Source: Verrucomicrobiia bacterium (GTDB taxonomy: Bacteria > Verrucomicrobiota > Verrucomicrobiia > Limisphaerales > UBA8199). From it: a stretch of DNA of 58,177 nucleotides. Location: the NCBI GenBank assembly GCA_035946615.1, contig DASYZB010000081.1:1-58177 (forward strand). Direction: 5' to 3'. The position numbers and the translations under genes were made by a program. The notes below the pieces were generated by a model. The model was not told the DNA's origin. It made no database searches and was given only the letters and a program-made list of their open reading frames with translations. Below, piece by piece: positions 1-58,177 of this stretch. Positions within the stretch are counted from its first letter, which is position 1. Every line of letters starts with the position of its first letter.

Positions 1-131
1 TCGGGGATTTTGAGCGAACGGTACGCCCGCGAGGTGGCCAGCAGGCCAGCGTGAGGGCTGGCCATTTCGTCGAGCGGTCGGGGGTCGATTTCGAAGGGGG
101 ACTTATGTTGAGTGGGTATGCGCGCAGACAT
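1..131 (-). CDS. Transposase N-terminus, IS1380-like (partial)
   Basis: The reading frame opens at an ATG (131-129) and runs off the left edge after 43 codons, so only the N-terminus is visible. The peptide carries an 'SPHAGLLATSRAYRSL' stretch. This resembles the N-terminal 'xPHAGL' region of IS1380-family transposases, which precedes the DDE catalytic core. No catalytic residues are in the window, so the family call rests on this short similarity only. The upstream region has a palindrome (139-161) and would include the terminal repeat of the element, which I could not identify. Alternative: an unrelated short N-terminus. Confidence 0.45.
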   Translation of the reverse strand, partial: MSARIPTQHKSPFEIDPRPLDEMASPHAGLLATSRAYRSLKIP

Positions 132-567
132 GCGTGTGATATAGACATACTATCTATATCATGTCAACAGAAAAAATGCGCCTAGAAGCAGTTTTTTCGT
201 CTTTTCAGAAAATTACGTGCGGATCAGGGTCATCCTCATGAGCGCTTAACTTAACTTCATGCGTCCCGCCCCAACACACCGGAACGCTGGCTTCAGCCGG
301 CTTTAGCCGGCAGCCCCATGCGGTGACCGGACTCATTGAGCATTGTGCATCGAGCATTTTCCATTTTTCATTGCACGCAGCTCTGTAAGATTCTGAGCCC
401 CTCCGTAAAAACTGTCAGAGGCCCCAATAAATAATAGCAAATACTCAATGTTCAACGCTCAATGTGCGTAATCGGTTTAGTGACGGCAGGCGCTGCCGCC
501 TAAAGGCGCCTAAAGGCGGCGTTCCGCCCCGCCAAGACTGAGGCACTACGATTCAGGCTGGCTCGGT
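132..567. other. Intergenic region with Pro/REP-like repeat
   Basis: No convincing gene. It contains a palindromic unit at 281-313 (GGAACGCTGGCTTCAGCCGG followed by CTTTAGCCGGCAG) that is closely related to the interior of the MITE at 6966-7032. It also holds low-complexity 'gagcattgtgcatcgagcat' and 'ctcaatgttcaacgctcaatg' strings, and a small repeat of 'gccgcctaaaggcgcctaaaggc' near 505-525. Confidence 0.4.
139..161. promoter_or_regulatory. 8-bp inverted repeat upstream of the transposase
   Basis: GATATAGA and TCTATATC face each other across a 7-nt A/T-rich spacer, just 5' of the leftward transposase start. The symmetry and position fit an operator or promoter element. Function is inference; no regulator is visible nearby. 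Confidence 0.3.
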
Positions 568-3500
568 TTAGAGAGTTGGCTGGGGCGCGAAAGAGGGGCT
601 CAGGCGCGCGAGGGTATTTTGTGGACGTCTTGACGATTCAGGAGCCGCCGGCTCATCGCTGAACAGGAACCGCAGGTCATCGAGCGTGAGGCTTTGGGCA
701 AACTTCTCTTCCCCGAGGACATCCTGGACCAGGGCGGCCTTGGCGCGTTGGAGTTGGCGGATTTTCTGTTCGATGCTGTCTTTGATGAGCAGCCGGTAGG
801 CCATCACTTTGCTGGTCTGGCCAATGCGATGAGTGCGGTCGATGGCCTGCATCTCCACCGCCGGGTTCCACCACGGATCGAACAAGACGACGTAACTGGC
901 CGCCGTGAGGTTCAAGCCGAAACCGCCGGCCTTGAGTGAAATTAAAAAGACCGCGGCCCCTTTGGCTATCTGGAACTCTTGCACGAGTTGGCCTCGGTTT
1001 TCCGTTTCACCTGCCAAATAGAAATGCGCCCATTTCCGCTCAATTACGGTCTGGCGCAAGATGCCGAGCATGGAAACGAACTGCGAGAAGACCAGCACTT
1101 TATGGCCTTCCTCCATTAATGGTTCGAGCAGGTCCAACAATGCGCTGACCTTCGCGCTCTCGGCTTTGGCCAATTCCTCGCTGACCAGCGCCGGGTGGCA
1201 GCAAATCTGGCGCAATCGCAGCAGCGAGGTGAGGAAATGAAAGCGCTGCTCGTTAAGTTCCTTTTGCGTGGCGATGCTCAGCAGCATCTGCTGCGCGCGC
1301 TTGAATTCCGCGCGGTACAGCGTCTTCTGCTCGCCTTCCATTTCGCAGATGAGGTCTTCTTCGATGCGATCGGGCAGGTCCTGGGCGACCTGGCTTTTGG
1401 CACGGCGCAGCAGGAATGGGCGGACGCGTGAGGCAAGGCGGCGGCGGGCGAGCGGGTCCTCCTGGTGGTTATAGCGGCGGGTAAACTGGGCGCGGTTGCC
1501 CAGAACTCCGGGCATCGAGAAGGCGAAGATGCTCCAGAGATCGAGCAAGCGGTTTTCGATGGGGGTGCCGGTCAGGGCCAGCCGATGTTCGGCTCGAAGC
1601 GTGCGCGCGATTTGGGCGGTCTGCGAATCGGGGTTCTTAATGTATTGCGCTTCATCCAGAATGGCCGCTTGCCAGCGTGCCTGGGCTATCTCGGGGCTTA
1701 GGCTGCGCATTTGAGCGTAATTGAGAACAATCAAGTCAGCCTCGGCGCGGGCGGATTCCAAGGCCGCCGCCTCTTCACCCTGCCAAAGCCGGACGCGCAA
1801 GCCCGGGCAAAATCTTTGGGCCTCGGCGCGCCAATTGTCCATAACGGATTTTGGGCAAACGACCAGGCTGGGCAATGGGCAGGAGCCATTAATTTTGGCC
1901 TCATCGTTGCTGCCGTTGCCGTTGCTCTCCTTGGTATTGCTGCCGTTCCCATTGGTTCCATTGCCATTGCCGCCGTTGCCGTTGTGGGCCGCTGCGGATT
2001 GATGGCCGCCGGAGCGCAGCCAGGAAAGCCACGCGAGGGTTTGGAGGGTCTTGCCCAAACCCATATCATCGGCCAGCACGCCCCCAAAACGGTTGGCTGT
2101 CAGATACGACAGAAAATGGAAACCTTCGACCTGGTAGGGGCGCAGTTCGGCGTGGATGGCGGCAGGGACGGGCGGTGTAACACGCGTTTTCAACTCGGCG
2201 GCGCGGCGGTGAATTTCCTCTGCCTTTTGCTCCGGCAAGAACTTGCGCGCCGCCTCATCGGCCAGTTGCAAGGCATGGAGCCGTTGCGGTTCGGCGGTAA
2301 AATCGCGCGCATTCAAGCCGAGCCTGGCCAGGCGCTCATCTTCCTCCGGCGTGAGGTCGAACTGGAGGCGGCGCCACCCCTTTTTGCCCAGGCGCACAAA
2401 GCCGCCGCGGGCATTGAGCAGAAGCTTCAATTCCTCAGGGGTGAGGGTCATGTCCGAAACGTTGAGGGCGACTTTGAGGTCGAACCAATCGACACCGGCT
2501 TCCTCGACGTCGAGCCGCAGAGTGCCTGAGACCGGGTTGTCCCTGAGGGTGGCCAGTTCGCGATCAAGCTGGACCTCGACTTCGGGTGGCAGGGAGGAGA
2601 GCCAGGGAAGGAATGTTTCCGGAAAACTTTTGGTCAGCCGGATTCGCCAGCTTCCGTGGTAATTCTCCCACTTGGCATTCAAGGCCTCGAGCAGGGCGGG
2701 GAATCGCTTTTGAGCCGAGCGGTCGATGAGCGGAATAACCTCCTCGCTGCCTGCCGGTTGTTTTTTTGCGCGCGGCATGCTGGCATTGGGCGGGACGTGC
2801 CAGCCCTCGCTGCCGCAGTGCTCGGTATGCTTTCCTTCGACCTCGGAAAGAACGCGAATAAACACGGCCTCGTTCTGGCTGCCTTGGTAAGTTGGTTTTA
2901 CTTCACAACAGAGCTTCACCACGGCCTGGACCCGGCGCGTCCGCTCCAGTATCCGCTGGGGCAAATCCAACTGCAGGCTCTGGATGAAAGCCACCCCTTG
3001 CGCGCATTCCATAGCAGGGGCTGGGATGCGGACCGGCTCGAGCATGCCAAACTGGTGTGGGGGAGGTCCCTGAAACAGGGCGCGCGCCGTCAAATAGAGA
3101 GAAGGCTGGCCGCTCAGCGCGAGCAAGACGGGTGGGGCCGGCGAGCCGTCGGCCAAACGCAGGGATAACTCATAATCATCGGATTCATCCTTGGCCGGCT
3201 GAAGCTGGTACTCAAGCGGCTCGGCTGGGCGCGCGAGCGGCAGGCCATCGGATGAAACAATACGTTCGGCCAAGTCAGGAAATGCCAAGACGCGCCTCAG
3301 CAACTTGCCCGTTTCCGCGCTGTCGTACTCGAAATGACAGGCGGTGTAATAGTCATAAGGCTTGTACAGCGCGTTCCAAATGGGGTCGGCCTGGGGCGTG
3401 ACGTTTAACGCGCCATTCTCCTGTTCATTGTGGAAACGGCGCACGTGCGTTTGTTTGAGGTCCTTGAACTTTTCCTCGAACCCCATTTTCCATTGTACTC

Positions 3501-4329
3501 GCACTTCGTCGGGCAGCACCATCAGCCGAAAATCAACGGGTTCGCCTTCCGGTTGGCTCTCGCTTGCAGTTTGCGCCAGGTCGGCGCGCCAGGACTCGAT
3601 GAGTTTACGCCGTTGCCACTCGTTCATAGCCGGTTCGATGGCGGCCAAATCCGTCACCGGAACCATGAACTGGGGAATAGCGGCCTTGCGGCGGCGAAGT
3701 TCCCAGGCGCAATAGAGCCAAAACTGGTGATCGTCCCGAGGCGCCTTGGGCCACAATGTCAGCGGTGTCCAAGCGTAGTCTTGCACTTGCGGAGAAAGCC
3801 GGCTGAGGTCCTGCCCGGTTATGCAGGCGCCGTTGCGCGCATTCTCATAGCAGTGTCGGATGAAATCCACATAGGCCACTTCGGCCCGGTCCAACTTGCG
3901 CCCGAGTTCTTGCGCCAAGGCAACGGTTAAAGCAGACGCCGGGGGTTGCGGGACTTTCGGTTCCTGGCGCAAGACGACCGGGGCTTTGGGTTTCGATTTG
4001 GAATTGGATTTAGAGCCAAGCGAGGAAGCAATGGTCGAAAGTTGTGCCCCGTTGCTCTTGAGGGCCAGCATGGCCGCAACGGCGTGTTTGCAGTCACGCT
4101 CCATGGGGCAGGTGCACAGTGCAGACCAGCCCGCGGTCGGATCATACCTAAACGTCACATCGTAATCGTCGTTGCCCCGAACTACGGCGGCATACTTCCG
4201 GTCCTGTTCAATACACGCCAATTCAATAACGGCGCCGTCAATAAAATAGTGTTTGCCGCGTCTGCGGCTTTTCGAGGGGAAAGTGTCCAGGAATTCCTGG
4301 ATTTGTTCGCTCGCCAGCAAAGGATTCAT
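568..4329 (-). CDS. SNF2-family helicase with SWIM zinc finger
   Basis: A 1253-residue Swi2/Snf2-type ATPase likely acting on DNA or protein-DNA complexes. A SWIM zinc finger (CxC...CxH, 'CTCPMERDCKH') lies near residues 71-82. Walker A ('ADDMGLGKT') is near 750 and the DEAQ motif II near 891, followed by 'LTGTPIENR'. The helicase C-terminal domain ends with the motif VI region 'DRTHRIGQT' near 1165. The middle part matches the large bacterial SNF2 proteins that carry an N-terminal SWIM domain; their role is not well defined. An Asn/Gly-rich low-complexity insert (about residues 778-815) separates motifs I and Ia. The gene is read away from recF, whose start is about 330 bp to its right. Start ATG at 4329. 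Function beyond ATP-dependent remodelling is not known. Confidence 0.92.
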   Translation of the reverse strand: MNPLLASEQIQEFLDTFPSKSRRRGKHYFIDGAVIELACIEQDRKYAAVVRGNDDYDVTFRYDPTAGWSALCTCPMERDCKHAVAAMLALKSNGAQLSTIASSLGSKSNSKSKPKAPVVLRQEPKVPQPPASALTVALAQELGRKLDRAEVAYVDFIRHCYENARNGACITGQDLSRLSPQVQDYAWTPLTLWPKAPRDDHQFWLYCAWELRRRKAAIPQFMVPVTDLAAIEPAMNEWQRRKLIESWRADLAQTASESQPEGEPVDFRLMVLPDEVRVQWKMGFEEKFKDLKQTHVRRFHNEQENGALNVTPQADPIWNALYKPYDYYTACHFEYDSAETGKLLRRVLAFPDLAERIVSSDGLPLARPAEPLEYQLQPAKDESDDYELSLRLADGSPAPPVLLALSGQPSLYLTARALFQGPPPHQFGMLEPVRIPAPAMECAQGVAFIQSLQLDLPQRILERTRRVQAVVKLCCEVKPTYQGSQNEAVFIRVLSEVEGKHTEHCGSEGWHVPPNASMPRAKKQPAGSEEVIPLIDRSAQKRFPALLEALNAKWENYHGSWRIRLTKSFPETFLPWLSSLPPEVEVQLDRELATLRDNPVSGTLRLDVEEAGVDWFDLKVALNVSDMTLTPEELKLLLNARGGFVRLGKKGWRRLQFDLTPEEDERLARLGLNARDFTAEPQRLHALQLADEAARKFLPEQKAEEIHRRAAELKTRVTPPVPAAIHAELRPYQVEGFHFLSYLTANRFGGVLADDMGLGKTLQTLAWLSWLRSGGHQSAAAHNGNGGNGNGTNGNGSNTKESNGNGSNDEAKINGSCPLPSLVVCPKSVMDNWRAEAQRFCPGLRVRLWQGEEAAALESARAEADLIVLNYAQMRSLSPEIAQARWQAAILDEAQYIKNPDSQTAQIARTLRAEHRLALTGTPIENRLLDLWSIFAFSMPGVLGNRAQFTRRYNHQEDPLARRRLASRVRPFLLRRAKSQVAQDLPDRIEEDLICEMEGEQKTLYRAEFKRAQQMLLSIATQKELNEQRFHFLTSLLRLRQICCHPALVSEELAKAESAKVSALLDLLEPLMEEGHKVLVFSQFVSMLGILRQTVIERKWAHFYLAGETENRGQLVQEFQIAKGAAVFLISLKAGGFGLNLTAASYVVLFDPWWNPAVEMQAIDRTHRIGQTSKVMAYRLLIKDSIEQKIRQLQRAKAALVQDVLGEEKFAQSLTLDDLRFLFSDEPAAPESSRRPQNTLARLSPSFAPQPTL
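1900..1990. repeat. Imperfect (GTTGCC)n hexamer repeat inside SNF2 gene
   Basis: On the plus strand the block is made of variants of 'gttgcc', read on the coding strand as alternating Gly and Asn codons. It encodes the N/G-rich insert in the SNF2 ATPase domain. Such repeats can expand or contract in multiples of six bases without breaking the frame. Confidence 0.7.
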
Positions 4330-4466
4330 AGTAATAAAAGCGTCACTCTAGCTTGAATGAATCAGGCCCGAGGGGACAAGCACGAGTTGCTGGCCAGTAT
4401 TGACCGATCACTCACAGTCTGTTGACCGCGCCCTGTGAACAAGTGAGCAGCTCCTTTCTGGACTGC

Positions 4467-4580
4467 TGTAGGAGACGACGTAAGGAGTCTCTGACCAGCA
4501 ACTTCCGGGTGAAGCAAAGGCGGCCGGCAGACGGTCTTGATCAGAGACTCCCCACGTCGTCTCCTACAAAGGTTTGGAAC
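4467..4580. repeat. Inverted pair of dispersed repeat C
   Basis: The left arm (4467-4496, TGTAGGAGACGACGTAAGGA...) and the right arm (4540-4568) are reverse complements with about two or three mismatches over 29 bases. The right arm extends to 4580 and further inward to about 4515. Both parts also match 45216-45275 on the plus strand, so this is two copies of a dispersed repeat placed head to head. They lie in the 326-bp gap between the divergent SNF2 and recF genes, where the pair could form a long hairpin. No gene was seen in this gap. Confidence 0.7.
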
Positions 4581-4655
4581 CGGCCTTATCATTGGCACTC
4601 TGAGCCTGCGGCAATTTTCGTGTCTTTTGAGGCGGGTTGTGGCAAATGAAGCGGA

Positions 4656-5744
4656 GTGCACCTGGCGCGACTTAGATTACGCGATTTCCGCAATTACGCG
4701 CGGCTGGATGTGGAGTTCGCGCCTGGGTTTCACCTTTTGCTTGGAGATAACGCCCAAGGTAAAACCAACATTCTGGAAGCGATTTATCTCATTGCGACTT
4801 TGCGCTCGTTCCGCGGCGTGGGCGGCGCCCAGATGGTGCGTCATGGCCAAAAGGGCTATTTCGTCGGCAGCCAAATCGTCGGCCAGGCCCCGCAGGAGAC
4901 CAGGATGTACTGGTCGGCCCGCGAGCGGAGCCTCTCGCTCAATAACCGGCCCGTGCGCCGGCTCACCGAGTATCTCGGGGTGCTGCGGACAGTGGTGTTC
5001 TGCACAGAAGATTTGTTGCTGGTCAAAGGCCCCGGACGCGCGCGGCGGCGTTTCATGGACCTGCTGCTGTCCCAAACGCATCCAAGCTATTTGCCCCTGC
5101 TTCAGCGCTACACCAAAGCGCTGCGCGCGCGCAATGCGCTTCTCAAAAAACCCGCGCCCGAGCCGGCAGCCCTCGAGGGCTTCTCCCGCGAATTGGTTGG
5201 CGCAGGCTCGGAAATCATCCGGCTGCGCCACCAGTTGGCGCCGGGGTTCACCCCGTTAGTCATTGCGGCCTACAGGCGCATTGCCGCTTCAAGCGAGGAG
5301 TTGCGCATCGAGTATGCCCCCAGTGTGAAGGGAGATTTTGCCGTCGAATTGGCCAACACGCGCCCCCGGGAACTGGCCTGGCGCATGACCCTCCTGGGAC
5401 CGCACCGGGATGAGTTGCACCTCTCTTTGGCCGACCGCGCCGCAGCCCAATACGCCAGTGAAGGCCAGAAACGCACTCTGGCCATTGCCCTCAAGATGGC
5501 CCAGGCCGAATACCTCACCCAACTGCACGGCGCGCCCCCGGTCTTGCTCATCGACGATATCATGGGGGAGCTAGACCTCAAACGCCGCACCGGCCTGGTG
5601 CCCTTGCTCGCCCGCTCGGAGCAGGCCCGCGGCCAGGTGTTCATGACCGCCACCGAAGAGAACTGGCCCCAGGAATTGGGCCGGCAGGCCCAACGCTGGC
5701 ATGTGCAGCACGGCGCGCTGTTAAAAGGGAGTTCAGGAAGATAA
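4656..5744 (+). CDS. recF: DNA replication and repair protein RecF
   Basis: A 362-residue SMC-like ATPase that loads RecA at single-strand gaps in the RecFOR pathway. The length is normal for RecF. Visible features are the N-terminal 'LRDFRNYxxL' motif, Walker A 'GDNAQGKTN' near residues 30-38, and 'LRSFR' after it. The C-terminal signature 'GPHRDEL' and 'SEGQKRTLAIALKMAQ' are present, with Walker B 'LLIDDIMGELD'. The start is a GTG at 4656, the only in-frame start compatible with the conserved N-terminus; the ATG at 4646 is in another frame. It lies alone, not beside dnaA/dnaN/gyrB as in many bacteria. It is followed by about 310 bp without a gene. Confidence 0.95.
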   Translation: MHLARLRLRDFRNYARLDVEFAPGFHLLLGDNAQGKTNILEAIYLIATLRSFRGVGGAQMVRHGQKGYFVGSQIVGQAPQETRMYWSARERSLSLNNRPVRRLTEYLGVLRTVVFCTEDLLLVKGPGRARRRFMDLLLSQTHPSYLPLLQRYTKALRARNALLKKPAPEPAALEGFSRELVGAGSEIIRLRHQLAPGFTPLVIAAYRRIAASSEELRIEYAPSVKGDFAVELANTRPRELAWRMTLLGPHRDELHLSLADRAAAQYASEGQKRTLAIALKMAQAEYLTQLHGAPPVLLIDDIMGELDLKRRTGLVPLLARSEQARGQVFMTATEENWPQELGRQAQRWHVQHGALLKGSSGR

Positions 5745-6056
5745 CGCAGGCGCTTTTCGGTGGCTTGGACCTTAGAGCGTATGTTCCCATCCGAATGCTT
5801 AATGATGAGTCTAAGTTATAGGAATGAACATTGGGCTTGTCATTATCACTTCTTGTTGTTCTTGTGGCAAAATAGGGTTGGTCTTCGCCAAAAAACGCGA
5901 AGCACCAGCCGGCCAGGCAGTTAAGGTTGCATTGCAATTGAAAGTGATAACCACTTTATGTCAACAGGCCGACAATTTAGGCACAGTCCGCGCGCTGCAT
6001 CAGCACAGCGCGCCTCGTCCAGCCTTGGTTGTTCCGCCTGCCGGCCCCTTCTCTCT
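5745..6056. other. Intergenic region, no gene seen
   Basis: About 310 bp between recF and the cytochrome c gene. It has no convincing coding potential. The cytochrome frame is open back to 5958, but the signal peptide begins only at 6057, so the extension is unlikely to be translated. Confidence 0.4.
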
Positions 6057-6872
6057 ATGAAAAAGAACCTGTTCACTGTATGTATCCTGAGTGTGGCGGC
6101 GATGGGTTGGAGCGCCTACGGGCAAGCCAACCCGCCGGCAACCCTTGAGGCCACCAATGGCCATGCCGCCAGCATCACCTATCTGCGCGATGTAAAGCCC
6201 ATCGTCATGGGCAAATGTCTCCGGTGCCATAATCAAGAGACGACGAAGCTGCCCAATTGGGGTGATTACAAGACGGCCTTTGCCGACCGTTGGGAGTTAA
6301 AGCGCAGGGTCTGGGACAGTTGGAAGGGGCATTATTACAAGCAATCGATGCCGGCTGGCAACAGTCCGGAATCCGAAGAGATGACGAAGCAAGAACGGCA
6401 GACAATCAAGAATTGGGTCGAGGAGGGGGCGGTGTATGGGGTTCCTGAAACTGGGGGTTTGCTCACATCCAAAGCCGAGAAGATCGAGGCCGGAAAGCGG
6501 CTGTTCAACGTCGTTTGCGCGGTGTGCCACCAGCCTACCGGCCTTGGGCTGCCGGACAAGTTCCCCCCGCTGGCCGAGTCGGATTTTCTCAACGCGGACA
6601 AGAAACGCGCGATTGGCATCCTGCTTCATGGGCGCCAGGGGCAAATCGTGGTCAATGGCAAGAGCTTCAACAACAGCATGCCTTCCTTCCCGTTAGGGGA
6701 TGAGGACATCGCCAACGCGCTGACGTTTGTCTATAATTCATTCGGGAACTCGGGCAAAGAAGTCACCGCCGATGAGGTCAAGGCGCTTCGAGCCCAAAAA
6801 CAGGAAGCGGCCCCGCCCAGCAACCCGGGGCAACTGGCAAAGACTGCCAAGCAAAACGACCCGTGGGAATAA
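6057..6872 (+). CDS. Secreted di-haem cytochrome c
   Basis: A 271-residue exported protein with two c-type haem sites. The start at 6057 (ATG AAA AAG) gives a signal peptide with a hydrophobic core (residues 5-20) and a likely cleavage after 'SAYGQA'. The first haem motif is CLRCH (C54, C57, H58) in a region resembling the 'planctomycete cytochrome' type (V-K-P-I...C-x-R-C-H). The second is CAVCH (C154, C157, H158) in an ordinary class I cytochrome c domain, with a candidate distal Met in 'NNSMPSF'. The C-terminus is Lys/Glu-rich and low in complexity. Likely an electron carrier in the periplasm; its partners are not visible. It converges on pyk, with a MITE between them. Confidence 0.88.
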   Translation: MKKNLFTVCILSVAAMGWSAYGQANPPATLEATNGHAASITYLRDVKPIVMGKCLRCHNQETTKLPNWGDYKTAFADRWELKRRVWDSWKGHYYKQSMPAGNSPESEEMTKQERQTIKNWVEEGAVYGVPETGGLLTSKAEKIEAGKRLFNVVCAVCHQPTGLGLPDKFPPLAESDFLNADKKRAIGILLHGRQGQIVVNGKSFNNSMPSFPLGDEDIANALTFVYNSFGNSGKEVTADEVKALRAQKQEAAPPSNPGQLAKTAKQNDPWE

Positions 6873-6913
6873 GAAGCCTAAGAGCCTGTTTTAAAAATAG
6901 AATTGCCGCCCCA

Positions 6914-7063
6914 GGTTCACACGAGCACATCTTGACACTGCCACCGGAACTTGTTGTAGCCGCCGCGGAACGTCGGCTTTAGCCGGCAGGGGCGGTGAAT
7001 TACACACTGCTGCCGGCTGAGCCGGCGTTCCGGTGGCAGTGTCAAGATGCGCTCGGTTCACAC
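6914..7063. mobile_element. MITE-like element with TIRs and 9-bp target duplication
   Basis: The element spans 6923-7054 (132 bp). Its ends are 28-bp inverted repeats (6923-6950 and 7027-7054, 'GAGCxCATCTTGACACTG...') that differ at one position. It is flanked by a perfect 9-bp direct repeat GGTTCACAC (6914-6922 and 7055-7063), the expected target-site duplication. A second nested inverted repeat lies at 6966-6989 and 7009-7032 (GGAACGxCGGCT...AGCCGGCAG). It encodes no protein. The right target copy overlaps the pyk stop codon (7058-7060), which is preserved. It may also act as a bidirectional terminator for the two converging genes. Confidence 0.85.
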
Positions 7064-8509
7064 CACCCGCATCTGCACCGCATCGACGATCTGGTCGCTC
7101 ACCAGGATGAGGCCAATCACAACGACTGTGGCCCCCGGGTGCAACCGCTCTTGGGCGAGCAGGCTTTTGAGCGCCGCCTCGATGGTGTTCTCCGGGTTGA
7201 TCAGATCGAACGGCGCCACGAACGGCCTCACCCCCCAACTCAGGCTCAGGCCCCGCGCCACTTCCTCGCCCGGGCACAAGGCATATATCTTCGAATAGCG
7301 CGGGCGCAGCCACGCCGTGTGCCGCGCCGTATTGCCGCTGCGCGTAATGACCAGGATCGCCTCCGCCTTTAATTCGTTGGCCATCACCACCGCGCTTTTG
7401 ACCAGCTTTTGGCGCGGGCTGGTCAGCTCGCACGATTCAGAAAAGTTCGCTCCGCCGCTGCGCTCGATTCGTGTGGCGATCCGGTCGAACACCTCGATAC
7501 AACGCAGCGGGTGCTTGCCTACCGTCGTTTCGCCGCTCAGCATAATTGCGTCGGCCTGTTCATAGACGGCGTTGGCCACGTCTGTGACCTCCGCGCGGGT
7601 GGGCATGGGAGATTCGATCATGCTCTCGAGCATGTGGGTCGCCACAATCACCGGTTTGCCATGACGCAGGCACAGCTTGACGATGCGCCGCTGGACGATT
7701 GGCAGCTCTTCGTACGGAATCTCGATTCCCAGGTCGCCGCGCGCCACCATGATGCCATCGGCTTCTCTCACGATGTCTTCGAGGTTGGCCAGGGCCTGCT
7801 GGTCTTCTATCTTGCCGATCACCAGGGGCACATTCTTGGCGCCCTCGAACAGCTCTTTAAGCTGTAATATGTCCCGGGCTTCGCGCACAAAGGACAAGGC
7901 TATCAAATCCACCCCTGCTGCGAGGCCGGCCTGCACGTCCTGGATGTCTTTAGCCGTGAGCGCCGGGAGGCTCACCTTGACCCCGGGCAGGTTAATATGC
8001 CGCCGGCTTCGCAGCTTCCCCTCGGTGAGCACCTCGCACTCGACGCGGTTGCCGTGCTTGGCCAGCACCTTCATCTCGATGTTCCCATTATCCACCAGCA
8101 CAACATCCCCTATGCTGATGTCGTTGACGAAGTTCGCATAATTGACATCCACCGACCGCTCCTCCTCGCTGCGTTCCCCGCGCACGGTCAGGACCAGTTT
8201 CTGGCCTGGGCGCAAATCCAGCGGCACGCCCAGGTTGCCGGTGCGAATGGCGGGGCCTTGGGTGTCCATCATGATGCCCGTAAAACTCCGCCGTGCTGCC
8301 GCCGCCGCCCGGATGTCGCTCACCACCCGGCGCAGCCAGTCGTGCGTCGCGTGAGACATATTGAGACGGAAGACATTCACGCCCGCCTCGATGAGCCGTC
8401 CGATCATCTCCGGGGACTCCGTCGCCGGCCCGAGCGTGGCAACGATCTTGGTCTTGCGCGCCCCAGCGATGACCGGCCTTCGTTCGAACGCTTCTTTGGC
8501 CGCTCTCAT
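7058..8509 (-). CDS. pyk: Pyruvate kinase
   Basis: Glycolytic enzyme that transfers phosphate from phosphoenolpyruvate to ADP. At 483 residues it has the usual length. Visible are the N-terminal 'RKTKIVATLGPA' and 'FRLNMSH', the catalytic Lys in 'VIGKIED', the Mg-binding 'VARGDLGIEIP', the MLES segment ('ATHMLESM') and 'AxMLSGETTVGKHP'. The C-terminal allosteric domain follows. Two small departures from the textbook motifs are seen: 'DTQGPAIRT' (residues 82-90) has Gln for the usual Lys, and 'ATHML' has His for Gln. The core catalytic residues are kept, so I expect an active enzyme. It is read as a single gene; the next gene upstream on its strand is far away. Confidence 0.95.
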   Translation of the reverse strand: MRAAKEAFERRPVIAGARKTKIVATLGPATESPEMIGRLIEAGVNVFRLNMSHATHDWLRRVVSDIRAAAAARRSFTGIMMDTQGPAIRTGNLGVPLDLRPGQKLVLTVRGERSEEERSVDVNYANFVNDISIGDVVLVDNGNIEMKVLAKHGNRVECEVLTEGKLRSRRHINLPGVKVSLPALTAKDIQDVQAGLAAGVDLIALSFVREARDILQLKELFEGAKNVPLVIGKIEDQQALANLEDIVREADGIMVARGDLGIEIPYEELPIVQRRIVKLCLRHGKPVIVATHMLESMIESPMPTRAEVTDVANAVYEQADAIMLSGETTVGKHPLRCIEVFDRIATRIERSGGANFSESCELTSPRQKLVKSAVVMANELKAEAILVITRSGNTARHTAWLRPRYSKIYALCPGEEVARGLSLSWGVRPFVAPFDLINPENTIEAALKSLLAQERLHPGATVVVIGLILVSDQIVDAVQMRVV

Positions 8510-8577
8510 TGACGGCCCTTCTGCAATGTGGCGGTTCTCATAAAAATCCGCATAGCGAGGCGGCGGAACGAGACACT

Positions 8578-8603
8578 AATTTCACGAATTAACACGAATT
8601 TTT
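8578..8603. repeat. Dispersed repeat E (TTTCACGAATTAACACGAA)
   Basis: The string 'TTTCACGAATTAACACGAA' followed by a T-run recurs at 56771-56803 with only a few changes, in both places after 'gagacac'. It has an internal repeated 'CACGAATT' unit. No coding function. Confidence 0.6.
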
Positions 8604-8836
8604 CTGCGATCGCAGCCAAACTGGGCTGGTTTACACCATGTTTTGACATTTAAGGACTCTATCCGGGAAAACCATCCGCGAGCAACTCGCGAAGCGCCCC
8701 GGCGAACGTCTCTTGTATCAATGCTGAACCGAATTTTCAACGGTTTCCTCTTTGCGGTCGGGGAGAGGCGCCTGTTCGCTGGTGACGCTTAAGACTTTCA
8801 TTGTCGTGCGCAGCGAGTGGAGCCTCCTCTCCCCGG

Positions 8837-8863
8837 CCCTCTCCTCCCCGGGGGAGGAGAGGG
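8837..8863. repeat. Perfect 13-bp hairpin
   Basis: CCCTCTCCTCCCC (8837-8849) and GGGGAGGAGAGGG (8851-8863) are exact reverse complements separated by one base. The sequence belongs to the purine/pyrimidine-tract repeats that also appear near 16150 and 43900. It could form a very stable stem; it has no T-run, so it is not a typical intrinsic terminator. Confidence 0.6.
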
Positions 8864-9038
8864 AGTGGAGTTTGGACGTGTTTTCATAATGATCTCATCT
8901 GCCTTTGTCGGAAACTCTCGGCTCAAGAGCTCTCGGCCTTCAGCGCTCTCCTTTTCTCAGTAAACAACCGCTCGGCATTAAGTGAGCATTCAGTCCCAGG
9001 GTTGAGCAAACCACTTGCTCCCTGCATGATCTGTCCTC

Positions 9039-9071
9039 AATCGAAAATCTAAAATCAAAATTCTAAAATCC
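9039..9071. repeat. Dispersed repeat F (AATCGAAAATCTAAAATC)
   Basis: An A/T-rich string built from 'AAAATC' units. The reverse complement of nearly the same string lies inside the prohead protease gene (56631-56671) and just upstream of it (56728-56752). Confidence 0.6.
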
Positions 9072-9124
9072 CCTGGTTGCTTTTTGTCCCCACTCCCTCC
9101 AACCTCCCCAGCGGTCAAGTTACC

Positions 9125-9886
9125 ATGAGCACTGCCATCCAGACCACCAACCTGACACGCGACTTCGGCCAGTTCCGTGCCGTCAATAACCTCAATCTCC
9201 GCGTCGAATCGGGCCGCTTTTATGGTTTCCTTGGCCCCAACGGCGCCGGCAAATCCACCACCATCAAGATGTTCACCGGCCTGCTGGCCCCTACCTCCGG
9301 CGCTATCCGCATTCTGGGCGAGGACGTTGCAGACCCCCACCGCGCCATCGAGGTCAAGCGCCGCATCGGCGTCGTGCCGGAGAACCTCGCCCTTTTCGAT
9401 AACCTCACTGCGCGCGAATACCTCACCTTCATCGGGCGCATGTATCTCCTGCCACAAGCCACCGTCCGCGAGCGGTGCGACGAATTGCTCGCCATGATGG
9501 ACCTCGAAGCCGACGAGAAAAAGCTCACGCTCGAATTCTCCCATGGCATGAAGAAGAAACTCGCCCTGGCCGCCGCTCTGCTCCCCAATCCCGACCTCTT
9601 GTTCCTCGATGAACCTTTCGAGGGCGTCGATGCCGTCGCCTCCCGCGTCTTGCGCGACACCCTCAAGCAATCCGTCGGGCGCGGCGCCACGGTTTTTCTC
9701 ACTTCGCACGTGCTGGAGATTGTGGAAAAACTCTGCACCGACGTCGGCATCATTGCCCATGGGGAACTTGTTCATCAAGGGACTATGGACGAGCTGCGCG
9801 GCGCCGGCTCGCTCGAAGACAAGTTCCTCGCGGTGGTCGGCAATGGCGAACACGAGGCGCAGAAGCTGAGCTGGCTCGAGGGTTGA
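9125..9886 (+). CDS. ABC transporter ATP-binding protein
   Basis: A 253-residue ABC-2 type ATPase. Walker A 'GPNGAGKSTT' lies near residues 38-47. The signature region reads 'LEFSHGMKKKLALAAALL', a divergent form of LSGGQ typical of ABC-2 exporters, followed by Walker B 'LLFLDEPFEGVD' and the switch His in 'FLTSHVLE'. The start at 9125 (ATG AGC ACT) is preferred over 9077 because the family N-terminus begins here. The stop overlaps the region just before the permease start at 9888 (one base between), so the two are translationally coupled. Substrate unknown. Confidence 0.92.
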   Translation: MSTAIQTTNLTRDFGQFRAVNNLNLRVESGRFYGFLGPNGAGKSTTIKMFTGLLAPTSGAIRILGEDVADPHRAIEVKRRIGVVPENLALFDNLTAREYLTFIGRMYLLPQATVRERCDELLAMMDLEADEKKLTLEFSHGMKKKLALAAALLPNPDLLFLDEPFEGVDAVASRVLRDTLKQSVGRGATVFLTSHVLEIVEKLCTDVGIIAHGELVHQGTMDELRGAGSLEDKFLAVVGNGEHEAQKLSWLEG

Positions 9887-9887
9887 A

Positions 9888-11633
9888 ATGAATTTCGACC
9901 ATTTCAAGACCATCCTCTGGCTGCGCTGGCGCCTCACGCGCAACCAGTGGACACGCCACGGCGGCCTGGGCGCGGCCATTGCCGTGCTGGCCATAGCCGC
10001 CATGCTCGTCCTGGGCGGGGGGACTTTCACAGGGGCTTTGTTCGCAGGCATATTCGCCCTGGGCGCCGCCAAACCCCTGGTCATCCTGTTCGTTTGGTTT
10101 GGTGTCACTGTCGCGTTCCTGTTTTTATGGACGCTGGGGCTGCTCGCCGAAATACAACGCTCGGAGACCATCGACCTCCAGCGCCTCATGCACCTGCCGG
10201 TGTCCCTGAGCCAGATGTTCCTCATCAACTATCTGGCCTCCCACCTCACCCTGAGCGTTATTATCCTCGTGCCCGGCATGATGGGTTTGGCCCTTGGCCT
10301 GGCCATCTCGCGTGGGGGCGCGATGCTGTTGTTGGTCCCGCTGGCCCTGAGCATGGTCTTCATGATCAGCGCCTGGACCTATTGCCTGCGCGGCTGGCTG
10401 GCCTCCTTGATGTCCAACCCCCGCCGCCGCCGCTCCGTCCTGGTTGGCATTACGCTCGTCTTCGTTCTGCTCTCCCAGGGACCCAACGTCTATTTCAACA
10501 TCATCCGGCGCGCGGGCCGCCACCCGGCCACAGCCAACTCCCAGCAACATCAAAACGCGCCTCAGCAAAAGGACGCCGCGCTCGACCAACTCCTCGCTGC
10601 CCAGAAGTTTATACCGCCGCTCTGGGTGCCTCTTGGGGCCGGGGCCCTGGCCGAAGGCCGCCCGCTGCCTGCCCTGTTGGGCGCCCTGGGCTGCCTTGCC
10701 CTCGGTGCGCTCGGCCTGCGACGCGCCTATCGCGCCACCATTCGCTTTTACCTGGGCAACACCGGCCAAAAAGCCCGCACACGTCCTAAGCGCGACCCGG
10801 CCAAACCTCCACCCGCCAACCCCGCCGGCGCCCGCAGGCGCTTCCTCGAACTCCCTCTGCCCGCCGTCCCCGAACAAGCCGCCACCCTTGCCCTGGCGAC
10901 CTTTCGTTCGATGCTCCGCGCCCCTGAAGTTAAAATGGCCTGGGCAAGTTCCTTTCTCGTGACCCTCATGGTCGGCGGCTCCTTCCTGGTCAGAGGCGCC
11001 CCCAAAATGCCTGAAGCCGCCAAACCCTTCATTGCCACCGGCGCCATGGTTTTCTCGGTCTTCATGCTCGTCCAATTCTTCACCAACCAGTTCGGGTTCG
11101 ACCGTGACGGTTTCCGCTCGCTCATCCTTTCGCCCGCGCACAGGCGCCTCATTCTTCTGGGCAAAAACCTCGCCTGCCTCCCGGCGGGCGCCGGTTTTGG
11201 CATCATCCTGCTGACGTTCATCACGGCGTGGCTGCGCCTCGCGCCCATTATTCTGCTGGCTGCCCTGGCGCAACTCGCCGCCCTCCTCCTGCTGGCGGGA
11301 CTCGTGGGCAACCTGCTTTCCATTCTTGTGCCCTATCGCATCCAACAAGGCTCGATGAAACCGACCAAGATGCCCGGCCTGGCGATGCTGGTCATGGTAT
11401 TCTGCCATTTGCTCTTCCCGCTCGCCATGGCCCCCGTCTTCATTCCCCCGCTGGCGGGCCTCTTGTGGCAACAGGCCGGCTGGCCCAGCGCCGTGCCGGT
11501 CAACCTTCTCTTCTCGCTGGCCCTGGCCGCCTTGATGGCCTTTGTTTATTGGCAAACCCTCGGTCCTCTCGCCCGCCTCCTCCAACGCCGCGAGACCAGG
11601 ATTCTTGGCGTCGTAACCGTCGAGGTGGAATAA
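9888..11633 (+). CDS. ABC-2 type transporter permease
   Basis: A 581-residue integral membrane protein partnered with the ATPase directly upstream. Hydrophobic segments are clustered in the first 200 residues, near 250-280 and again from about 350 to the end. A soluble Pro/Arg-rich linker sits near residues 290-320 ('RTRPKRDPAKPPPANPAGARRR'-like, basic). The arrangement fits two transmembrane bundles, a duplicated ABC-2 layout. It starts one base after the ATPase stop. Direction of transport and substrate are not visible. Confidence 0.85.
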   Translation: MNFDHFKTILWLRWRLTRNQWTRHGGLGAAIAVLAIAAMLVLGGGTFTGALFAGIFALGAAKPLVILFVWFGVTVAFLFLWTLGLLAEIQRSETIDLQRLMHLPVSLSQMFLINYLASHLTLSVIILVPGMMGLALGLAISRGGAMLLLVPLALSMVFMISAWTYCLRGWLASLMSNPRRRRSVLVGITLVFVLLSQGPNVYFNIIRRAGRHPATANSQQHQNAPQQKDAALDQLLAAQKFIPPLWVPLGAGALAEGRPLPALLGALGCLALGALGLRRAYRATIRFYLGNTGQKARTRPKRDPAKPPPANPAGARRRFLELPLPAVPEQAATLALATFRSMLRAPEVKMAWASSFLVTLMVGGSFLVRGAPKMPEAAKPFIATGAMVFSVFMLVQFFTNQFGFDRDGFRSLILSPAHRRLILLGKNLACLPAGAGFGIILLTFITAWLRLAPIILLAALAQLAALLLLAGLVGNLLSILVPYRIQQGSMKPTKMPGLAMLVMVFCHLLFPLAMAPVFIPPLAGLLWQQAGWPSAVPVNLLFSLALAALMAFVYWQTLGPLARLLQRRETRILGVVTVEVE

Positions 11634-11840
11634 CCCGTGCCCGCTCTGAAGCTTGGACATTTATCCAGCGCCTTTCGCCTCCCTTTGTCGGAAACCTCGT
11701 CGAAAACTTTGTTGGATGGTTTCTTTCAGTGAAGAATTCAAAATGCTCGATCATTGTGCATCGAGAATGTTGGGGATCGGGCTTGTAACCGCCAAATACC
11801 GTGGCGACGTGAGGCATCTGCCGCTGTCTTGTCTAACTTC

Positions 11841-13577
11841 ATGATGCAGGACACCAATGCAACAAAGGCGCTCGGTTGGAAACGCCCGCTAACGGGGTGG
11901 CTGTGGTTCGCAGGCTGGGGGTTGTTGATCGCCACCCTAGCGGTTCTCATCCGGCTCATTCTTGGCGCGGTTACTGGGAAATCTGACGACGCCTTGCTCT
12001 GGCTGCTCGCCATCGGAATCGCCCTGGCGTCAGCGCTGGTAATCGGGCTTGCGATCCAGTGCCTTTCCAGTTGGCGCAATTTCAAACGATTTCTCATCAG
12101 CCTGTGTTGCCTGGCCGGATTGATCGCCCTGTTTTATGCCGAGGAGGACGTGCGCGGGAAGCTGGCCTGGGACCATTTCAAAACCAAATGGGAAACCAAG
12201 GGTGAGAAGTTCGATTTCTCCGCATTCATTCCCCCAAAGGTCCCCGAAGACCAGAACTTTGCAATGACGCCCCTGGTGGCCGGCACTTACAGCCGGATTC
12301 TGGACCGCAACGGCCACAAGGTGTCACCGCAAAATACGAATGTTGTCAACCGGCTCGATATGCCTCTGGAAGCCAATGGCAACGGTCCCACCAACGGTAT
12401 CGGGAACTGGCAGAAGGGTATCGGCAGTGACTTGGAAGTGTGGCAGCGTTATTACCGAAAACTGGCGCTGTCCACTAACTTATTTCCGGTCCCGGCGCAA
12501 CCGCAGACACCGGCGGCCGACGTGCTGCTGGCCTTGAGTAAATATGATTCGACAATCGAGGAGCTGCGCCGGGATGCGGCGCTGCCCCAGTCACGCTTCC
12601 CGCTTAATTACGATGCCGAGGAGGTGTTCACCATTCTGCTGCCCCACCTGGCCCCGCTTAAGGGGTCCGCTGTCGTTTTACGCTTGCGCGCGTTGGCCGA
12701 AATCCAAGCCGGACAGAGCCAAAAGGCGCTGGACGATGTTGGACTGGCATTGAGTTGCACGGGGAAAATTCGCTCGGAGCCATTCCTCATTTCGCAACTA
12801 GTGCGCATCGCCATGGTGCTCATCACCGAGCAGAGCATCTGGCAGGGCCTCGAGACGCATTGCTGGAGTGATGCCCAGCTTTCCCAATTGGACCAGCAAC
12901 TCGCTGCTCTGGACTTTGTTGCCGATTATGAACGGGCCATTCGCGCTGAAAATACTTGCCAGGTCTCTGCCACGGAATTCCTGCGGCGGCACCGGGACGA
13001 GTTGCGCAATCTGGGAGAGGATGTTGACAACGGCGCAATGAGCGTCGAAGACATCCCTGCTCATTTGATGCCTTCCGGCTGGTTCTATCAAAACGAACTT
13101 CGCGGCTCGAAATTCATATTCGAACAATGCCTGCCGATTGGCAATGTGGCTCAGCAGACCATTGCTCCTGGACTGGTCAAAGAGGCGGATGCCTCGTTGG
13201 ATGCGATGCCCTTCGGCCCATACACGATGGTGTGCAAGCTGTTGCTTCCGTCACTGCCGAATTGCGCGCGGAAATTCGCGTTTGGCCAAGCCGCCGTCAA
13301 TTTGGCCCGCACCGGCTGCGCCCTCGAACGCTACCGGCTGGCGCAGGGGAGGTATCCCGATGCCCTCGATGCGTTGGCGCCGCAATTTATCGGCAAGGTC
13401 CCCCGAGACCCTGTTGGCGGGGAAGCGCTCCATTACCATGCCATAGACGACAGGCATTTCGTTCTCTATTCGATCGGTTGGAACGCAAAGGACGACAGCG
13501 GGACCGTGTCGTTGACCAAGAGCGGCAGCGTGGACCTGGACAACGGCGATTGGGTCTGGCGGTACGCAGAGAAGTGA
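11841..13577 (+). CDS. Membrane protein with pseudopilin-like C-terminus
   Basis: A 578-residue protein of unknown function. Three hydrophobic segments lie in the first 95 residues ('GWLWFAGWGLLIATLAVLI', 'LLWLLAIGIALASALVIGLA' and 'FLISLCCLAGLIALFYA'). A large soluble region follows. The last 100 residues have the 'LERYRLAQGRYPDALDALAP...VPRDPVGG' pattern seen in the C-terminal domain of type II secretion pseudopilins (GspG-like) and in many planctomycete and verrucomicrobial proteins of unknown role. Start at 11841 (ATG ATG) chosen because the earlier in-frame codons are not hydrophobic or conserved. It follows the ABC pair by about 200 bp, so it may not be in the same operon. Confidence 0.7.
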   Translation: MMQDTNATKALGWKRPLTGWLWFAGWGLLIATLAVLIRLILGAVTGKSDDALLWLLAIGIALASALVIGLAIQCLSSWRNFKRFLISLCCLAGLIALFYAEEDVRGKLAWDHFKTKWETKGEKFDFSAFIPPKVPEDQNFAMTPLVAGTYSRILDRNGHKVSPQNTNVVNRLDMPLEANGNGPTNGIGNWQKGIGSDLEVWQRYYRKLALSTNLFPVPAQPQTPAADVLLALSKYDSTIEELRRDAALPQSRFPLNYDAEEVFTILLPHLAPLKGSAVVLRLRALAEIQAGQSQKALDDVGLALSCTGKIRSEPFLISQLVRIAMVLITEQSIWQGLETHCWSDAQLSQLDQQLAALDFVADYERAIRAENTCQVSATEFLRRHRDELRNLGEDVDNGAMSVEDIPAHLMPSGWFYQNELRGSKFIFEQCLPIGNVAQQTIAPGLVKEADASLDAMPFGPYTMVCKLLLPSLPNCARKFAFGQAAVNLARTGCALERYRLAQGRYPDALDALAPQFIGKVPRDPVGGEALHYHAIDDRHFVLYSIGWNAKDDSGTVSLTKSGSVDLDNGDWVWRYAEK

Positions 13578-13677
13578 GCCCATGAATGGCCGCAAGGAGC
13601 CCGGTAGCCAGGCCCCAGTGGCAGCGAAAGAAGGACGCCAGGTGAACTCCGGCTACACCGCGGCAATCAGGTCATCG

Positions 13678-13747
13678 ACAATGAACTACATCTTTAATCT
13701 GCCGATGCTTCTCCCTCTCCCCTTCCGCCACTTCCGAACGGGGAGGC
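13678..13747. repeat. Dispersed repeat B, copy 1
   Basis: 'ATGAACTACATCTTTAATCT' continues with 'GCCGATGCTTCTCCCTCTCC' and a partly palindromic CCTTCC...GGGGAGG tail. Further copies lie at 45161-45200 and 49428-49492. All three are between genes. The leading ATG is probably chance and does not open a gene. Confidence 0.7.
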
Positions 13748-13756
13748 GCCAAGGGC

Positions 13757-14728
13757 TCAGCTAAACCATGGCCGCGTTCGCTTCGAGGATGCGCCGCTTA
13801 CGACATTGACGACCCGCCGCGCCAGATTGGCGTCTTCCTCGATCTGCCAATCGAACATGCCCACCAGAACGAAATCGGCGCCGTTATTAAACGCATGAGG
13901 AAAAGCCGCCCGTGGCGGGATGGCGCCTGCAGCCAGCACCTTGAAGGCGATCCAGGGCTTGCGGACCTTGGCCATCACCTCGATAACCGCCTGCGGATCG
14001 GCACACCAGGAGTTGTCATGAGTTCCCAGGGCGCCTGTCTCTCCCGGACGGGGCGCGGTGTAGTACTCGTGGGTATGGAGGGTTTTCTGGTAAAAATCCA
14101 CGTCCAGCTTGGCCTTCTCACACTCGACAACCACTCTCAAGTCATGCGCGGCCACCCCCGCAATCCGCTTTCGGGCTTTGATAAACTCGATGCTCTGTGC
14201 AATCTTTTCCATCTTTCCCTGGTCCAGAAGTGATTCACAGGCATCACCTGTCAGATGAACGCCAACGGCTCCTTCGTCAATCGCCCGCTGAATTTGAGAA
14301 AAACCGCCGCCGGCATCGAGCCGGGTCTGCGCGAACCACTTGAGCTTGCCTCCAGCTTTCCAATGTTCAAAAATCTGGGAGTTGTCGTCCATGACCCATG
14401 TGTTAATCGCCGTAATACCCTGGCTTTCGCCGCGCTCGAGTGTCTCGCGGATTTTGGCGGGGGTATTGTAACGGCGCATCAGGGTCGAGACATAACCAAG
14501 GTCGCGCGAATGGGACCAGCCGCCGATCAGGTTGCCTCCCATCATCAGACGGCTGAATTGCTGGCCTCCCAGGGTGCCTGAGGGCAGGGCTTCCACCGAG
14601 AGAGTCAAGCCGGACGTGCCCGCCGGGGGTGAGGAGTCCGTAGATTGAGCTTTGAGCGCCAGCGGAAGGGCTGCGGCTGAAAGGAGCGTGGATTGGACGA
14701 AGCGGCGTCTGTTTATGTGCCTTGACAT
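13757..14728 (-). CDS. TAT-exported TIM-barrel protein (aldo/keto reductase-like)
   Basis: A 323-residue protein with a twin-arginine signal at the N-terminus ('NRRRFVQST', followed by a hydrophobic 'LLSAAALPLALKA'). The start at 14728 is chosen because the TAT signal begins there; an upstream in-frame ATG at 14830 would bury it. The mature part has alternating helices and strands and resembles a TIM barrel of the aldo/keto reductase-like kind ('FSRLMMGGNLIGGW', 'GITAINTW', 'VGVHLTGDA'). A catalytic tetrad is not obvious, so enzyme activity is uncertain. It is divergent from the radical SAM gene; the promoters share about 150 bp. Confidence 0.7.
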   Translation of the reverse strand: MSRHINRRRFVQSTLLSAAALPLALKAQSTDSSPPAGTSGLTLSVEALPSGTLGGQQFSRLMMGGNLIGGWSHSRDLGYVSTLMRRYNTPAKIRETLERGESQGITAINTWVMDDNSQIFEHWKAGGKLKWFAQTRLDAGGGFSQIQRAIDEGAVGVHLTGDACESLLDQGKMEKIAQSIEFIKARKRIAGVAAHDLRVVVECEKAKLDVDFYQKTLHTHEYYTAPRPGETGALGTHDNSWCADPQAVIEVMAKVRKPWIAFKVLAAGAIPPRAAFPHAFNNGADFVLVGMFDWQIEEDANLARRVVNVVSGASSKRTRPWFS

Positions 14729-14884
14729 ATAAGGTGGCTTATCATTCTCGGGAATTTTTGTCAAATGATTAATCTGAACGACCAAGATGCCGGAACAGTC
14801 GGAACCAACCGGAGAAGCCGGAAGGCTCAAGAAAGCATTGCTCCCGCGCTGGATTTCCCGCCAAGATGCGCGAGTTTATCCGAC

Positions 14885-16069
14885 ATGAGCACCGACACCG
14901 CTACGTTGAGCCGCAGCCGAACCGATGCCGCCCCCGCCCCGGAGGCGCTTTCGCAAACGCCACCGCCTGTTGCCCGGCCCAAAACGGGTCTGATCAAGTT
15001 GATGCGGGATGTGCTCAATCATGGCGGTCCCGGTTACCTCCAGTTTGCCATCACCAATATTTGTAATGCCAAATGCGATTTCTGCGGATTTGCCGTGGAC
15101 CGCTTCGATCCGAAGCAACGGCGGAGCGTGACGTTGCAGGAGGCACGGGATGTGATCGATATTTGCGTGAAGAATCACATCGGTTACCTGTTGTTTGTTG
15201 GGGGCGAGCCGCTGGTGCACAAAGACCTGCGGGCGATGACGCGCTACGCGGCTGAGCGCGGGATTCACCCGATGATCTGCACAAACGGATCGCTCTGGAC
15301 GGAGGCCAATATGCGCGAGCTGGCCTCGGACGGTTTGAGCAGCGTGATCATGTCCATTGACGCCCATGATGTGGCCCGGCACGAGAAGAACCGCGGGCTG
15401 CCGGATGTCTGCCGCAAGATTCAGCGGGCCAACGCGGTGTTTGCCGAACTGGGGATTCAGACGACCGCCAGCGTGACGGCGAGCAAGTTGATCGAGGACT
15501 ACGATAAGCTGCCGGCGTTTCTTGGCGAACTGGGTTTCAAGAGCTGCACGTTCAGTTACCCGCTGACCAACCTGGCATCCAGCTACCTGAGTTTCAGCGA
15601 CTCCAGCCTGGTCAGCTACAAAACCGAGGAACTGATCCAGGTCTTCGAGAAAATCAAACAAATGAAAAAGCGCAGCGGCTTCCCGGTGGTCAATCCGACG
15701 GAGTCGCTGAGCGAAATGCAACGGCACCTGCGGCGCCAACCGGAGCGTTTCGGTTGTTTGGGCGGGCACAAGTACTTTTACCTCGATTGGAAACTGAACT
15801 TATACAGGTGCCATTTTTGGGAAAAGCCGATGTGCAGCATTTACGAGTTCGACGAATCGAAACTCATCCGAGACGGTTGCACGCGTTGCATGATCGATTG
15901 CTACCGTGACCCCAGCGTGCTGCAGTTCGTGGCCATTAGCGCCAGCGATGCCTGGAAGCAATTGCGCAAAGGAAATTTAGCCGGCGCCGCCCGGCACCTG
16001 TTGGACCGCCGCAACCTGACCTCGCTCAAGGCCGTTTGGGAAGACCGCAAATGGATTGGAAAGGTTTAG
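14885..16069 (+). CDS. Radical SAM protein with C-terminal Cys cluster
   Basis: A 394-residue radical SAM enzyme. The [4Fe-4S] motif CxxxCxxC is at C60, C64 and C67 ('CNAKCDFC'), followed by 'FVGGEPLVHKD' (the GGE SAM-binding motif). The C-terminal third has further Cys residues in 'FGCLGGHKYFYLD', 'LYRCHFW' and 'GCTRCMIDCYRD', like the auxiliary cluster of SPASM or HpnH-type proteins. The N-terminal 30 residues are Pro/Ala-rich. Start at 14885 preferred over 14765 because it lies at the beginning of the conserved protein. Substrate is unknown. Confidence 0.85.
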   Translation: MSTDTATLSRSRTDAAPAPEALSQTPPPVARPKTGLIKLMRDVLNHGGPGYLQFAITNICNAKCDFCGFAVDRFDPKQRRSVTLQEARDVIDICVKNHIGYLLFVGGEPLVHKDLRAMTRYAAERGIHPMICTNGSLWTEANMRELASDGLSSVIMSIDAHDVARHEKNRGLPDVCRKIQRANAVFAELGIQTTASVTASKLIEDYDKLPAFLGELGFKSCTFSYPLTNLASSYLSFSDSSLVSYKTEELIQVFEKIKQMKKRSGFPVVNPTESLSEMQRHLRRQPERFGCLGGHKYFYLDWKLNLYRCHFWEKPMCSIYEFDESKLIRDGCTRCMIDCYRDPSVLQFVAISASDAWKQLRKGNLAGAARHLLDRRNLTSLKAVWEDRKWIGKV

Positions 16070-16258
16070 CCGAGAGACAGGGTAATCCCTTTATAATGGA
16101 GTCTGCAACATGCGCTGGAACTGTAAGCTGCCGTTGCCGAGAGATTCTCCCTCTCCTCCTTTGGGGACTTTGGGGAAGGGGCCGGGGAGAGGATGCACTT
16201 GGTTGGCAACGAAACGCTTTGACAGTTGGTATGAACCCTTTAGCCTCTGTTTCCATCT

Positions 16259-17101
16259 ATGAGATTCGGAATCAATACATTCCTCCTGACATCGCCGTTT
16301 ACCAACAAGAGCACAAATCTCTTTCCAAAAATCAAACGATGGGGCTTTGAATCCGTCGAGATTCCTATCGAGGACCCCTCCCACATCAATCCTGCGGTGG
16401 TGAAGAGGGAATTGGACAAGGCCGGGCTGGTGTGCGGCTCGGTTTGCGCCTGCCTGGGGCCCGACCGGGATTTGCGCGGCACACCGCGGCAGCAGAAAAC
16501 CGGGCTCAATTATCTCAAAAAAGTCATCGACCAGATGGTGGTGCTGGACTCCCCGTCCCTGATTGGGCCGATCTACTCGGCCGTTGGCCGCGCCGATGCG
16601 GTGCCCCGCGCCGAGTACAAGCGCCAATGGAAAACAGCCGTCAAGAATATCAAGGACCTCTGCGCTTACGCGCAGAAACACGGCAAACAGGTGTGCCTCG
16701 AACCGCTCAATCGCTTCGAGACGGACTTTATCAACACTTGCGACCAGGCGCTGCAGATGGTCAAAGATGTCGGCAGCCCGGCGCTGAAGATTCAGCTCGA
16801 TACCTTTCACATGAACATCGAGGAGAAAAACCAGGCCGCCGCTATCCGCAAAGCGGGCAAGCACCTGGCCCACCTGCATGCCTGTGGTTGCGACCGCGGC
16901 ACGCCCGGTAACGACTGTATTGATTGGCCGGGAATAGCCGCTGCCCTAAAGGAAATCGATTACCAAGGCGATGTCGTGATTGAGTCCTTCACGACCAACG
17001 TGAAGGTCATCGCCCGCGCGGCAGCCATTTGGCGTCAGATCGAGCCGACCCAGGAAGAGATCGCCGTTAAAGGCCTGAAGTTTTTGCAAAGGATTTTATA
17101 A
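16259..17101 (+). CDS. Sugar phosphate isomerase/epimerase (tagatose-3-epimerase-like)
   Basis: A 280-residue TIM-barrel protein of the xylose isomerase-like AP-endonuclease-2 fold. The metal and catalytic residues of the ketose 3-epimerase group are visible: Glu near 147 ('LEPLNRFE'), Asp near 181 ('QLDTFHM'), His near 204 ('HLHACGCDRGTPG') and Glu near 241 ('VIESFTTN'). The 'DRGTPG' string is typical of D-tagatose/D-psicose 3-epimerases. Likely interconverts ketoses at C3; the actual sugar is unknown. It is about 190 bp after the radical SAM gene and could be transcribed alone. Confidence 0.85.
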   Translation: MRFGINTFLLTSPFTNKSTNLFPKIKRWGFESVEIPIEDPSHINPAVVKRELDKAGLVCGSVCACLGPDRDLRGTPRQQKTGLNYLKKVIDQMVVLDSPSLIGPIYSAVGRADAVPRAEYKRQWKTAVKNIKDLCAYAQKHGKQVCLEPLNRFETDFINTCDQALQMVKDVGSPALKIQLDTFHMNIEEKNQAAAIRKAGKHLAHLHACGCDRGTPGNDCIDWPGIAAALKEIDYQGDVVIESFTTNVKVIARAAAIWRQIEPTQEEIAVKGLKFLQRIL

Positions 17102-17183
17102 GCTGGTCCTCCGATGACGGCCCAGTCCACGGACCTGCGCATTAAAATGCTGCGCTAGCTCCTCTCGCATCGGTCTGCGCGAA

Positions 17184-17218
17184 GCGTCGTGGACTGCGCC
17201 AGTCCTCTGGCGCTTTTG
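17184..17218. repeat. Dispersed repeat A, copy 1
   Basis: Core 'GGACTGCGCCAGTCCTCTGG' followed by CGCTTTT. The CGCCAG/CTGGCG stem differs from the CGGCAG/CTGCCG stem of the other copies by paired changes, so the hairpin is kept. Other copies: 23481-23520 (+), 54698-54738 (-), 56834-56874 (-). Confidence 0.6.
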
Positions 17219-17267
17219 GGCCGCCCCTCGTGTCGAGTTTTCAACGCGGGGAACACAGCACATTTGA

Positions 17268-17624
17268 ATGATGGCATCCTTCCTAAAAAAACGCGCAGCC
17301 GGCAACTGGTTCTCGATAGCCCTGGTCGTCTCAGCAACTTTGGATGCGCTCTCGACGGCATACGCTTTTCATTCAGCAGGCGCCTGGGACGTGGAGAGCA
17401 ATCCGCTCTTTCGCAGCTTGGCGAGGACGATGTCCGGGCTCGGAGGTCCGGTGGCGTTGTTGCTCGCTATGAAGGCGGTCGGGACGGGTCTTTTAATTTT
17501 GTGTCTGAGACTAACTCTGGGCCAAGTCTCCAGCCTCTATCCCCAGGTCGGCAGAGAGCTGAGGTTTGTTCGGTTCGCAAACTTCCTCTTTTGCGGGGTT
17601 GAAGTCTCCGGGTGCGGGAACTGA
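17268..17624 (+). CDS. Small membrane protein (DUF5658-like)
   Basis: A 118-residue protein with two clear hydrophobic segments (about residues 14-34 and 62-82). Between them is 'ESNPLFRSLAR', an Asn-Pro pattern like that of small DUF5658-type membrane proteins. The C-terminus ends in an unusual short tail ('FCGVEVSGCGN'). An overlapping frame (17612-17878) continues with another hydrophobic stretch, so the gene may be split by a frameshift. Start at 17268 (two consecutive ATGs). Function unknown. Confidence 0.5.
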   Translation: MMASFLKKRAAGNWFSIALVVSATLDALSTAYAFHSAGAWDVESNPLFRSLARTMSGLGGPVALLLAMKAVGTGLLILCLRLTLGQVSSLYPQVGRELRFVRFANFLFCGVEVSGCGN

Positions 17625-17878
17625 TCGCCGACATCTTTAACCTCCGCATTTCGAAACCTGACCTCAAGCGGTTTCATTTGGGGCCATTACCCAATTCCCG
17701 GATCTGCGAGGCTGGAAACATTACCCTGTTGTTTATTCCGTTCCTTCCTGCGGTGCAGTTTCTTGCATCAAGTCCTTTTCTGGCCTTAATCCTGCTCAAA
17801 AGGCATCTTGCAAATGCGCGAAAGGTGGCAGTGCGCTTGCAGCAGTTCTTAGCTTTATGCCGAAAAAGACGGGGATAG
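17612..17878 (+). CDS. Possible small membrane protein or split gene tail
   Basis: A GTG-started frame of 88 codons overlapping the end of the previous gene by 13 bases. It encodes one hydrophobic stretch ('ITLLFIPFLPAVQFLASSPF') and a basic C-terminus, and stops 4 bases before the response regulator start. It may be a separate small gene, the frameshifted tail of the preceding one, or not coding. Confidence 0.25.
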   Translation: MRELIADIFNLRISKPDLKRFHLGPLPNSRICEAGNITLLFIPFLPAVQFLASSPFLALILLKRHLANARKVAVRLQQFLALCRKRRG

Positions 17879-17882
17879 ATTC

Positions 17883-18770
17883 ATGAAACCTAAGACAATT
17901 CTTGTTATCGACGATAGCCTGGTTGTGCTGCAGGCCTTATCCATGAAACTGCGGAGCAGGGGTTACCGGGTCGTTACGGCTGCGGATTCCTCCACCGGGA
18001 TCAGCCTGATGCGCCAGGAGAAACCGGACCTGCTTATTCTGGATGTTAATTTTCCAACCGACTCTTGGGACGGCTTTGGTCTGATGACGTGGTTCAGGCG
18101 GATGGAGGAGAGCCGGGAATTACCCATCGTCGTGATTAGCGGCAGCGATGAGGGGAATTATGAGCAGCGGTGCCGTGAGGCAGGAGCCGTTGGCTTCTTC
18201 CTCAAGCCGCTGGATTACGAGCTACTCCTGGCTGCCTTGCGCCAGGCTCTTCATCAAACCCCCGAAGAACAGGCGCTGGTGGCTCTGCCCGTCGTCGATT
18301 CCCCACCCCTGCGGCCTTCCCAGGTGGAACGGCCAGAACTGGTTTTGCTCGTTGAAGATGACAAGAGCCTTCGTGAGACCTTGGAGCTTTTCCTCCAGTC
18401 GGAGGGATTTCGGGTCACCAGCGTCCCGGATGGTTCGGAGGGCTTGCGCCAGGTCATCGCAACCGAGTTTCACATTACACTCTCGGACATGGTCATGCCC
18501 AATATGCCAGGAGATCAGTTTTACAAGGAGGTCGAGCGCGTCAAACCGCATCTGTGCCGCCGCTTCATCTTCATGACCGGTCACCAGGCCGACCCTCGTT
18601 CTGACGCCTTCATTCGGCGCGTCCACAGCTTCATGCTCTGGAAACCATTTCCGCTTTGCGACCTGCTGACGGCTATCAACGTTGTCTGGAAGAAAAGCCA
18701 GTCTGGCCCAGTCCCCTCCCCGGGCCTTTCCGCCAAACCGCCCCTTTCCCTGGCGATGGCCGCCCGCTAA
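17883..18770 (+). CDS. Response regulator with two receiver domains
   Basis: A 295-residue protein made of two REC domains joined by a Pro-rich linker (about residues 125-150). REC1 has the acidic pair D10/D11, the phosphorylation site D54 and K108. REC2 has E158/D159/D160, D202 and K254. There is no DNA-binding or enzymatic output domain. Such proteins act in phosphorelays or by protein contacts. No histidine kinase is in the window. Start ATG at 17883. Confidence 0.88.
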   Translation: MKPKTILVIDDSLVVLQALSMKLRSRGYRVVTAADSSTGISLMRQEKPDLLILDVNFPTDSWDGFGLMTWFRRMEESRELPIVVISGSDEGNYEQRCREAGAVGFFLKPLDYELLLAALRQALHQTPEEQALVALPVVDSPPLRPSQVERPELVLLVEDDKSLRETLELFLQSEGFRVTSVPDGSEGLRQVIATEFHITLSDMVMPNMPGDQFYKEVERVKPHLCRRFIFMTGHQADPRSDAFIRRVHSFMLWKPFPLCDLLTAINVVWKKSQSGPVPSPGLSAKPPLSLAMAAR

Positions 18771-18847
18771 ACCTCTTTGCTCGGGATACCACCTTTACGC
18801 TACTATACCTACTATACGGTCAAAAACGGGGACAACTGGGCATACGC

Positions 18848-19795
18848 TTATCTTCTTTTCACGCCTGACCGGGACACGCAGACGAGCCGCCGGGCCAATT
18901 CCAAGGCCCCAACTGGCACGGCATCTTCTCCAAGGGCCGCCAGGGTAATGCGGGGTCCTGGACGAAACACCTCCATGAGAAAAGGTGGCAAGGCTTGCGC
19001 CACCGCAGCCCGCAACGGCTCACCGACCCCTGACAAACCCCCGCCCATGATGATCACTTCCGGATGGCATAGGTGGACCACATGCGAAAGCCCAAACGCC
19101 AGGTCTTCCGCCGTCTCGCGCAGAATTCGCTCCGCCGCCGCGTCACCCTGCGCTAGTGCGGCCGGCAAATAAGCAGCTTCGGCGCCCGTATCTTCACCCA
19201 GTCTCCGGCTCAAAGCGCTGTCCGGTTCCGCGGTTTTTAGTGCCCGGATTTTGGCATCCACAGCCCAGCCCGAGCAGCGCGATTCGAGGATTGTCCCCTG
19301 CCTATCCAGCCGCACGTGACCAATCTCAGCCTCCCCGGGCGGCGCGCCATGGTAAATGGCGCCACCCAAGACTAATCCACCCCCGACCCCTGAGCCGAGA
19401 GTCACATAAAACACAGGATCGAATCCCAATCCGGCGCCGCGCAAGGCCTCCCCCAGAGCCGCCGAGTTGGCATCATTCTCCACCACTACCGGCAGACCGG
19501 ATAAACCATGGAGCCAGGAGGCTAAATCAAACCCGGACCACCCCTCGATCTGATGCGAACGCGCAACCCGGCCTGCCCGCCAATCCACTGGCCCCCCGAA
19601 CCCGACTGCTACCGCCTTGCTGTCATGGGCCCGCATCAACCGCGGCAGCTCCGCCTCGATTTGGCGCCGAATGCCTTCCCCGCCGCCTTCGACCTGGACC
19701 GCGAGTTTGCGACGGCTGATGATCCGGCCTGAATCGTCCCCTGCGAAAAGCTGGAGTTTTGTGCCGCCAATCTCAATGGCAATGAAGTGGCTCAT
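18848..19795 (-). CDS. ROK family sugar kinase
   Basis: A 315-residue ROK (glucokinase-like) protein. It has the N-terminal ATP-binding loop 'EIGGTKLQLF', the catalytic Asp D108 in 'ENDANSAALGE' and the 'VTLGSGVGGG' motif. The usual zinc site (GH...CxCGxxGC) is degenerate: H160 is kept, but only one Cys (C174, 'ESRCSGW') remains. It lies 31 bases downstream of the putative tagaturonate epimerase on the same strand, so the two probably form an operon for sugar or sugar-acid use. The phosphorylated sugar is unknown. Confidence 0.85.
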   Translation of the reverse strand: MSHFIAIEIGGTKLQLFAGDDSGRIISRRKLAVQVEGGGEGIRRQIEAELPRLMRAHDSKAVAVGFGGPVDWRAGRVARSHQIEGWSGFDLASWLHGLSGLPVVVENDANSAALGEALRGAGLGFDPVFYVTLGSGVGGGLVLGGAIYHGAPPGEAEIGHVRLDRQGTILESRCSGWAVDAKIRALKTAEPDSALSRRLGEDTGAEAAYLPAALAQGDAAAERILRETAEDLAFGLSHVVHLCHPEVIIMGGGLSGVGEPLRAAVAQALPPFLMEVFRPGPRITLAALGEDAVPVGALELARRLVCVSRSGVKRR

Positions 19796-19826
19796 GAGTC
19801 AAGTAGAAGAATCCCATTTGAATCGA

Positions 19827-21083
19827 TCAAAGAAAAAGCGGCTCCAGATGGCGATCGAAAAGGTTCGTCATGACATTTTTAGCAATAACATCTTCATTGG
19901 CTTGGAGCGCATCGAGGTAACGGTTTCCTTTTTCGGCGGCAATCTTGTAGGACACGTGCAGCAACTGGCGGAGGTGCGGGTTAAAAGTGCTCGCGGTTTT
20001 GTCATGGCGCAACGCCGAGGCGAATTGTTCAGCAGCCCAGCCCATCACCGTCGAGGCTGTTGGCAAGCCGGCGCGATCAATATCAATCACCGATGCGTAC
20101 GGGGCGCACAACTCATCCAGGCGTCCGAGGGCCTCGCCATAGATTTCTTTCGCCAAACTCAAGCCGCCGCCCCCCGCCTGTGCCAAGCCAATCAATTCCT
20201 CCAGCCACGTGGTGCCGGCGGTCTTTAGATGCAGTCCGGCATCGAACCGTTTCAAAACCGAATGCATCACCGGGTACAAGGAAAATTTATCGCTGCCGGA
20301 GTGGACGCTGAGCTTCAGGCTTTTTGGCAACGGATACCGCGTTGCGGCAAAGCGGACGACCGCTACATCATCACTAAACTCACGCTCGAATTGAGCCAGG
20401 TTGCCCACGTAATCCACCCCTTTGTTGAAACGCCCGGTGAATTTCGGCGCAATGGTCTGGGCTGTCACACCCTCATCAGCCAACGCGGCCAGAATCAGCA
20501 GCAGTTCCCCAGGACCTTGCGCATCGAGCGTCTCGTCCATGGAAACTTCTGTAACAAACGCGGCCTGGCCCTTTGCTGCGGCAATCTGGCGGTAAATTCT
20601 GCCCGCCTCCTGAGTGGCCGGAAGATACTTCTGCGCAATGGCCACCAGGCGGGACCGCTCGAAATCGAATGGGTGAGCTACCCCCGGTATCTCGAGACGG
20701 CCGGCCCATTCAGGGTGCCTGTCCAAAAAAACATCAAGGCGCTCCAATTCAATCGGGCTTCCGATGAAATCCGCCACATCAATGGTATAATAATCCGCAT
20801 AGGGCAAAAAACGGCCCACTGTCTTGCTGCCGATATGATCGGCGTCCACATGATAGGGTTTGTCCCACCTGAGCCGCTTGACAGCCGTGTCCGCCGCCCA
20901 GCGCGTGTCCACAGGCTCGGAGCCAATCAGAACGTGTTCGCGATTGGATTTGTTCCAGACGGGTACGACGAGCAGACCGTTGCGGCCAGCCTCAATGCAG
21001 GCGCGCAACTGGGCCGCGGCTTGGCGGCCAAACCGGTCGCCAACCCCCAGCGAATATTTCTCAAGTGTCAAGAGTTTGGCCAT
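19827..21083 (-). CDS. Putative tagaturonate epimerase (UxaE-like)
   Basis: A 418-residue protein that I match, from general resemblance, to the UxaE tagaturonate/fructuronate epimerase family. Those enzymes link D-galacturonate breakdown to the D-fructuronate branch. Recognisable stretches are the N-terminal 'KYSLGVGDRFG', 'YHVDADHIGSKTVGRF', 'SVHSGSDKFSLYP' and 'AGLHLKTAGTTWLEEL'; these contain the His/Asp residues expected of metal binding. First gene of a likely two-gene operon with the ROK kinase. The family call is moderate; it could also be another sugar-binding TIM barrel. Confidence 0.55.
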   Translation of the reverse strand: MAKLLTLEKYSLGVGDRFGRQAAAQLRACIEAGRNGLLVVPVWNKSNREHVLIGSEPVDTRWAADTAVKRLRWDKPYHVDADHIGSKTVGRFLPYADYYTIDVADFIGSPIELERLDVFLDRHPEWAGRLEIPGVAHPFDFERSRLVAIAQKYLPATQEAGRIYRQIAAAKGQAAFVTEVSMDETLDAQGPGELLLILAALADEGVTAQTIAPKFTGRFNKGVDYVGNLAQFEREFSDDVAVVRFAATRYPLPKSLKLSVHSGSDKFSLYPVMHSVLKRFDAGLHLKTAGTTWLEELIGLAQAGGGGLSLAKEIYGEALGRLDELCAPYASVIDIDRAGLPTASTVMGWAAEQFASALRHDKTASTFNPHLRQLLHVSYKIAAEKGNRYLDALQANEDVIAKNVMTNLFDRHLEPLFL

Positions 21084-21271
21084 TGCCTGTCAGGAAAGTA
21101 TCGTAATGAGCCTGAATTCCCAGGAAAACCGTCATTCAGCAGGCATCGCTTTATGCCCCGGTGACCCGGCTCAGCAGCCAATGGGCGGCACCGTTCGTGC
21201 TCAATCTTTTGCAAAGACCGTCTGGCGCCGGCTGTGCGCGGTCAGGTTCTGGTCAACGCACGGTAAGAATT

Positions 21272-21718
21272 ATGCCGAAAAAAATATTGATTGTAGAAGA
21301 TAATACCGAGTTGCTGGAGCTGCTGCGCCTGGGACTTAAAGACGCGGGCTTTACCGCCATCACTGCTTCCAATGGGACGGAGGCTCTAAAGAAAGCGCTC
21401 GGCACTCCGCCGGATTTGATTGTGCTGGACCTGGTGCTGCCCGAATTGGACGGTTTCGCTGTTTGCGAAATCCTGCGCAAGGACCCCGCCACCGCAGCCA
21501 CCCCGATCATCCTGCTCACCGGCCTGGCGGGCGAGTTCTCCCGCTATGCCGGCCTGGAATCCGGGGCCAATGAACATATGGCAAAACCCGCCAGCACCGA
21601 TCACCTTGTCTCGCGCATCCGGTTTTGGCTCGAACAACCCTCCGCAGCGCAGCGGCCCGCGGTCCCTTCAGAAGCTGCCCCGCGACGCTCCTCCCCGGGC
21701 CAAAGCGGATCGCAATAA
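21272..21718 (+). CDS. Single-domain response regulator
   Basis: A 148-residue protein with one REC domain (residues 1-120) and a short Pro/Ser-rich tail. The acidic pair is E9/D10, the phosphorylation site D53 and the conserved Lys K105. The start at 21272 is chosen because the REC fold starts there ('MPKKILIVEDN'); 'cggtaag' upstream is a weak ribosome site. The longer in-frame start at 21161 adds no conserved sequence. No partner kinase is in view. Confidence 0.85.
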   Translation: MPKKILIVEDNTELLELLRLGLKDAGFTAITASNGTEALKKALGTPPDLIVLDLVLPELDGFAVCEILRKDPATAATPIILLTGLAGEFSRYAGLESGANEHMAKPASTDHLVSRIRFWLEQPSAAQRPAVPSEAAPRRSSPGQSGSQ

Positions 21719-22086
21719 AAAATTTACACGATAGAAAAAAATATTTCTTGAGAAGTTGCCGCTGGGTGTTAAGAGTAAGGGCATCGAGGCGCACGGAATG
21801 CAATGAAAACCGGGCGCAGGTTCTTTGGAAGCAGCAAGGTTGAATTTAGAATTTACCCTGCCTATGCGCGTGATTAGAAACTATGTCCTTGAACCGTAGT
21901 AAATAACTCAAGGGATCAGAGTCGTGGTTGTGGCCGACAGGCCTTGATTGGAAGTCGAAAGCATCCCGGCGGGTCCCACCTGTTTCTAATAAGTTCAAAG
22001 GAACTGTTACACACGGCAATGGCGGGGTTTTTTGTTTGCACAGGGTTTTGTTTGGGAAATAGGACGGCTCCTGTTATCTTTGCTTT
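21719..22086. other. Intergenic region, no gene seen
   Basis: About 370 bp before rarA. No supported gene, RNA or repeat was recognised. It probably contains the rarA promoter, but I could not pick convincing -35 and -10 boxes. Confidence 0.35.
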
Positions 22087-23448
22087 ATGGCGCGAGAAGA
22101 CCTGTTCCCGGAAGTGGCCGCTCCACAAACCTCGAATCCTGCGGAAATCCAGCCCGCGCCCCATCAACCGCTCGCCGCGCGAATGCGGCCCCGGAATCTG
22201 TCCGAGTTCGTCGGGCAATCCCACATTCTTGGCGAGGGCCAATTGCTGCGCCGGGCCATTGAAGCCGACCGCATCCAATCTCTGATCTTTTACGGGCCCC
22301 CTGGCACCGGCAAGACATCCCTGGCGCAGATTATCGCCCGGCAAACCAGCAGCAAATTCGAGCGCCTCAGCGGTGTCGAATCCAATGTCGCCGATATGCG
22401 CCGGGTGCTGGCGGCTGCCGCCAATCGCCTCGAAAACAAGCGACAATCGACCATCCTCTTTATCGATGAAATCCACCGCTTTAATAAAGCCCAACAGGAC
22501 GTTTTGTTGCCCGATGTCGAAGCCGGGGTGGTGCGCCTGATCGGCGCCACGACCCATAACCCATTCTTTTTTGTCAATTCCCCCCTGGTTTCGCGCTCGC
22601 AAATCTTCGAACTCCGGCCCTTGAACGAAGCGGAGCTTTACCTCCTGCTGCAGCGGGCGCTGTCCGATTCCGAACGCGGGCTGGGCCACATTCGAATGCA
22701 GGCGGACGAAGCGGCGTTGAGGCACCTGGCCAAACTGGCCGATGGCGACGCCCGCAAAGCCCTCAATGCTTTGGAGATTGCGGCCCTGACTACTTCCCCT
22801 GACGCCCAAGGCCTCGTGCGCCTCGACCTGCGCGTCGCTGAACAGAGCATCCAGAAAAAGGCTATCGTTTATGACGACGAAGACGCGCATTACGACGCCA
22901 TTTCGGCTTTTATAAAATCCATGCGCGGCAGCGACCCGGATGCGGCCTTATATTGGCTGGCAAAAATGATTCGCGCCGGCGAAGACCCCCGCTTTATCGC
23001 CCGGCGCATTGTCATCCATGCGGCTGAGGACGTCGGACTGGCCGACCCCATGGCTCTGGTGCTGGCCAATGCCGCCTTTCAAGCGGCTGAATTCATCGGC
23101 TGGCCTGAGGCGCGCATCCCTCTGGCTGAAGCGGTCATCTATATCGCTACCGCACCCAAAAGCAACAGCACCGTCGCGGCTATCGGCGCCGCCATGAAGG
23201 ATGTGGAGTCCGGACGCACATTGCCAGTCCCCGAACACCTGCGCGATTCCCATTATCCGGGAGCCAAACGCCTCGGACACGGCCAGAACTATCAGTATGC
23301 CCATGATTTCCCCGAGCACTTCGTCGTGCAAGACTACCTCGGAGCAGTTAAACGTTATTACGAGCCGACCGACCAAGGCGCGGAGCGGAAGATTCAGGAG
23401 CGACTGGCAAAATGGCGAGCACAGAAAAAGCCCGAAGGGCCAACGTAA
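22087..23448 (+). CDS. rarA: Replication-associated recombination protein RarA
   Basis: A 453-residue AAA+ ATPase of the RarA/MgsA/WRNIP1 family, which works on stalled replication forks. Walker A 'YGPPGTGKTS' lies near residues 73-82, Walker B 'ILFIDEIHRF' near 122-131, and the sensor region 'LIGATTHNPFF' follows. The C-terminal tetramer domain holds the family strings 'DAALYWLAKMIRAGEDPRFIARR' (shortened here) and 'YKYPHDFP'-like 'YQYAHDFPEHF'. Normal length. It is followed about 90 bp later by the formyl-THF cyclo-ligase gene. Confidence 0.95.
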   Translation: MAREDLFPEVAAPQTSNPAEIQPAPHQPLAARMRPRNLSEFVGQSHILGEGQLLRRAIEADRIQSLIFYGPPGTGKTSLAQIIARQTSSKFERLSGVESNVADMRRVLAAAANRLENKRQSTILFIDEIHRFNKAQQDVLLPDVEAGVVRLIGATTHNPFFFVNSPLVSRSQIFELRPLNEAELYLLLQRALSDSERGLGHIRMQADEAALRHLAKLADGDARKALNALEIAALTTSPDAQGLVRLDLRVAEQSIQKKAIVYDDEDAHYDAISAFIKSMRGSDPDAALYWLAKMIRAGEDPRFIARRIVIHAAEDVGLADPMALVLANAAFQAAEFIGWPEARIPLAEAVIYIATAPKSNSTVAAIGAAMKDVESGRTLPVPEHLRDSHYPGAKRLGHGQNYQYAHDFPEHFVVQDYLGAVKRYYEPTDQGAERKIQERLAKWRAQKKPEGPT

Positions 23449-23480
23449 TGTCCCACAATCAGCGGACACTTCCGGCTGGC

Positions 23481-23520
23481 GCGCCCGCGTTTTGGACTGC
23501 GGCAGCCCCCTGCCGCTTTT
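23481..23520. repeat. Dispersed repeat A, copy 2
   Basis: 'TTTTGGACTGCGGCAGCCCC' followed by CTGCCGCTTTT. The CGGCAG/CTGCCG arms form a stem. It lies in the gap between rarA and the next gene, just upstream of the cyclo-ligase start. Reverse-orientation copies flank the phage module genes (54698-54738 and 56834-56874). Confidence 0.65.
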
Positions 23521-23541
23521 GCAGGAAAAGTTTCTAGCGCT

Positions 23542-24123
23542 ATGAGCCCTGCCATTCCCGATTCTAAATCTGCACTCCGGCGCGAGGTCCAGGCTCGATT
23601 GAAAGCCCTTACCCCGATCCAACGCGCGGGTCTTGCTGCCCAGGCCCGCGCCCTGCTTGAACAGCAGGCAGTCTGGCGCGAGGCGAAATCGATCCTTTTT
23701 TTTGCGCCCACCCCGGAGGAATTGGATGTCTGGCCGCTGCTGCGGGATGCCTTGGCGGCAGGGAAAACAGCCGCTTTGCCGCGATTTATGCCTGCTACCG
23801 GCAGGTACGCTGCCTGCCCCGTGCAGGACCCCGGAGTCGATGTCACTCCAGGTCATTTGGGCATTCGCGAGCCGATCGCCCGCTGCGCAGCAACTCTCTT
23901 AACACAGTTGGATTTAATCCTCGTCCCGGGCATCGCCTTTGATCCACACCTTCACCGCCTGGGCCGTGGCAAAGGATTCTATGACCGTCTCCTGGCGGAA
24001 TTACAGGGAAGGACTTGCGGTGTGGCCTTCGACCAGCAAATCGTAGCCGAGGTCCCGGTCGAGGCGCATGATCGGCGGCTGGACTGCCTGTTTACTCCCA
24101 CGCGGTGGATAGAGATTAAGTGA
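23542..24123 (+). CDS. 5-formyltetrahydrofolate cyclo-ligase
   Basis: A 193-residue enzyme that converts 5-formyl-THF to 5,10-methenyl-THF using ATP. The family's C-terminal signature is visible: 'LILVPGIAFD' and 'RLGRGKGFYDRLL', followed by 'GVAFDQQIV'. The length is normal. It sits two genes upstream of the operon that precedes metH; both are folate-related, but the distance argues against co-transcription. Confidence 0.9.
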   Translation: MSPAIPDSKSALRREVQARLKALTPIQRAGLAAQARALLEQQAVWREAKSILFFAPTPEELDVWPLLRDALAAGKTAALPRFMPATGRYAACPVQDPGVDVTPGHLGIREPIARCAATLLTQLDLILVPGIAFDPHLHRLGRGKGFYDRLLAELQGRTCGVAFDQQIVAEVPVEAHDRRLDCLFTPTRWIEIK

Positions 24124-24343
24124 CGGATCAAAGTGGGATCACACTGCTTTTTGACTGATGCCCTCATCCAGAGTCGCCATCGGGGCAGACATTCCGCATA
24201 AAGGCGGCCGCTCAGACGTCCGATTTGGCCACTTGGCGCTCGTCGTCGAGCAAAGAAAGTTTGACTTAACCTGCACTTATCTGTTGCCCCCCCGGTCGTT
24301 GGGTTTAGACCTTAGATCACTGTAGCGCAACACTTTTGAATAT

Positions 24344-25306
24344 ATGGGACGATTGCGGCCCAATCGACGATTGGCAGGTCCATTTCGATTCTTGCCTCGT
24401 CAGCAAAATCTACGGGTCATATGCGCACGTGAATCCACCGTTGCGGGGTTGGCGGCCTGTGTTTTGCTCCTCGGCGGCGCTGTGAGAGCCCAGACAGACG
24501 CTAGTGCTACTAGTAGTGGCGAGGCGCGGCAAATGTACGAGCGCATGGTCAAGCGGATGGATGAGATTCGCGACTATTCGGTGGACGGTGAGGACCTTAT
24601 GCGGAGCGTGCGCTTCAGGCTCTTTCAGCGGACCGACCCTGACGGGTTCAAGGAGTCGGCTAGGGTCTTCGTTACGGACCAAATGAGGGTCTTCCTCAGT
24701 AACAGGCAGGGAAAGTGGCGGCTGAGACGGGACGCGGTGAAGGTGGAATTCGAGCGACCCGAGACGACAGTGATGCAGGAACCGGATTGGCTGGCGGAGC
24801 AGCACCCGGGCCAGGTTTTCTTTCGCCGCCTTGACGATGAGGACTTGCCCAGCGCGGGGCGCTGCCACCGAATCGAGGTCACACTTTCGGCGGGGTTGGT
24901 CGAAAGCTTGGCGAGACTCATCCGCGCAAAACGAGATGAGGCCGCCTCCAGCGAGCGGGCAAAAGGGTGGTTCGACCCGATCGAGTGGGTTGTCTCCCGA
25001 AGGATCCTGTTCATTGGAACAGCCGACCCGCTGAAGTACGGAGAGACCGACTACGATGGGTACGGCGACTTGCTCTCGCAGATGGTGTTCACTGGGTACG
25101 ACCTGAATTCATCTATTGGTAACGCGGTGTTCGAGGTGCCCGCGGGGCTGCCGGTATTCGTCGCGCACAACGCGTCCGACCTCGCAAGCCACGACCGGAA
25201 GGCCGGCAGGCAAGCCGCTTGGCTGGCTTGGTCCAACCTAGCCTTCAAAGTGTCGATCCTTAGTACAAACAAACTCCACGCCGGGACGGGGCAGCCGGCC
25301 AGATGA
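24344..25306 (+). CDS. Secreted protein of unknown function (LolA/DUF1571-like)
   Basis: First gene of a nine-gene rightward operon. Up to 320 residues from the ATG at 24344, but the hydrophobic signal ('VAGLAACVLLLGGAVRAQ') begins only near residue 34, so the true start may be an internal non-ATG codon. The mature protein has 'YERMVKRMDEIRDYSVDGE' (shortened), followed by strand-rich sequence ('MRVFLSNRQGKWRLRRDAVK', 'DGYGDLLSQMVFTGYDLN'). The pattern is like LolA or DUF1571 lipoprotein-sorting folds, which bind lipids. Function is not known; the family call is weak. Confidence 0.55.
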   Translation: MGRLRPNRRLAGPFRFLPRQQNLRVICARESTVAGLAACVLLLGGAVRAQTDASATSSGEARQMYERMVKRMDEIRDYSVDGEDLMRSVRFRLFQRTDPDGFKESARVFVTDQMRVFLSNRQGKWRLRRDAVKVEFERPETTVMQEPDWLAEQHPGQVFFRRLDDEDLPSAGRCHRIEVTLSAGLVESLARLIRAKRDEAASSERAKGWFDPIEWVVSRRILFIGTADPLKYGETDYDGYGDLLSQMVFTGYDLNSSIGNAVFEVPAGLPVFVAHNASDLASHDRKAGRQAAWLAWSNLAFKVSILSTNKLHAGTGQPAR

Positions 25307-25348
25307 GACTTTCGTGGAAGTTGCCTCAACAATGGAAAGAAAACGAGA

Positions 25349-25708
25349 ATGAAAATAACCTATGAGAAAGCGTTCGGAAATGTTCGGATCGTCGCAACCG
25401 CGGCCGCAGCGGTCGCATCGTTCCTGCCAACCGGGTGCGCCAACTCCAGCTCGGTGTCATTTAAGAGCTATATATCCAAAGCCAACTCCGCTTGCAGTGG
25501 TAGTAGCGGAGAAAACTATTGCGCATGCATGAAAAACCAGATGTCGGCCATGATATCCCAAGCGCAGGGGAAGGGATCGCTTACGACCTCCCAAGTAAGC
25601 AGCCTCGGGGCATCTAACAAGCAGGGATTCGACAAGTGCATGTCTGATGCATCCAATGGGGCCGACACTGGCCCGAGTGACTGGCCGGGATGGAGCAAAT
25701 TGTCATGA
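25349..25708 (+). CDS. Small Cys-rich lipoprotein
   Basis: A 119-residue protein with a signal peptide and lipobox 'LPTGC' (Cys30), so a likely outer- or inner-membrane lipoprotein. The mature part is Ser/Gln-rich and has four further Cys (one in 'SACSGSSGE', the pair in 'YCACMKN', and one in 'FDKCMSD'), which could form disulfides. I do not recognise a family. It follows the secreted protein by 42 bp and precedes the rhodanese by 13 bp. Confidence 0.6.
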   Translation: MKITYEKAFGNVRIVATAAAAVASFLPTGCANSSSVSFKSYISKANSACSGSSGENYCACMKNQMSAMISQAQGKGSLTTSQVSSLGASNKQGFDKCMSDASNGADTGPSDWPGWSKLS

Positions 25709-25721
25709 GGGAGGTGCGGGC

Positions 25722-26171
25722 ATGAGGCGCTCTCTCTTCCGGGTGGTCGGAGTGTGGCTTCTCCTGGCGGCGGGCGCCAGCCTATCGAGGCCTCCCGCGG
25801 AGTTTTGGCGGTCTTTTCGGCCAACGGAGCCGACTGCCGACGACGCGACGTTGAGCCAAGTTTTGATGTGCCGCCGCCAGCCGGGGACCCTGGTGGTTGA
25901 CACCCGTCAGGCCCGGTACTTTGCCGAGGGCCGCATCCCGGGCGCGGTAAACATGTCCATTTCGGAGTTGAACGCGGTCGTGACGAACAGACCCTCGGCG
26001 ATCAGCAAGGCCCGAGGTTTGCTGCTCTATGGTTCAGGCAGCGCAAGCGAAATCGAAGCGGCCCGGGAGATCGTCGTTCGGGCTGGCTTGGGGGAGAAGA
26101 CCGTCATCTTCGGGGGTGGTTGGCGCGAGTGGGTTGAGTGCGGTCTGCCGATCGAGAAAGACCAGGAATAG
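25722..26171 (+). CDS. Secreted rhodanese-like protein lacking catalytic Cys
   Basis: A 149-residue protein with an N-terminal hydrophobic signal or anchor ('VVGVWLLLAAGASLS') and a rhodanese domain. The fold is shown by 'VVDTRQARYFAEGRIPGAVN'. At the position of the catalytic Cys (usually 'xYCxSGxR') the sequence reads 'LLLYGSGSASEIEAA', with Gly in place of Cys. Sulfur transfer is therefore not expected; a binding or scaffold role is more likely. Start at 25722 has a good Shine-Dalgarno (GGGAGG). Three bases separate its stop from the next gene. Confidence 0.8.
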   Translation: MRRSLFRVVGVWLLLAAGASLSRPPAEFWRSFRPTEPTADDATLSQVLMCRRQPGTLVVDTRQARYFAEGRIPGAVNMSISELNAVVTNRPSAISKARGLLLYGSGSASEIEAAREIVVRAGLGEKTVIFGGGWREWVECGLPIEKDQE

Positions 26172-26174
26172 CCC

Positions 26175-26723
26175 ATGGAAACGGCCAGGGACATCGCCAC
26201 GCCGGAATGCAGCGAGCGCGAGATGGAGCCCACCATGCAGCGCGTGTGCGCGCGAGCTATGACGGCACTTGCGGCCGATTGCGCCTGGATGGCCCTGCGC
26301 CTTCTTTTAGCCGGGGGCTTGGAGATAGCCGGGATTGGGAAAATCGTTGCGCCCGCCGGCTTGGCTGCTTATCTCCAGGAGTTGGGCTGGCCCCCGGTGC
26401 TCTCGGGTGGGGTAGCCGCGCTTCTTCCCAGCTTCGAACTGACGTTGGGTATTTGCCTGATGGCCAGAATTGAGTTGGAGTTGGCGTCGGTGCTGACCTG
26501 GCTCCTCAGCGCAGGGTTTGTCGTCATGGCGCTCCTTGCGTTGTCCAAACCCACCGGCTTGGGCTGTCCATGCCTGCCGCAGATGAGCCCGGGCATCCTG
26601 AGCAGCGGTCTCGGCATGGTTTTCCGAAATCTCGTTCTGCTCCTGGCCGCTTCGCTGGCCGTATGGAAATGGGGGATTCGCGCCGCCGTCGGTGGGGCCG
26701 TCCCGGAAAAGTTATGGTCGTAG
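26175..26723 (+). CDS. MauE/DoxX-like membrane protein
   Basis: A 182-residue protein with four predicted transmembrane segments (about residues 38-60, 72-98, 103-120 and 146-168). A Cys pair ('GLGCPCLPQM') in a loop near residue 131 is like the MauE and DoxX-redox proteins that handle disulfides in the envelope. Its start is 3 bases after the rhodanese stop, and its end overlaps the next start by 10 bases. Probably works with the Cys-containing neighbours in envelope redox or maturation; this is an inference. Confidence 0.65.
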   Translation: METARDIATPECSEREMEPTMQRVCARAMTALAADCAWMALRLLLAGGLEIAGIGKIVAPAGLAAYLQELGWPPVLSGGVAALLPSFELTLGICLMARIELELASVLTWLLSAGFVVMALLALSKPTGLGCPCLPQMSPGILSSGLGMVFRNLVLLLAASLAVWKWGIRAAVGGAVPEKLWS

Positions 26724-27574
26724 CGCTCTCCAGATCCTCGCGCGAGGCGCCATCGGGGCGCAGGCTGGGGCCGGAGCATTGGCCATGCCCGCGCCCCTCC
26801 GGCTTTACCTTAATGGATCTGCTGGTTGTCATCGCAGTTATCGGCGCGCTCCTGGCTCTGTTTCTTCCCGCGGTGAACAGGGCGCATGAGAAAAGCAACC
26901 GTGTCGTCTGCGCAAATAACCTGCGGCAGCTTGCGGCCTCGACGCTCGCCTATGCAAACGACTCGTCCACCGGCAGGCTGACACCGGATCGGTACGAGAG
27001 GCGGTTCATCGACGCGGGCCCAGGCCAGAACTGGCTCTGGCGCTATATGACACACGGCTCGGGGTTGCCAAAGATGTTTTTCTGTCCAAGCACACGGCAG
27101 GGCCATCTCTTAAAACTACTCCACGATCCGGACGGTACCCTCTGGTATGGCGACCTGATGCGTTCGGCTGACGGACGCCTTGCGGTCCATGGTTGCAGTT
27201 ACGATACTATCCCGTTCTTCGCGGAGCTGGAGAATTATTGGAATGGCAACTCGAATGCGGAACGCAACTCCCGGGCCGTCCCTAAAACGCTGCCCACGAT
27301 CAACACCTACGCGCATGAGCACGAGGCCTTCGGCCTCAAAGGCCGAGTCCCCGGACCCAGCGCTGTTTGGATTTACGCTGATGCCAGCTCCTGGAATCCC
27401 TTCCAATTGTACCTTCCTGTTAGCGAAAGCAACCATGGCGCGGAAGGGCAAAACGTGGGGTTTTGTGATGGGCACGTCCAGTGGGTGGGCCGCGCGCAGG
27501 TGGTTTACAGCTACGAGCTGTCGCAGGACAACAATCGGACGAGGGCTTACCCAAGAGGCCACGGGCCTCGCTGA
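26714..27574 (+). CDS. Type IV pilin-like pseudopilin (DUF1559-like)
   Basis: A 286-residue protein with a prepilin N-terminus. The cleavage motif is 'SG|FTLMDLLVVIAVIGALLAL' (Gly30 before Phe31), followed by a single hydrophobic helix. The conserved Glu5 is replaced by Asp. The C-terminal part ends with 'VGFCDGHVQWVG', the pattern of DUF1559-like secreted pseudopilins common in planctomycetes and verrucomicrobia. Start at 26714 (ATG GTC) overlaps the MauE stop; the leader is long (30 residues) and basic. Probably a secreted pilin-like protein rather than a real pilus subunit. Likely processed by a prepilin peptidase encoded elsewhere. Confidence 0.75.
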   Translation: MVVALSRSSREAPSGRRLGPEHWPCPRPSGFTLMDLLVVIAVIGALLALFLPAVNRAHEKSNRVVCANNLRQLAASTLAYANDSSTGRLTPDRYERRFIDAGPGQNWLWRYMTHGSGLPKMFFCPSTRQGHLLKLLHDPDGTLWYGDLMRSADGRLAVHGCSYDTIPFFAELENYWNGNSNAERNSRAVPKTLPTINTYAHEHEAFGLKGRVPGPSAVWIYADASSWNPFQLYLPVSESNHGAEGQNVGFCDGHVQWVGRAQVVYSYELSQDNNRTRAYPRGHGPR

Positions 27575-27583
27575 TGCTTTTGC

Positions 27584-28399
27584 ATGAAACGCAAAGTCCT
27601 CAGCCACGCCGCGAAGTGCCTGGTCCTCGTCCCGGTGCATGAGCATATCGAGCCCGGCTGCGAGGACGGATTGAGGGAACTGGAGCGCCGCGGCTACACG
27701 GTTTGGCGCCGCTATGGCATGTCCGATATAGCTTTTGGGCGGTCCGGCCTGGCCAGCGAAGGGCTGTCGAGTGGCTTTGAAGAGCTCATGTGGATCGATT
27801 CCGACATCTTGTTCAACCCTGACGATCTCGAGAAGCTGCGCCGGCACAAACTCCCAATCGTTGGGGGAATCTACGCCAAAAAAGGCGATCGCGATATGGC
27901 TTGTGTGGCTCACCGAGGGTGCCCCGAAATAGTCTTTGGGGATGCTGGGGGGCCGATCGAGCTCAAATATATTGGCGCGGGCTTCCTGCTCACACGAAGG
28001 GTCGTTTACGAGAGGATTGACCGCGACCTGTTCAGCCGCGATCACCCCAAGCGCGCGCGTGGAGCGACGAGGATGGCGCCTTTTTTCTTCAACACAATCG
28101 AAGGGAGGCGGCCGGGAAGGCAGTACTTGAGCGAGGACTACTCGTTCTGCGCCTACGCGCGCAAGTGCGGATTTAAGATTATGGCTGATACAACGGTGCG
28201 TCTTGGTCACATTGGGCGCTACGTTTATTCGTGGGAGGAGCTCGGTGGCGCGCGCGAGCGGCGCAGCATAGTTCGGGTGAGGGTCGTTCCAAACGTCGGG
28301 AAACCGGTCCAATTGGTCCTCCCTCCAAACGTGGCGGCAAGGGCGAAGGTCCTGAATCAGCGTGGCCATCACGTGGGAGGTGGACTGCTTGGCCGCTGA
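27584..28399 (+). CDS. GT-A fold glycosyltransferase
   Basis: A 271-residue soluble protein. It has a DxD-type metal site in 'LMWIDSDILFNP' and a Gly-rich 'PIVGGIYAKKGD' segment, as in GT-A glycosyltransferases that use nucleotide sugars. A downstream 'YLSEDYSFCAYARKCGFKI' and a His in 'RLGHIGRY' are also typical. Donor and acceptor are unknown. It lies between the pseudopilin and a membrane mannosyltransferase, so it could help to glycosylate the pseudopilin. It starts 9 bases after the pseudopilin stop. Confidence 0.7.
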   Translation: MKRKVLSHAAKCLVLVPVHEHIEPGCEDGLRELERRGYTVWRRYGMSDIAFGRSGLASEGLSSGFEELMWIDSDILFNPDDLEKLRRHKLPIVGGIYAKKGDRDMACVAHRGCPEIVFGDAGGPIELKYIGAGFLLTRRVVYERIDRDLFSRDHPKRARGATRMAPFFFNTIEGRRPGRQYLSEDYSFCAYARKCGFKIMADTTVRLGHIGRYVYSWEELGGARERRSIVRVRVVPNVGKPVQLVLPPNVAARAKVLNQRGHHVGGGLLGR

Positions 28400-29663
28400 G
28401 ACCACACCTGTGCCGCCGTGGAAACGGGCGGAAACACCCGCCGTTACGTCAGCCCCCCGGGTGCCGTGGAGAGTCCTGTCGGCCATCTTAGCCTGGAAGG
28501 GCTTTTGGGCGGTCTTCACACTGCTGGTGATATTGCTGCCGGGCTTCAACGTTGCCGCCTTCAACCTCGCGCTGCAGAGATGGCCGCGCGATGCCGGGCC
28601 GGTTATCACAAGCCACCTCGCGACGTGGGACGCCGCCCATTACCTTTTTCTGAGCGAAGTGGGGTACGTGCCAGGAACCGCATCCTGCGCGTTCTATCCC
28701 CTGTGGCCAAACCTGATTCGCCTCGGCTCGAATGTCACCGGGGGCAACCACCTGATCTCGGGCCTGCTGCTGGCCAACGTCTTCTCTGCAGTCGCCGGCG
28801 TCCTGTTTTACCGGCTTGTTTCCAGCCAATTCGGGAACCGTGTAGCATGGCTGTCGCTGCTGCTGCTGCTGCTGTTTCCCGGGTCCCTGTTTTTCCAATT
28901 CATCTACAGCGAGTCGCTTTTTTTCCTCCTTCTTGTGGGACTTTGGACCGCCCTTTCGAGGCGGCAGGACCTTCCGGCTGCTGCCCTGGCCTTCCTTCTG
29001 CCCCTCACGCGCGGTGTCGGGATCTTCTCGGCCGTGCCACTTGCATGGTATGTCTTGGAGCCCGTGTGGAACAGATGCCAGGCTCTGGGCCGTGGTCTGC
29101 CCCTTCGAAGAAGGCTCACGGTTAGCCGAGCCGTTCTACTTCAATGGGCCGCCACCCCAAGGCTCGTGCTGCCAGCGGCTCTGCTGCTGTTGGCCCCTTT
29201 CCTGGGCTTCATGGTGTATTTAGGATTTATGGCCCTTTGCGCGGGGGGACCCCTCGAAGGCATCCGCGCTCAGCGATTCTGGGGAGTCCAGTCGGCGTGG
29301 AACTTAGTAAACGTCCCAGGCTTTGTCTGGTCGTTCTTCCATGTGCAAACCCTCCACGACTTTTCCGGATCGGGTCTCGATAGGGCGGTCTTTGTCTTTT
29401 TCCTGCTTTCGCTTCCCACCGTCTGGAGGCTGGGCAGAGGTCTTTCCGCGTGGGCCCTTGCGCTGGGCCTCCTCCCGGCAATGAGCGGCCATTTCGTGTC
29501 CTTCACCCGCTTCTGCGCTGTGGCGCTGCCGGTTTTTGTCGCGCTCGGCGTCTGGCTTGGCCATGCTTCTCGCAGACGCCTCCTTGCAGGCTATGCGATC
29601 GCCAGCCTCGCCATACAACTCGTGCTCGGATGGTGCTTCCTGAACTTCTACTGGGCTGGATAG
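28362..29663 (+). CDS. PIG-V-like membrane mannosyltransferase
   Basis: A 433-residue integral membrane protein with about ten hydrophobic segments. It matches the PIG-V (GPI mannosyltransferase II) type of bacterial GT-C protein. Shared features are an Asp-containing first loop 'TSHLATWDAAHYLFLSEVGY' (shortened), then 'CAFYPLWPNLIRL' and 'PLTRGVGIFS'. Such enzymes transfer mannose from a polyprenyl-phosphate donor outside the membrane. The frame overlaps the previous gene by 38 bases; a GTG near 28380 is another possible start. Confidence 0.8.
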   Translation: MAITWEVDCLAAETTPVPPWKRAETPAVTSAPRVPWRVLSAILAWKGFWAVFTLLVILLPGFNVAAFNLALQRWPRDAGPVITSHLATWDAAHYLFLSEVGYVPGTASCAFYPLWPNLIRLGSNVTGGNHLISGLLLANVFSAVAGVLFYRLVSSQFGNRVAWLSLLLLLLFPGSLFFQFIYSESLFFLLLVGLWTALSRRQDLPAAALAFLLPLTRGVGIFSAVPLAWYVLEPVWNRCQALGRGLPLRRRLTVSRAVLLQWAATPRLVLPAALLLLAPFLGFMVYLGFMALCAGGPLEGIRAQRFWGVQSAWNLVNVPGFVWSFFHVQTLHDFSGSGLDRAVFVFFLLSLPTVWRLGRGLSAWALALGLLPAMSGHFVSFTRFCAVALPVFVALGVWLGHASRRRLLAGYAIASLAIQLVLGWCFLNFYWAG

Positions 29664-29710
29664 CGGCGTTCCGAGCAATCGAAAAAGTTTGTTTCCGATA
29701 CGAGGACCTC

Positions 29711-30007
29711 ATGCAACACCATTTTGAAGTGCCGCCAGGATTCACCTGGGACAGTCCGGTTCCCATTGACCTTAGCAAGCGGTACGACGTTCACTTTTGG
29801 GAACCTGGGCCGCGATTGGTCGTTTACCGCAACGTGCTGTTCAGGGGTGCGGCCAGTCTTGCCACGCCCCTGGGGCGGGCTGGAGTAGGCCAGTTTGTCA
29901 AAGTCGAGCAGGAAGATGGTGGCGTTGTTTTCCTGGCGCGCCAGTCGATCATCAGAATTTGCGAAAACAGCCACGAAAGTAAGGGCGAGGATCTTCACCC
30001 AGATTAG
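29711..30007 (+). CDS. Small protein of unknown function
   Basis: A 98-residue soluble protein (mildly acidic), starting 47 bases after the mannosyltransferase stop and ending 5 bases before the sulfotransferase start. It contains 'SKRYDVHFWEPGPRLVVYRN' in a beta-rich pattern. I do not recognise a family. The tight spacing supports it being a real gene. The start may instead be a GTG or TTG a few codons upstream. Confidence 0.45.
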   Translation: MQHHFEVPPGFTWDSPVPIDLSKRYDVHFWEPGPRLVVYRNVLFRGAASLATPLGRAGVGQFVKVEQEDGGVVFLARQSIIRICENSHESKGEDLHPD

Positions 30008-30012
30008 CGACT

Positions 30013-30963
30013 ATGCGCCCTCCAGTTGAGCCTCCTACTTCGCAGGACCCTCCCCGCCGGGCACCCGAAACCGAGCGCGCGCATGCCGTCGCGTGCGTCT
30101 CGCGCAATGACAAGCATTTTTTAGCGGAGTTACGCGTGGATAACGGGAGCGGTGCTTCCGCGCTCGCGAGGGGTCGCCAGCCGATCTTTCTGATTGGCCA
30201 GCCACGGTCCGGCACGACCCTTCTGCAGAGGCTCATCAACTCCACTGGGAACGCCCTGCTCTGCGGCGAGCACCTTGGCCTGCTCAGAGGCGTGGCACAG
30301 TCATACATGGAGTTCTTCCACCACCCCAGGCTCAGGAGCCTGATACGGCACCAGAACCTTGGGGTGGCCAGGGCGGCTCGCGCCGTCCAGAAGCTTCGGG
30401 ACCCGAGGCTCTTCTCTGCTCTCGTGAATGGTCTAGATATGGAGTACGTTCTAGGCGTTTACCGTTGCTTCGTCCGCTCCGTGGGGAACCCGTGCAACGT
30501 ATGCACGCGGTGGGGTTTTAAGGAGATACTCTACTGCACAGGGCGCGACTTTGTGGTACCCATGCTGCGCGGCTTGTTTCCTGACGCGCAGTTCGTATTT
30601 ACGGTTCGCGAACCGTTAAAGCAGGTCAAAAGCGTAGTGCATGCGGGCTGGTGGCATCACACCGTGGAGCAGGCCGCGAATCTGTGGGTTGACCAAGCCC
30701 GAGCGATGCTGCAGTACTGCCACGAAATGCCAAAAAGCGCCATGCTGGTCCGCTACGAGGACCTGATCTGCCGCGATGAACTGGCAGTCAGGGAGCTTTT
30801 TGGGTGGCTCGGCCTGCCATTCGACGGCTACCAGCGCCGGATACTGTTCAAGGTGGGTAAGATCGGAGCCACGCCGAAACGCGGCAAGTTGCCCCCAGCC
30901 GTCCAGCGCACCATAGTGCAGCGCTGCCTCGGTCCAGAGAGCCGCGCGCTGTACGGGTACTGA
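30013..30963 (+). CDS. PAPS-dependent sulfotransferase
   Basis: A 316-residue sulfotransferase. The 5'-phosphosulfate loop is 'FLIGQPRSGTTLLQRLI' near residues 57-73. The 3'-phosphate site is in 'FVFTVREPLKQVKSVVHAGW' and is followed by 'MLVRYEDLI'. Likely transfers sulfate from PAPS to a sugar or protein acceptor. The N-terminal 50 residues are unconserved. Arginine AGG codons are frequent here compared with metH, consistent with a different origin for the operon. Last gene of the operon; it would fit sulfation of the glycan made by the two transferases upstream. Confidence 0.82.
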   Translation: MRPPVEPPTSQDPPRRAPETERAHAVACVSRNDKHFLAELRVDNGSGASALARGRQPIFLIGQPRSGTTLLQRLINSTGNALLCGEHLGLLRGVAQSYMEFFHHPRLRSLIRHQNLGVARAARAVQKLRDPRLFSALVNGLDMEYVLGVYRCFVRSVGNPCNVCTRWGFKEILYCTGRDFVVPMLRGLFPDAQFVFTVREPLKQVKSVVHAGWWHHTVEQAANLWVDQARAMLQYCHEMPKSAMLVRYEDLICRDELAVRELFGWLGLPFDGYQRRILFKVGKIGATPKRGKLPPAVQRTIVQRCLGPESRALYGY

Positions 30964-31172
30964 GCATTTGGAATTAGCTGCGGTCGGGCTCAGGGCGGCG
31001 CGGCGGGGTCGGCAAGGGACCGGAAGTCAGAATGACCTAATCGCGGAGGAGGTAACAATATATATCATCATATCATGATATATTGATTTTTTATTTGCCT
31101 CCCTCCTATTCGGCGGGTATGATAACCGAAAACAGGTCCCGCTTGGGCCGAGCCGTCCCTCGGGATTTTTGA
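30964..31172. promoter_or_regulatory. metH leader with A/T-rich palindrome
   Basis: The region has a 'CAATATATATCATC...GATATATTG' near-palindrome at about 31056-31085, followed by a T-rich run. It marks a sharp drop in GC before metH. It may hold the metH promoter or a terminator for the upstream operon. I found no recognisable riboswitch fold. Confidence 0.3.
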
Positions 31173-34100
31173 ATGCGCGTGAATAACGAACCGAACAAGA
31201 CGCAAGAACTCGAAGGCCTGCTGCGGCAGCGCATCCTGATCCTGGATGGCGCGATGGGCACCATGGTTCAGGCCCACCACCTGGACGAGGCCGCCTTCCG
31301 GGGCGAACGTTTCAAGGAATGGCCGCACGATTTAAAGGGCAATAACGACCTGCTTAACCTGACTCAGCCGCAGGTCATCCAGGCCATTCACCGGGAGTAT
31401 CTCAATGCCGGGGCGGACATCATCGAGACCAACACGTTCAATTCCACTGCGATTTCCCTGGCGGACTACAATCTCGAGCACATGGCTTATGAATTGAGCG
31501 TGGCCGGGGCAAAGAATGCGCGTGCCGCGGTCGAGTCGATTATGGGCGCCCAACCCGGGCGGGTTTGTTTTGTGGCCGGGGCACTCGGGCCAACCAGCAA
31601 GACCGCCTCCCTCTCGCCTGACGTTCATAACCCGGCATTCCGGGCGGTTACTTACGATCAGCTCGCTGAGGCGTATTACGAACAGACTCGGGGCCTGATT
31701 GATGGAGGGGTGGACCTGTTGCTGGTCGAAACCGTTTTCGATTCGCTCAACTCGAAAGCGGCGCTGTTTGCCATCGACCGCTATTTCGAAGAGACCGGAC
31801 GCCGGGTGCCGGTGATGCTCTCCTTTACGATTACGGACCTGAGCGGGCGCACCTTATCGGGGCAAACGGTCGAGGCCTATTGGAACTCGGTCTCGCACAT
31901 GAAGCTGCTGAGCATCGGGATCAACTGCGCCCTCGGACCAAAGGAGATGCGGCCCTTTATCGAGGAGCTTTCGGCCCTCGCCGATATTTACGTGAGCGCC
32001 TATCCCAATGCCGGATTGCCCAACCCGATGTTGCCCACGGGATTTCCCGAGACACCTGAGAGCTTGGCCCCGCAACTTGGGGAATGGGCCCAAAACGGCT
32101 GGCTGAACATTGTCGGCGGGTGCTGTGGCACCACCCCGGCCCACATCCAAGCCCTCGCCCAGGCTGTCGCCGGCTTGCCGCCGCGCGTGCCGCCCAAACG
32201 CGAGCCCTTTACCCGCCTGAGCGGGCTCGAGCCCCTGGCCATTCGGCCTGAAACAAATTTCGTGAATATCGGCGAGCGCACCAATGTGACCGGCTCGCCC
32301 AAGTTCGCCAAGCTCATCCTGGCCGGCAACTATGAGGCCGCCCTTGCTATTGCAAAACAACAGGTCGAAAACGGCGCCCAGATTATTGACGTGAACATGG
32401 ACGAGGCCATGCTCGATTCCGAGAAGGCCATGACCACGTTCCTGAATCTGGTGGCGTCGGAGCCGGACATCGCCCGCGTGCCGATCATGATCGACAGCTC
32501 GAAATGGTCGGTTATCGAGGCCGGACTGAAATGCGTTCAAGGCAAAGGCGTGGTGAATTCGATCAGCCTCAAGGAAGGCGAGGAAAAGTTTAAACACCAG
32601 GCCCGGCTTGTCCGCCGGTATGGCGCGGCGGTTGTCGTGATGGCGTTTGATGAGCGCGGGCAGGCCGACAGTTTCGAGCGGCGCATCGAGTTGTGCGAGC
32701 GGTCGTATCGCATCCTCACCCGGGAGGTGGGATTCCCGCCTCAGGACATCATTTTCGATCCCAACGCGCTCACCGTGGCCACCGGAATCGACGAGCATAA
32801 CAATTACGCGGTCGATTTCATTCGTGCCACGCGCTGGATCAAAGCCAACCTCCCCCTGGCGCGCGTCAGCGGCGGCATCAGCAACATTTCATTTTCCTTT
32901 CGGGGCAACAACGCCGTTCGGGAAGCAATGCACTCGGCATTCCTCTATCACGCCATCAAGGCGGGCCTGGACATGGGCATCGTCAATGCTGGCATGCTGG
33001 GCGTGTATGAAGAAATCCCCAAGGACTTGCTGGAGTTAGTTGAAGATATCCTGTTGAATCGCCGGCCTGACGCCACTGAGCGATTGGTCAAGTTCGCCGA
33101 GACTCTTAAACAAACCGATAAGGCTCAAGTCATCGAAGAGCAGTGGCGCAGTGGCACGGTCGAGGAGCGGCTCAGTCATGCCTTGGTAAAGGGCGTCGTC
33201 GATTTTATCGAGCAGGATACGGAAGAAGCGCGGCAGAAATACGCCCGTCCATTGTCTGTCATCGAAGGGCCATTGATGGCTGGCATGAATATCGTCGGCG
33301 ACTTGTTCGGCGCCGGAAAGATGTTCCTTCCACAGGTCGTCAAGAGCGCGCGGGTGATGAAGAAGGCGGTGGCCTATCTGTTGCCTTTTATGGAGGCTGA
33401 AAAGAATGCCTCTGGCAATCACAATGCCCAGGCCCGCATCCTTATGGCCACCGTTAAAGGCGATGTCCATGATATCGGCAAAAACATCGTCGGCGTCGTG
33501 CTCGGCTGCAACAATTACGAGGTCATTGATCTCGGGGTGATGGTGCCCTCTGAAAAAATCCTCGAAACCGCCCGCGCCAAAAACGCGGACATCATCGGGC
33601 TAAGCGGGCTCATCACGCCGTCCCTGGATGAAATGGTGCATGTGGCCAAGGAAATGCAGCGCCAAGGTTTCGAGGTGCCCTTGCTGATCGGCGGGGCCAC
33701 AACCAGCAAAGCCCACACCGCAGTAAAGATCGCTCCCGGCTATTCCAGCCCGGTTGTCCATGTGCTGGATGCGTCGCGCGCGGTCGGCGTGGTGAGCCAA
33801 TTGATCAACCCTGCCCTCAAACCCAAGCTGCTCCAAACCCTCCGCGCCGAATACGAAGCTGTTCGCGCAAGGCACGCTGATCAAAAAACCAAACCCCTGC
33901 TCCCGCTCGATGAGGCCCGCCGCCGGCGCACCCCGATCGACTGGGCCTCCGCTGACCTCCCTAAACCCGAGTTTATCGGCAAACACATTCTCGCTTCCGA
34001 CATCAAGCCCGCCAATGCGCGTCAGGCAGAGCGGATCGCGCTGGCTGACTTGGTCCCGTTCATCGATTGGTCGCCTTTTTTCCATACCTGGGAGCTGCGC

Positions 34101-34994
34101 GGGCGCTACCCCGCCATACTTGAAAATCCAGAGGCCAAAAAGCTCTTCGAGGATGCCCAGGCGCTCCTGCAGCAAATCGTCGGCAAAAACCTCCTCGCCG
34201 CGCGCGGTTTGTTTGGCTTTTTCCCGGCCAATGCCGTAGGCGATGATGTGGAGGTTTATACGGATGATTCGCGAAAGGAAATCCTCACCAGATTCCATTT
34301 TCTGCGCCAGCAAATGGATAAACCGCCCGGGCAGTTCAATCATTGTCTGGCTGATTACGTCGCGCCCAAACAGCGCGCATCTTCCGGCCAACCGCTGCTG
34401 GATTACTTGGGCGCCTTTGCTGTCACTGCTGGCTTTGGCGTCGAGGAGTTGTGCCGGAAATTCGAATGCGACCACGATGATTACAACTCAATTATGACCA
34501 AAGCTCTCGCGGACCGGCTGGCCGAAGCATTCGCGGAATACCTGCACAAGCGCGCCCGGGAGGCCTGGGGCTATGGCCGCAATGAACGCCTGAGCATTGA
34601 TGAGCTGGTCCACGAGCAATACCGCGGCATCCGCCCGGCGGCCGGCTATCCAGCCTGCCCCGATCACACGGAGAAATGGACCCTTTGGAAGCTGCTCGAC
34701 GTCGAGAGGGGCACAGGGATTAAGCTGACCGAGAGTTGCGCCATGTGGCCGGGGGCCAGTGTCAGCGGTCTGTACTTCGCCCATCCCGAGGCAAAATATT
34801 TCGGGGTAGGCAAGCTTGGCCGCGATCAGGTGGTCGATTACCACCTCCGCAAGCACATGGACTTGCAAAACGTCGAGCGCTGGCTGGGACCCTATCTCAA
34901 CTATGAACCGGCATCAACCCCTCCCAAGCCACTACCCGAGCCGACCCCACCCCCGCGCGCTACCGCCTGTTCTTGCGGCCTCCCGCACCGGTGA
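31173..34994 (+). CDS. metH: Cobalamin-dependent methionine synthase
   Basis: A full-length, 1273-residue MetH that transfers a methyl group from 5-methyl-THF via B12 to homocysteine. The homocysteine domain (1-330) has the zinc ligands: one Cys in '[10 protein letters not shown]' near 250 and the pair in '[10 protein letters not shown]' near 316. The pterin domain starts near 362 ('[13 protein letters not shown]'). The B12 cap and binding domain have '[20 protein letters not shown]' near 764, with the His that ligates cobalt. The activation domain (about 940-1250) has '[14 protein letters not shown]'. Start ATG at 31173. No regulatory site for B12 or SAM was recognised upstream. Confidence 0.97.
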
Positions 34995-35045
34995 GCGGGA
35001 CGAACCCAAAGCTCAGTTGTAAGTTATTAATTTTAAGTTACTTTT

Positions 35046-35082
35046 GCCAGTTTAGCTCAGCGGTAGAACAACGGTTTTGTAA
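35046..35082 (+). tRNA. Decayed 5' half of tRNA-Thr (attachment-site remnant)
   Basis: These 37 bases match the first 37 of the intact tRNA-Thr at 38784 at 35 positions, up to the anticodon loop, then the sequences diverge. One change (GAAC for GAGC) breaks the D-stem, so this copy is not functional. It marks the left end of a 3.8-kb island and is read as the remaining 5' part of a tRNA into which an element integrated at the anticodon loop. Confidence 0.75.
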
Positions 35083-35466
35083 TCTGTCCGAATACCTAAC
35101 TGTTCATCAAGCATTGGATTTTCCGCAGCTTTTTCGGATTTCCTAGGGACGGATACTGGTTTTTGTTGTTGGAAATGTTGGAAAGAGCATCCCTTTCAGG
35201 AAGGGGTCGCCCGAATTGCTGGCGTATAACAGTTTTACACTTCAGGGCCGGAGAGGGGTTGACAGACCCCCTCAAAAAGGGTCAAAACCGCCTCCAAACC
35301 CATTCCCGCCCGATTTCCAGACCCTCTGGTCATCCTCGTCAATCGGTCGAAACGACTCTACCAGCCAATCCGACTCTGGCGCATGTATCAACGGAGTGGC
35401 GATTAGAGGGGGATGGACAGCGGTTTTGTGACAGAACACGGTAGCGGTGGCGCTCGTGCCGACTAA
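35083..35466. other. Left island end, no gene seen
   Basis: About 380 bp with no convincing gene. At 35168-35185 there is a string 'TTGGAAATGTTGGAAAG' that has a near copy ('TTGGAATAATGTTGGAAAG') at 38706-38724, close to the right end. It may be an element-end sequence. Confidence 0.35.
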
Positions 35467-35796
35467 TTAAGCTGCAAACCTCGCTTCTGCCCCTGGCGAA
35501 CTGTCGAAAATCACGTAATCGCAAATGGGCCGTAAAAACCGCGAGTCAGGCTTCTTCATCCTCCGCAGAGTGCCCTCGTCAATCTGTGTTTCCGCAACGG
35601 AGATGTGGCCCTCACTCTCACTAGAGCCGAACGAAGTAACGGCTACCGCCGTCGCGATCAAAGCGAACCTAGTGCCATCATCGGAAACGAAAGGAGACAG
35701 GGTTAAGCGTCTCTTCATCTCGCCCGCATACCAAACCAGTCGCTTTCCGCGATAATCCTCGGGCTTGAACTCAGAGCATTTGATATTGAAATTCAT
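35467..35796 (-). CDS. Hypothetical protein
   Basis: A 109-residue soluble protein starting at ATG 35796 ('MNFNIKCSEFKPEDYRGKRL'). Sequence is beta-rich with charged ends. I do not recognise a family. It lies about 70 bases downstream of the HNH gene on the same strand. May be the last gene of the island's leftward operon. Confidence 0.45.
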   Translation of the reverse strand: MNFNIKCSEFKPEDYRGKRLVWYAGEMKRRLTLSPFVSDDGTRFALIATAVAVTSFGSSESEGHISVAETQIDEGTLRRMKKPDSRFLRPICDYVIFDSSPGAEARFAA

Positions 35797-35867
35797 CTGC
35801 CGATTATACCGCATCGTGACGCATTCTCGCAAGTGATGGGGCGACTTGGGATTCATCCGTAGGCCCT

Positions 35868-36347
35868 TTAGATAAACAACCTGCGGAGTGCTTCGTTGAC
35901 TAATCGCACGTTTCCTCCCCCCTTCCTCAGATTGCACCGAGCACACGCCACACGAAAGTTATCCATCATTTCGGTGTCCCTCCCTCCTCCGCAATTTGGG
36001 ATCACGTGGTCGATGTGCCAGCCTTTTCTTCCTCGCTGGTTAATTTTCCATCTTTTACCGCAAATGTGGCAACGGCCCTTGGATTGAGCCCAAACAGCCA
36101 TAACCTCCCCCGGAGAAAATCGCCACCGTCTATAAACCATGACGGGGCCATGGCCAGGAAATGGAGCGTCGTCATCCTCGGGGTGGCTTAACGGCACATC
36201 CTTGAATTTCACTATGGCAGGCGGCTCCGTTTCATCATAAAACTCGGCTGGATACCGTCTGGTGTCGCGGTCGTAAGCGGCCCACCACATTCCGTCCTTG
36301 TTTTCGGCGACCAGAAAATGCCGGGTGCCGCAATCATCGCAAACCAA
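35868..36347 (-). CDS. HNH endonuclease (frameshifted N-terminus)
   Basis: A TTG-started frame of 159 residues with an intact HNH nuclease domain at its C-terminal end: zinc Cys pair 'CHICGKRW', the catalytic 'GWHIDHVIPNCGGG' and 'VACARCNLRKG'. The first residues 'VCDDCG' are the second half of a zinc ribbon. The first half ('CLRCG') lies in another frame just upstream (36349-36489). A stop codon sits five codons before the TTG. I read the original gene as 36489 to 35868 with one base lost or gained in the 'GAGAAAGTGG' run near 36352. The HNH domain itself is undamaged. Confidence 0.7.
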   Translation of the reverse strand: MVCDDCGTRHFLVAENKDGMWWAAYDRDTRRYPAEFYDETEPPAIVKFKDVPLSHPEDDDAPFPGHGPVMVYRRWRFSPGEVMAVWAQSKGRCHICGKRWKINQRGRKGWHIDHVIPNCGGGRDTEMMDNFRVACARCNLRKGGGNVRLVNEALRRLFI

Positions 36348-36348
36348 G

Positions 36349-36489
36349 TCACCACTTTCTCAATCGCTCGAACCTTGGCGGCACGAGCGTCGCCACTTTA
36401 AGTTGGCCGCATCGAAGACACGGGAAATACTTGAAGGGGGAAAACTTCGTCCGTTTCGAGCGGGGACTACGAGCCATCCTCGGTCTCAT
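36349..36489 (-). pseudogene. Frameshifted N-terminal part of the HNH gene
   Basis: Starting at ATG 36489, this frame encodes a basic N-terminus and 'PCLRCGQLKVATLVPP', then stops at 36349. Joined to the HNH frame by a one-base shift it gives a CxxC...CxxC ribbon in front of the HNH domain. The ATG overlaps the stop of the upstream AbiJ-like gene (ATGA), so the two genes were translationally coupled. Confidence 0.55.
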
Positions 36490-37432
36490 CTTCTTTGCTT
36501 CATCGCCCGTTCCGATTCGGCCAGAAGCCGGATATTCGCCGCTGTCAGGTGCAACACGTAAGCGGCGAATTGCTCCGAAACGGTGATTGGCACCACACCT
36601 TGGCCGTGGCCACCGGTTTTGTTTCTGGCCGTGGGCACGCCTGATTCCAGGGTCATCCGCAGTCCAGTCAGGTGGTTTTTCATGAACACCGGAAACAATT
36701 TCTCGTCCTCGCAGATTTTTATGAGGGCCTTCGCCGTGTCGGTCTGATTGTATGGCCACTTCCGTTTGTGGCAGATTGCCTTCATGGTGCTTTCAAATGC
36801 CTTCAGGCATTCGTTGAGGCTTTCTTTGTAACGACCGTGCCGGTAATGCTCGTGAGCGGCCAGAAATTCCTGATTGGCTCCGGCCAAAAATGGCGGCTCA
36901 AGCAATTTCAACGCGGGCACCGTGATTTCCTGGTGCGTGAACTCGGAGTCAATTCGCAGGATGTGACGTTGTGATACTGAAAGCCGACACCGTGTTCCTT
37001 GAACCGTTCGTTTATTTCCTTGATCGCAGCCTCGCAGGAAATCTCGGGTGAAAACATGCCGTCTCGTGCCTGGAATCGCACATGCTGCTGAATGAATGAG
37101 AGCACAACCTGTATGACATCCAAACACTTTTCGACCTCCTGGCAGCTCAGGAAAAACTCAGTAACTTCCTCCCTCGCGTATTCCATTTTAAGCGGATGGT
37201 GGGGCACTTTCCAGAGTTCCTGAACGCCGTATTCTCTGCGTAGGTGCTTACGAATCCACTCGAACAGAATGTTACCCCCACTGAGTGGTCCAGCCTCCAC
37301 GCCAACGGCATCATCCCAGATTTGGACGACCTGAACCCGCAGGGGTTTTGGCAAATCGTCGTGCCGGTAAACGTCTGGCGTTTTGCCCTTCAATACCTTC
37401 TGCTGTTTTGAATAAAGATTAACAATGCTCAT
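36486..37432 (-). pseudogene. STM4504/CBY_0614 family (AbiJ-like) protein, frameshifted
   Basis: Two overlapping frames make up one protein. The N-terminal frame (start ATG 37432, 'MSIVNLYSKQQKVLKG') has the family strings 'PKPLRVQVVQIWDD' and 'INERFKEHGVGFQY'. The C-terminal frame (ends 36486) has 'RIDSEFTHQEITVPALKLL', 'AHEHYRHGRYKESLNECLKA' and 'ESGVPTARNKTGGHGQG'. The reading frame is restored by one base near 36965-36970. The family is found in defence islands and shares a region with AbiJ-type abortive-infection proteins. Role inferred from the family; untested here. Confidence 0.75.
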
Positions 37433-37562
37433 TTCCCGATGATTGATCCTGCCACAGTCCAGCAGAATCGCAAACTCCCAATGCAAGCGATGTAATCTGT
37501 CTCTTTCCCGGAGGGGTTATTTTCGATTGTCGGGCGAAGAGCGTTCCTGCTTCTATTAAACA

Positions 37563-37658
37563 GTGGATAGAGCCTACATCATCGATGAGATCAAGCGAAT
37601 CGCTGCGGCCAACGGCGGACGCCCTTTGTGCGTATCGAAGTCACTAATTAGCCCATGA
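37563..37658 (+). pseudogene. Endonuclease-associated repeat fragment
   Basis: A GTG-started frame of 31 codons reading 'DRAYIIDEIKRIAAANGGRP'. This resembles the first part of a homing-endonuclease-associated (HNH_repeat) domain, which is normally much longer. It ends at a TGA. The piece sits between the AbiJ-like gene and the DUF4145 gene and is read as a remnant. Confidence 0.4.
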
Positions 37659-37726
37659 AGAGACTTGGTAGGCGAATACGTTAAATTGCTCTTGCCAAAG
37701 CCGCTACTTGTCGGCTAACCGCAATC

Positions 37727-38362
37727 ATGAGTATGTATCCAATTCCATTTTTCGACCGCAAAGTCATGTATTGGCATGTCGATCGCCAGCAAATTCTCGA
37801 ACGTTCCTACGTCTGCGGATTCTGTTCTAAATCCGTTTCTTCGAGTTTGGGCATCGCGGTTCGGAACCACCAAGGGGGACAACAGGTATCTGGCCTTTAT
37901 GTCTGTCCACATTATCACGGGCCATCCTTCTTCACGTGCCAAAATGCTCAAATCCCCGCACCGGCGATTGGCAATCCGGTTGCAAACGTTCCACCCGAAT
38001 TGACAGCGCTTTATGAGGAGGCCAGAAGGTGCACCACCACAGCCTGCTACACGGCGGCAGTGCTTCTTTGCCGGAAAATGCTAATGAATATCGCTGTTCA
38101 AAAGGGTGTCGCCGAAGGGCTGAAGTTTATTGAATACGTGGATTACCTTTCCGCCGAGGGTTATACGCCGCCGGACGGTAAGCATTGGGTGGACCATATT
38201 CGCAAGAAAGGCAATGAGGCGACCCACGAGATAAAACTAATGAGTGAGACGGACGCGAGGGAATTGTTAACGTTCATCGAAATGCTCCTCACGTTCATTT
38301 ACTACTTCCCGTCTATGGTTCCAAAACCACCAGCGGCCACTACACCAACCAAAACGACTTAA
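37727..38362 (+). CDS. DUF4145 domain protein
   Basis: A 211-residue protein. Residues 30-75 have two Cys-containing motifs ('VCGFCSKSV', 'YVCPHYHGPSFFTC') that look like a zinc ribbon. The rest matches DUF4145: 'LYEEARRC', 'TAAVLLCRKMLMNIA', 'YVDYLSAEGY', 'WVDHIRKKGNEATHEI'. DUF4145 is common next to restriction and other defence genes and often sits in type I restriction HsdR subunits. It is intact and transcribed opposite to the HNH/AbiJ pair. Function unknown. Confidence 0.8.
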   Translation: MSMYPIPFFDRKVMYWHVDRQQILERSYVCGFCSKSVSSSLGIAVRNHQGGQQVSGLYVCPHYHGPSFFTCQNAQIPAPAIGNPVANVPPELTALYEEARRCTTTACYTAAVLLCRKMLMNIAVQKGVAEGLKFIEYVDYLSAEGYTPPDGKHWVDHIRKKGNEATHEIKLMSETDARELLTFIEMLLTFIYYFPSMVPKPPAATTPTKTT

Positions 38363-38456
38363 ATCGAAACTCTTGCCGTGAAATTCCAATGCCAAATAAG
38401 CCTATTTCGAGGATGAAGTCCTTCGGCCCTTGCTCAGGTGGTTCGGGAATTTGCGG

Positions 38457-38676
38457 CTAAAACTCTTCAATCAGCTCCCGCACCCGAACGTCCAATGCTC
38501 GGGCGATTTTCACCAGATTATCCAACGTTGGAGACTCCAGCCCTCGACCCCTCCCCCTCGAAAAGACGCTTAATAACCCGAAGAACACCCCCGGCTGGCG
38601 CTTGGGGGGGTGCCGGAGATTCCCGCCTTGACGTATTGGCGAACTCGGGGCCAATCTTTGCGTATGGTTTTCATAG
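38457..38676 (-). pseudogene. XRE-type regulator tail and N-terminal peptide remnant
   Basis: The 3' end of this segment reads 'SPTLDNLVKIARALDVRVRE', the second half of an XRE helix-turn-helix domain, and stops at 38457. The first half is missing. In another frame, an ATG at about 38671 opens 'MKTIRKDWPRVRQYVKAG', which looks like the start of a phage-type integrase or related gene and hits a stop after 34 codons. I read the stretch as fused or decayed remains of an integration/regulatory gene near the tRNA end. Identity of the first peptide is weak. Confidence 0.4.
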
Positions 38677-38783
38677 CGGTTTGCGCGGTTTAGACCCGTA
38701 AAACATGTTGGAATAATGTTGGAAAGGCTTCGGTCTTTCAAGACGAAAAAGGACATGAAAACCCTATAAAACCAGTGTTTTCA

Positions 38784-38858
38784 GCCAGTTTAGCTCAGTG
38801 GTAGAGCAACGGTTTTGTAAACCGTCGGTCCTCGGTTCGAATCCGAGAACTGGCTCCA
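38784..38858 (+). tRNA. tRNA-Thr (anticodon UGU)
   Basis: The 75-nt gene folds as a complete cloverleaf. The acceptor stem pairs GCCAGTT with AACTGGC. The D-stem is GCTC/GAGC, the anticodon stem ACGGT/ACCGT with loop TTTGTAA (anticodon TGT), and the T-arm CTCGG/CCGAG with TTCGAAT. CCA is encoded. Its first 37 bases are repeated, with damage, at 35046; it is the right border of the island. Confidence 0.92.
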
Positions 38859-39016
38859 CTCGGTAAACACGGGGTAAAACTTACTTCTGCCTGTCACCGG
38901 CGCCAAAAGGGGTAGCGCCGTATCGCTTTCGAACAGATGAGGGGAGAACAATAGCCCCTCGACCGCCGGATGTGGCCAGAGTGTTCAAGCGCGGCCAGTT
39001 TACTCATTTCCATAGA

Positions 39017-39391
39017 TTATCCGCTTTTCCGCTTTTCCGCAGGGGTGGAAACGAACGCATCTCCCGCCACAGGCTTGTTGACCCGCTGCGCCTTCATTTC
39101 TGCGTACACCGATTGCGCCAGACCCGATTTCGCGAAGCCCAAAACCTTCGTTCCGCGCAGGCCGAAAAACTGCTCCAATTCCGCGGACGTGTAGCGCTCG
39201 ACCACGGGGTAGTGGGAAAAATCTGAAAGCACTTGCTTGCGGCTCCGTTCCGAGAGGTCGGTCGTGATTAAAATGAAATGCAACCTGCTCTTGCTGCGCC
39301 GCAGCGTCTCGCGCCCGACCAGCAGGATGCGAGCACGCATTACAAAAGGAAACAGCCTCTCAATCGGCTTGGCCGGACCCTGAGTCCTCAT
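39017..39391 (-). CDS. L7Ae-like small RNA-binding protein
   Basis: About 124 residues. The sequence 'ARILLVGRETLRRSKSRLHF' followed by 'TTDLSERSRKQVL' and 'GTKVLGFAKSGLAQSVY' resembles the L7Ae/L30e/YlxQ fold, which binds kink-turn RNA. Its ATG (39391) overlaps the stop of the upstream DEAD-box helicase gene by one base (TGATG), so the two are translationally coupled; a GTG at 39394 is another option. The pairing of an RNA-binding protein with an RNA helicase supports the assignment. Family call is moderate. Confidence 0.55.
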   Translation of the reverse strand: MRTQGPAKPIERLFPFVMRARILLVGRETLRRSKSRLHFILITTDLSERSRKQVLSDFSHYPVVERYTSAELEQFFGLRGTKVLGFAKSGLAQSVYAEMKAQRVNKPVAGDAFVSTPAEKRKSG

Positions 39392-41259
39392 CACGCCACT
39401 TTCACTTTGGTTTTACGGCCTTTGATTTGCGAACGGTTCAGCTTCGCCACAATGCTCGGCGCTTGTTCGGAGGCCACCTCGACAAAGAGATGCCTTTCGC
39501 GCACGTCCACTTTGCCGATGGTGTCCCGGGGCAACCCAGTCGCGCCTTGAATGGCTTCGATGATGTCCGCTTCAGAAATGCCCGTTTCGGCGCCCACATT
39601 CATGAACAAGCGGGTCTGGCCTTCCAGCGCGCGCTGGGCGCTCCTCGGAACTTTCGAGCGCTTATGGACTGCCGCCTGGTTTTCAAAACGCGAAGGTGCC
39701 GTTCGGGGATGCTTCGGCGCGTTGTCTTTGGCTCCCGGCGGTTTGCCTGGTTCGGCTTCACGCCAGCGCTTCTGTGCCAGGAAAACCTCGCTGGAAGGTT
39801 TTGGCTGCTCTTTGCGGCGAGGTTCGGCAACGGCATCCCTGCCTGGAGGGGCCTTGTCACCGTCGCGGGGCGGCCGCTGCTCAAAACGCTTGGCGCGCGC
39901 TTGACCCGGCAGAGTCGCATCCGAACGCGAAGGGGCGTCCTGGCGCGCGGTGTTGCCGGGCGGCACACCGTCTCCGCTCTGCAACTGGTGCAGCAGCGCC
40001 GAGGCAATGTCGGTCGAGCTAAAGCCTTCTTCGAGCAGCCGTTCAATCAATTGGTCCTGCCGCTTGTACTCGCCGCTCTTGAGCGTCGCGCGAATCTTGT
40101 CCAGCGCGGCGTTGGCTCGGGCTTCTTCCACTTCCACGACCGTGGGCGGGCGGCCCCGCTGAATCCTTGTATTGGTATAGCGTTCGATGTTGCGTATCTG
40201 GAATACCTCGCGTCCCGATGCGAATGAGATGGCCCGCCCGCTTCGGCCCTGCCGGCCAGTCCGGCCAATGCGGTGGACGTAATCCTCCCCGTCATAGGGC
40301 AAATCATAGTTAAACACGACCTCGATATTCTCTACGTCGATGCCGCGGGCGGCCACGTCGGTGGCCACCAGGAACTCCAGACCCGACCTGCGGAAGCGGT
40401 TCATCACTCGGTCACGCATTGTCTGGCTCATCTCTCCATGCAGGCGATCTGCCGAGTAGCCTTGGGCGTTGAGATGCTCCACCAAGTCATCCACCATTCG
40501 CCGCGTGTTGCAGAAGATGATCCCGAGCTTGAGATCGTGCAGGTCGATCAGCCGCGTCAGGAGGTCCACTTTGAAGCGCCGATCCACTTCATAATACACC
40601 TGCTCCACCGTTGGAACCGTCAGCGCTTTTTGCTCGATGCGAACGTTCTGCGGCTCCCGTGAGTATTTCTCGATCAACTGCTGTATCGGACGAGGAATTG
40701 TGGCGGAGAAAAACACCGTTTGCCGCTCCGTGGGGGTCTTCTGGAGAATGAGTTCGATGTCGTCGCGGAATCCCATGTTCAACATGACATCCACCTCGTC
40801 CAGCACCACCATTTTCACCGCGTTGAGCCGCAGCGTCCCGCGGCGGATGTGGTCCAGGATGCGCCCCGGTGTCCCGATGACCACGTGAGCGCCCTGGCGC
40901 AGTCCGAAAAGCTGGCGGTCGTAGGATTGCCCTCCATACACCGGCAAGGCATGCAATCCGCGCTTGAACAGTGCCAGCTTGTGCACTTCCTCCGCCACCT
41001 GCACGGCCAATTCACGTGTCGGGCAAAGCATCAGCACCTGAGTGTTGCGCTCCTCCACCACGACTTTTTCCAGGGCCGGCGCGGCAAAGGCCACCGTCTT
41101 GCCCGAGCCTGTCTGGGATTGGCCGACCACGTCCTTGCCTTGCAGCAGCAGCGGTATCGCCTCGGCTTGAATCGGCGCTGCCTGCTCGAAGCCGAGCTTG
41201 TCAATGGCCTTCAGCAATTCGCTCGAAAGCCCGAGTTCAGAAAATAGTTTTGTCGTCAT
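39391..41259 (-). CDS. DEAD-box RNA helicase with DbpA-type RNA-binding domain
   Basis: A 622-residue ATP-dependent RNA helicase of the DeaD/CsdA group, probably acting in ribosome assembly or cold adaptation. The Q motif is near 20-30 and Walker A 'SQTGSGKT' near 50. Motif II reads DEVD (about 153-156) instead of DEAD; motif III 'FFSAT' and motif VI 'HRIGRTGRQGR' are standard. After a long basic, Pro-rich and disordered linker (about 440-550) comes the DbpA-like RNA-binding domain ('RLFMNVGAETGISEADII'). First gene of a coupled pair with the L7Ae-like gene. Confidence 0.93.
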   Translation of the reverse strand: MTTKLFSELGLSSELLKAIDKLGFEQAAPIQAEAIPLLLQGKDVVGQSQTGSGKTVAFAAPALEKVVVEERNTQVLMLCPTRELAVQVAEEVHKLALFKRGLHALPVYGGQSYDRQLFGLRQGAHVVIGTPGRILDHIRRGTLRLNAVKMVVLDEVDVMLNMGFRDDIELILQKTPTERQTVFFSATIPRPIQQLIEKYSREPQNVRIEQKALTVPTVEQVYYEVDRRFKVDLLTRLIDLHDLKLGIIFCNTRRMVDDLVEHLNAQGYSADRLHGEMSQTMRDRVMNRFRRSGLEFLVATDVAARGIDVENIEVVFNYDLPYDGEDYVHRIGRTGRQGRSGRAISFASGREVFQIRNIERYTNTRIQRGRPPTVVEVEEARANAALDKIRATLKSGEYKRQDQLIERLLEEGFSSTDIASALLHQLQSGDGVPPGNTARQDAPSRSDATLPGQARAKRFEQRPPRDGDKAPPGRDAVAEPRRKEQPKPSSEVFLAQKRWREAEPGKPPGAKDNAPKHPRTAPSRFENQAAVHKRSKVPRSAQRALEGQTRLFMNVGAETGISEADIIEAIQGATGLPRDTIGKVDVRERHLFVEVASEQAPSIVAKLNRSQIKGRKTKVKVA

Positions 41260-41349
41260 CAGTATTCCGCCGAAGAATGTTTCTCCACCAGCCTATGATA
41301 GCACCGCTGTGCACGAAGCGAGCCTCAAAATCCGTTCCCACGATTGAGT

Positions 41350-41799
41350 TCAAGGCTCCCCTGAAGGTGGATACTGCGGCACTAATTCAGTGTTCGGCGT
41401 GTGATTCGTGAGCTTCGCCTGGCGCATAAGGATTCTCAATAGGGCAGGCAGCGCCGTGAGCGCCGCCGCCATGCAAGCCGCGATGCCGTTTGTGGAGGCC
41501 AGCAGGAGCCCCTTGGGGCCAAGCGTGGTGAGGTCCGCCTTGTAAAATAAATCCTTAAACAGCTTCGTCTCGGGTTTGAGCCGGCCCGCCAAACGTTCGA
41601 TGAATTGACGATTGCGCCCGCTTCGACCGCTCTCGACGACCACCACCAATTCGTCGCCTTCGCCTGGGAATTCCTCTCCGGAGCGCAGAATAAAACCGCC
41701 AACTCTAGCGCGCGGCTCAGAGTCGCGCGCTGTGTATTGGCGGCTGTTGACAGTTGAAAACCTGCTCAGAGCGAATTGCCGGCCCGTTGCAACCGCCAT
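41350..41799 (-). pseudogene. MMPL/HpnN-type RND transporter fragment
   Basis: Residues about 36-102 of this frame (41494-41694) match the first periplasmic domain of MMPL/HpnN-type hydrophobe transporters: 'GEEFPGEGDELVVVVESG', 'FIERLAGRLKPETKLFKDLF' and 'LGPKGLLLAS'. Such transporters are 800-900 residues with about 12 membrane helices. The hydrophobic rest is not present on either side. A short region with no similarity replaces it. This is a remnant of a lost gene. Confidence 0.6.
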
Positions 41800-42092
41800 T
41801 CTTGTGCTGCCTACTCCTTCCTTTCTCTTGGCTAAATATACCCATTGAACGCTGCTTTGTCAGGCCATCAGTCAAATCTTGCGCTTTTTAAAAGAAGGAG
41901 TGGGACCCTCAGGCAAAGAATTCTCCGATAAAGACCCCCTGGAGATTTGGCATGGGGTGGGCAGGCGGTAGGCGGGAAAGGCCAACTCCCCATAGCCGGC
42001 CGAAGGCAGTTGGGGCAGGTTTGTCCGGGTGAATTGCTTCGGCGCATAAAACGCTGCGGCTGCCTAATAAAAATTACACTAAGGCAAAGCTT

Positions 42093-43853
42093 ATGACGAC
42101 GACAGGGGCAGATGTTCTGATCGAAACATTGATTGATTGGGGAGTGGATATCATCTTTGGGTTCCCGGGCGATGGCATTGACGGCATCATGGAATCGCTG
42201 CGCACGCATTGCGAAAAAATGCGTTTCCTGCAGGTCCGGCACGAGGAATCAGCCGCCTTTATGGCGTGCGCCTATGCCAAATACACCGGGCGCCTGGGCG
42301 TCTGCCTGGCGACCTCCGGGCCTGGGGGCATTCACCTGCTCAATGGCCTGTACGATGCCAAAATGGACAACCAGCCGGTGCTGGCGATTACAGGGCACCA
42401 TTACCATGACTTGATTGACACCCACGCCCAACAGGATGTGGACCTGGATCGGGTTTATATGGATGTGGCGGTCTATAGCACGAGAGTCATGGGCCCGGAA
42501 CATGTCTCCAATGTCACCAACCTGGCCTGCCGCACCGCCCTGAGCCGCCGCGGCGTGGCCCACATCAACTTCCCGATTGATTTCCAGTCCATGCCAGTCA
42601 AAAAGGGCCAGCCTTCCCCGCGTGGAAAGGGAGCCGACCAGGCCAATTCCCAGGCCTTTGCCCGGCGCTCAGGGCTGCCGGCGCAGGAAGATTTGGAACG
42701 GGCTGCTGAAGTGCTCAATGCAGGGAAAAAGGTGGCCATTTTGGCCGGAGCGGGGGCATTGGATGCGACCGATGAAGTCGTTGCCGCTTCGGAAAAGCTG
42801 GCCGCCCCCATCATTAAACCCTTGTTGGGCAAGGCCTGTGTGCCCGATGACGACCCGCACACTACCGGCGGCCTCGGATTGCTCGGCACGGCCCCTTCGC
42901 AGGTGGCCATGGAGGAATGCGATACGCTTCTCATGATCGGCACCTCGTTTCCCTATATGGAATTCCTGCCAAAACCGGGTCAGGCGCGCGGGGTGCAAAT
43001 AGACATCGATCCAGCGCGAATCGCCTTGCGCTACCCGGTGGAGGTCGGCTTGGCGGGCGACAGCAAGCGGACTCTGCAAAAGCTTTTGCCCCTGCTCAAA
43101 TACAACGAAGAGAGGTCTTTTCTGAGTAAAGCGCAGAAGGGGATGAAAGAGTGGTGGCAGACGATGGAGGAACGGGGCACGCGCGAGGACAAACCGATGA
43201 AACCGCAGGTGGTCGCCTGGGAGTTGGGCAAACTCCTCAAGGAAAACGCAATTGTTTCCTGTGATAGCGGGACTATCGCCACCTGGTGGGCGCGCCAAAT
43301 CAAGGCCAAGCGCGGCCAGAAGTATTCCCTTTCAGGCACCCTGGCCACCATGGCCAATGGCCTTCCCTACGCCATCGCCGCGCAGGTGGCCTATCCCGAG
43401 CGACAATCCGTAGCGTTTGTGGGCGACGGTGGCTTTTCGATGCTGATGGCTGACTTTGTGACCGCGGTGAAGTACGAGCTGCCCATCAAGGTGATCATCA
43501 TCAAGAACAACGTTCTGGGCCAAATCCGCTGGGAACAGATGGTGCTGCTGGGCAACCCGGAGTATGCGGTGGAACTACAGCCCATCGATTTTGTCATGTT
43601 CGCCAGGGCTTGCGGAGCAGTGGGGCTGACGGTGACTGAGCCCAGCCAGTGCGCGGATGTTTTGAAAGAGGCGCTCAATGCGCCCGGGCCAGCCTTGGTC
43701 GAAGCGGTCGTGGACCCGTACGAACCACCGCTGCCGGGCAAGATCAAGCCCGAGCTGGCCCTGCGTTTTGCCGAGGCCCTGGCTCGCGGCGAGCCCAAGC
43801 GCATGCACATTGCCAATACGGTCCTGAAGGACAAGATCAAGGAATTGGTCTAG
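42093..43853 (+). CDS. PoxB-like thiamine diphosphate enzyme
   Basis: A 586-residue ThDP-dependent enzyme of the pyruvate oxidase/acetolactate synthase superfamily. The N-terminal catalytic Glu lies in 'VRHEESAAFMA' (near 51). The central domain ('GAGALDATDEVVAASEKLAA') looks like the FAD or cofactor-binding domain. The ThDP motif is 'GDGGFSMLMADFVTAVKYEL' with 'KNNVLGQIRWEQ' after it. The overall arrangement is closest to quinone-dependent pyruvate dehydrogenase (PoxB) or a related oxidase. Substrate not proven. Stands alone between a pseudogene and the GH5 gene. Confidence 0.8.
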   Translation: MTTTGADVLIETLIDWGVDIIFGFPGDGIDGIMESLRTHCEKMRFLQVRHEESAAFMACAYAKYTGRLGVCLATSGPGGIHLLNGLYDAKMDNQPVLAITGHHYHDLIDTHAQQDVDLDRVYMDVAVYSTRVMGPEHVSNVTNLACRTALSRRGVAHINFPIDFQSMPVKKGQPSPRGKGADQANSQAFARRSGLPAQEDLERAAEVLNAGKKVAILAGAGALDATDEVVAASEKLAAPIIKPLLGKACVPDDDPHTTGGLGLLGTAPSQVAMEECDTLLMIGTSFPYMEFLPKPGQARGVQIDIDPARIALRYPVEVGLAGDSKRTLQKLLPLLKYNEERSFLSKAQKGMKEWWQTMEERGTREDKPMKPQVVAWELGKLLKENAIVSCDSGTIATWWARQIKAKRGQKYSLSGTLATMANGLPYAIAAQVAYPERQSVAFVGDGGFSMLMADFVTAVKYELPIKVIIIKNNVLGQIRWEQMVLLGNPEYAVELQPIDFVMFARACGAVGLTVTEPSQCADVLKEALNAPGPALVEAVVDPYEPPLPGKIKPELALRFAEALARGEPKRMHIANTVLKDKIKELV

Positions 43854-43974
43854 TAAACTGGCAACTAAGTTTCGTCACATGTGTCGGAAAGCAATTCCCT
43901 CTGGAGGAGAGGTCGAGGGAGAGGAGGCGCTCTGTCTCGAAACCTCTGTGGCCAGTACTAGTGCTGCCCCCAAT

Positions 43975-45132
43975 TCAGCCGCCCTGCGGTCTGAGCTTCA
44001 CGAACAGCGCCTCCCACGCCCTGTACATGCCTTGCCCGGGAGTTAGTTTGCCCGCGCGCTCTAGGGCGGCGTAGTCTTTGAGCGTCAACCCGTCGTAATG
44101 CCCCAGCCAGCCACACGCTGCTCCTTTAGATTCGCGCAGGAAGGTCTCCTCCTCCGCAGCCGAGCACGACAGCGGAAAGGTCTCCTCGATGACAACCGGC
44201 TTGCCCACCGCGCAGCGGCGCAACGCGTCCATCGCTTCGGCAGGCCGTTTGGAATCGGGATAAATATGAACGCTGATAAAATCGAGTTCGGGAGCAATCT
44301 TGACAGGAACGAACCCGGATAAAAACCCCCACTGCTGTGTCCAGGGCAGTAAGCCCACCGTGATGAGAGCCTGGTGGTCGCAGGAGCGAATCGCCGCCGC
44401 CATGGCGCGAATCCATTGGACCGGGATGTCCTCGCGCCCGCGTCCTACCGGGTCCAGCGTGATGAATTGAAGAAAGTCATACCCTCCCAGCGAGCTTCCC
44501 GAGCGCCATTGGCCTGGCTGCCGTTTGGCGCCCGGCGACAACGGTTCGTTCATCAAATCGTAGCAAAACACAGCCGGACTGCCCGCGCACCTCCGGGCAA
44601 CCTCGTGCCAAAAATTCGACTGCGCCGCCCAGCGTTGCGACTCAGCCATGGCATCATACCATGCGGGAGTATCGGCGGGGCGATAACAAGCCAAGCCGGT
44701 TATATCCAAATAAAGCCCACTCTGCCCGGCCACGCCCAGCATCCGCGAGAGCTGTTCGAACTCCACGCCATTGGCCTTCCCGGGCGCCTCCATGAACTTG
44801 CCGTATTGTAAATGGACGCGGACGACATTGGCGCCCAGGCGTTTCATTTTCTCAAAGTCATCCGCGAAAGTTTTCCAATCATCCATCCAGAAATCCTCCA
44901 TTAATTGGCCGCGATTGCCGTAATTAAAGCCCCACGGATGAAATGGCCGCTTCGACTCCGCCAGAATGAACCCTTTCGAATCGGGGGCTATAACGATGCG
45001 CTCCATCGGTTTGCTGGCCGCCAATCCACTCAGCGGGCACCCCGCCAACAACAAGGAGCAAACCATCCCCATGCCTGCGCGTTTCACCCGGGCCACCGCG
45101 GCAAACTCATGTTCTCTCATCAAATCGTCCAT
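43975..45132 (-). CDS. Glycoside hydrolase family 5-like protein
   Basis: A 385-residue protein with a lipoprotein-type signal: basic N-terminus, hydrophobic 'GMGMVCSLLLAGC' and a lipobox LAGC. The mature part is a GH5-like (alpha/beta)8 barrel. The catalytic acid is in 'DLMNEPLSPG' (Glu near 195) and the nucleophile in 'VVIEETFPLS' (Glu near 314). 'FNYGNRGQL' and 'RLGANVVRVHL' are the early barrel strands. Likely a beta-mannanase/glucanase type enzyme at the cell surface; specificity unknown. Confidence 0.82.
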   Translation of the reverse strand: MDDLMREHEFAAVARVKRAGMGMVCSLLLAGCPLSGLAASKPMERIVIAPDSKGFILAESKRPFHPWGFNYGNRGQLMEDFWMDDWKTFADDFEKMKRLGANVVRVHLQYGKFMEAPGKANGVEFEQLSRMLGVAGQSGLYLDITGLACYRPADTPAWYDAMAESQRWAAQSNFWHEVARRCAGSPAVFCYDLMNEPLSPGAKRQPGQWRSGSSLGGYDFLQFITLDPVGRGREDIPVQWIRAMAAAIRSCDHQALITVGLLPWTQQWGFLSGFVPVKIAPELDFISVHIYPDSKRPAEAMDALRRCAVGKPVVIEETFPLSCSAAEEETFLRESKGAACGWLGHYDGLTLKDYAALERAGKLTPGQGMYRAWEALFVKLRPQGG

Positions 45133-45384
45133 TTACCGACAATATACTGAGGTGTCCTTAACATGAACTACATCTTATCGATGCTTCTCCCTCTGCCCCA
45201 AGGCCAATCACAAGGTCAGTTCCAAACCTTTGTAGGAGAAGGCGTAAGGAGTCTCTGGCCAAGATTGGCATCTGGCCGCCTTGGGTTCTTGAAATTAGTG
45301 TCTCGCTCCGCGCGGTTCCCCGCGGTCTGACTACCGCTTTCTGCTTTCTTCGCATCGCCGGCAGGGTCTATTTTGGCCCTCCAA
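45133..45384. other. Intergenic region with repeats B and C
   Basis: About 250 bp between divergent genes. It contains repeat B copy 2 (45161-45200) directly followed by a single copy of repeat C (45216-45275). The two repeat families are adjacent here. Confidence 0.6.
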
Positions 45385-48300
45385 ATGAATACCGATCCAG
45401 CGCGTCTCAAAATCCTTCTGATTGGCGCGGTCTTTCTTGGCTTTTTCTGCGCCGCCAGCGTGGCGGTGACTGTTTCCGAACAGCACATCGTCATCCCCAC
45501 GTATCTGTCTGGGGCGCCGGACCCCGATCCGATGTTTTATTTCGGGCTGTCCTCCCAGGGCGCCGCTGGGCGGGTCTATCCCTATCCCCTTTACGATTCG
45601 TTGACGAATACCAAGTCGAACAAAGTCTATCGAATCGTTTACCTCGAAAACCAATATGTGCGGATTGGGGTGCTGCCCGAAATCGGCGGGCGCCTGTTCG
45701 AGGCAATTGATAAGAGCAACGGCTACAATTTCATCTATCGGCAGCACGTGATTAAGCCCGCATTAATCGGGCTCATCGGCGCTTGGATTTCTGGCGGCAT
45801 CGAGTGGAACATCCCCCATCACCATCGCGCCACAACGTTCCTGCCCGTTCAGTACCGAATTGAATCCAACCCCGACGCCAGCAAGACCATCTGGGTCGGC
45901 GAATTGGAATTGCGCCAACGCATGCGTTGGGCCGTGGGCTACACCTTGCGCCCAGGCAAGTCGTACCTGGAATGTTCAGTTCGCATTTTGAACCGCGCGC
46001 CGCTGGTCAATACCATGCTCTGTTTTGCCAATGTCGCGGTGCGCGTCAATGAGAATTACCAGGTCATTTATCCGCCCAGCACGCGGTTTGTCACATTTCA
46101 TGGCAAGCGCGAATTCACGACCTGGCCGGTGGCCACCACCCGCTATGCGGGCGCGGACTTCACGCGCGGGGTCGATGTAAGCTGGTACTCCAATCACATC
46201 TCCGCCAACTCGATGTTCGCCTGGAATTACCAGGATGATTTCTTTGCCGGGTACGATCATGGCCGGCAGGCGGGCATCCTGAGCGTTGCGGACCACCATA
46301 TCATTCCCGGGAAAAAATTCTGGACGTGGGGCAACGGCCCGCGCGGGCGGATGTGGGAAAAAATCCTGACCGATAGCGACGGTCCTTATATCGAATTGAT
46401 GGCGGGGGCCTACTCGGATAACCAGCCCGATTACAGTTGGCTGCAGCCTTATGAAACCAAATCGTTCAAGATGTACTGGTACCCCTTTCGCGGCATCGGC
46501 GGGGTTAAGAACGCGAACCTCGATGCGGCCATCAATCTGGACGTAGCCACAAACGGCGCAGTCACCGTCGGTTTTTGCACCACGACGGCTTACCCAGCGG
46601 CAACCGTCCGCCTGAAAGCCGGCGATACCATTCTGCTGGAACAATCGACGCCGATTGACCCTGGCAGGCCTTACACTAAACACCTCTCGATTCCACTGGG
46701 CATCGACGAACACGATTTGCGCGCCTCGCTTTCGGTTGCCGGCAAAGAGCTGGTTTCTTACTCACCTTTGCGGCTTGAACCGCAGAAGATGCCCGAACCT
46801 GTCACCGGCCCGCCCCCGCCGGAGGAGATGAAAAGCGTCGAAGAACTCTTTCTGGCCGGGCAGCGCATCGAGCAGTTCCACAGCCCTGGTCTCCAGCCCG
46901 AACCCTACTGGGAAGAGGCGTTGCGCCGCGACCCAGGTGATTCGCGCGTAAACACAGCCCTGGGAATTCGCAAGCTCAAGCAGGCCCGCTTTGCCGAGGC
47001 GGAGCAGCTTTTTCGAAAGGCCCTCGAACGCCTGACCTTCAATTACACCGCGCCCAAAGATGGGGAAGCCTCTTACTACCTTGGCCTTGCCCTCGAGGGA
47101 CAGGATCGGTTTAACGAGGCCTTCGATGCGTTTTACAAAGCCACCTGGAGCGCCGCTTGGGAAGGCCCCGCCTACTTTGCCCTGGCTGAGATTGCCACGC
47201 GCCGTGGTGACCTTGATAAGGGAATGGAATTCGTGAACCGCGCCCTGGATTTCAACGCGCTGAACCTTCGCGCGCTGAACCTCAAGGCATCACTGCTGCG
47301 CCACGCCCGCCGCTCGAAACAGGCCCTGGCTCTGCTCGATGCCGCGGCCGCAAAGACCGATCCTTTGGACGTGCGCCTGGCCACCGAACGCTGGCTGGCT
47401 GGAGACAAAAAGGCATCGAGCTTTTTGAATGCCACCCTGCTTCAGCACCCTGCCACCGGATTGGAAACTGCCGCTGAATACGCGGACGCCGGTTTGTGGC
47501 ATGACGGCATCGAGGTCCTGACGCAAATGGTGAATACCGCCCGGCAGCCGGAGCGCGTTTCGCCCCTCGCGTGGTATTACCTTGGCGATTTCGCCGAGCG
47601 CCTTGGCAATGTGAGCCAGGCGGCGGAGTACCGTCATCGAGCGGCAATCGCCCCGCCCGATTATGTCTTTCCCTTCCAGGTCGAGATGCTGCCCGTGTTG
47701 CGCCGCGCTATCGCGGTGAATCCTCAAGACCCCCGAGCCCCCTATTATTTGGGCAACCTGCTTTTCGACTGGCAGCCTGACGAGGCGGTTCGGCTCTGGA
47801 AGCAATCGGCCAAACTGGACCCCGGCTTTTCAATGGTTCACCGCAATTTAGCTCTCGCGTATTGGCGCCAGCACCCCGCCAATCTGCCCGCAGCTATTGC
47901 TGAACTCGAACAAGCCGTCGCCGCTCCCTCCAGAACCGCCATGCAGTTCGAGGAACTGGATGAGCTCTACGCCCTGACAGGAATGGCCCCGGAAAAAAGA
48001 CTGGCCTTGCTGCAACAGAACCACTCGGTCGTCGCCAAACGCGATGACGCCTTGTCTCGCGAAATTGGTTTGAGAATCTTCTCCGGCCAATACGACGCTG
48101 CCATACGGTTTATGACCGGGCGCAAGTTCTCGGTGTGGGAAGGCGGCTCGCTTGACGTAGCGCAGCATTGGGTCAACGCGCATCTCTTGCGCGGTCGCCA
48201 GTCCCTTCGCGCCAACCGTCCTCAGGTGGCTCTCGACGAGTTTGAGGTGGCTGGGAATATCCCCGAGAATCTGCCCAGTGAACGGGAGATTGGACGCACT

Positions 48301-48738
48301 GCCGAGATGGCCTATTGGAAAGGCCTCGCTTGCGACATGGCCGGTAATACAGCCAAGGCGCGCCAATTCTGGAACGAGGCGGCTGCTGAAAACACCAACG
48401 GCCAGCATAGAACCCGGCGGGGCCTTGCCGGCAGTCAAATCGAGGAATATTTCCAGGCACTGGCTGAGTTGAAGCTAGGCCGGCAATCCGAAGGTGAGCG
48501 GGCCCTGAAATCCCTGCTTGAAAGGGCCGGGCAATCTTTCGAAAAATCAAATGGAATCTCTGGAACTGGTCCAAGCGTCAGAACGCCCGACGCCCAATCC
48601 GCCTCAGCCCATTACCTCGCCGGCCTGGCCCAGCTCAGCCTTGGGCAAATCAAACAAGCCCGGACACAATTCGACCTCGCCCTGCGTTGCTCCCCTGACC
48701 TCCTCGGAGCCAGGGCGGAACTCGATAGTTTGCGGTAG
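45385..48738 (+). CDS. Secreted DUF5107 protein with TPR repeats
   Basis: A 1117-residue protein with an N-terminal signal ('ILLIGAVFLGFFCAASVAV'). The first part (to about residue 430) matches DUF5107: 'NQYVRIGVLPEIGGRLFEAI', 'GGIEWNIPHHHRATT' and 'FFAGYDHGRQAGIL'. The part from about 490 onwards consists of TPR-like helical repeats. DUF5107/TPR proteins are known from Bacteroidetes and Verrucomicrobia; they are likely carbohydrate-related but with no known activity. Start at ATG 45385, since 45373 would be a TTG. No co-transcribed partner is seen. Confidence 0.8.
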   Translation: MNTDPARLKILLIGAVFLGFFCAASVAVTVSEQHIVIPTYLSGAPDPDPMFYFGLSSQGAAGRVYPYPLYDSLTNTKSNKVYRIVYLENQYVRIGVLPEIGGRLFEAIDKSNGYNFIYRQHVIKPALIGLIGAWISGGIEWNIPHHHRATTFLPVQYRIESNPDASKTIWVGELELRQRMRWAVGYTLRPGKSYLECSVRILNRAPLVNTMLCFANVAVRVNENYQVIYPPSTRFVTFHGKREFTTWPVATTRYAGADFTRGVDVSWYSNHISANSMFAWNYQDDFFAGYDHGRQAGILSVADHHIIPGKKFWTWGNGPRGRMWEKILTDSDGPYIELMAGAYSDNQPDYSWLQPYETKSFKMYWYPFRGIGGVKNANLDAAINLDVATNGAVTVGFCTTTAYPAATVRLKAGDTILLEQSTPIDPGRPYTKHLSIPLGIDEHDLRASLSVAGKELVSYSPLRLEPQKMPEPVTGPPPPEEMKSVEELFLAGQRIEQFHSPGLQPEPYWEEALRRDPGDSRVNTALGIRKLKQARFAEAEQLFRKALERLTFNYTAPKDGEASYYLGLALEGQDRFNEAFDAFYKATWSAAWEGPAYFALAEIATRRGDLDKGMEFVNRALDFNALNLRALNLKASLLRHARRSKQALALLDAAAAKTDPLDVRLATERWLAGDKKASSFLNATLLQHPATGLETAAEYADAGLWHDGIEVLTQMVNTARQPERVSPLAWYYLGDFAERLGNVSQAAEYRHRAAIAPPDYVFPFQVEMLPVLRRAIAVNPQDPRAPYYLGNLLFDWQPDEAVRLWKQSAKLDPGFSMVHRNLALAYWRQHPANLPAAIAELEQAVAAPSRTAMQFEELDELYALTGMAPEKRLALLQQNHSVVAKRDDALSREIGLRIFSGQYDAAIRFMTGRKFSVWEGGSLDVAQHWVNAHLLRGRQSLRANRPQVALDEFEVAGNIPENLPSEREIGRTAEMAYWKGLACDMAGNTAKARQFWNEAAAENTNGQHRTRRGLAGSQIEEYFQALAELKLGRQSEGERALKSLLERAGQSFEKSNGISGTGPSVRTPDAQSASAHYLAGLAQLSLGQIKQARTQFDLALRCSPDLLGARAELDSLR

Positions 48739-48815
48739 AATTGAGCACATGTTCGGTGGCTTGCCTTCGCCGGGAATTCGTGCAACATAGGGCGGCAGAG
48801 GACCCACAAAAAACT

Positions 48816-49397
48816 ATGTCACTCGAATTCGAACTCCAAAAGTATCCTAAGGAGCTAAAGCTCAAGGACGGCTCGAGATGCCGCGTTCGGCCATTGCGCA
48901 AAGACGACGAAAAGGCCCTGCACACATTCTTCATGGCGATTCCGGAATCCGAGCGGATGTTTATCAAACACCGGGTGAGGGAGCCGGTGGTGATTCGCGA
49001 CTGGTGCCAGAATATCGATCTGGGCCGCAACCTGCCGCTTCTGGCTTTAGCGGAAGGCAAGGTCGTGGGGGTCGCAACGCTCCATCAGCAGCTTGGCGGG
49101 TGGAAAAGGCATATTGGCCGGGTGAGTGTTCTGGTCTTGCCGCAAAACCGCGGACGCGGCCTGGCGCGGGGATTGGTCAGCGAGATAGTGGCTCTGGCGC
49201 GCATTGGGGGCCTCGAGAAGGTCGAGGCCGAGTTCATCGGGGAACAGGAGGCAGCGGTGAAGATGTTCGCCCTGCTGGGTTTCAGCAATCTGGTACGGCT
49301 GGAGAGCTACGTAAAAGACATGCAAGCCATCACCCACGATTATATCCTGATGGGGTTGAATCTCAAAACTGATGAGGAATATGCGGGTGTTGGCTAG
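48816..49397 (+). CDS. GNAT family acetyltransferase
   Basis: A 193-residue GNAT acyltransferase. The acetyl-CoA loop is 'VLVLPQNRGRGLARGLVSEI' (RxxGxG/A-type: 'NRGRGLARG'). The N-terminal 'VRPLRKDDEKALHTFFMAIP' is typical. Start at 48816 (ATG TCA); the earlier in-frame ATG (48741) is in the tail of the preceding gene. The substrate is unknown. It lies 77 bases after the TPR gene. Confidence 0.85.
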   Translation: MSLEFELQKYPKELKLKDGSRCRVRPLRKDDEKALHTFFMAIPESERMFIKHRVREPVVIRDWCQNIDLGRNLPLLALAEGKVVGVATLHQQLGGWKRHIGRVSVLVLPQNRGRGLARGLVSEIVALARIGGLEKVEAEFIGEQEAAVKMFALLGFSNLVRLESYVKDMQAITHDYILMGLNLKTDEEYAGVG

Positions 49398-49427
49398 ACA
49401 ATAAGAGCCCTGCTGAGCACTCCCTAA

Positions 49428-49492
49428 CATGAACTACATCCGTAATCTGCCGATGCTTCTCCCTCTCCCCTTCCGAAGGGGAGAGGGGTCCC
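49428..49492. repeat. Dispersed repeat B, copy 3
   Basis: 'ATGAACTACATCCGTAATCT' is followed by 'GCCGATGCTTCTCCCTCTCC' and a CCTTCCGAAGGGGAGAGG palindrome. It lies between the acetyltransferase and the rhamnosidase. The other copies are at 13678-13747 and 45161-45200. Confidence 0.7.
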
Positions 49493-49523
49493 TCGCTGTA
49501 GTTTATGCCACGGCCCCCCGTAT

Positions 49524-52500
49524 ATGATCACTAACCCTTCTCTGCGCGCCTTCCGTATTATTCTGCTGGCTGGAATGCTTGGCGTTCTAGCCGCCAACGC
49601 CGCGCGGGTCCAGGGACTGCGCTGTGAATACCTGCAAGACCCTCTGGGCATCGACACGCCCCAGCCTCGCCTGAGCTGGATTATTCTGCCCGACAATCGT
49701 TCGGTTCGTGGAGAACGCCAGCGGGCTTATCAAATCCTGGTCGCCGCCAGTTTGAGCCAATTGCAAGCCGGCCATGGAGATTTGTGGGACTCGGGCAAAG
49801 TCGATTCCGATGAGTCGATCCAGGTTTCCTACGGCGGGCAGCCACTGGCTTCGGGCCAGGAATGTTTTTGGAAAGTGCGGGTCTGGGACCAGGAGGGCAA
49901 TATCTCGCGCTGGAGCCAACCCGCCCGGTGGAGCATGGGTCTGCTCTCGGCTTCGGAATGGCATGGGCAATGGATTGGCCTCGATGGCGGCTTGTCGAAC
50001 GTGGTGTTGAGCGAGGCCTCCTGGATTTGGTTTCCTGAAGGCCACCCGGAAAAGTCCGCCCCGGTTGCCACTCGCTATTTCCGTCATGTTTTCAATGTGC
50101 CTGCCGGACGCGCCATCAAAGCGGCCACCTGGTTGGTAACCGGCGATGATGAGTTCACCGCTTTCGTCAATGGCAAGGAGGTCGGGACCGGCGCGGATTT
50201 CAAAGTTGCAAAAGAGTTCAATGTCACAAGCCAAATCCACGCGGGAAAGAACGCACTGGCGGCCTTTGTCAAAAACACGGGGGATGTCCCGAGCCCGGCG
50301 GGTTTCCTGGGTTTGCTGCGCATCCAATTCGACCAAGGCGACCCGCTGGTGGTTCCGACTGATGAGAAGTGGCAAAGCTCGGCTGAGGAGTTCGCCGGCT
50401 GGCTCGAGCCTGGCTTTGATGACTCGACCTGGCTGCCAGCCATGAAGCTTGGCCCTGCAGGCATGGAACCCTGGGGCGAGGTGGCCCAAAGCGACGACCG
50501 CCGTCTCCCCGCCCGCTGGTTGCGCAAGGAGTTCCAGCTCGATAAGCCAGTGGCCCGCGCGGCCGTCTATTTCTCCGGTCTCGGCCTTTCCGAGTTTTAT
50601 CTCAACGGCCAAAAGGTTGGAACGGATGTGTTGTCCCCTGGGCTGACGGAGTACAACAAGCGGGTTTTTTATGTGACTCGCGATATCACAGGGCTCCTGA
50701 AGCGCGGACCCAACGCAGCCGGCATCGTGCTGGGCAATGGCCGTTTCTTTGCGCCCCGGGGAAAGGTGCCCACGACTACCCGCACGTTTGGCTTTCCGAA
50801 ACTGCTCTTTGAAATGCGCATCGAGTACCAGGACGGGTCCCTTGCCAGCATGGTCAGCGACGGCACCTGGAAGCTTACTACCAACGGGCCAATCCGCGCC
50901 AATAACGAATATGACGGCGAAGAGTACGATGCGCGGATGGAATTGCCCGGCTGGAGCCAGCCCGGCTTTGACGATTCGAAATGGGACAACGCGCAAATCG
51001 CAGATGCCCCTTCCAAAGTACTGGCCGCGCAGGTGATTGAGCCCATTCGGGTGATGCAGACACTGAATCCGGTCTCGGTCACGCAACTCCAGCCCGGGGT
51101 ATTTATCTTCGATATGGGCCAGAACATGGTCGGCTGGTGCCGCCTGCATGTTTCGGGCCCGCGCGGGACCACCGTCTCGTTGCGCCACGCCGAAACCCTC
51201 AAACCGGATGGCTCCCTTTACGTGGCCAATCTGCGCTCGGCCAAAGCAACCGACCGCTACACCCTCAAAGGCGCCGGCAGGGAGGTTTATGAGCCGCGCT
51301 TTACCTACCACGGTTTTCGGTTCGTAGAGGTGACAGGCTACCCGGGCAACGCGTCTTTGTCGGCAATCGAGGGTCGGGTGGTCCGTGACGACCTGGAAAG
51401 CGCCGGGGATTTCTCCTGCTCGGATGAGCTGTTGAACCGGATTTATCATAATATCCTTTGGGGGGTGCAGGGCAACTACCGCAGCATTCCGACCGATTGC
51501 CCGCAGCGGGACGAACGGCAGGGCTGGCTGGGCGATCGGTCCGCTGAATCCAAAGGCGAAACCTACCTGTTCAATACCGCCGCTCTCTATGGCAAGTGGC
51601 TCGAGGATATGGCCGATGCCCAAAAGGACAGCGGGAGTGTCCCGGATGTGTGCCCGGCTTATTGGCCAATCTACTCGGATAATGTGACCTGGCCCAGCAG
51701 CACGGTGATTATCCCCAGCGCGCTCCGGGACCAATTTGGCGATAGGCGCATCATCGCGCAGCATTATGACAGCGCCAGGAAATGGATGGATTACATGGCC
51801 GGCTTCGCCAAAAACGGCATCATCTCGCGCGATTCCTATGGCGACTGGTGCGTTCCGCCCGAAGACCCCAAACTGATTCACTCCAAAGACCCCAAGCGCA
51901 AAACCAATACCGCGCTTCTGGCCACCGCTTACTTCTATGAAGACGCTCTCCTCATGGCCGGCTACGCCAAACAACTCGGCAAAAGTGACGATAGCCGGCG
52001 CTTCCTGGACCTGGCGGCCACGCTCAAAAGGGCCTTCAACGAGAGGTTTCTGAATCAGGATGCCGGCCAATATGATAACGGCACTCAAACCTCGTGCGTG
52101 TTGTCGCTGGCTTTCGGCCTTACCCCGGAAGCCCAGCGCGCCCGTATTTTTCAGCATCTGCTCGATAAGATTAACCAGGAGAGCGACGGCCATATCGGGA
52201 CCGGCCTCATCGGCGGCCAATGGTTGATGCGCGCGCTCACGGACAACGGGCGTCCGGACGTTGGCTTTGAAATCGCCACCCAACGGACTTACCCAAGCTG
52301 GGGGTACATGGTTGAAAAGGGGGCTACAACGGTTTGGGAGCTGTGGAACGGCGACACCGCAGACCCTGCGATGAACTCGGGCAATCACGTCATGCTGGTG
52401 GGCGATTTGGCCATCTGGCTTTACGAAGACCTGGCTGGAATCAAACCCGATCCGGCTCAGCCCGGGTTCAAGCACATCGTGATGCGGCCCGAGCCGGTAG

Positions 52501-52772
52501 GGGACCTCAAATTCGTCCGCGCAACCCACCAGTCGCCTTTCGGCATGATTGCCAGCCAATGGAAACGCTCCGCGCGCTCGTTCCATTGGGACATCACTGT
52601 GCCGGCGAATGCAACCGCTACTGTCTATGTGCCCGCCGCCGGCCTGGACGCGGTCAAAGAGCACGGGCGCCCCGTTGCCCGCGCCCGAGGTGTGAAGTTC
52701 GAACGACTCGATAACGGACGCGTGGTGTTGTCGGTCGGTTCGGGCAAATACAATTTCGAGAGCGGCCTTTGA
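49524..52772 (+). CDS. Alpha-L-rhamnosidase, GH78
   Basis: A 1082-residue secreted enzyme (signal 'IILLAGMLGVLAANA') that removes L-rhamnose from glycans. It has the GH78 order: N-terminal beta domains, an inserted beta domain around 180-300, and the (alpha/alpha)6 catalytic barrel from about 630. The family's acid region 'TDCPQRDERQGWLGD' is near residue 658, and 'KGATTVWELWNGD' lies near 930. A C-terminal beta domain follows. It is directly followed, 22 bases later, by a sugar ABC permease gene. This suggests one rhamnose-uptake operon. Confidence 0.93.
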   Translation: MITNPSLRAFRIILLAGMLGVLAANAARVQGLRCEYLQDPLGIDTPQPRLSWIILPDNRSVRGERQRAYQILVAASLSQLQAGHGDLWDSGKVDSDESIQVSYGGQPLASGQECFWKVRVWDQEGNISRWSQPARWSMGLLSASEWHGQWIGLDGGLSNVVLSEASWIWFPEGHPEKSAPVATRYFRHVFNVPAGRAIKAATWLVTGDDEFTAFVNGKEVGTGADFKVAKEFNVTSQIHAGKNALAAFVKNTGDVPSPAGFLGLLRIQFDQGDPLVVPTDEKWQSSAEEFAGWLEPGFDDSTWLPAMKLGPAGMEPWGEVAQSDDRRLPARWLRKEFQLDKPVARAAVYFSGLGLSEFYLNGQKVGTDVLSPGLTEYNKRVFYVTRDITGLLKRGPNAAGIVLGNGRFFAPRGKVPTTTRTFGFPKLLFEMRIEYQDGSLASMVSDGTWKLTTNGPIRANNEYDGEEYDARMELPGWSQPGFDDSKWDNAQIADAPSKVLAAQVIEPIRVMQTLNPVSVTQLQPGVFIFDMGQNMVGWCRLHVSGPRGTTVSLRHAETLKPDGSLYVANLRSAKATDRYTLKGAGREVYEPRFTYHGFRFVEVTGYPGNASLSAIEGRVVRDDLESAGDFSCSDELLNRIYHNILWGVQGNYRSIPTDCPQRDERQGWLGDRSAESKGETYLFNTAALYGKWLEDMADAQKDSGSVPDVCPAYWPIYSDNVTWPSSTVIIPSALRDQFGDRRIIAQHYDSARKWMDYMAGFAKNGIISRDSYGDWCVPPEDPKLIHSKDPKRKTNTALLATAYFYEDALLMAGYAKQLGKSDDSRRFLDLAATLKRAFNERFLNQDAGQYDNGTQTSCVLSLAFGLTPEAQRARIFQHLLDKINQESDGHIGTGLIGGQWLMRALTDNGRPDVGFEIATQRTYPSWGYMVEKGATTVWELWNGDTADPAMNSGNHVMLVGDLAIWLYEDLAGIKPDPAQPGFKHIVMRPEPVGDLKFVRATHQSPFGMIASQWKRSARSFHWDITVPANATATVYVPAAGLDAVKEHGRPVARARGVKFERLDNGRVVLSVGSGKYNFESGL

Positions 52773-52794
52773 ACCTGTTGGCCCTGCAGAACGC

Positions 52795-53841
52795 ATGACT
52801 GAAGTCTCCCAGGAGAAGGCTGCCGCGCCCGCCAATCCCGCAAAAGCTGCTTCGCAAAGCGGCCCGCTGGCCAGGCTCTGGAGCATCCCGGCTACACGCG
52901 CCCTGGTCGCCCTCATCTTCATCCTGGTAATTGGCTGTATTTTCAACGCGCAAGGGGCATTTTTCAAGATTGGCACCCATCGGGACGCGCTGCGCCAGGC
53001 CTCCGTGTTCGGCATCCTCGCCTGCGGCATGACTTTGGTCATCATCAGCGGTGGCATTGACCTGGCCGTCGGCAGTATCCTGGCCCTTGTCGCTGTAGCC
53101 TTTTCCCTCACCACGATTCATTGGGGCTGGACGCCCTGGATTTCGGTGCCGGTTTGTCTGCTGCTGGCGCTGGCCTGCGGCGCCGTTTCCGGCGGCATTA
53201 CCGCCTGGTTCGGCATCCAGCCGTTCATCGCGACGCTGGCGATGATGGTCTTCGCCCGGGGCCTGGCCAAAACCATCTCCGGCGGCATGAAAGTCTCGAC
53301 CATTGTCCAAATGCCCAACGGCAGCTATCAATCAGTTCCCGTGCCTCGCATTTTCGAGTTGATTGACAACCGCATCCTGGGCGGCCATGTCTCGGTGGTG
53401 ACTGTCATTTTCCTGGTGTGCGCAGTGCTCGCCTGGATTGTGCTCTCGCGCCATTATGTGGGCCGCCAACTCTATGCCATTGGCGGCAACGAGCAGGCCG
53501 CCAGGTTATCGGGTGTGCGGGTGAACTTTGCTAAAATCCTGGCGTATGCGGCCAGCGGCCTTTTTGCCGGCGTGGCCGGCATCTGCCAGGCAGCCCAGGA
53601 ACAGCAGGGCGACCCCGAGGCAGGCATCGGTTATGAATTGACAGCGATCGCCATCGTGGTCATCGGCGGCACCACCCTGGCCGGTGGCCGAGGGGGGCTC
53701 GGGCTGACTTTATTGGGTACGTTGACCATCGGCTACCTGGAAAAAATCCTGAGCATCAATGCCGTCCCGGAGGCCAGCCGCTTGATGCTCACTGGCGCCA
53801 TCATCGTCGTTGCCGTCCTGGCCCAAAAACGCCGGCTGTAA
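52795..53841 (+). CDS. Sugar ABC transporter permease (RbsC-like)
   Basis: A 348-residue inner-membrane permease of the ribose/branched-chain (BPD_transp_2) type with about nine hydrophobic segments. Signature strings are 'GIDLAVGSILALVAVAFSLT' and 'GGNEQAARLSGVRV'. It starts 22 bases after the rhamnosidase, so the substrate is probably a monosaccharide such as rhamnose (inference). No ATPase or binding protein gene is adjacent, so it must use partners encoded elsewhere. Immediately after it the phage module begins on the other strand. Confidence 0.88.
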   Translation: MTEVSQEKAAAPANPAKAASQSGPLARLWSIPATRALVALIFILVIGCIFNAQGAFFKIGTHRDALRQASVFGILACGMTLVIISGGIDLAVGSILALVAVAFSLTTIHWGWTPWISVPVCLLLALACGAVSGGITAWFGIQPFIATLAMMVFARGLAKTISGGMKVSTIVQMPNGSYQSVPVPRIFELIDNRILGGHVSVVTVIFLVCAVLAWIVLSRHYVGRQLYAIGGNEQAARLSGVRVNFAKILAYAASGLFAGVAGICQAAQEQQGDPEAGIGYELTAIAIVVIGGTTLAGGRGGLGLTLLGTLTIGYLEKILSINAVPEASRLMLTGAIIVVAVLAQKRRL

Positions 53842-53955
53842 GCAGCATCCTAATCAACCCTCTGGCTCGGGGTGCCGTTCCGGCAAGCACATGAGCCAAG
53901 CCTCCCCACCGTCCCCGTTAAGGTGCGACTGCGAAGCGGATAGGCAGTATGGAGT

Positions 53956-54552
53956 CTAGAGTGCCCAGCGGCGGTAGTGGGCGAGGGTTTGGGAGACATC
54001 GGGGAGGAGGGGGAGCAGTGAGAATTGTTTGTATTCAACGCCGGTGGGCCAGGAAACTTTAAGGCCGAGTTTTTCTTTGGTTTGGAACCAATAGATCACT
54101 TGTTCGACGGCGGCTTGTTCGAGGTCATCGGGGAGGCCTTGGCAGGCGGCCACCGGGGGATCGGGCGGCGGGGAGCCGGGGAGCAGGTAGCCGCCGGTGT
54201 AGGTGACGCGGGCGAGGGAAGGCTGAGGGCTAAGGGCTAAAGGCTGAAGGGAGATGATGCAGGCACGGCGGATGAGGTAATCGATGCCGGGCTGGTCGAG
54301 CCATCCTTCGGATTCGGAGGATTTGGTTTCGAATTTGGAGACGGATTCGATGGGGTAGCAGGGTGGGGAGAGTTCGGTGTCGGTGGGATCGAATTCGTGG
54401 GTGGCGTTCTCGGTGCGGGCGAGGGTGCGGTTGGTTTCGTGGTCGAAACGGGCGGAGACGGCCTTGAGGGCGTTGGTCAGGATGGCGTCTTGGCTGGTGT
54501 CGGAGTCGAGGATCGAGAGGCGCGATTTGACTGTGCTGAGTTGGGTGAGCAT
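53956..54552 (-). CDS. Phage head-tail connector (gp6-like)
   Basis: A 198-residue protein of the HK97 gp6-like connector type. The N-terminus 'LSTVKSRLSILDSDTSQDAI' and the following helical 'LTNALKAVSARFDHETNRTL' are characteristic, with 'GLPDDLEQAAVEQVIYWFQT' near the end. It follows the capsid gene in a leftward cluster. It is the last phage gene before the region turns back to bacterial sequence, so the usual head-closure and tail genes are missing. Identity is moderate. Confidence 0.7.
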   Translation of the reverse strand: MLTQLSTVKSRLSILDSDTSQDAILTNALKAVSARFDHETNRTLARTENATHEFDPTDTELSPPCYPIESVSKFETKSSESEGWLDQPGIDYLIRRACIISLQPLALSPQPSLARVTYTGGYLLPGSPPPDPPVAACQGLPDDLEQAAVEQVIYWFQTKEKLGLKVSWPTGVEYKQFSLLPLLPDVSQTLAHYRRWAL

Positions 54553-54776
54553 GACGTGTTTTAACGCAGAGAGGCGAAGACGCGAAGGCGCAGGGGCGGA
54601 GTTTTTAGAATTTCAGATTTGAGAGGACGGTGACTCGTGCCGCCCCCCCGACCAGAAAGGGGGGGCGGGAGCGAGTGGTGGGAGTGGAAGGACATCCAAA
54701 AGCGGCAGAGGGCTGCCGCAGTCCCAGACGCTGGCGCGGTGGGTGGGGCCGGAGGCATGCTGGGAGCGGGCAGGGA
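54553..54776. other. Non-coding gap in the phage cluster
   Basis: About 220 bp between connector and capsid genes, with copy 3 of dispersed repeat A (54698-54738) and a strong C/G tract. No gene was seen. The repeat's presence here marks the cluster as part of the host chromosome. Confidence 0.5.
54698..54738. repeat. Dispersed repeat A, copy 3
   Basis: 'AAAAGCGGCAGAGGGCTGCC' is followed by GCAGTCCCAGACGCTGGCGCG. It is the reverse orientation of the copies at 17184 and 23481. It also shares the downstream 'GGGCCGGAGG' with copy 4. Confidence 0.7.
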
Positions 54777-56033
54777 CTATGCTGCAGCGGCGGTGAGGAG
54801 TGCGGCGGTGGCGTCTTCGGCGCAGTAGTCGAAGTCAATTTCTTCGATGAAGCGGACGGCGAGCTGGTCGTTGCTGAACCAGATGTGGGTGGAGGTGTCG
54901 ATGCGCGGGGTGCCGTGCTCGCCCATCCACCAGAAGGAGAGGGCTCCGAAGACGGCGATGGTTTTGCCAGCAGCGGCGAGGGTGTCGAATGGTTGGAGGA
55001 CATCGGTCCAGACGATTGGATAGCCGTCGAGGATGGCGCTGCCGTCTGGGAGGCGCTGATAGATGTGGGGTTCGGCTTGGGTGTTAAAGGAGCCGAGGTG
55101 GGTTTCCCAGGTGGTATCCAGGTAGTAGGCCGAAAGGCGGCCATTGAGAGCGGCTTTGTTGACCTTGGTGCGGAGGAGGCGGAAGTCGTCGAGGGTGGCA
55201 TCGCTGGGTTTGGTCTTGCCGGCGGCCAGGGTGACGACATGGCCTTTATCCTTTGCGATTGTGGCGATGCCTTCGACGTTTTCGTAGGTTTCGGGGGTGC
55301 CGTCGGCGAGGAAGCCCCAGGTGTCTTCGGCCCTGGCGAATTCGACGGCGGCGTAGCGTGTGAGGAATCGGCCGATGGGGATGACAGCTTGCTCGTCGAT
55401 TTCGCGGGGGAGCCGGATTACGCCGCCGATCTTGTGGGATTCGAGTGAAGCTAGAGTGACGGTGGGCGATTTTTCGGCGAAGGCGGCTGAGATGGCGATG
55501 GAGCCGAACGCCGGCCTGGTCCCCATTCTGACTGGGCGACAGGTGCCGGTGCCGATTGGGTAGGGGGACATACGGCGGCGAACGACACCGAAGTCCGAGA
55601 TGAGTTCGCGGATTTCGTTGCCGTACTGAGCTGGGAGTGGGATATCGGTGGTGGTCAGGGCGGCTTTGGTTGAGAGGTTGAGGGTGTTGCGGGCGAAGTT
55701 GAGGAGGGTGTCGCGCTGGGTTGCCGGTGCGGAACAGAGGGCATCGATGGCGCCGCTGCGTTCGCAGTGGAGGATGAATTGGGAAGCGACTTGGGCGGCG
55801 CATTCGTCGGTGACGCCGCCGATGGGGCGGGTGCGATGTGGGGCTGCTGAGCCGAATTTGGCTACGGTGGCGGTCCGGAAGTTGCCTAGTTGCAGAGCAA
55901 GGTCAGCTTGGGCGGCCTGGAGTGTTGCCAGGGTGGATTTGAGGCCAAGCAGGGTACCGAGATCGGTTTTGATGGCGCCGAGGTCGGCGGTGAGGGTGGT
56001 GATTTGGTCGAGAGTTTGGGTTTCAGTTTGCAT
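54777..56033 (-). CDS. HK97-type major capsid protein
   Basis: A 418-residue major capsid protein. The N-terminal 50 residues are a coiled coil ('LDQITTLTADLGAIKTDLGT'-like), the delta/scaffold domain that the prohead protease removes. The capsid fold follows: 'RELISDFGVVRRRM' region, 'GGVIRLPREIDEQAVIPI' and 'FARAEDTWGFLADGT', then 'FNTQAEPHIYQRLPDGSAIL' and 'GYPIVWTDVLQP'. It lies between the protease gene (21 bases upstream) and the connector gene, the usual HK97 order. Confidence 0.9.
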   Translation of the reverse strand: MQTETQTLDQITTLTADLGAIKTDLGTLLGLKSTLATLQAAQADLALQLGNFRTATVAKFGSAAPHRTRPIGGVTDECAAQVASQFILHCERSGAIDALCSAPATQRDTLLNFARNTLNLSTKAALTTTDIPLPAQYGNEIRELISDFGVVRRRMSPYPIGTGTCRPVRMGTRPAFGSIAISAAFAEKSPTVTLASLESHKIGGVIRLPREIDEQAVIPIGRFLTRYAAVEFARAEDTWGFLADGTPETYENVEGIATIAKDKGHVVTLAAGKTKPSDATLDDFRLLRTKVNKAALNGRLSAYYLDTTWETHLGSFNTQAEPHIYQRLPDGSAILDGYPIVWTDVLQPFDTLAAAGKTIAVFGALSFWWMGEHGTPRIDTSTHIWFSNDQLAVRFIEEIDFDYCAEDATAALLTAAAA

Positions 56034-56054
56034 TTGGTTGTTGGATTTTTGTGA

Positions 56055-56726
56055 CTAGAGATGTTTGAGGAGATCGCGGATTTGGCGAGACAGGAGCAAA
56101 GCCGGGGAAGTGGGAATAATGGGAGGTATGGGAGATGTGGTTTTGGCGATGGCGAGGGATTGATGGAGGAGATCGAGGGTGGTTTGGATGTCGGATTTTT
56201 CGAGGGCGCCGGATTTGAGGGCGAGGGCCAGGGCGTTGGGGTTGGCGGGGATGGCGACGGCGGAAACTTCGACCAACTCTTGCTCGAGGTGTTTGCGGGG
56301 GGAGGTGGCGGTGGGGTCTTCCCAGCGGATGGGAATGAAGCCGACGGAGACACCGTGAAGAAAGCCGCCGGCGTACAGGGCGTGCGCGATCTTGGCCATG
56401 GGGTTGGCGTCGGTGGCGAATTGGATGCGCTGGAAGAGGACCTGGCGACCAGCGAGGGCGCGGACTTCGGTGATGAGGGCTTTGCCGAGGGTGAAGATGA
56501 CGTCGCCGTATTGGTGGGCGTTTTGGAAAACGGGGTTGCGGCGATAGGAGTCGAGGCGCCAGCCGGAGGGGGTGATGATTTCGCCGAAACGATCGAGGGT
56601 GGCATCAGAGGAGGTGAAGTCCAGGGTGGGATTTTGCGGATTTTTGATTTCAGATTTTTGATTTTCGATTGGATCGGTTTGGGGAGCATGGACTTCGACT
56701 TGGAGGGTGGAACGGAGGGGGAGCAT
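56055..56726 (-). CDS. HK97 prohead protease
   Basis: A 223-residue serine protease that matures the capsid. Its core shows 'DATLDRFGEIITPSGWRLDS', 'NPVFQNAHQYGDVIFTLGKA' (the His region) and 'GFLHGVSVGFIPIRWED' (the Ser region). The N-terminus contains 'IENQKSEIKNPQNPT', encoded by an in-frame copy of repeat F (56631-56671), so residues about 18-32 are not family sequence. The core motifs are unbroken. Confidence 0.82.
   Translation of the reverse strand: MLPLRSTLQVEVHAPQTDPIENQKSEIKNPQNPTLDFTSSDATLDRFGEIITPSGWRLDSYRRNPVFQNAHQYGDVIFTLGKALITEVRALAGRQVLFQRIQFATDANPMAKIAHALYAGGFLHGVSVGFIPIRWEDPTATSPRKHLEQELVEVSAVAIPANPNALALALKSGALEKSDIQTTLDLLHQSLAIAKTTSPIPPIIPTSPALLLSRQIRDLLKHL
56631..56671. 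repeat. Repeat F inside the prohead protease gene
   Basis: The plus strand reads 'GATTTTTGATTTTCGATT'-like units, the reverse complement of the string at 9039-9071. Here it sits in frame and codes for part of the protease N-terminus (EIKN/ENQKS). A second partial copy lies at 56728-56752, upstream of the protease start. Confidence 0.65.
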
Positions 56727-56969
56727 GGATTTTTGAAGTTTGATTTTCGATTGGGGAGAGGGCAGGGGGAGACACGAATTTCACGAATTAGCACGAATTT
56801 TTTCGGGGCTGAATAGGGTTGCATTTTGGGGAGAAAGCGGCAGAGGACTGCCGCAGTCCAAGACGCTGGCGCGCGGGACAGGGCCGGAGGTGTGGAGAGG
56901 AGGGCACATGGGATTTTGGGAATAGACGATGGGAAATAGCCGACAGCCGATAGCAGATGGCAGATGGGG
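56727..56969. other. Gap with repeats A, E and F
   Basis: About 240 bp between the protease and portal genes. It holds part of repeat F (56728-56752), repeat E (56771-56803) and repeat A copy 4 (56834-56874), stacked one after another. No gene was seen. Confidence 0.6.
56834..56874. repeat. Dispersed repeat A, copy 4
   Basis: 'AAAGCGGCAGAGGACTGCCG' is followed by CAGTCCAAGACGCTGGCGCGC. It closely matches copy 3 (54698-54738), with only a few changes. Confidence 0.7.
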
Positions 56970-58177
56970 TCAGAGGTTTTGGTTTTCGCCGGCTTTTTGG
57001 AGGGTGCGGGGAAGGAAGCCGGCGTTGCCCCAGGGGAGGGGTTTGAAGCCTAGATCGAGTACGCGATTGAGTTCGTTGAAGGGGATGCCCATGTCGAAAC
57101 CGGTTTTGGCGGTGATGAGGCGGGTGCGGCGGGCTTGCTGCATGATGGGGAGGCTGTCGATGTCGAACCAGCCGGTGGCGCTGGGGTCGATGGTTTTGAC
57201 GGTGATGTCCTCGGCGGCTTCGAGGCGGGTGCAGAGAGGGGCCACGCGGTTCTCGATGAAGTTCTGGCGGGAGCCGACCATAACATCGTATTTGGCGTTG
57301 TCGGTGATGGTGACGATTTCTTCTGGGACACCGAACGCCGCACAGATTTCGGCGCGAGAGAATTTGCGGTTTTCGAGGAATTGGAGGTCGGCGCTGGAGA
57401 GGGTGGGTTTTACTATTTCAGCGCCGCCCCAGAGGAGGAGAGGTTTGTCGGCGATACCGGCGCGGCGTTTGCGCTGGTTGAGATGGGCGAGGACTTGCTG
57501 CTGCTGGGTGTCAGTGAGTTGCTGTTCGGTGCGAATGATGACACCGAGGTCGGCATTGTTTTCCATGAGGCCCTTCATGAAGCTGGCTGCGGCGAAATCG
57601 GTCTGGGCGGGTAGGGTGGCGGCATAGAGTGGGGGCATGCCGCGCCAGAAGTCGAAAGGGTTGGGGAGTTTTTCGAACCAGACTTCCTCCGGAAGAAAGA
57701 TTTGGGACTCGATGGGGGCCTGGGGGCCGAGACCGGTGTAGCGCCAGCCGATGATGTCGTGGTTTTCGACGATGTGCTGGAACTGAGATGGGTCGAGGAT
57801 GAGAACATTTTTTAGTTTGGCGCCTGGGGCTTTGAAGGCGGCGGTGGCACCGTCCTGGAAGATGGGGATGCGGACGCACTCGCCGCGGAGCATGAGCCAG
57901 ATGATGCGGAGCTCCCAGTACTGGAAGCGGTCTATTTGGGGGTGTGGGTGGGAGTAGAAATCAACGCACTGGCATCCCACAAGCGACAAAATTCGAGCGT
58001 GAACCTTCGGTTTTCCGAAGGATCTGAAGAACCTACGGCGGGTCGACTTTAAGAATTTCAGCTCATTTTCCGCAACGGTAGAGATTGCGTTGGCTGGGTG
58101 CGTTTGGCTGTCCCACAGTTTCAGATGAAGCCGGGGAAAAACGCCTGTTCTGGCCGCCCCAGATATCTGAAGCTGCC
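56970..58177 (-). CDS. HK97-type phage portal protein (5' end outside window)
   Basis: The reading frame stays open from 56970 to the right edge, so the N-terminus is outside or near the edge. The clear portal similarity begins at about 57945: 'RFQYWELRIIWLMLRGE', then 'HDIIGWRYTG', 'PFDFWRGMPPL', 'GLMENNADLGVIIRTEQQLT', 'RRAGIADKPLLLWGG', 'FSRAEICAAFGVPEEIVTI' and 'NRVAPLCTRLEA'. The sequence before 57945 is not clearly portal-like, so the N-terminus may be damaged. First gene of the leftward head cluster, as in HK97 order (portal, protease, capsid). Confidence 0.85.
   Translation of the reverse strand, partial: QLQISGAARTGVFPRLHLKLWDSQTHPANAISTVAENELKFLKSTRRRFFRSFGKPKVHARILSLVGCQCVDFYSHPHPQIDRFQYWELRIIWLMLRGECVRIPIFQDGATAAFKAPGAKLKNVLILDPSQFQHIVENHDIIGWRYTGLGPQAPIESQIFLPEEVWFEKLPNPFDFWRGMPPLYAATLPAQTDFAAASFMKGLMENNADLGVIIRTEQQLTDTQQQQVLAHLNQRKRRAGIADKPLLLWGGAEIVKPTLSSADLQFLENRKFSRAEICAAFGVPEEIVTITDNAKYDVMVGSRQNFIENRVAPLCTRLEAAEDITVKTIDPSATGWFDIDSLPIMQQARRTRLITAKTGFDMGIPFNELNRVLDLGFKPLPWGNAGFLPRTLQKAGENQNL

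What the first reader, a model, noticed from the sequence alone, without database searches (positions are those of the whole stretch)
24344..30963. Nine-gene operon: secreted pseudopilin with envelope redox-like, glycosyl- and sulfotransferase genes
Nine genes run in one direction with gaps of 0-47 bases and two overlaps: secreted protein, Cys-rich lipoprotein, rhodanese fold without catalytic Cys, MauE/DoxX-like membrane protein, pseudopilin, GT-A glycosyltransferase, PIG-V-like mannosyltransferase, a small protein and a sulfotransferase. I know of no named system with this set. A plausible reading is a pseudopilin (or lipoprotein) that is exported, disulfide-handled, mannosylated and sulfated. 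Only the individual family calls are established; the joint role is inference.
Basis: partly seen in the sequence, partly recalled or inferred. Interest (0 to 1): 0.72.

Follow-up and report, generated by a model that had tools for sequence, protein, structure and literature searches.

The report
Pilin, redox and sugar-transfer gene cassette
A nine-gene bacterial operon turns out to be one version of a recurring but apparently undescribed gene set that pairs a pilin-like secretion protein and a small cysteine-bearing secreted protein with a membrane redox protein and sugar-attaching enzymes, and this one copy has also picked up a dead rhodanese and a sulfate-transferring enzyme.

Summary
In detail: nine same-strand coding ORFs (24344-30963), gaps 3-47 nt, two overlaps. 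The genome belongs to Limisphaerales (Verrucomicrobiota). The nine-gene set was seen only here, but its core recurs. G031 keeps g1, the small Cys protein and the pseudopilin as a trio. MauE and a pseudopilin lie close together, mostly with glycosyltransferases or small Cys proteins, in 13 of the genomes read, including six of seven cassette-type MauE genes here. Two genomes share a MauE-like/pseudopilin fusion. The rhodanese-MauE pair is a separate module (44 of 59 sampled MauE loci); of 47 rhodanese rows only the window's lacks the active-site Cys. So the window merges two modules, and g6, g8 and g9 look like local additions. Best reading: a cassette that exports, disulfide-bonds and glycosylates a small Cys protein and/or the pseudopilin itself. 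That function is inferred; no substrate was shown. Corrections: the lipoprotein call is weak, sulfation must precede export, and the dead rhodanese is a local loss. The papers listed in nine searches include none on the cassette. Confidence in the mechanism is 0.45.

The parts
24344..25306 (+). g1: secreted 320-aa protein, no named family; relative in G031, weak relatives in three other genomes
   Evidence: no family; (single sequence): 2 of 97 genomes, G031 at E 4.0e-10, 26% identity; (profile of window + G031, so both match by construction): three more of 320 genomes at E 7.5e-8 to 9.3e-5; AlphaFold failed (pLDDT 35)
25349..25708 (+). g2: small exported Cys protein (5 Cys, CxC), candidate cargo; lipobox doubtful
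   Evidence: 23% identity to the G031 protein at the same place between g1 and the pseudopilin, with C49, C58, C60 and C97 conserved; not matched by the leader profile of other cassette peptides
25722..26171 (+). g3: rhodanese fold with N-terminal hydrophobic stretch and no active-site Cys (YGSGS)
   Evidence: PF00581 36 bits; 46 of 47 rhodanese rows carry the Cys, the window is the exception
26175..26723 (+). g4: MauE/DoxX-type membrane protein with C-P-C motif
   Evidence: PF07291 50.3 bits; E57, F84, C100 and C102 (numbering of L040) invariant in 10 aligned MauE incl. window; sister of the rhodanese-paired clade on a long branch
26714..27574 (+). g5: H-X9-DG-type pseudopilin, C-terminal YSYELSQDNNR signature
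   Evidence: C66 conserved in 16 of 16 and C124 in 15 of 16 aligned pilins; N-terminal helix 33-83 in a low-confidence model
27584..28399 (+). g6: probable GT-A-type glycosyltransferase (family weak)
   Evidence: best hit Glyco_transf_21, 14.8 bits, below cut-off; 2 of 97 genomes incl. own at E<=1e-5; no PDB sequence match at E<=1
28362..29663 (+). g7: PIG-V-like GT-C membrane mannosyltransferase
   Evidence: PF04188 39.2 bits; 18 of 97 genomes at E<=0.001; 23 of 42 PIG-V ORFs have a same-strand pilin-motif ORF within 3 kb
29711..30007 (+). g8: 98-aa protein of unknown family
   Evidence: no family (longer ORF 29450-30007 scanned); coding-like codon use
30013..30963 (+). g9: PAPS-dependent sulfotransferase family, no signal sequence seen
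   Evidence: PF13469 77.1 bits; closest solved relatives are protein-tyrosine sulfotransferases, E 1.5e-7; no match at E<=1e-15 in the other 96 genomes searched

Best explanation
The operon is one member of a family of Limisphaerales envelope cassettes whose common core is MauE, an H-X9-DG pseudopilin, a small secreted Cys protein and glycosyltransferases. Most likely g1, g2 and g5 leave through Sec; g5 is cut by prepilin peptidase before FTLMD and built into a type II secretion or type IV pilus-like fibre by a general platform (the genome has six GspF-like proteins). MauE, with its conserved C-x-C, oxidises cysteines in g2 and the conserved C66/C124 pair of g5, with the dead rhodanese g3 as a non-catalytic partner. 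g7 (PIG-V) adds a lipid-carried hexose to the exported product on the periplasmic side. g6 and g9 are local additions that build or sulfate a cytoplasmic precursor before export. Shown: gene content, recurrence of the core, the fusion, loss of the rhodanese Cys. Inferred: substrates, direction of electron flow, secretion route, all modifications.
For: G031 keeps g1-g2-pseudopilin-pseudopilin. GT4-anchored sample (33 places, 20 of 320 genomes, 31 loci): MauE beside GT4 in 14 of 31 (two of them weak, L269 and L315); pilin in 11 of those 14 by profile (10 by motif) against 3 of 17 without MauE (Fisher 0.001 and 0.004). MauE sample (59 places): pilin 8 of 15 unpaired against 2 of 44 rhodanese-paired, p 1e-4; GT4 6 of 15 against 0 of 44; without one place added out of score order (G000:C158) 7 of 14, p 3e-4. 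Own genome: 7 MauE genes match the cassette profile, three of them its seeds; 6 of 7 have a same-strand pilin within 4 kb. MauE-like/pseudopilin fusion in G060 and G069, nearly identical loci, so perhaps one event; g1-like/thioredoxin fusion in G222. PIG-V/pilin adjacency 23 of 42, never on the opposite strand only. C66 in 16 of 16 and C124 in 15 of 16 pilins. Six GspF-like proteins, 12 domain hits.
Against: No genome read repeats the nine-gene set; the G031 trio has no MauE between or beside it. g2 is not shown to be homologous to the Cys peptides of the other cassettes. The window MauE is divergent (best identity 30%, branch 3.79) and is drawn as sister of the rhodanese-paired clade (96/87), not inside a cassette clade, although its nearest row by path is a cassette MauE. 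The link of Cys proteins with unpaired MauE is weak in the fair sample (5 of 15 against 3 of 44, p 0.02), and the Cys-protein detector makes false calls. The fused MauE-like domain has lost its C-x-C. The g1-like relation in G060, G069 and G222 is weak. Outside the order 16 MauE loci showed no pilin. No substrate or modification was observed.
Confidence: 0.45

Rival explanations
1. The pseudopilin and glycosyltransferases make or export a surface polysaccharide, as in the cyanobacterial hps locus, and the redox genes only fold the exported proteins.
For: Pseudopilins and glycosyltransferase-type genes recur together, with GtrA- and ArnT-like membrane genes (my labels, no family scan) in many PIG-V loci. 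The hps locus combines pseudopilins and glycosyltransferases (PMC4284469, passages). A cassette GT4 has a weak HpsP hit (E 0.1).
Against: No Hps family model is hit by the nine window proteins at E<=0.1. Small Cys proteins and MauE are not part of the hps passages that I read. No polymerase or flippase family was hit in the window operon.
Confidence: 0.25
2. A secreted disulfide-rich glycopeptide (bacteriocin- or signal-like) system: g2 is the product, MauE and the glycosyltransferases are its maturation enzymes, and the pseudopilin is part of its exit route.
For: In related cassettes most of 14 peptides share a leader (MNKLKKLFxPST-like), have 7-11 Cys and sometimes tandem copies. MauE homologues occur in candidate RiPP families, and MauE has been speculated to form disulfides (PMC7794033, passages).
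Against: Window g2 lacks that leader and has only 5 Cys. No transporter, peptidase or immunity family was hit in the window operon. No PADLOC family at E<=0.001.
Confidence: 0.15
3. Loose neighbourhood: a rhodanese-MauE pair, a pseudopilin and some glycosyl/sulfotransferase genes happen to share an operon without a joint product.
For: g6 and g9 are rare or absent in 96 relatives at the cut-offs used. The rhodanese-MauE pair is an independent module. Candidate pseudopilins are numerous in these genomes (first-look candidates mostly 25-130 per genome).
Against: Core associations exceed internal controls; fusion proteins; strand bias of PIG-V/pilin pairs; tight overlaps in the operon.
Confidence: 0.15

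Closest known systems
Cyanobacterial hps (hormogonium polysaccharide) locus
   Same: Pseudopilins encoded together with glycosyltransferases (PMC4284469, passages).
   Different: The window adds MauE, a rhodanese fold, a small Cys protein and a sulfotransferase; no Hps family model matches the window proteins.
Rhodanese-MauE gene pair of Verrucomicrobiota (seen here; no name known to me)
   Same: g3 and g4 are adjacent and in the same order; the tree draws window MauE as sister of the paired clade with 96/87 support, on a long branch.
   Different: The paired rhodaneses have a YCxxxxC-type motif (most often YCxGGxC); the window has none there. 42 of 44 sampled pairs have no same-strand pilin within 3 kb.
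MauE-containing candidate RiPP families of Streptomyces (decRiPPter)
   Same: MauE homologue beside a small peptide gene (PMC7794033, passages).
   Different: No pseudopilin is mentioned in the passages I read; no comparison of the peptides was made.
Verru_Chthon cassette pseudopilins (TIGR02596)
   Same: Verrucomicrobial pseudopilin with a similar N-terminal stretch.
   Different: 21 bits against a cut-off of 70, N-terminal stretch only: not a member.
Protein-tyrosine sulfotransferases (TPST)
   Same: Closest solved relatives of g9; the PAPS-loop region and a C-terminal stretch align.
   Different: Only two local stretches align; no substrate known; g9 shows no signal sequence or membrane anchor by eye.

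Membership tests
MauE (PF07291) | score over Pfam cut-off | tested here: met
   50.3 bits against 27
MauE (PF07291) | C-x-C motif kept | tested here: met
   both Cys invariant in 10 aligned cassette MauE including window
Active rhodanese | rhodanese domain | tested here: met
   PF00581 36 bits against 22.2
Active rhodanese | active-site cysteine | tested here: not met
   Gly at the Cys column; 46 of 47 aligned rows have Cys
H-X9-DG / type IV-like pseudopilin | N-methylation motif and HX9DG models over cut-off | tested here: inconclusive
   N_methyl 14.9 against 21.2, TIGR04294 17.7 against 19, TIGR02532 14.3 against 16.3, but 45-46% identity to G031 pseudopilins
PIG-V mannosyltransferase (PF04188) | score over Pfam cut-off | tested here: met
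   39.2 against 22.4 bits
PIG-V mannosyltransferase (PF04188) | transfers mannose | not testable with these tools
   needs biochemistry
PAPS sulfotransferase (PF13469) | family score and 5' P-loop | tested here: met
   77.1 against 27 bits; PRSGTT loop aligns with TPST1
Protein-tyrosine sulfotransferase | tyrosine as acceptor | not testable with these tools
   nearest PDB match only (E 1.5e-7)
Rhodanese-MauE pair | rhodanese immediately upstream of MauE, same strand | tested here: met
   3 nt between g3 and g4
Rhodanese-MauE pair | double-Cys rhodanese motif | tested here: not met
   45 of 47 rows have both Cys; the window has neither
hps locus | Hps family proteins | tested here: not met
   no Hps model among NCBIfam hits of the nine proteins at E<=0.1
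Verru_Chthon cassette | TIGR02596 over cut-off | tested here: not met
   21 against 70 bits
Leader family of Limisphaerales Cys-rich peptides | shared leader | tested here: not met
   g2 best domain 0.2 bits with the leader profile
Bacterial lipoprotein | lipobox [LVI][ASTVI][GAS]C (recalled) | tested here: inconclusive
   g2 reads LPTGC, with Pro at -3; read by eye from the sequence, no predictor run

The most novel reading that the evidence does not exclude
A previously unnamed class of envelope system in Limisphaerales in which a dedicated pseudopilin and a MauE oxidase form one unit (sometimes one polypeptide) that exports and disulfide-bonds a small Cys protein while partner glycosyltransferases, and here a sulfotransferase, decorate it; some genomes carry several divergent copies with different cargo, as in a diversified family of secreted glyco-peptides or pilus-tip effectors.
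Probability: 0.3. Interest if true: 0.8.

Novelty: new variant of a known kind. Interest (0 to 1): 0.6.

Why it matters
These genomes carry dozens of candidate pseudopilin genes whose job is unknown to me. A recurring link between such pilins, a MauE-type membrane redox protein, small Cys proteins and sugar transferases gives a concrete handle on what a subset of them does, and makes it testable by deleting MauE or the pilin and looking at the secreted Cys protein. The MauE-like/pseudopilin fusion would tie redox folding to pilus-like secretion. The window copy also shows how two modules (rhodanese-MauE and the pilin cassette) can merge, with the rhodanese losing its chemistry.

Tried and rejected
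Phage origin: distant blastn of the whole operon against 50,697 phage records gave no match. Defence system: no PADLOC family for any of the nine proteins at E<=0.001. Structured RNA: only a tRNA and a 6S RNA in the window, none in the operon. Promoter/terminator scan: one promoter-like site, outside the operon, and 10 terminator-like sites against a shuffle mean of 7.6.

Structure: g1 with a two-row alignment failed (pLDDT 35). g5 with 16 rows gave pLDDT 57 with a pilin-like N-terminal helix and no PDB match at E<=0.001. g1 as a LolA-like fold: only 3bk5 at E 0.12 from two rows, not repeated with four rows, so not claimed. g2 as a member of the Cys-peptide leader family: rejected. Window MauE as a member of the cassette MauE clades: not supported by the tree, which itself is unsure because of long branches.

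Controls and dropped rows: the first MauE table (71 rows = 70 of the places listed plus the window) mixed in loci fetched because they lay near PIG-V or pilin genes, so I recomputed with the 59 places. Those follow the score order except that G000:C158 was added and G070:C199 left out; without C158 the pilin contrast is 7 of 14 against 2 of 44. The weaker places were not examined, apart from six looked at. In one search many 'cys' labels are out-of-frame ORFs; the 14 peptides used were picked by eye. In the GT4 sample the pilin counts are 10 of 14 by motif and 11 of 14 by profile, and two of the 14 MauE (L269, L315) are weak; leaving these two out of the MauE group gives 10 of 12 against 4 of 19 (recounted). 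Of the 23 PIG-V ORFs with a pilin one (L162) may be spurious. Outside Limisphaerales 16 of the MauE matches were read: 0 with pilin or these glycosyltransferases, 5 with rhodanese. The E-value of 1.5e-163 for the G031 g1 relative is by construction (it is in the profile) and is not used as evidence; one search gives 4.0e-10. The relative of g6 in G006 and the neighbourhoods of looser g9 relatives were not looked at.

Papers: nine searches listed no paper on the cassette in the rows shown; only passages of PMC4284469 and PMC7794033 were read, all others as listing or abstract start. Most subscription journals are not in that library.
Full report
What is there. The window lies in a 5.6 Mb, 161-contig draft genome. 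Its order mate G031 has contigs of the same lengths as records titled 'Limisphaerales bacterium' (L220, L229), and most titled loci are Verrucomicrobiota, so I take the order to be Limisphaerales. Nine same-strand ORFs fill 24344-30963 between a 5-formyl-THF cyclo-ligase-like gene and metH (product names recalled from the sequences, no call), with gaps of 3-47 nt and two overlaps. All nine have codon use favouring the annotated frame, g2 only narrowly. Pfam confirms rhodanese, MauE, PIG-V and Sulfotransfer_3; the pseudopilin is just under the curated cut-offs; g1, g2 and g8 have no family and g6 none above cut-off.

The core recurs. A profile of the pseudopilin C-terminus (A4, five seeds) hits 121 of 320 order genomes at E<=1e-12, with the seeds ahead of the rest. 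In G031 two of the seeds are tandem pseudopilins (45-46% identical to g5) preceded by a 115-aa protein with four of the g2 Cys positions conserved and by a g1 relative (E 4.0e-10 and 26% identity as a single-sequence match). So g1-g2-pseudopilin is a conserved trio, without rhodanese or MauE there. In G004 a small 10-Cys secreted protein, a ~300-aa protein, a MauE, a GT4-type glycosyltransferase, a second protein that looks like a glycosyltransferase, a pseudopilin with the same C-terminal signature and a PIG-V follow one another. The labels: GT4 is Pfam Glycos_transf_1; the second, which I call GTA2, has no Pfam hit and is my reading. In G132 MauE, PIG-V and a pseudopilin with the same signature lie within 6.5 kb.

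A general cassette. Searching for one cassette GT4 instead of MauE or pilin gave 33 places in 20 of 320 genomes, 31 loci. MauE is beside it in 14 loci, two of them weak (L269, L315). A same-strand pilin lies within 4.5 kb in 11 of these 14 by profile (10 by motif) against 3 of 17 loci without MauE (p 0.001 and 0.004). Fourteen small Cys-rich secreted peptides picked by eye from 12 of these loci mostly share a leader and a CC-containing core; window g2 does not carry this leader. Adding the MauE-anchored loci, MauE and pilin lie together in 13 genomes (G000, G004, G018, G024, G025, G031, G052, G058, G065, G092, G141, G301, G307; the MauE of G052 is weak). PIG-V genes show a related link: 23 of 42 PIG-V ORFs have a same-strand pilin-motif ORF within 3 kb and none only on the opposite strand. 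In the window's own genome seven MauE genes match the cassette profile, three of them being its seeds; six have a same-strand pilin within 4 kb. Two genomes, nearly identical at this locus, encode one 454-aa protein with a MauE-like membrane part (36% identity, E 1e-15 to the neighbouring MauE, but without its cysteines) followed by a pseudopilin. A g1-like domain is fused to a thioredoxin domain in G222 (the g1 relation is E 7.5e-8).

A second module. In 44 of the 59 MauE places a rhodanese lies just upstream, and only 2 of these 44 have a pilin nearby, against 8 of 15 without rhodanese (p 1e-4). In the alignment of 47 rhodanese rows from MauE loci (one of them, L093 11697, not MauE-adjacent) 46 carry the active-site Cys and 45 also a second Cys five residues on; only the window lacks both. 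The own genome has a regular pair elsewhere (C108). Five of 16 MauE loci read outside the order are also rhodanese-paired, and none has a pilin. The window MauE is drawn as sister of the paired clade, on a long branch, while its nearest row by path length is a cassette MauE. I read the window as a merger: a rhodanese-MauE pair inside a g1-g2-pseudopilin operon, with the rhodanese chemistry lost and the MauE C-x-C kept.

Local additions. g9 has no match at the strict cut of E<=1e-15 in 96 other genomes, and g6 has one at E<=1e-5. g9 is closest among solved structures to protein-tyrosine sulfotransferase. It shows no signal sequence by eye, so it would act in the cytoplasm before export.

Mechanism. 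The pseudopilins have two strongly conserved cysteines (C66 in 16 of 16, C124 in 15 of 16 aligned), and g2 has five; either or both can be substrates of MauE. Platform proteins exist: 12 GspF domain hits in six proteins. MauE has been speculated to form disulfides and appears in candidate peptide-modification clusters of Streptomyces (PMC7794033, passages). Pseudopilins with glycosyltransferases are known from the hps locus (PMC4284469, passages). From these I infer an export-and-maturation cassette; the substrate, order of steps and product are not shown. The main rivals are a polysaccharide export role, a secreted glycopeptide, and a loose neighbourhood.

Against this reading. The complete set was seen once. 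g2 is not demonstrably kin to the other cassette peptides. The Cys-protein detector is noisy and its association is modest in the fair sample (5 of 15 against 3 of 44, p 0.02). The window MauE is not placed among cassette MauE genes. Structure prediction did not help. Outside Limisphaerales the MauE-pilin link was not seen in the 16 loci read.

Noticed in passing
L040 5237-11278 (own genome, contig C105): A second cassette in the same genome: a ~300-aa anchored protein, MauE, two similar pseudopilins each followed by a similar 10-Cys secreted peptide, then GT4 and a second glycosyltransferase-like protein.
   Followed up: partly
L279 11233-12594; L280 6878-8239: MauE-like membrane domain, weak zinc-ribbon-like stretch and pseudopilin in one 454-aa ORF.
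   Followed up: partly
L281 7259-8506: g1-like domain fused to a thioredoxin domain with WCVWC motif.
   Followed up: partly
L041 5958-7287 and 43 other loci: Rhodanese-MauE pair in Verrucomicrobiota with a YCxxxxC-type rhodanese; function unknown to me.
   Followed up: partly
L292 2361-3283 and 7191-8998: Two Cys-protein plus MauE pairs on one contig.
   Followed up: no
window 21852-22032: 6S RNA (RF00013, 69.9 bits) just upstream of a rarA-like gene and a 5-formyl-THF cyclo-ligase-like gene, reminiscent of the ssrS-ygfA arrangement of E. coli (gene names and arrangement recalled).
   Followed up: no
window 54001-58000: Strong GC skew (0.36-0.38) in the last 4 kb, unlike the rest of the window.
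   Followed up: no
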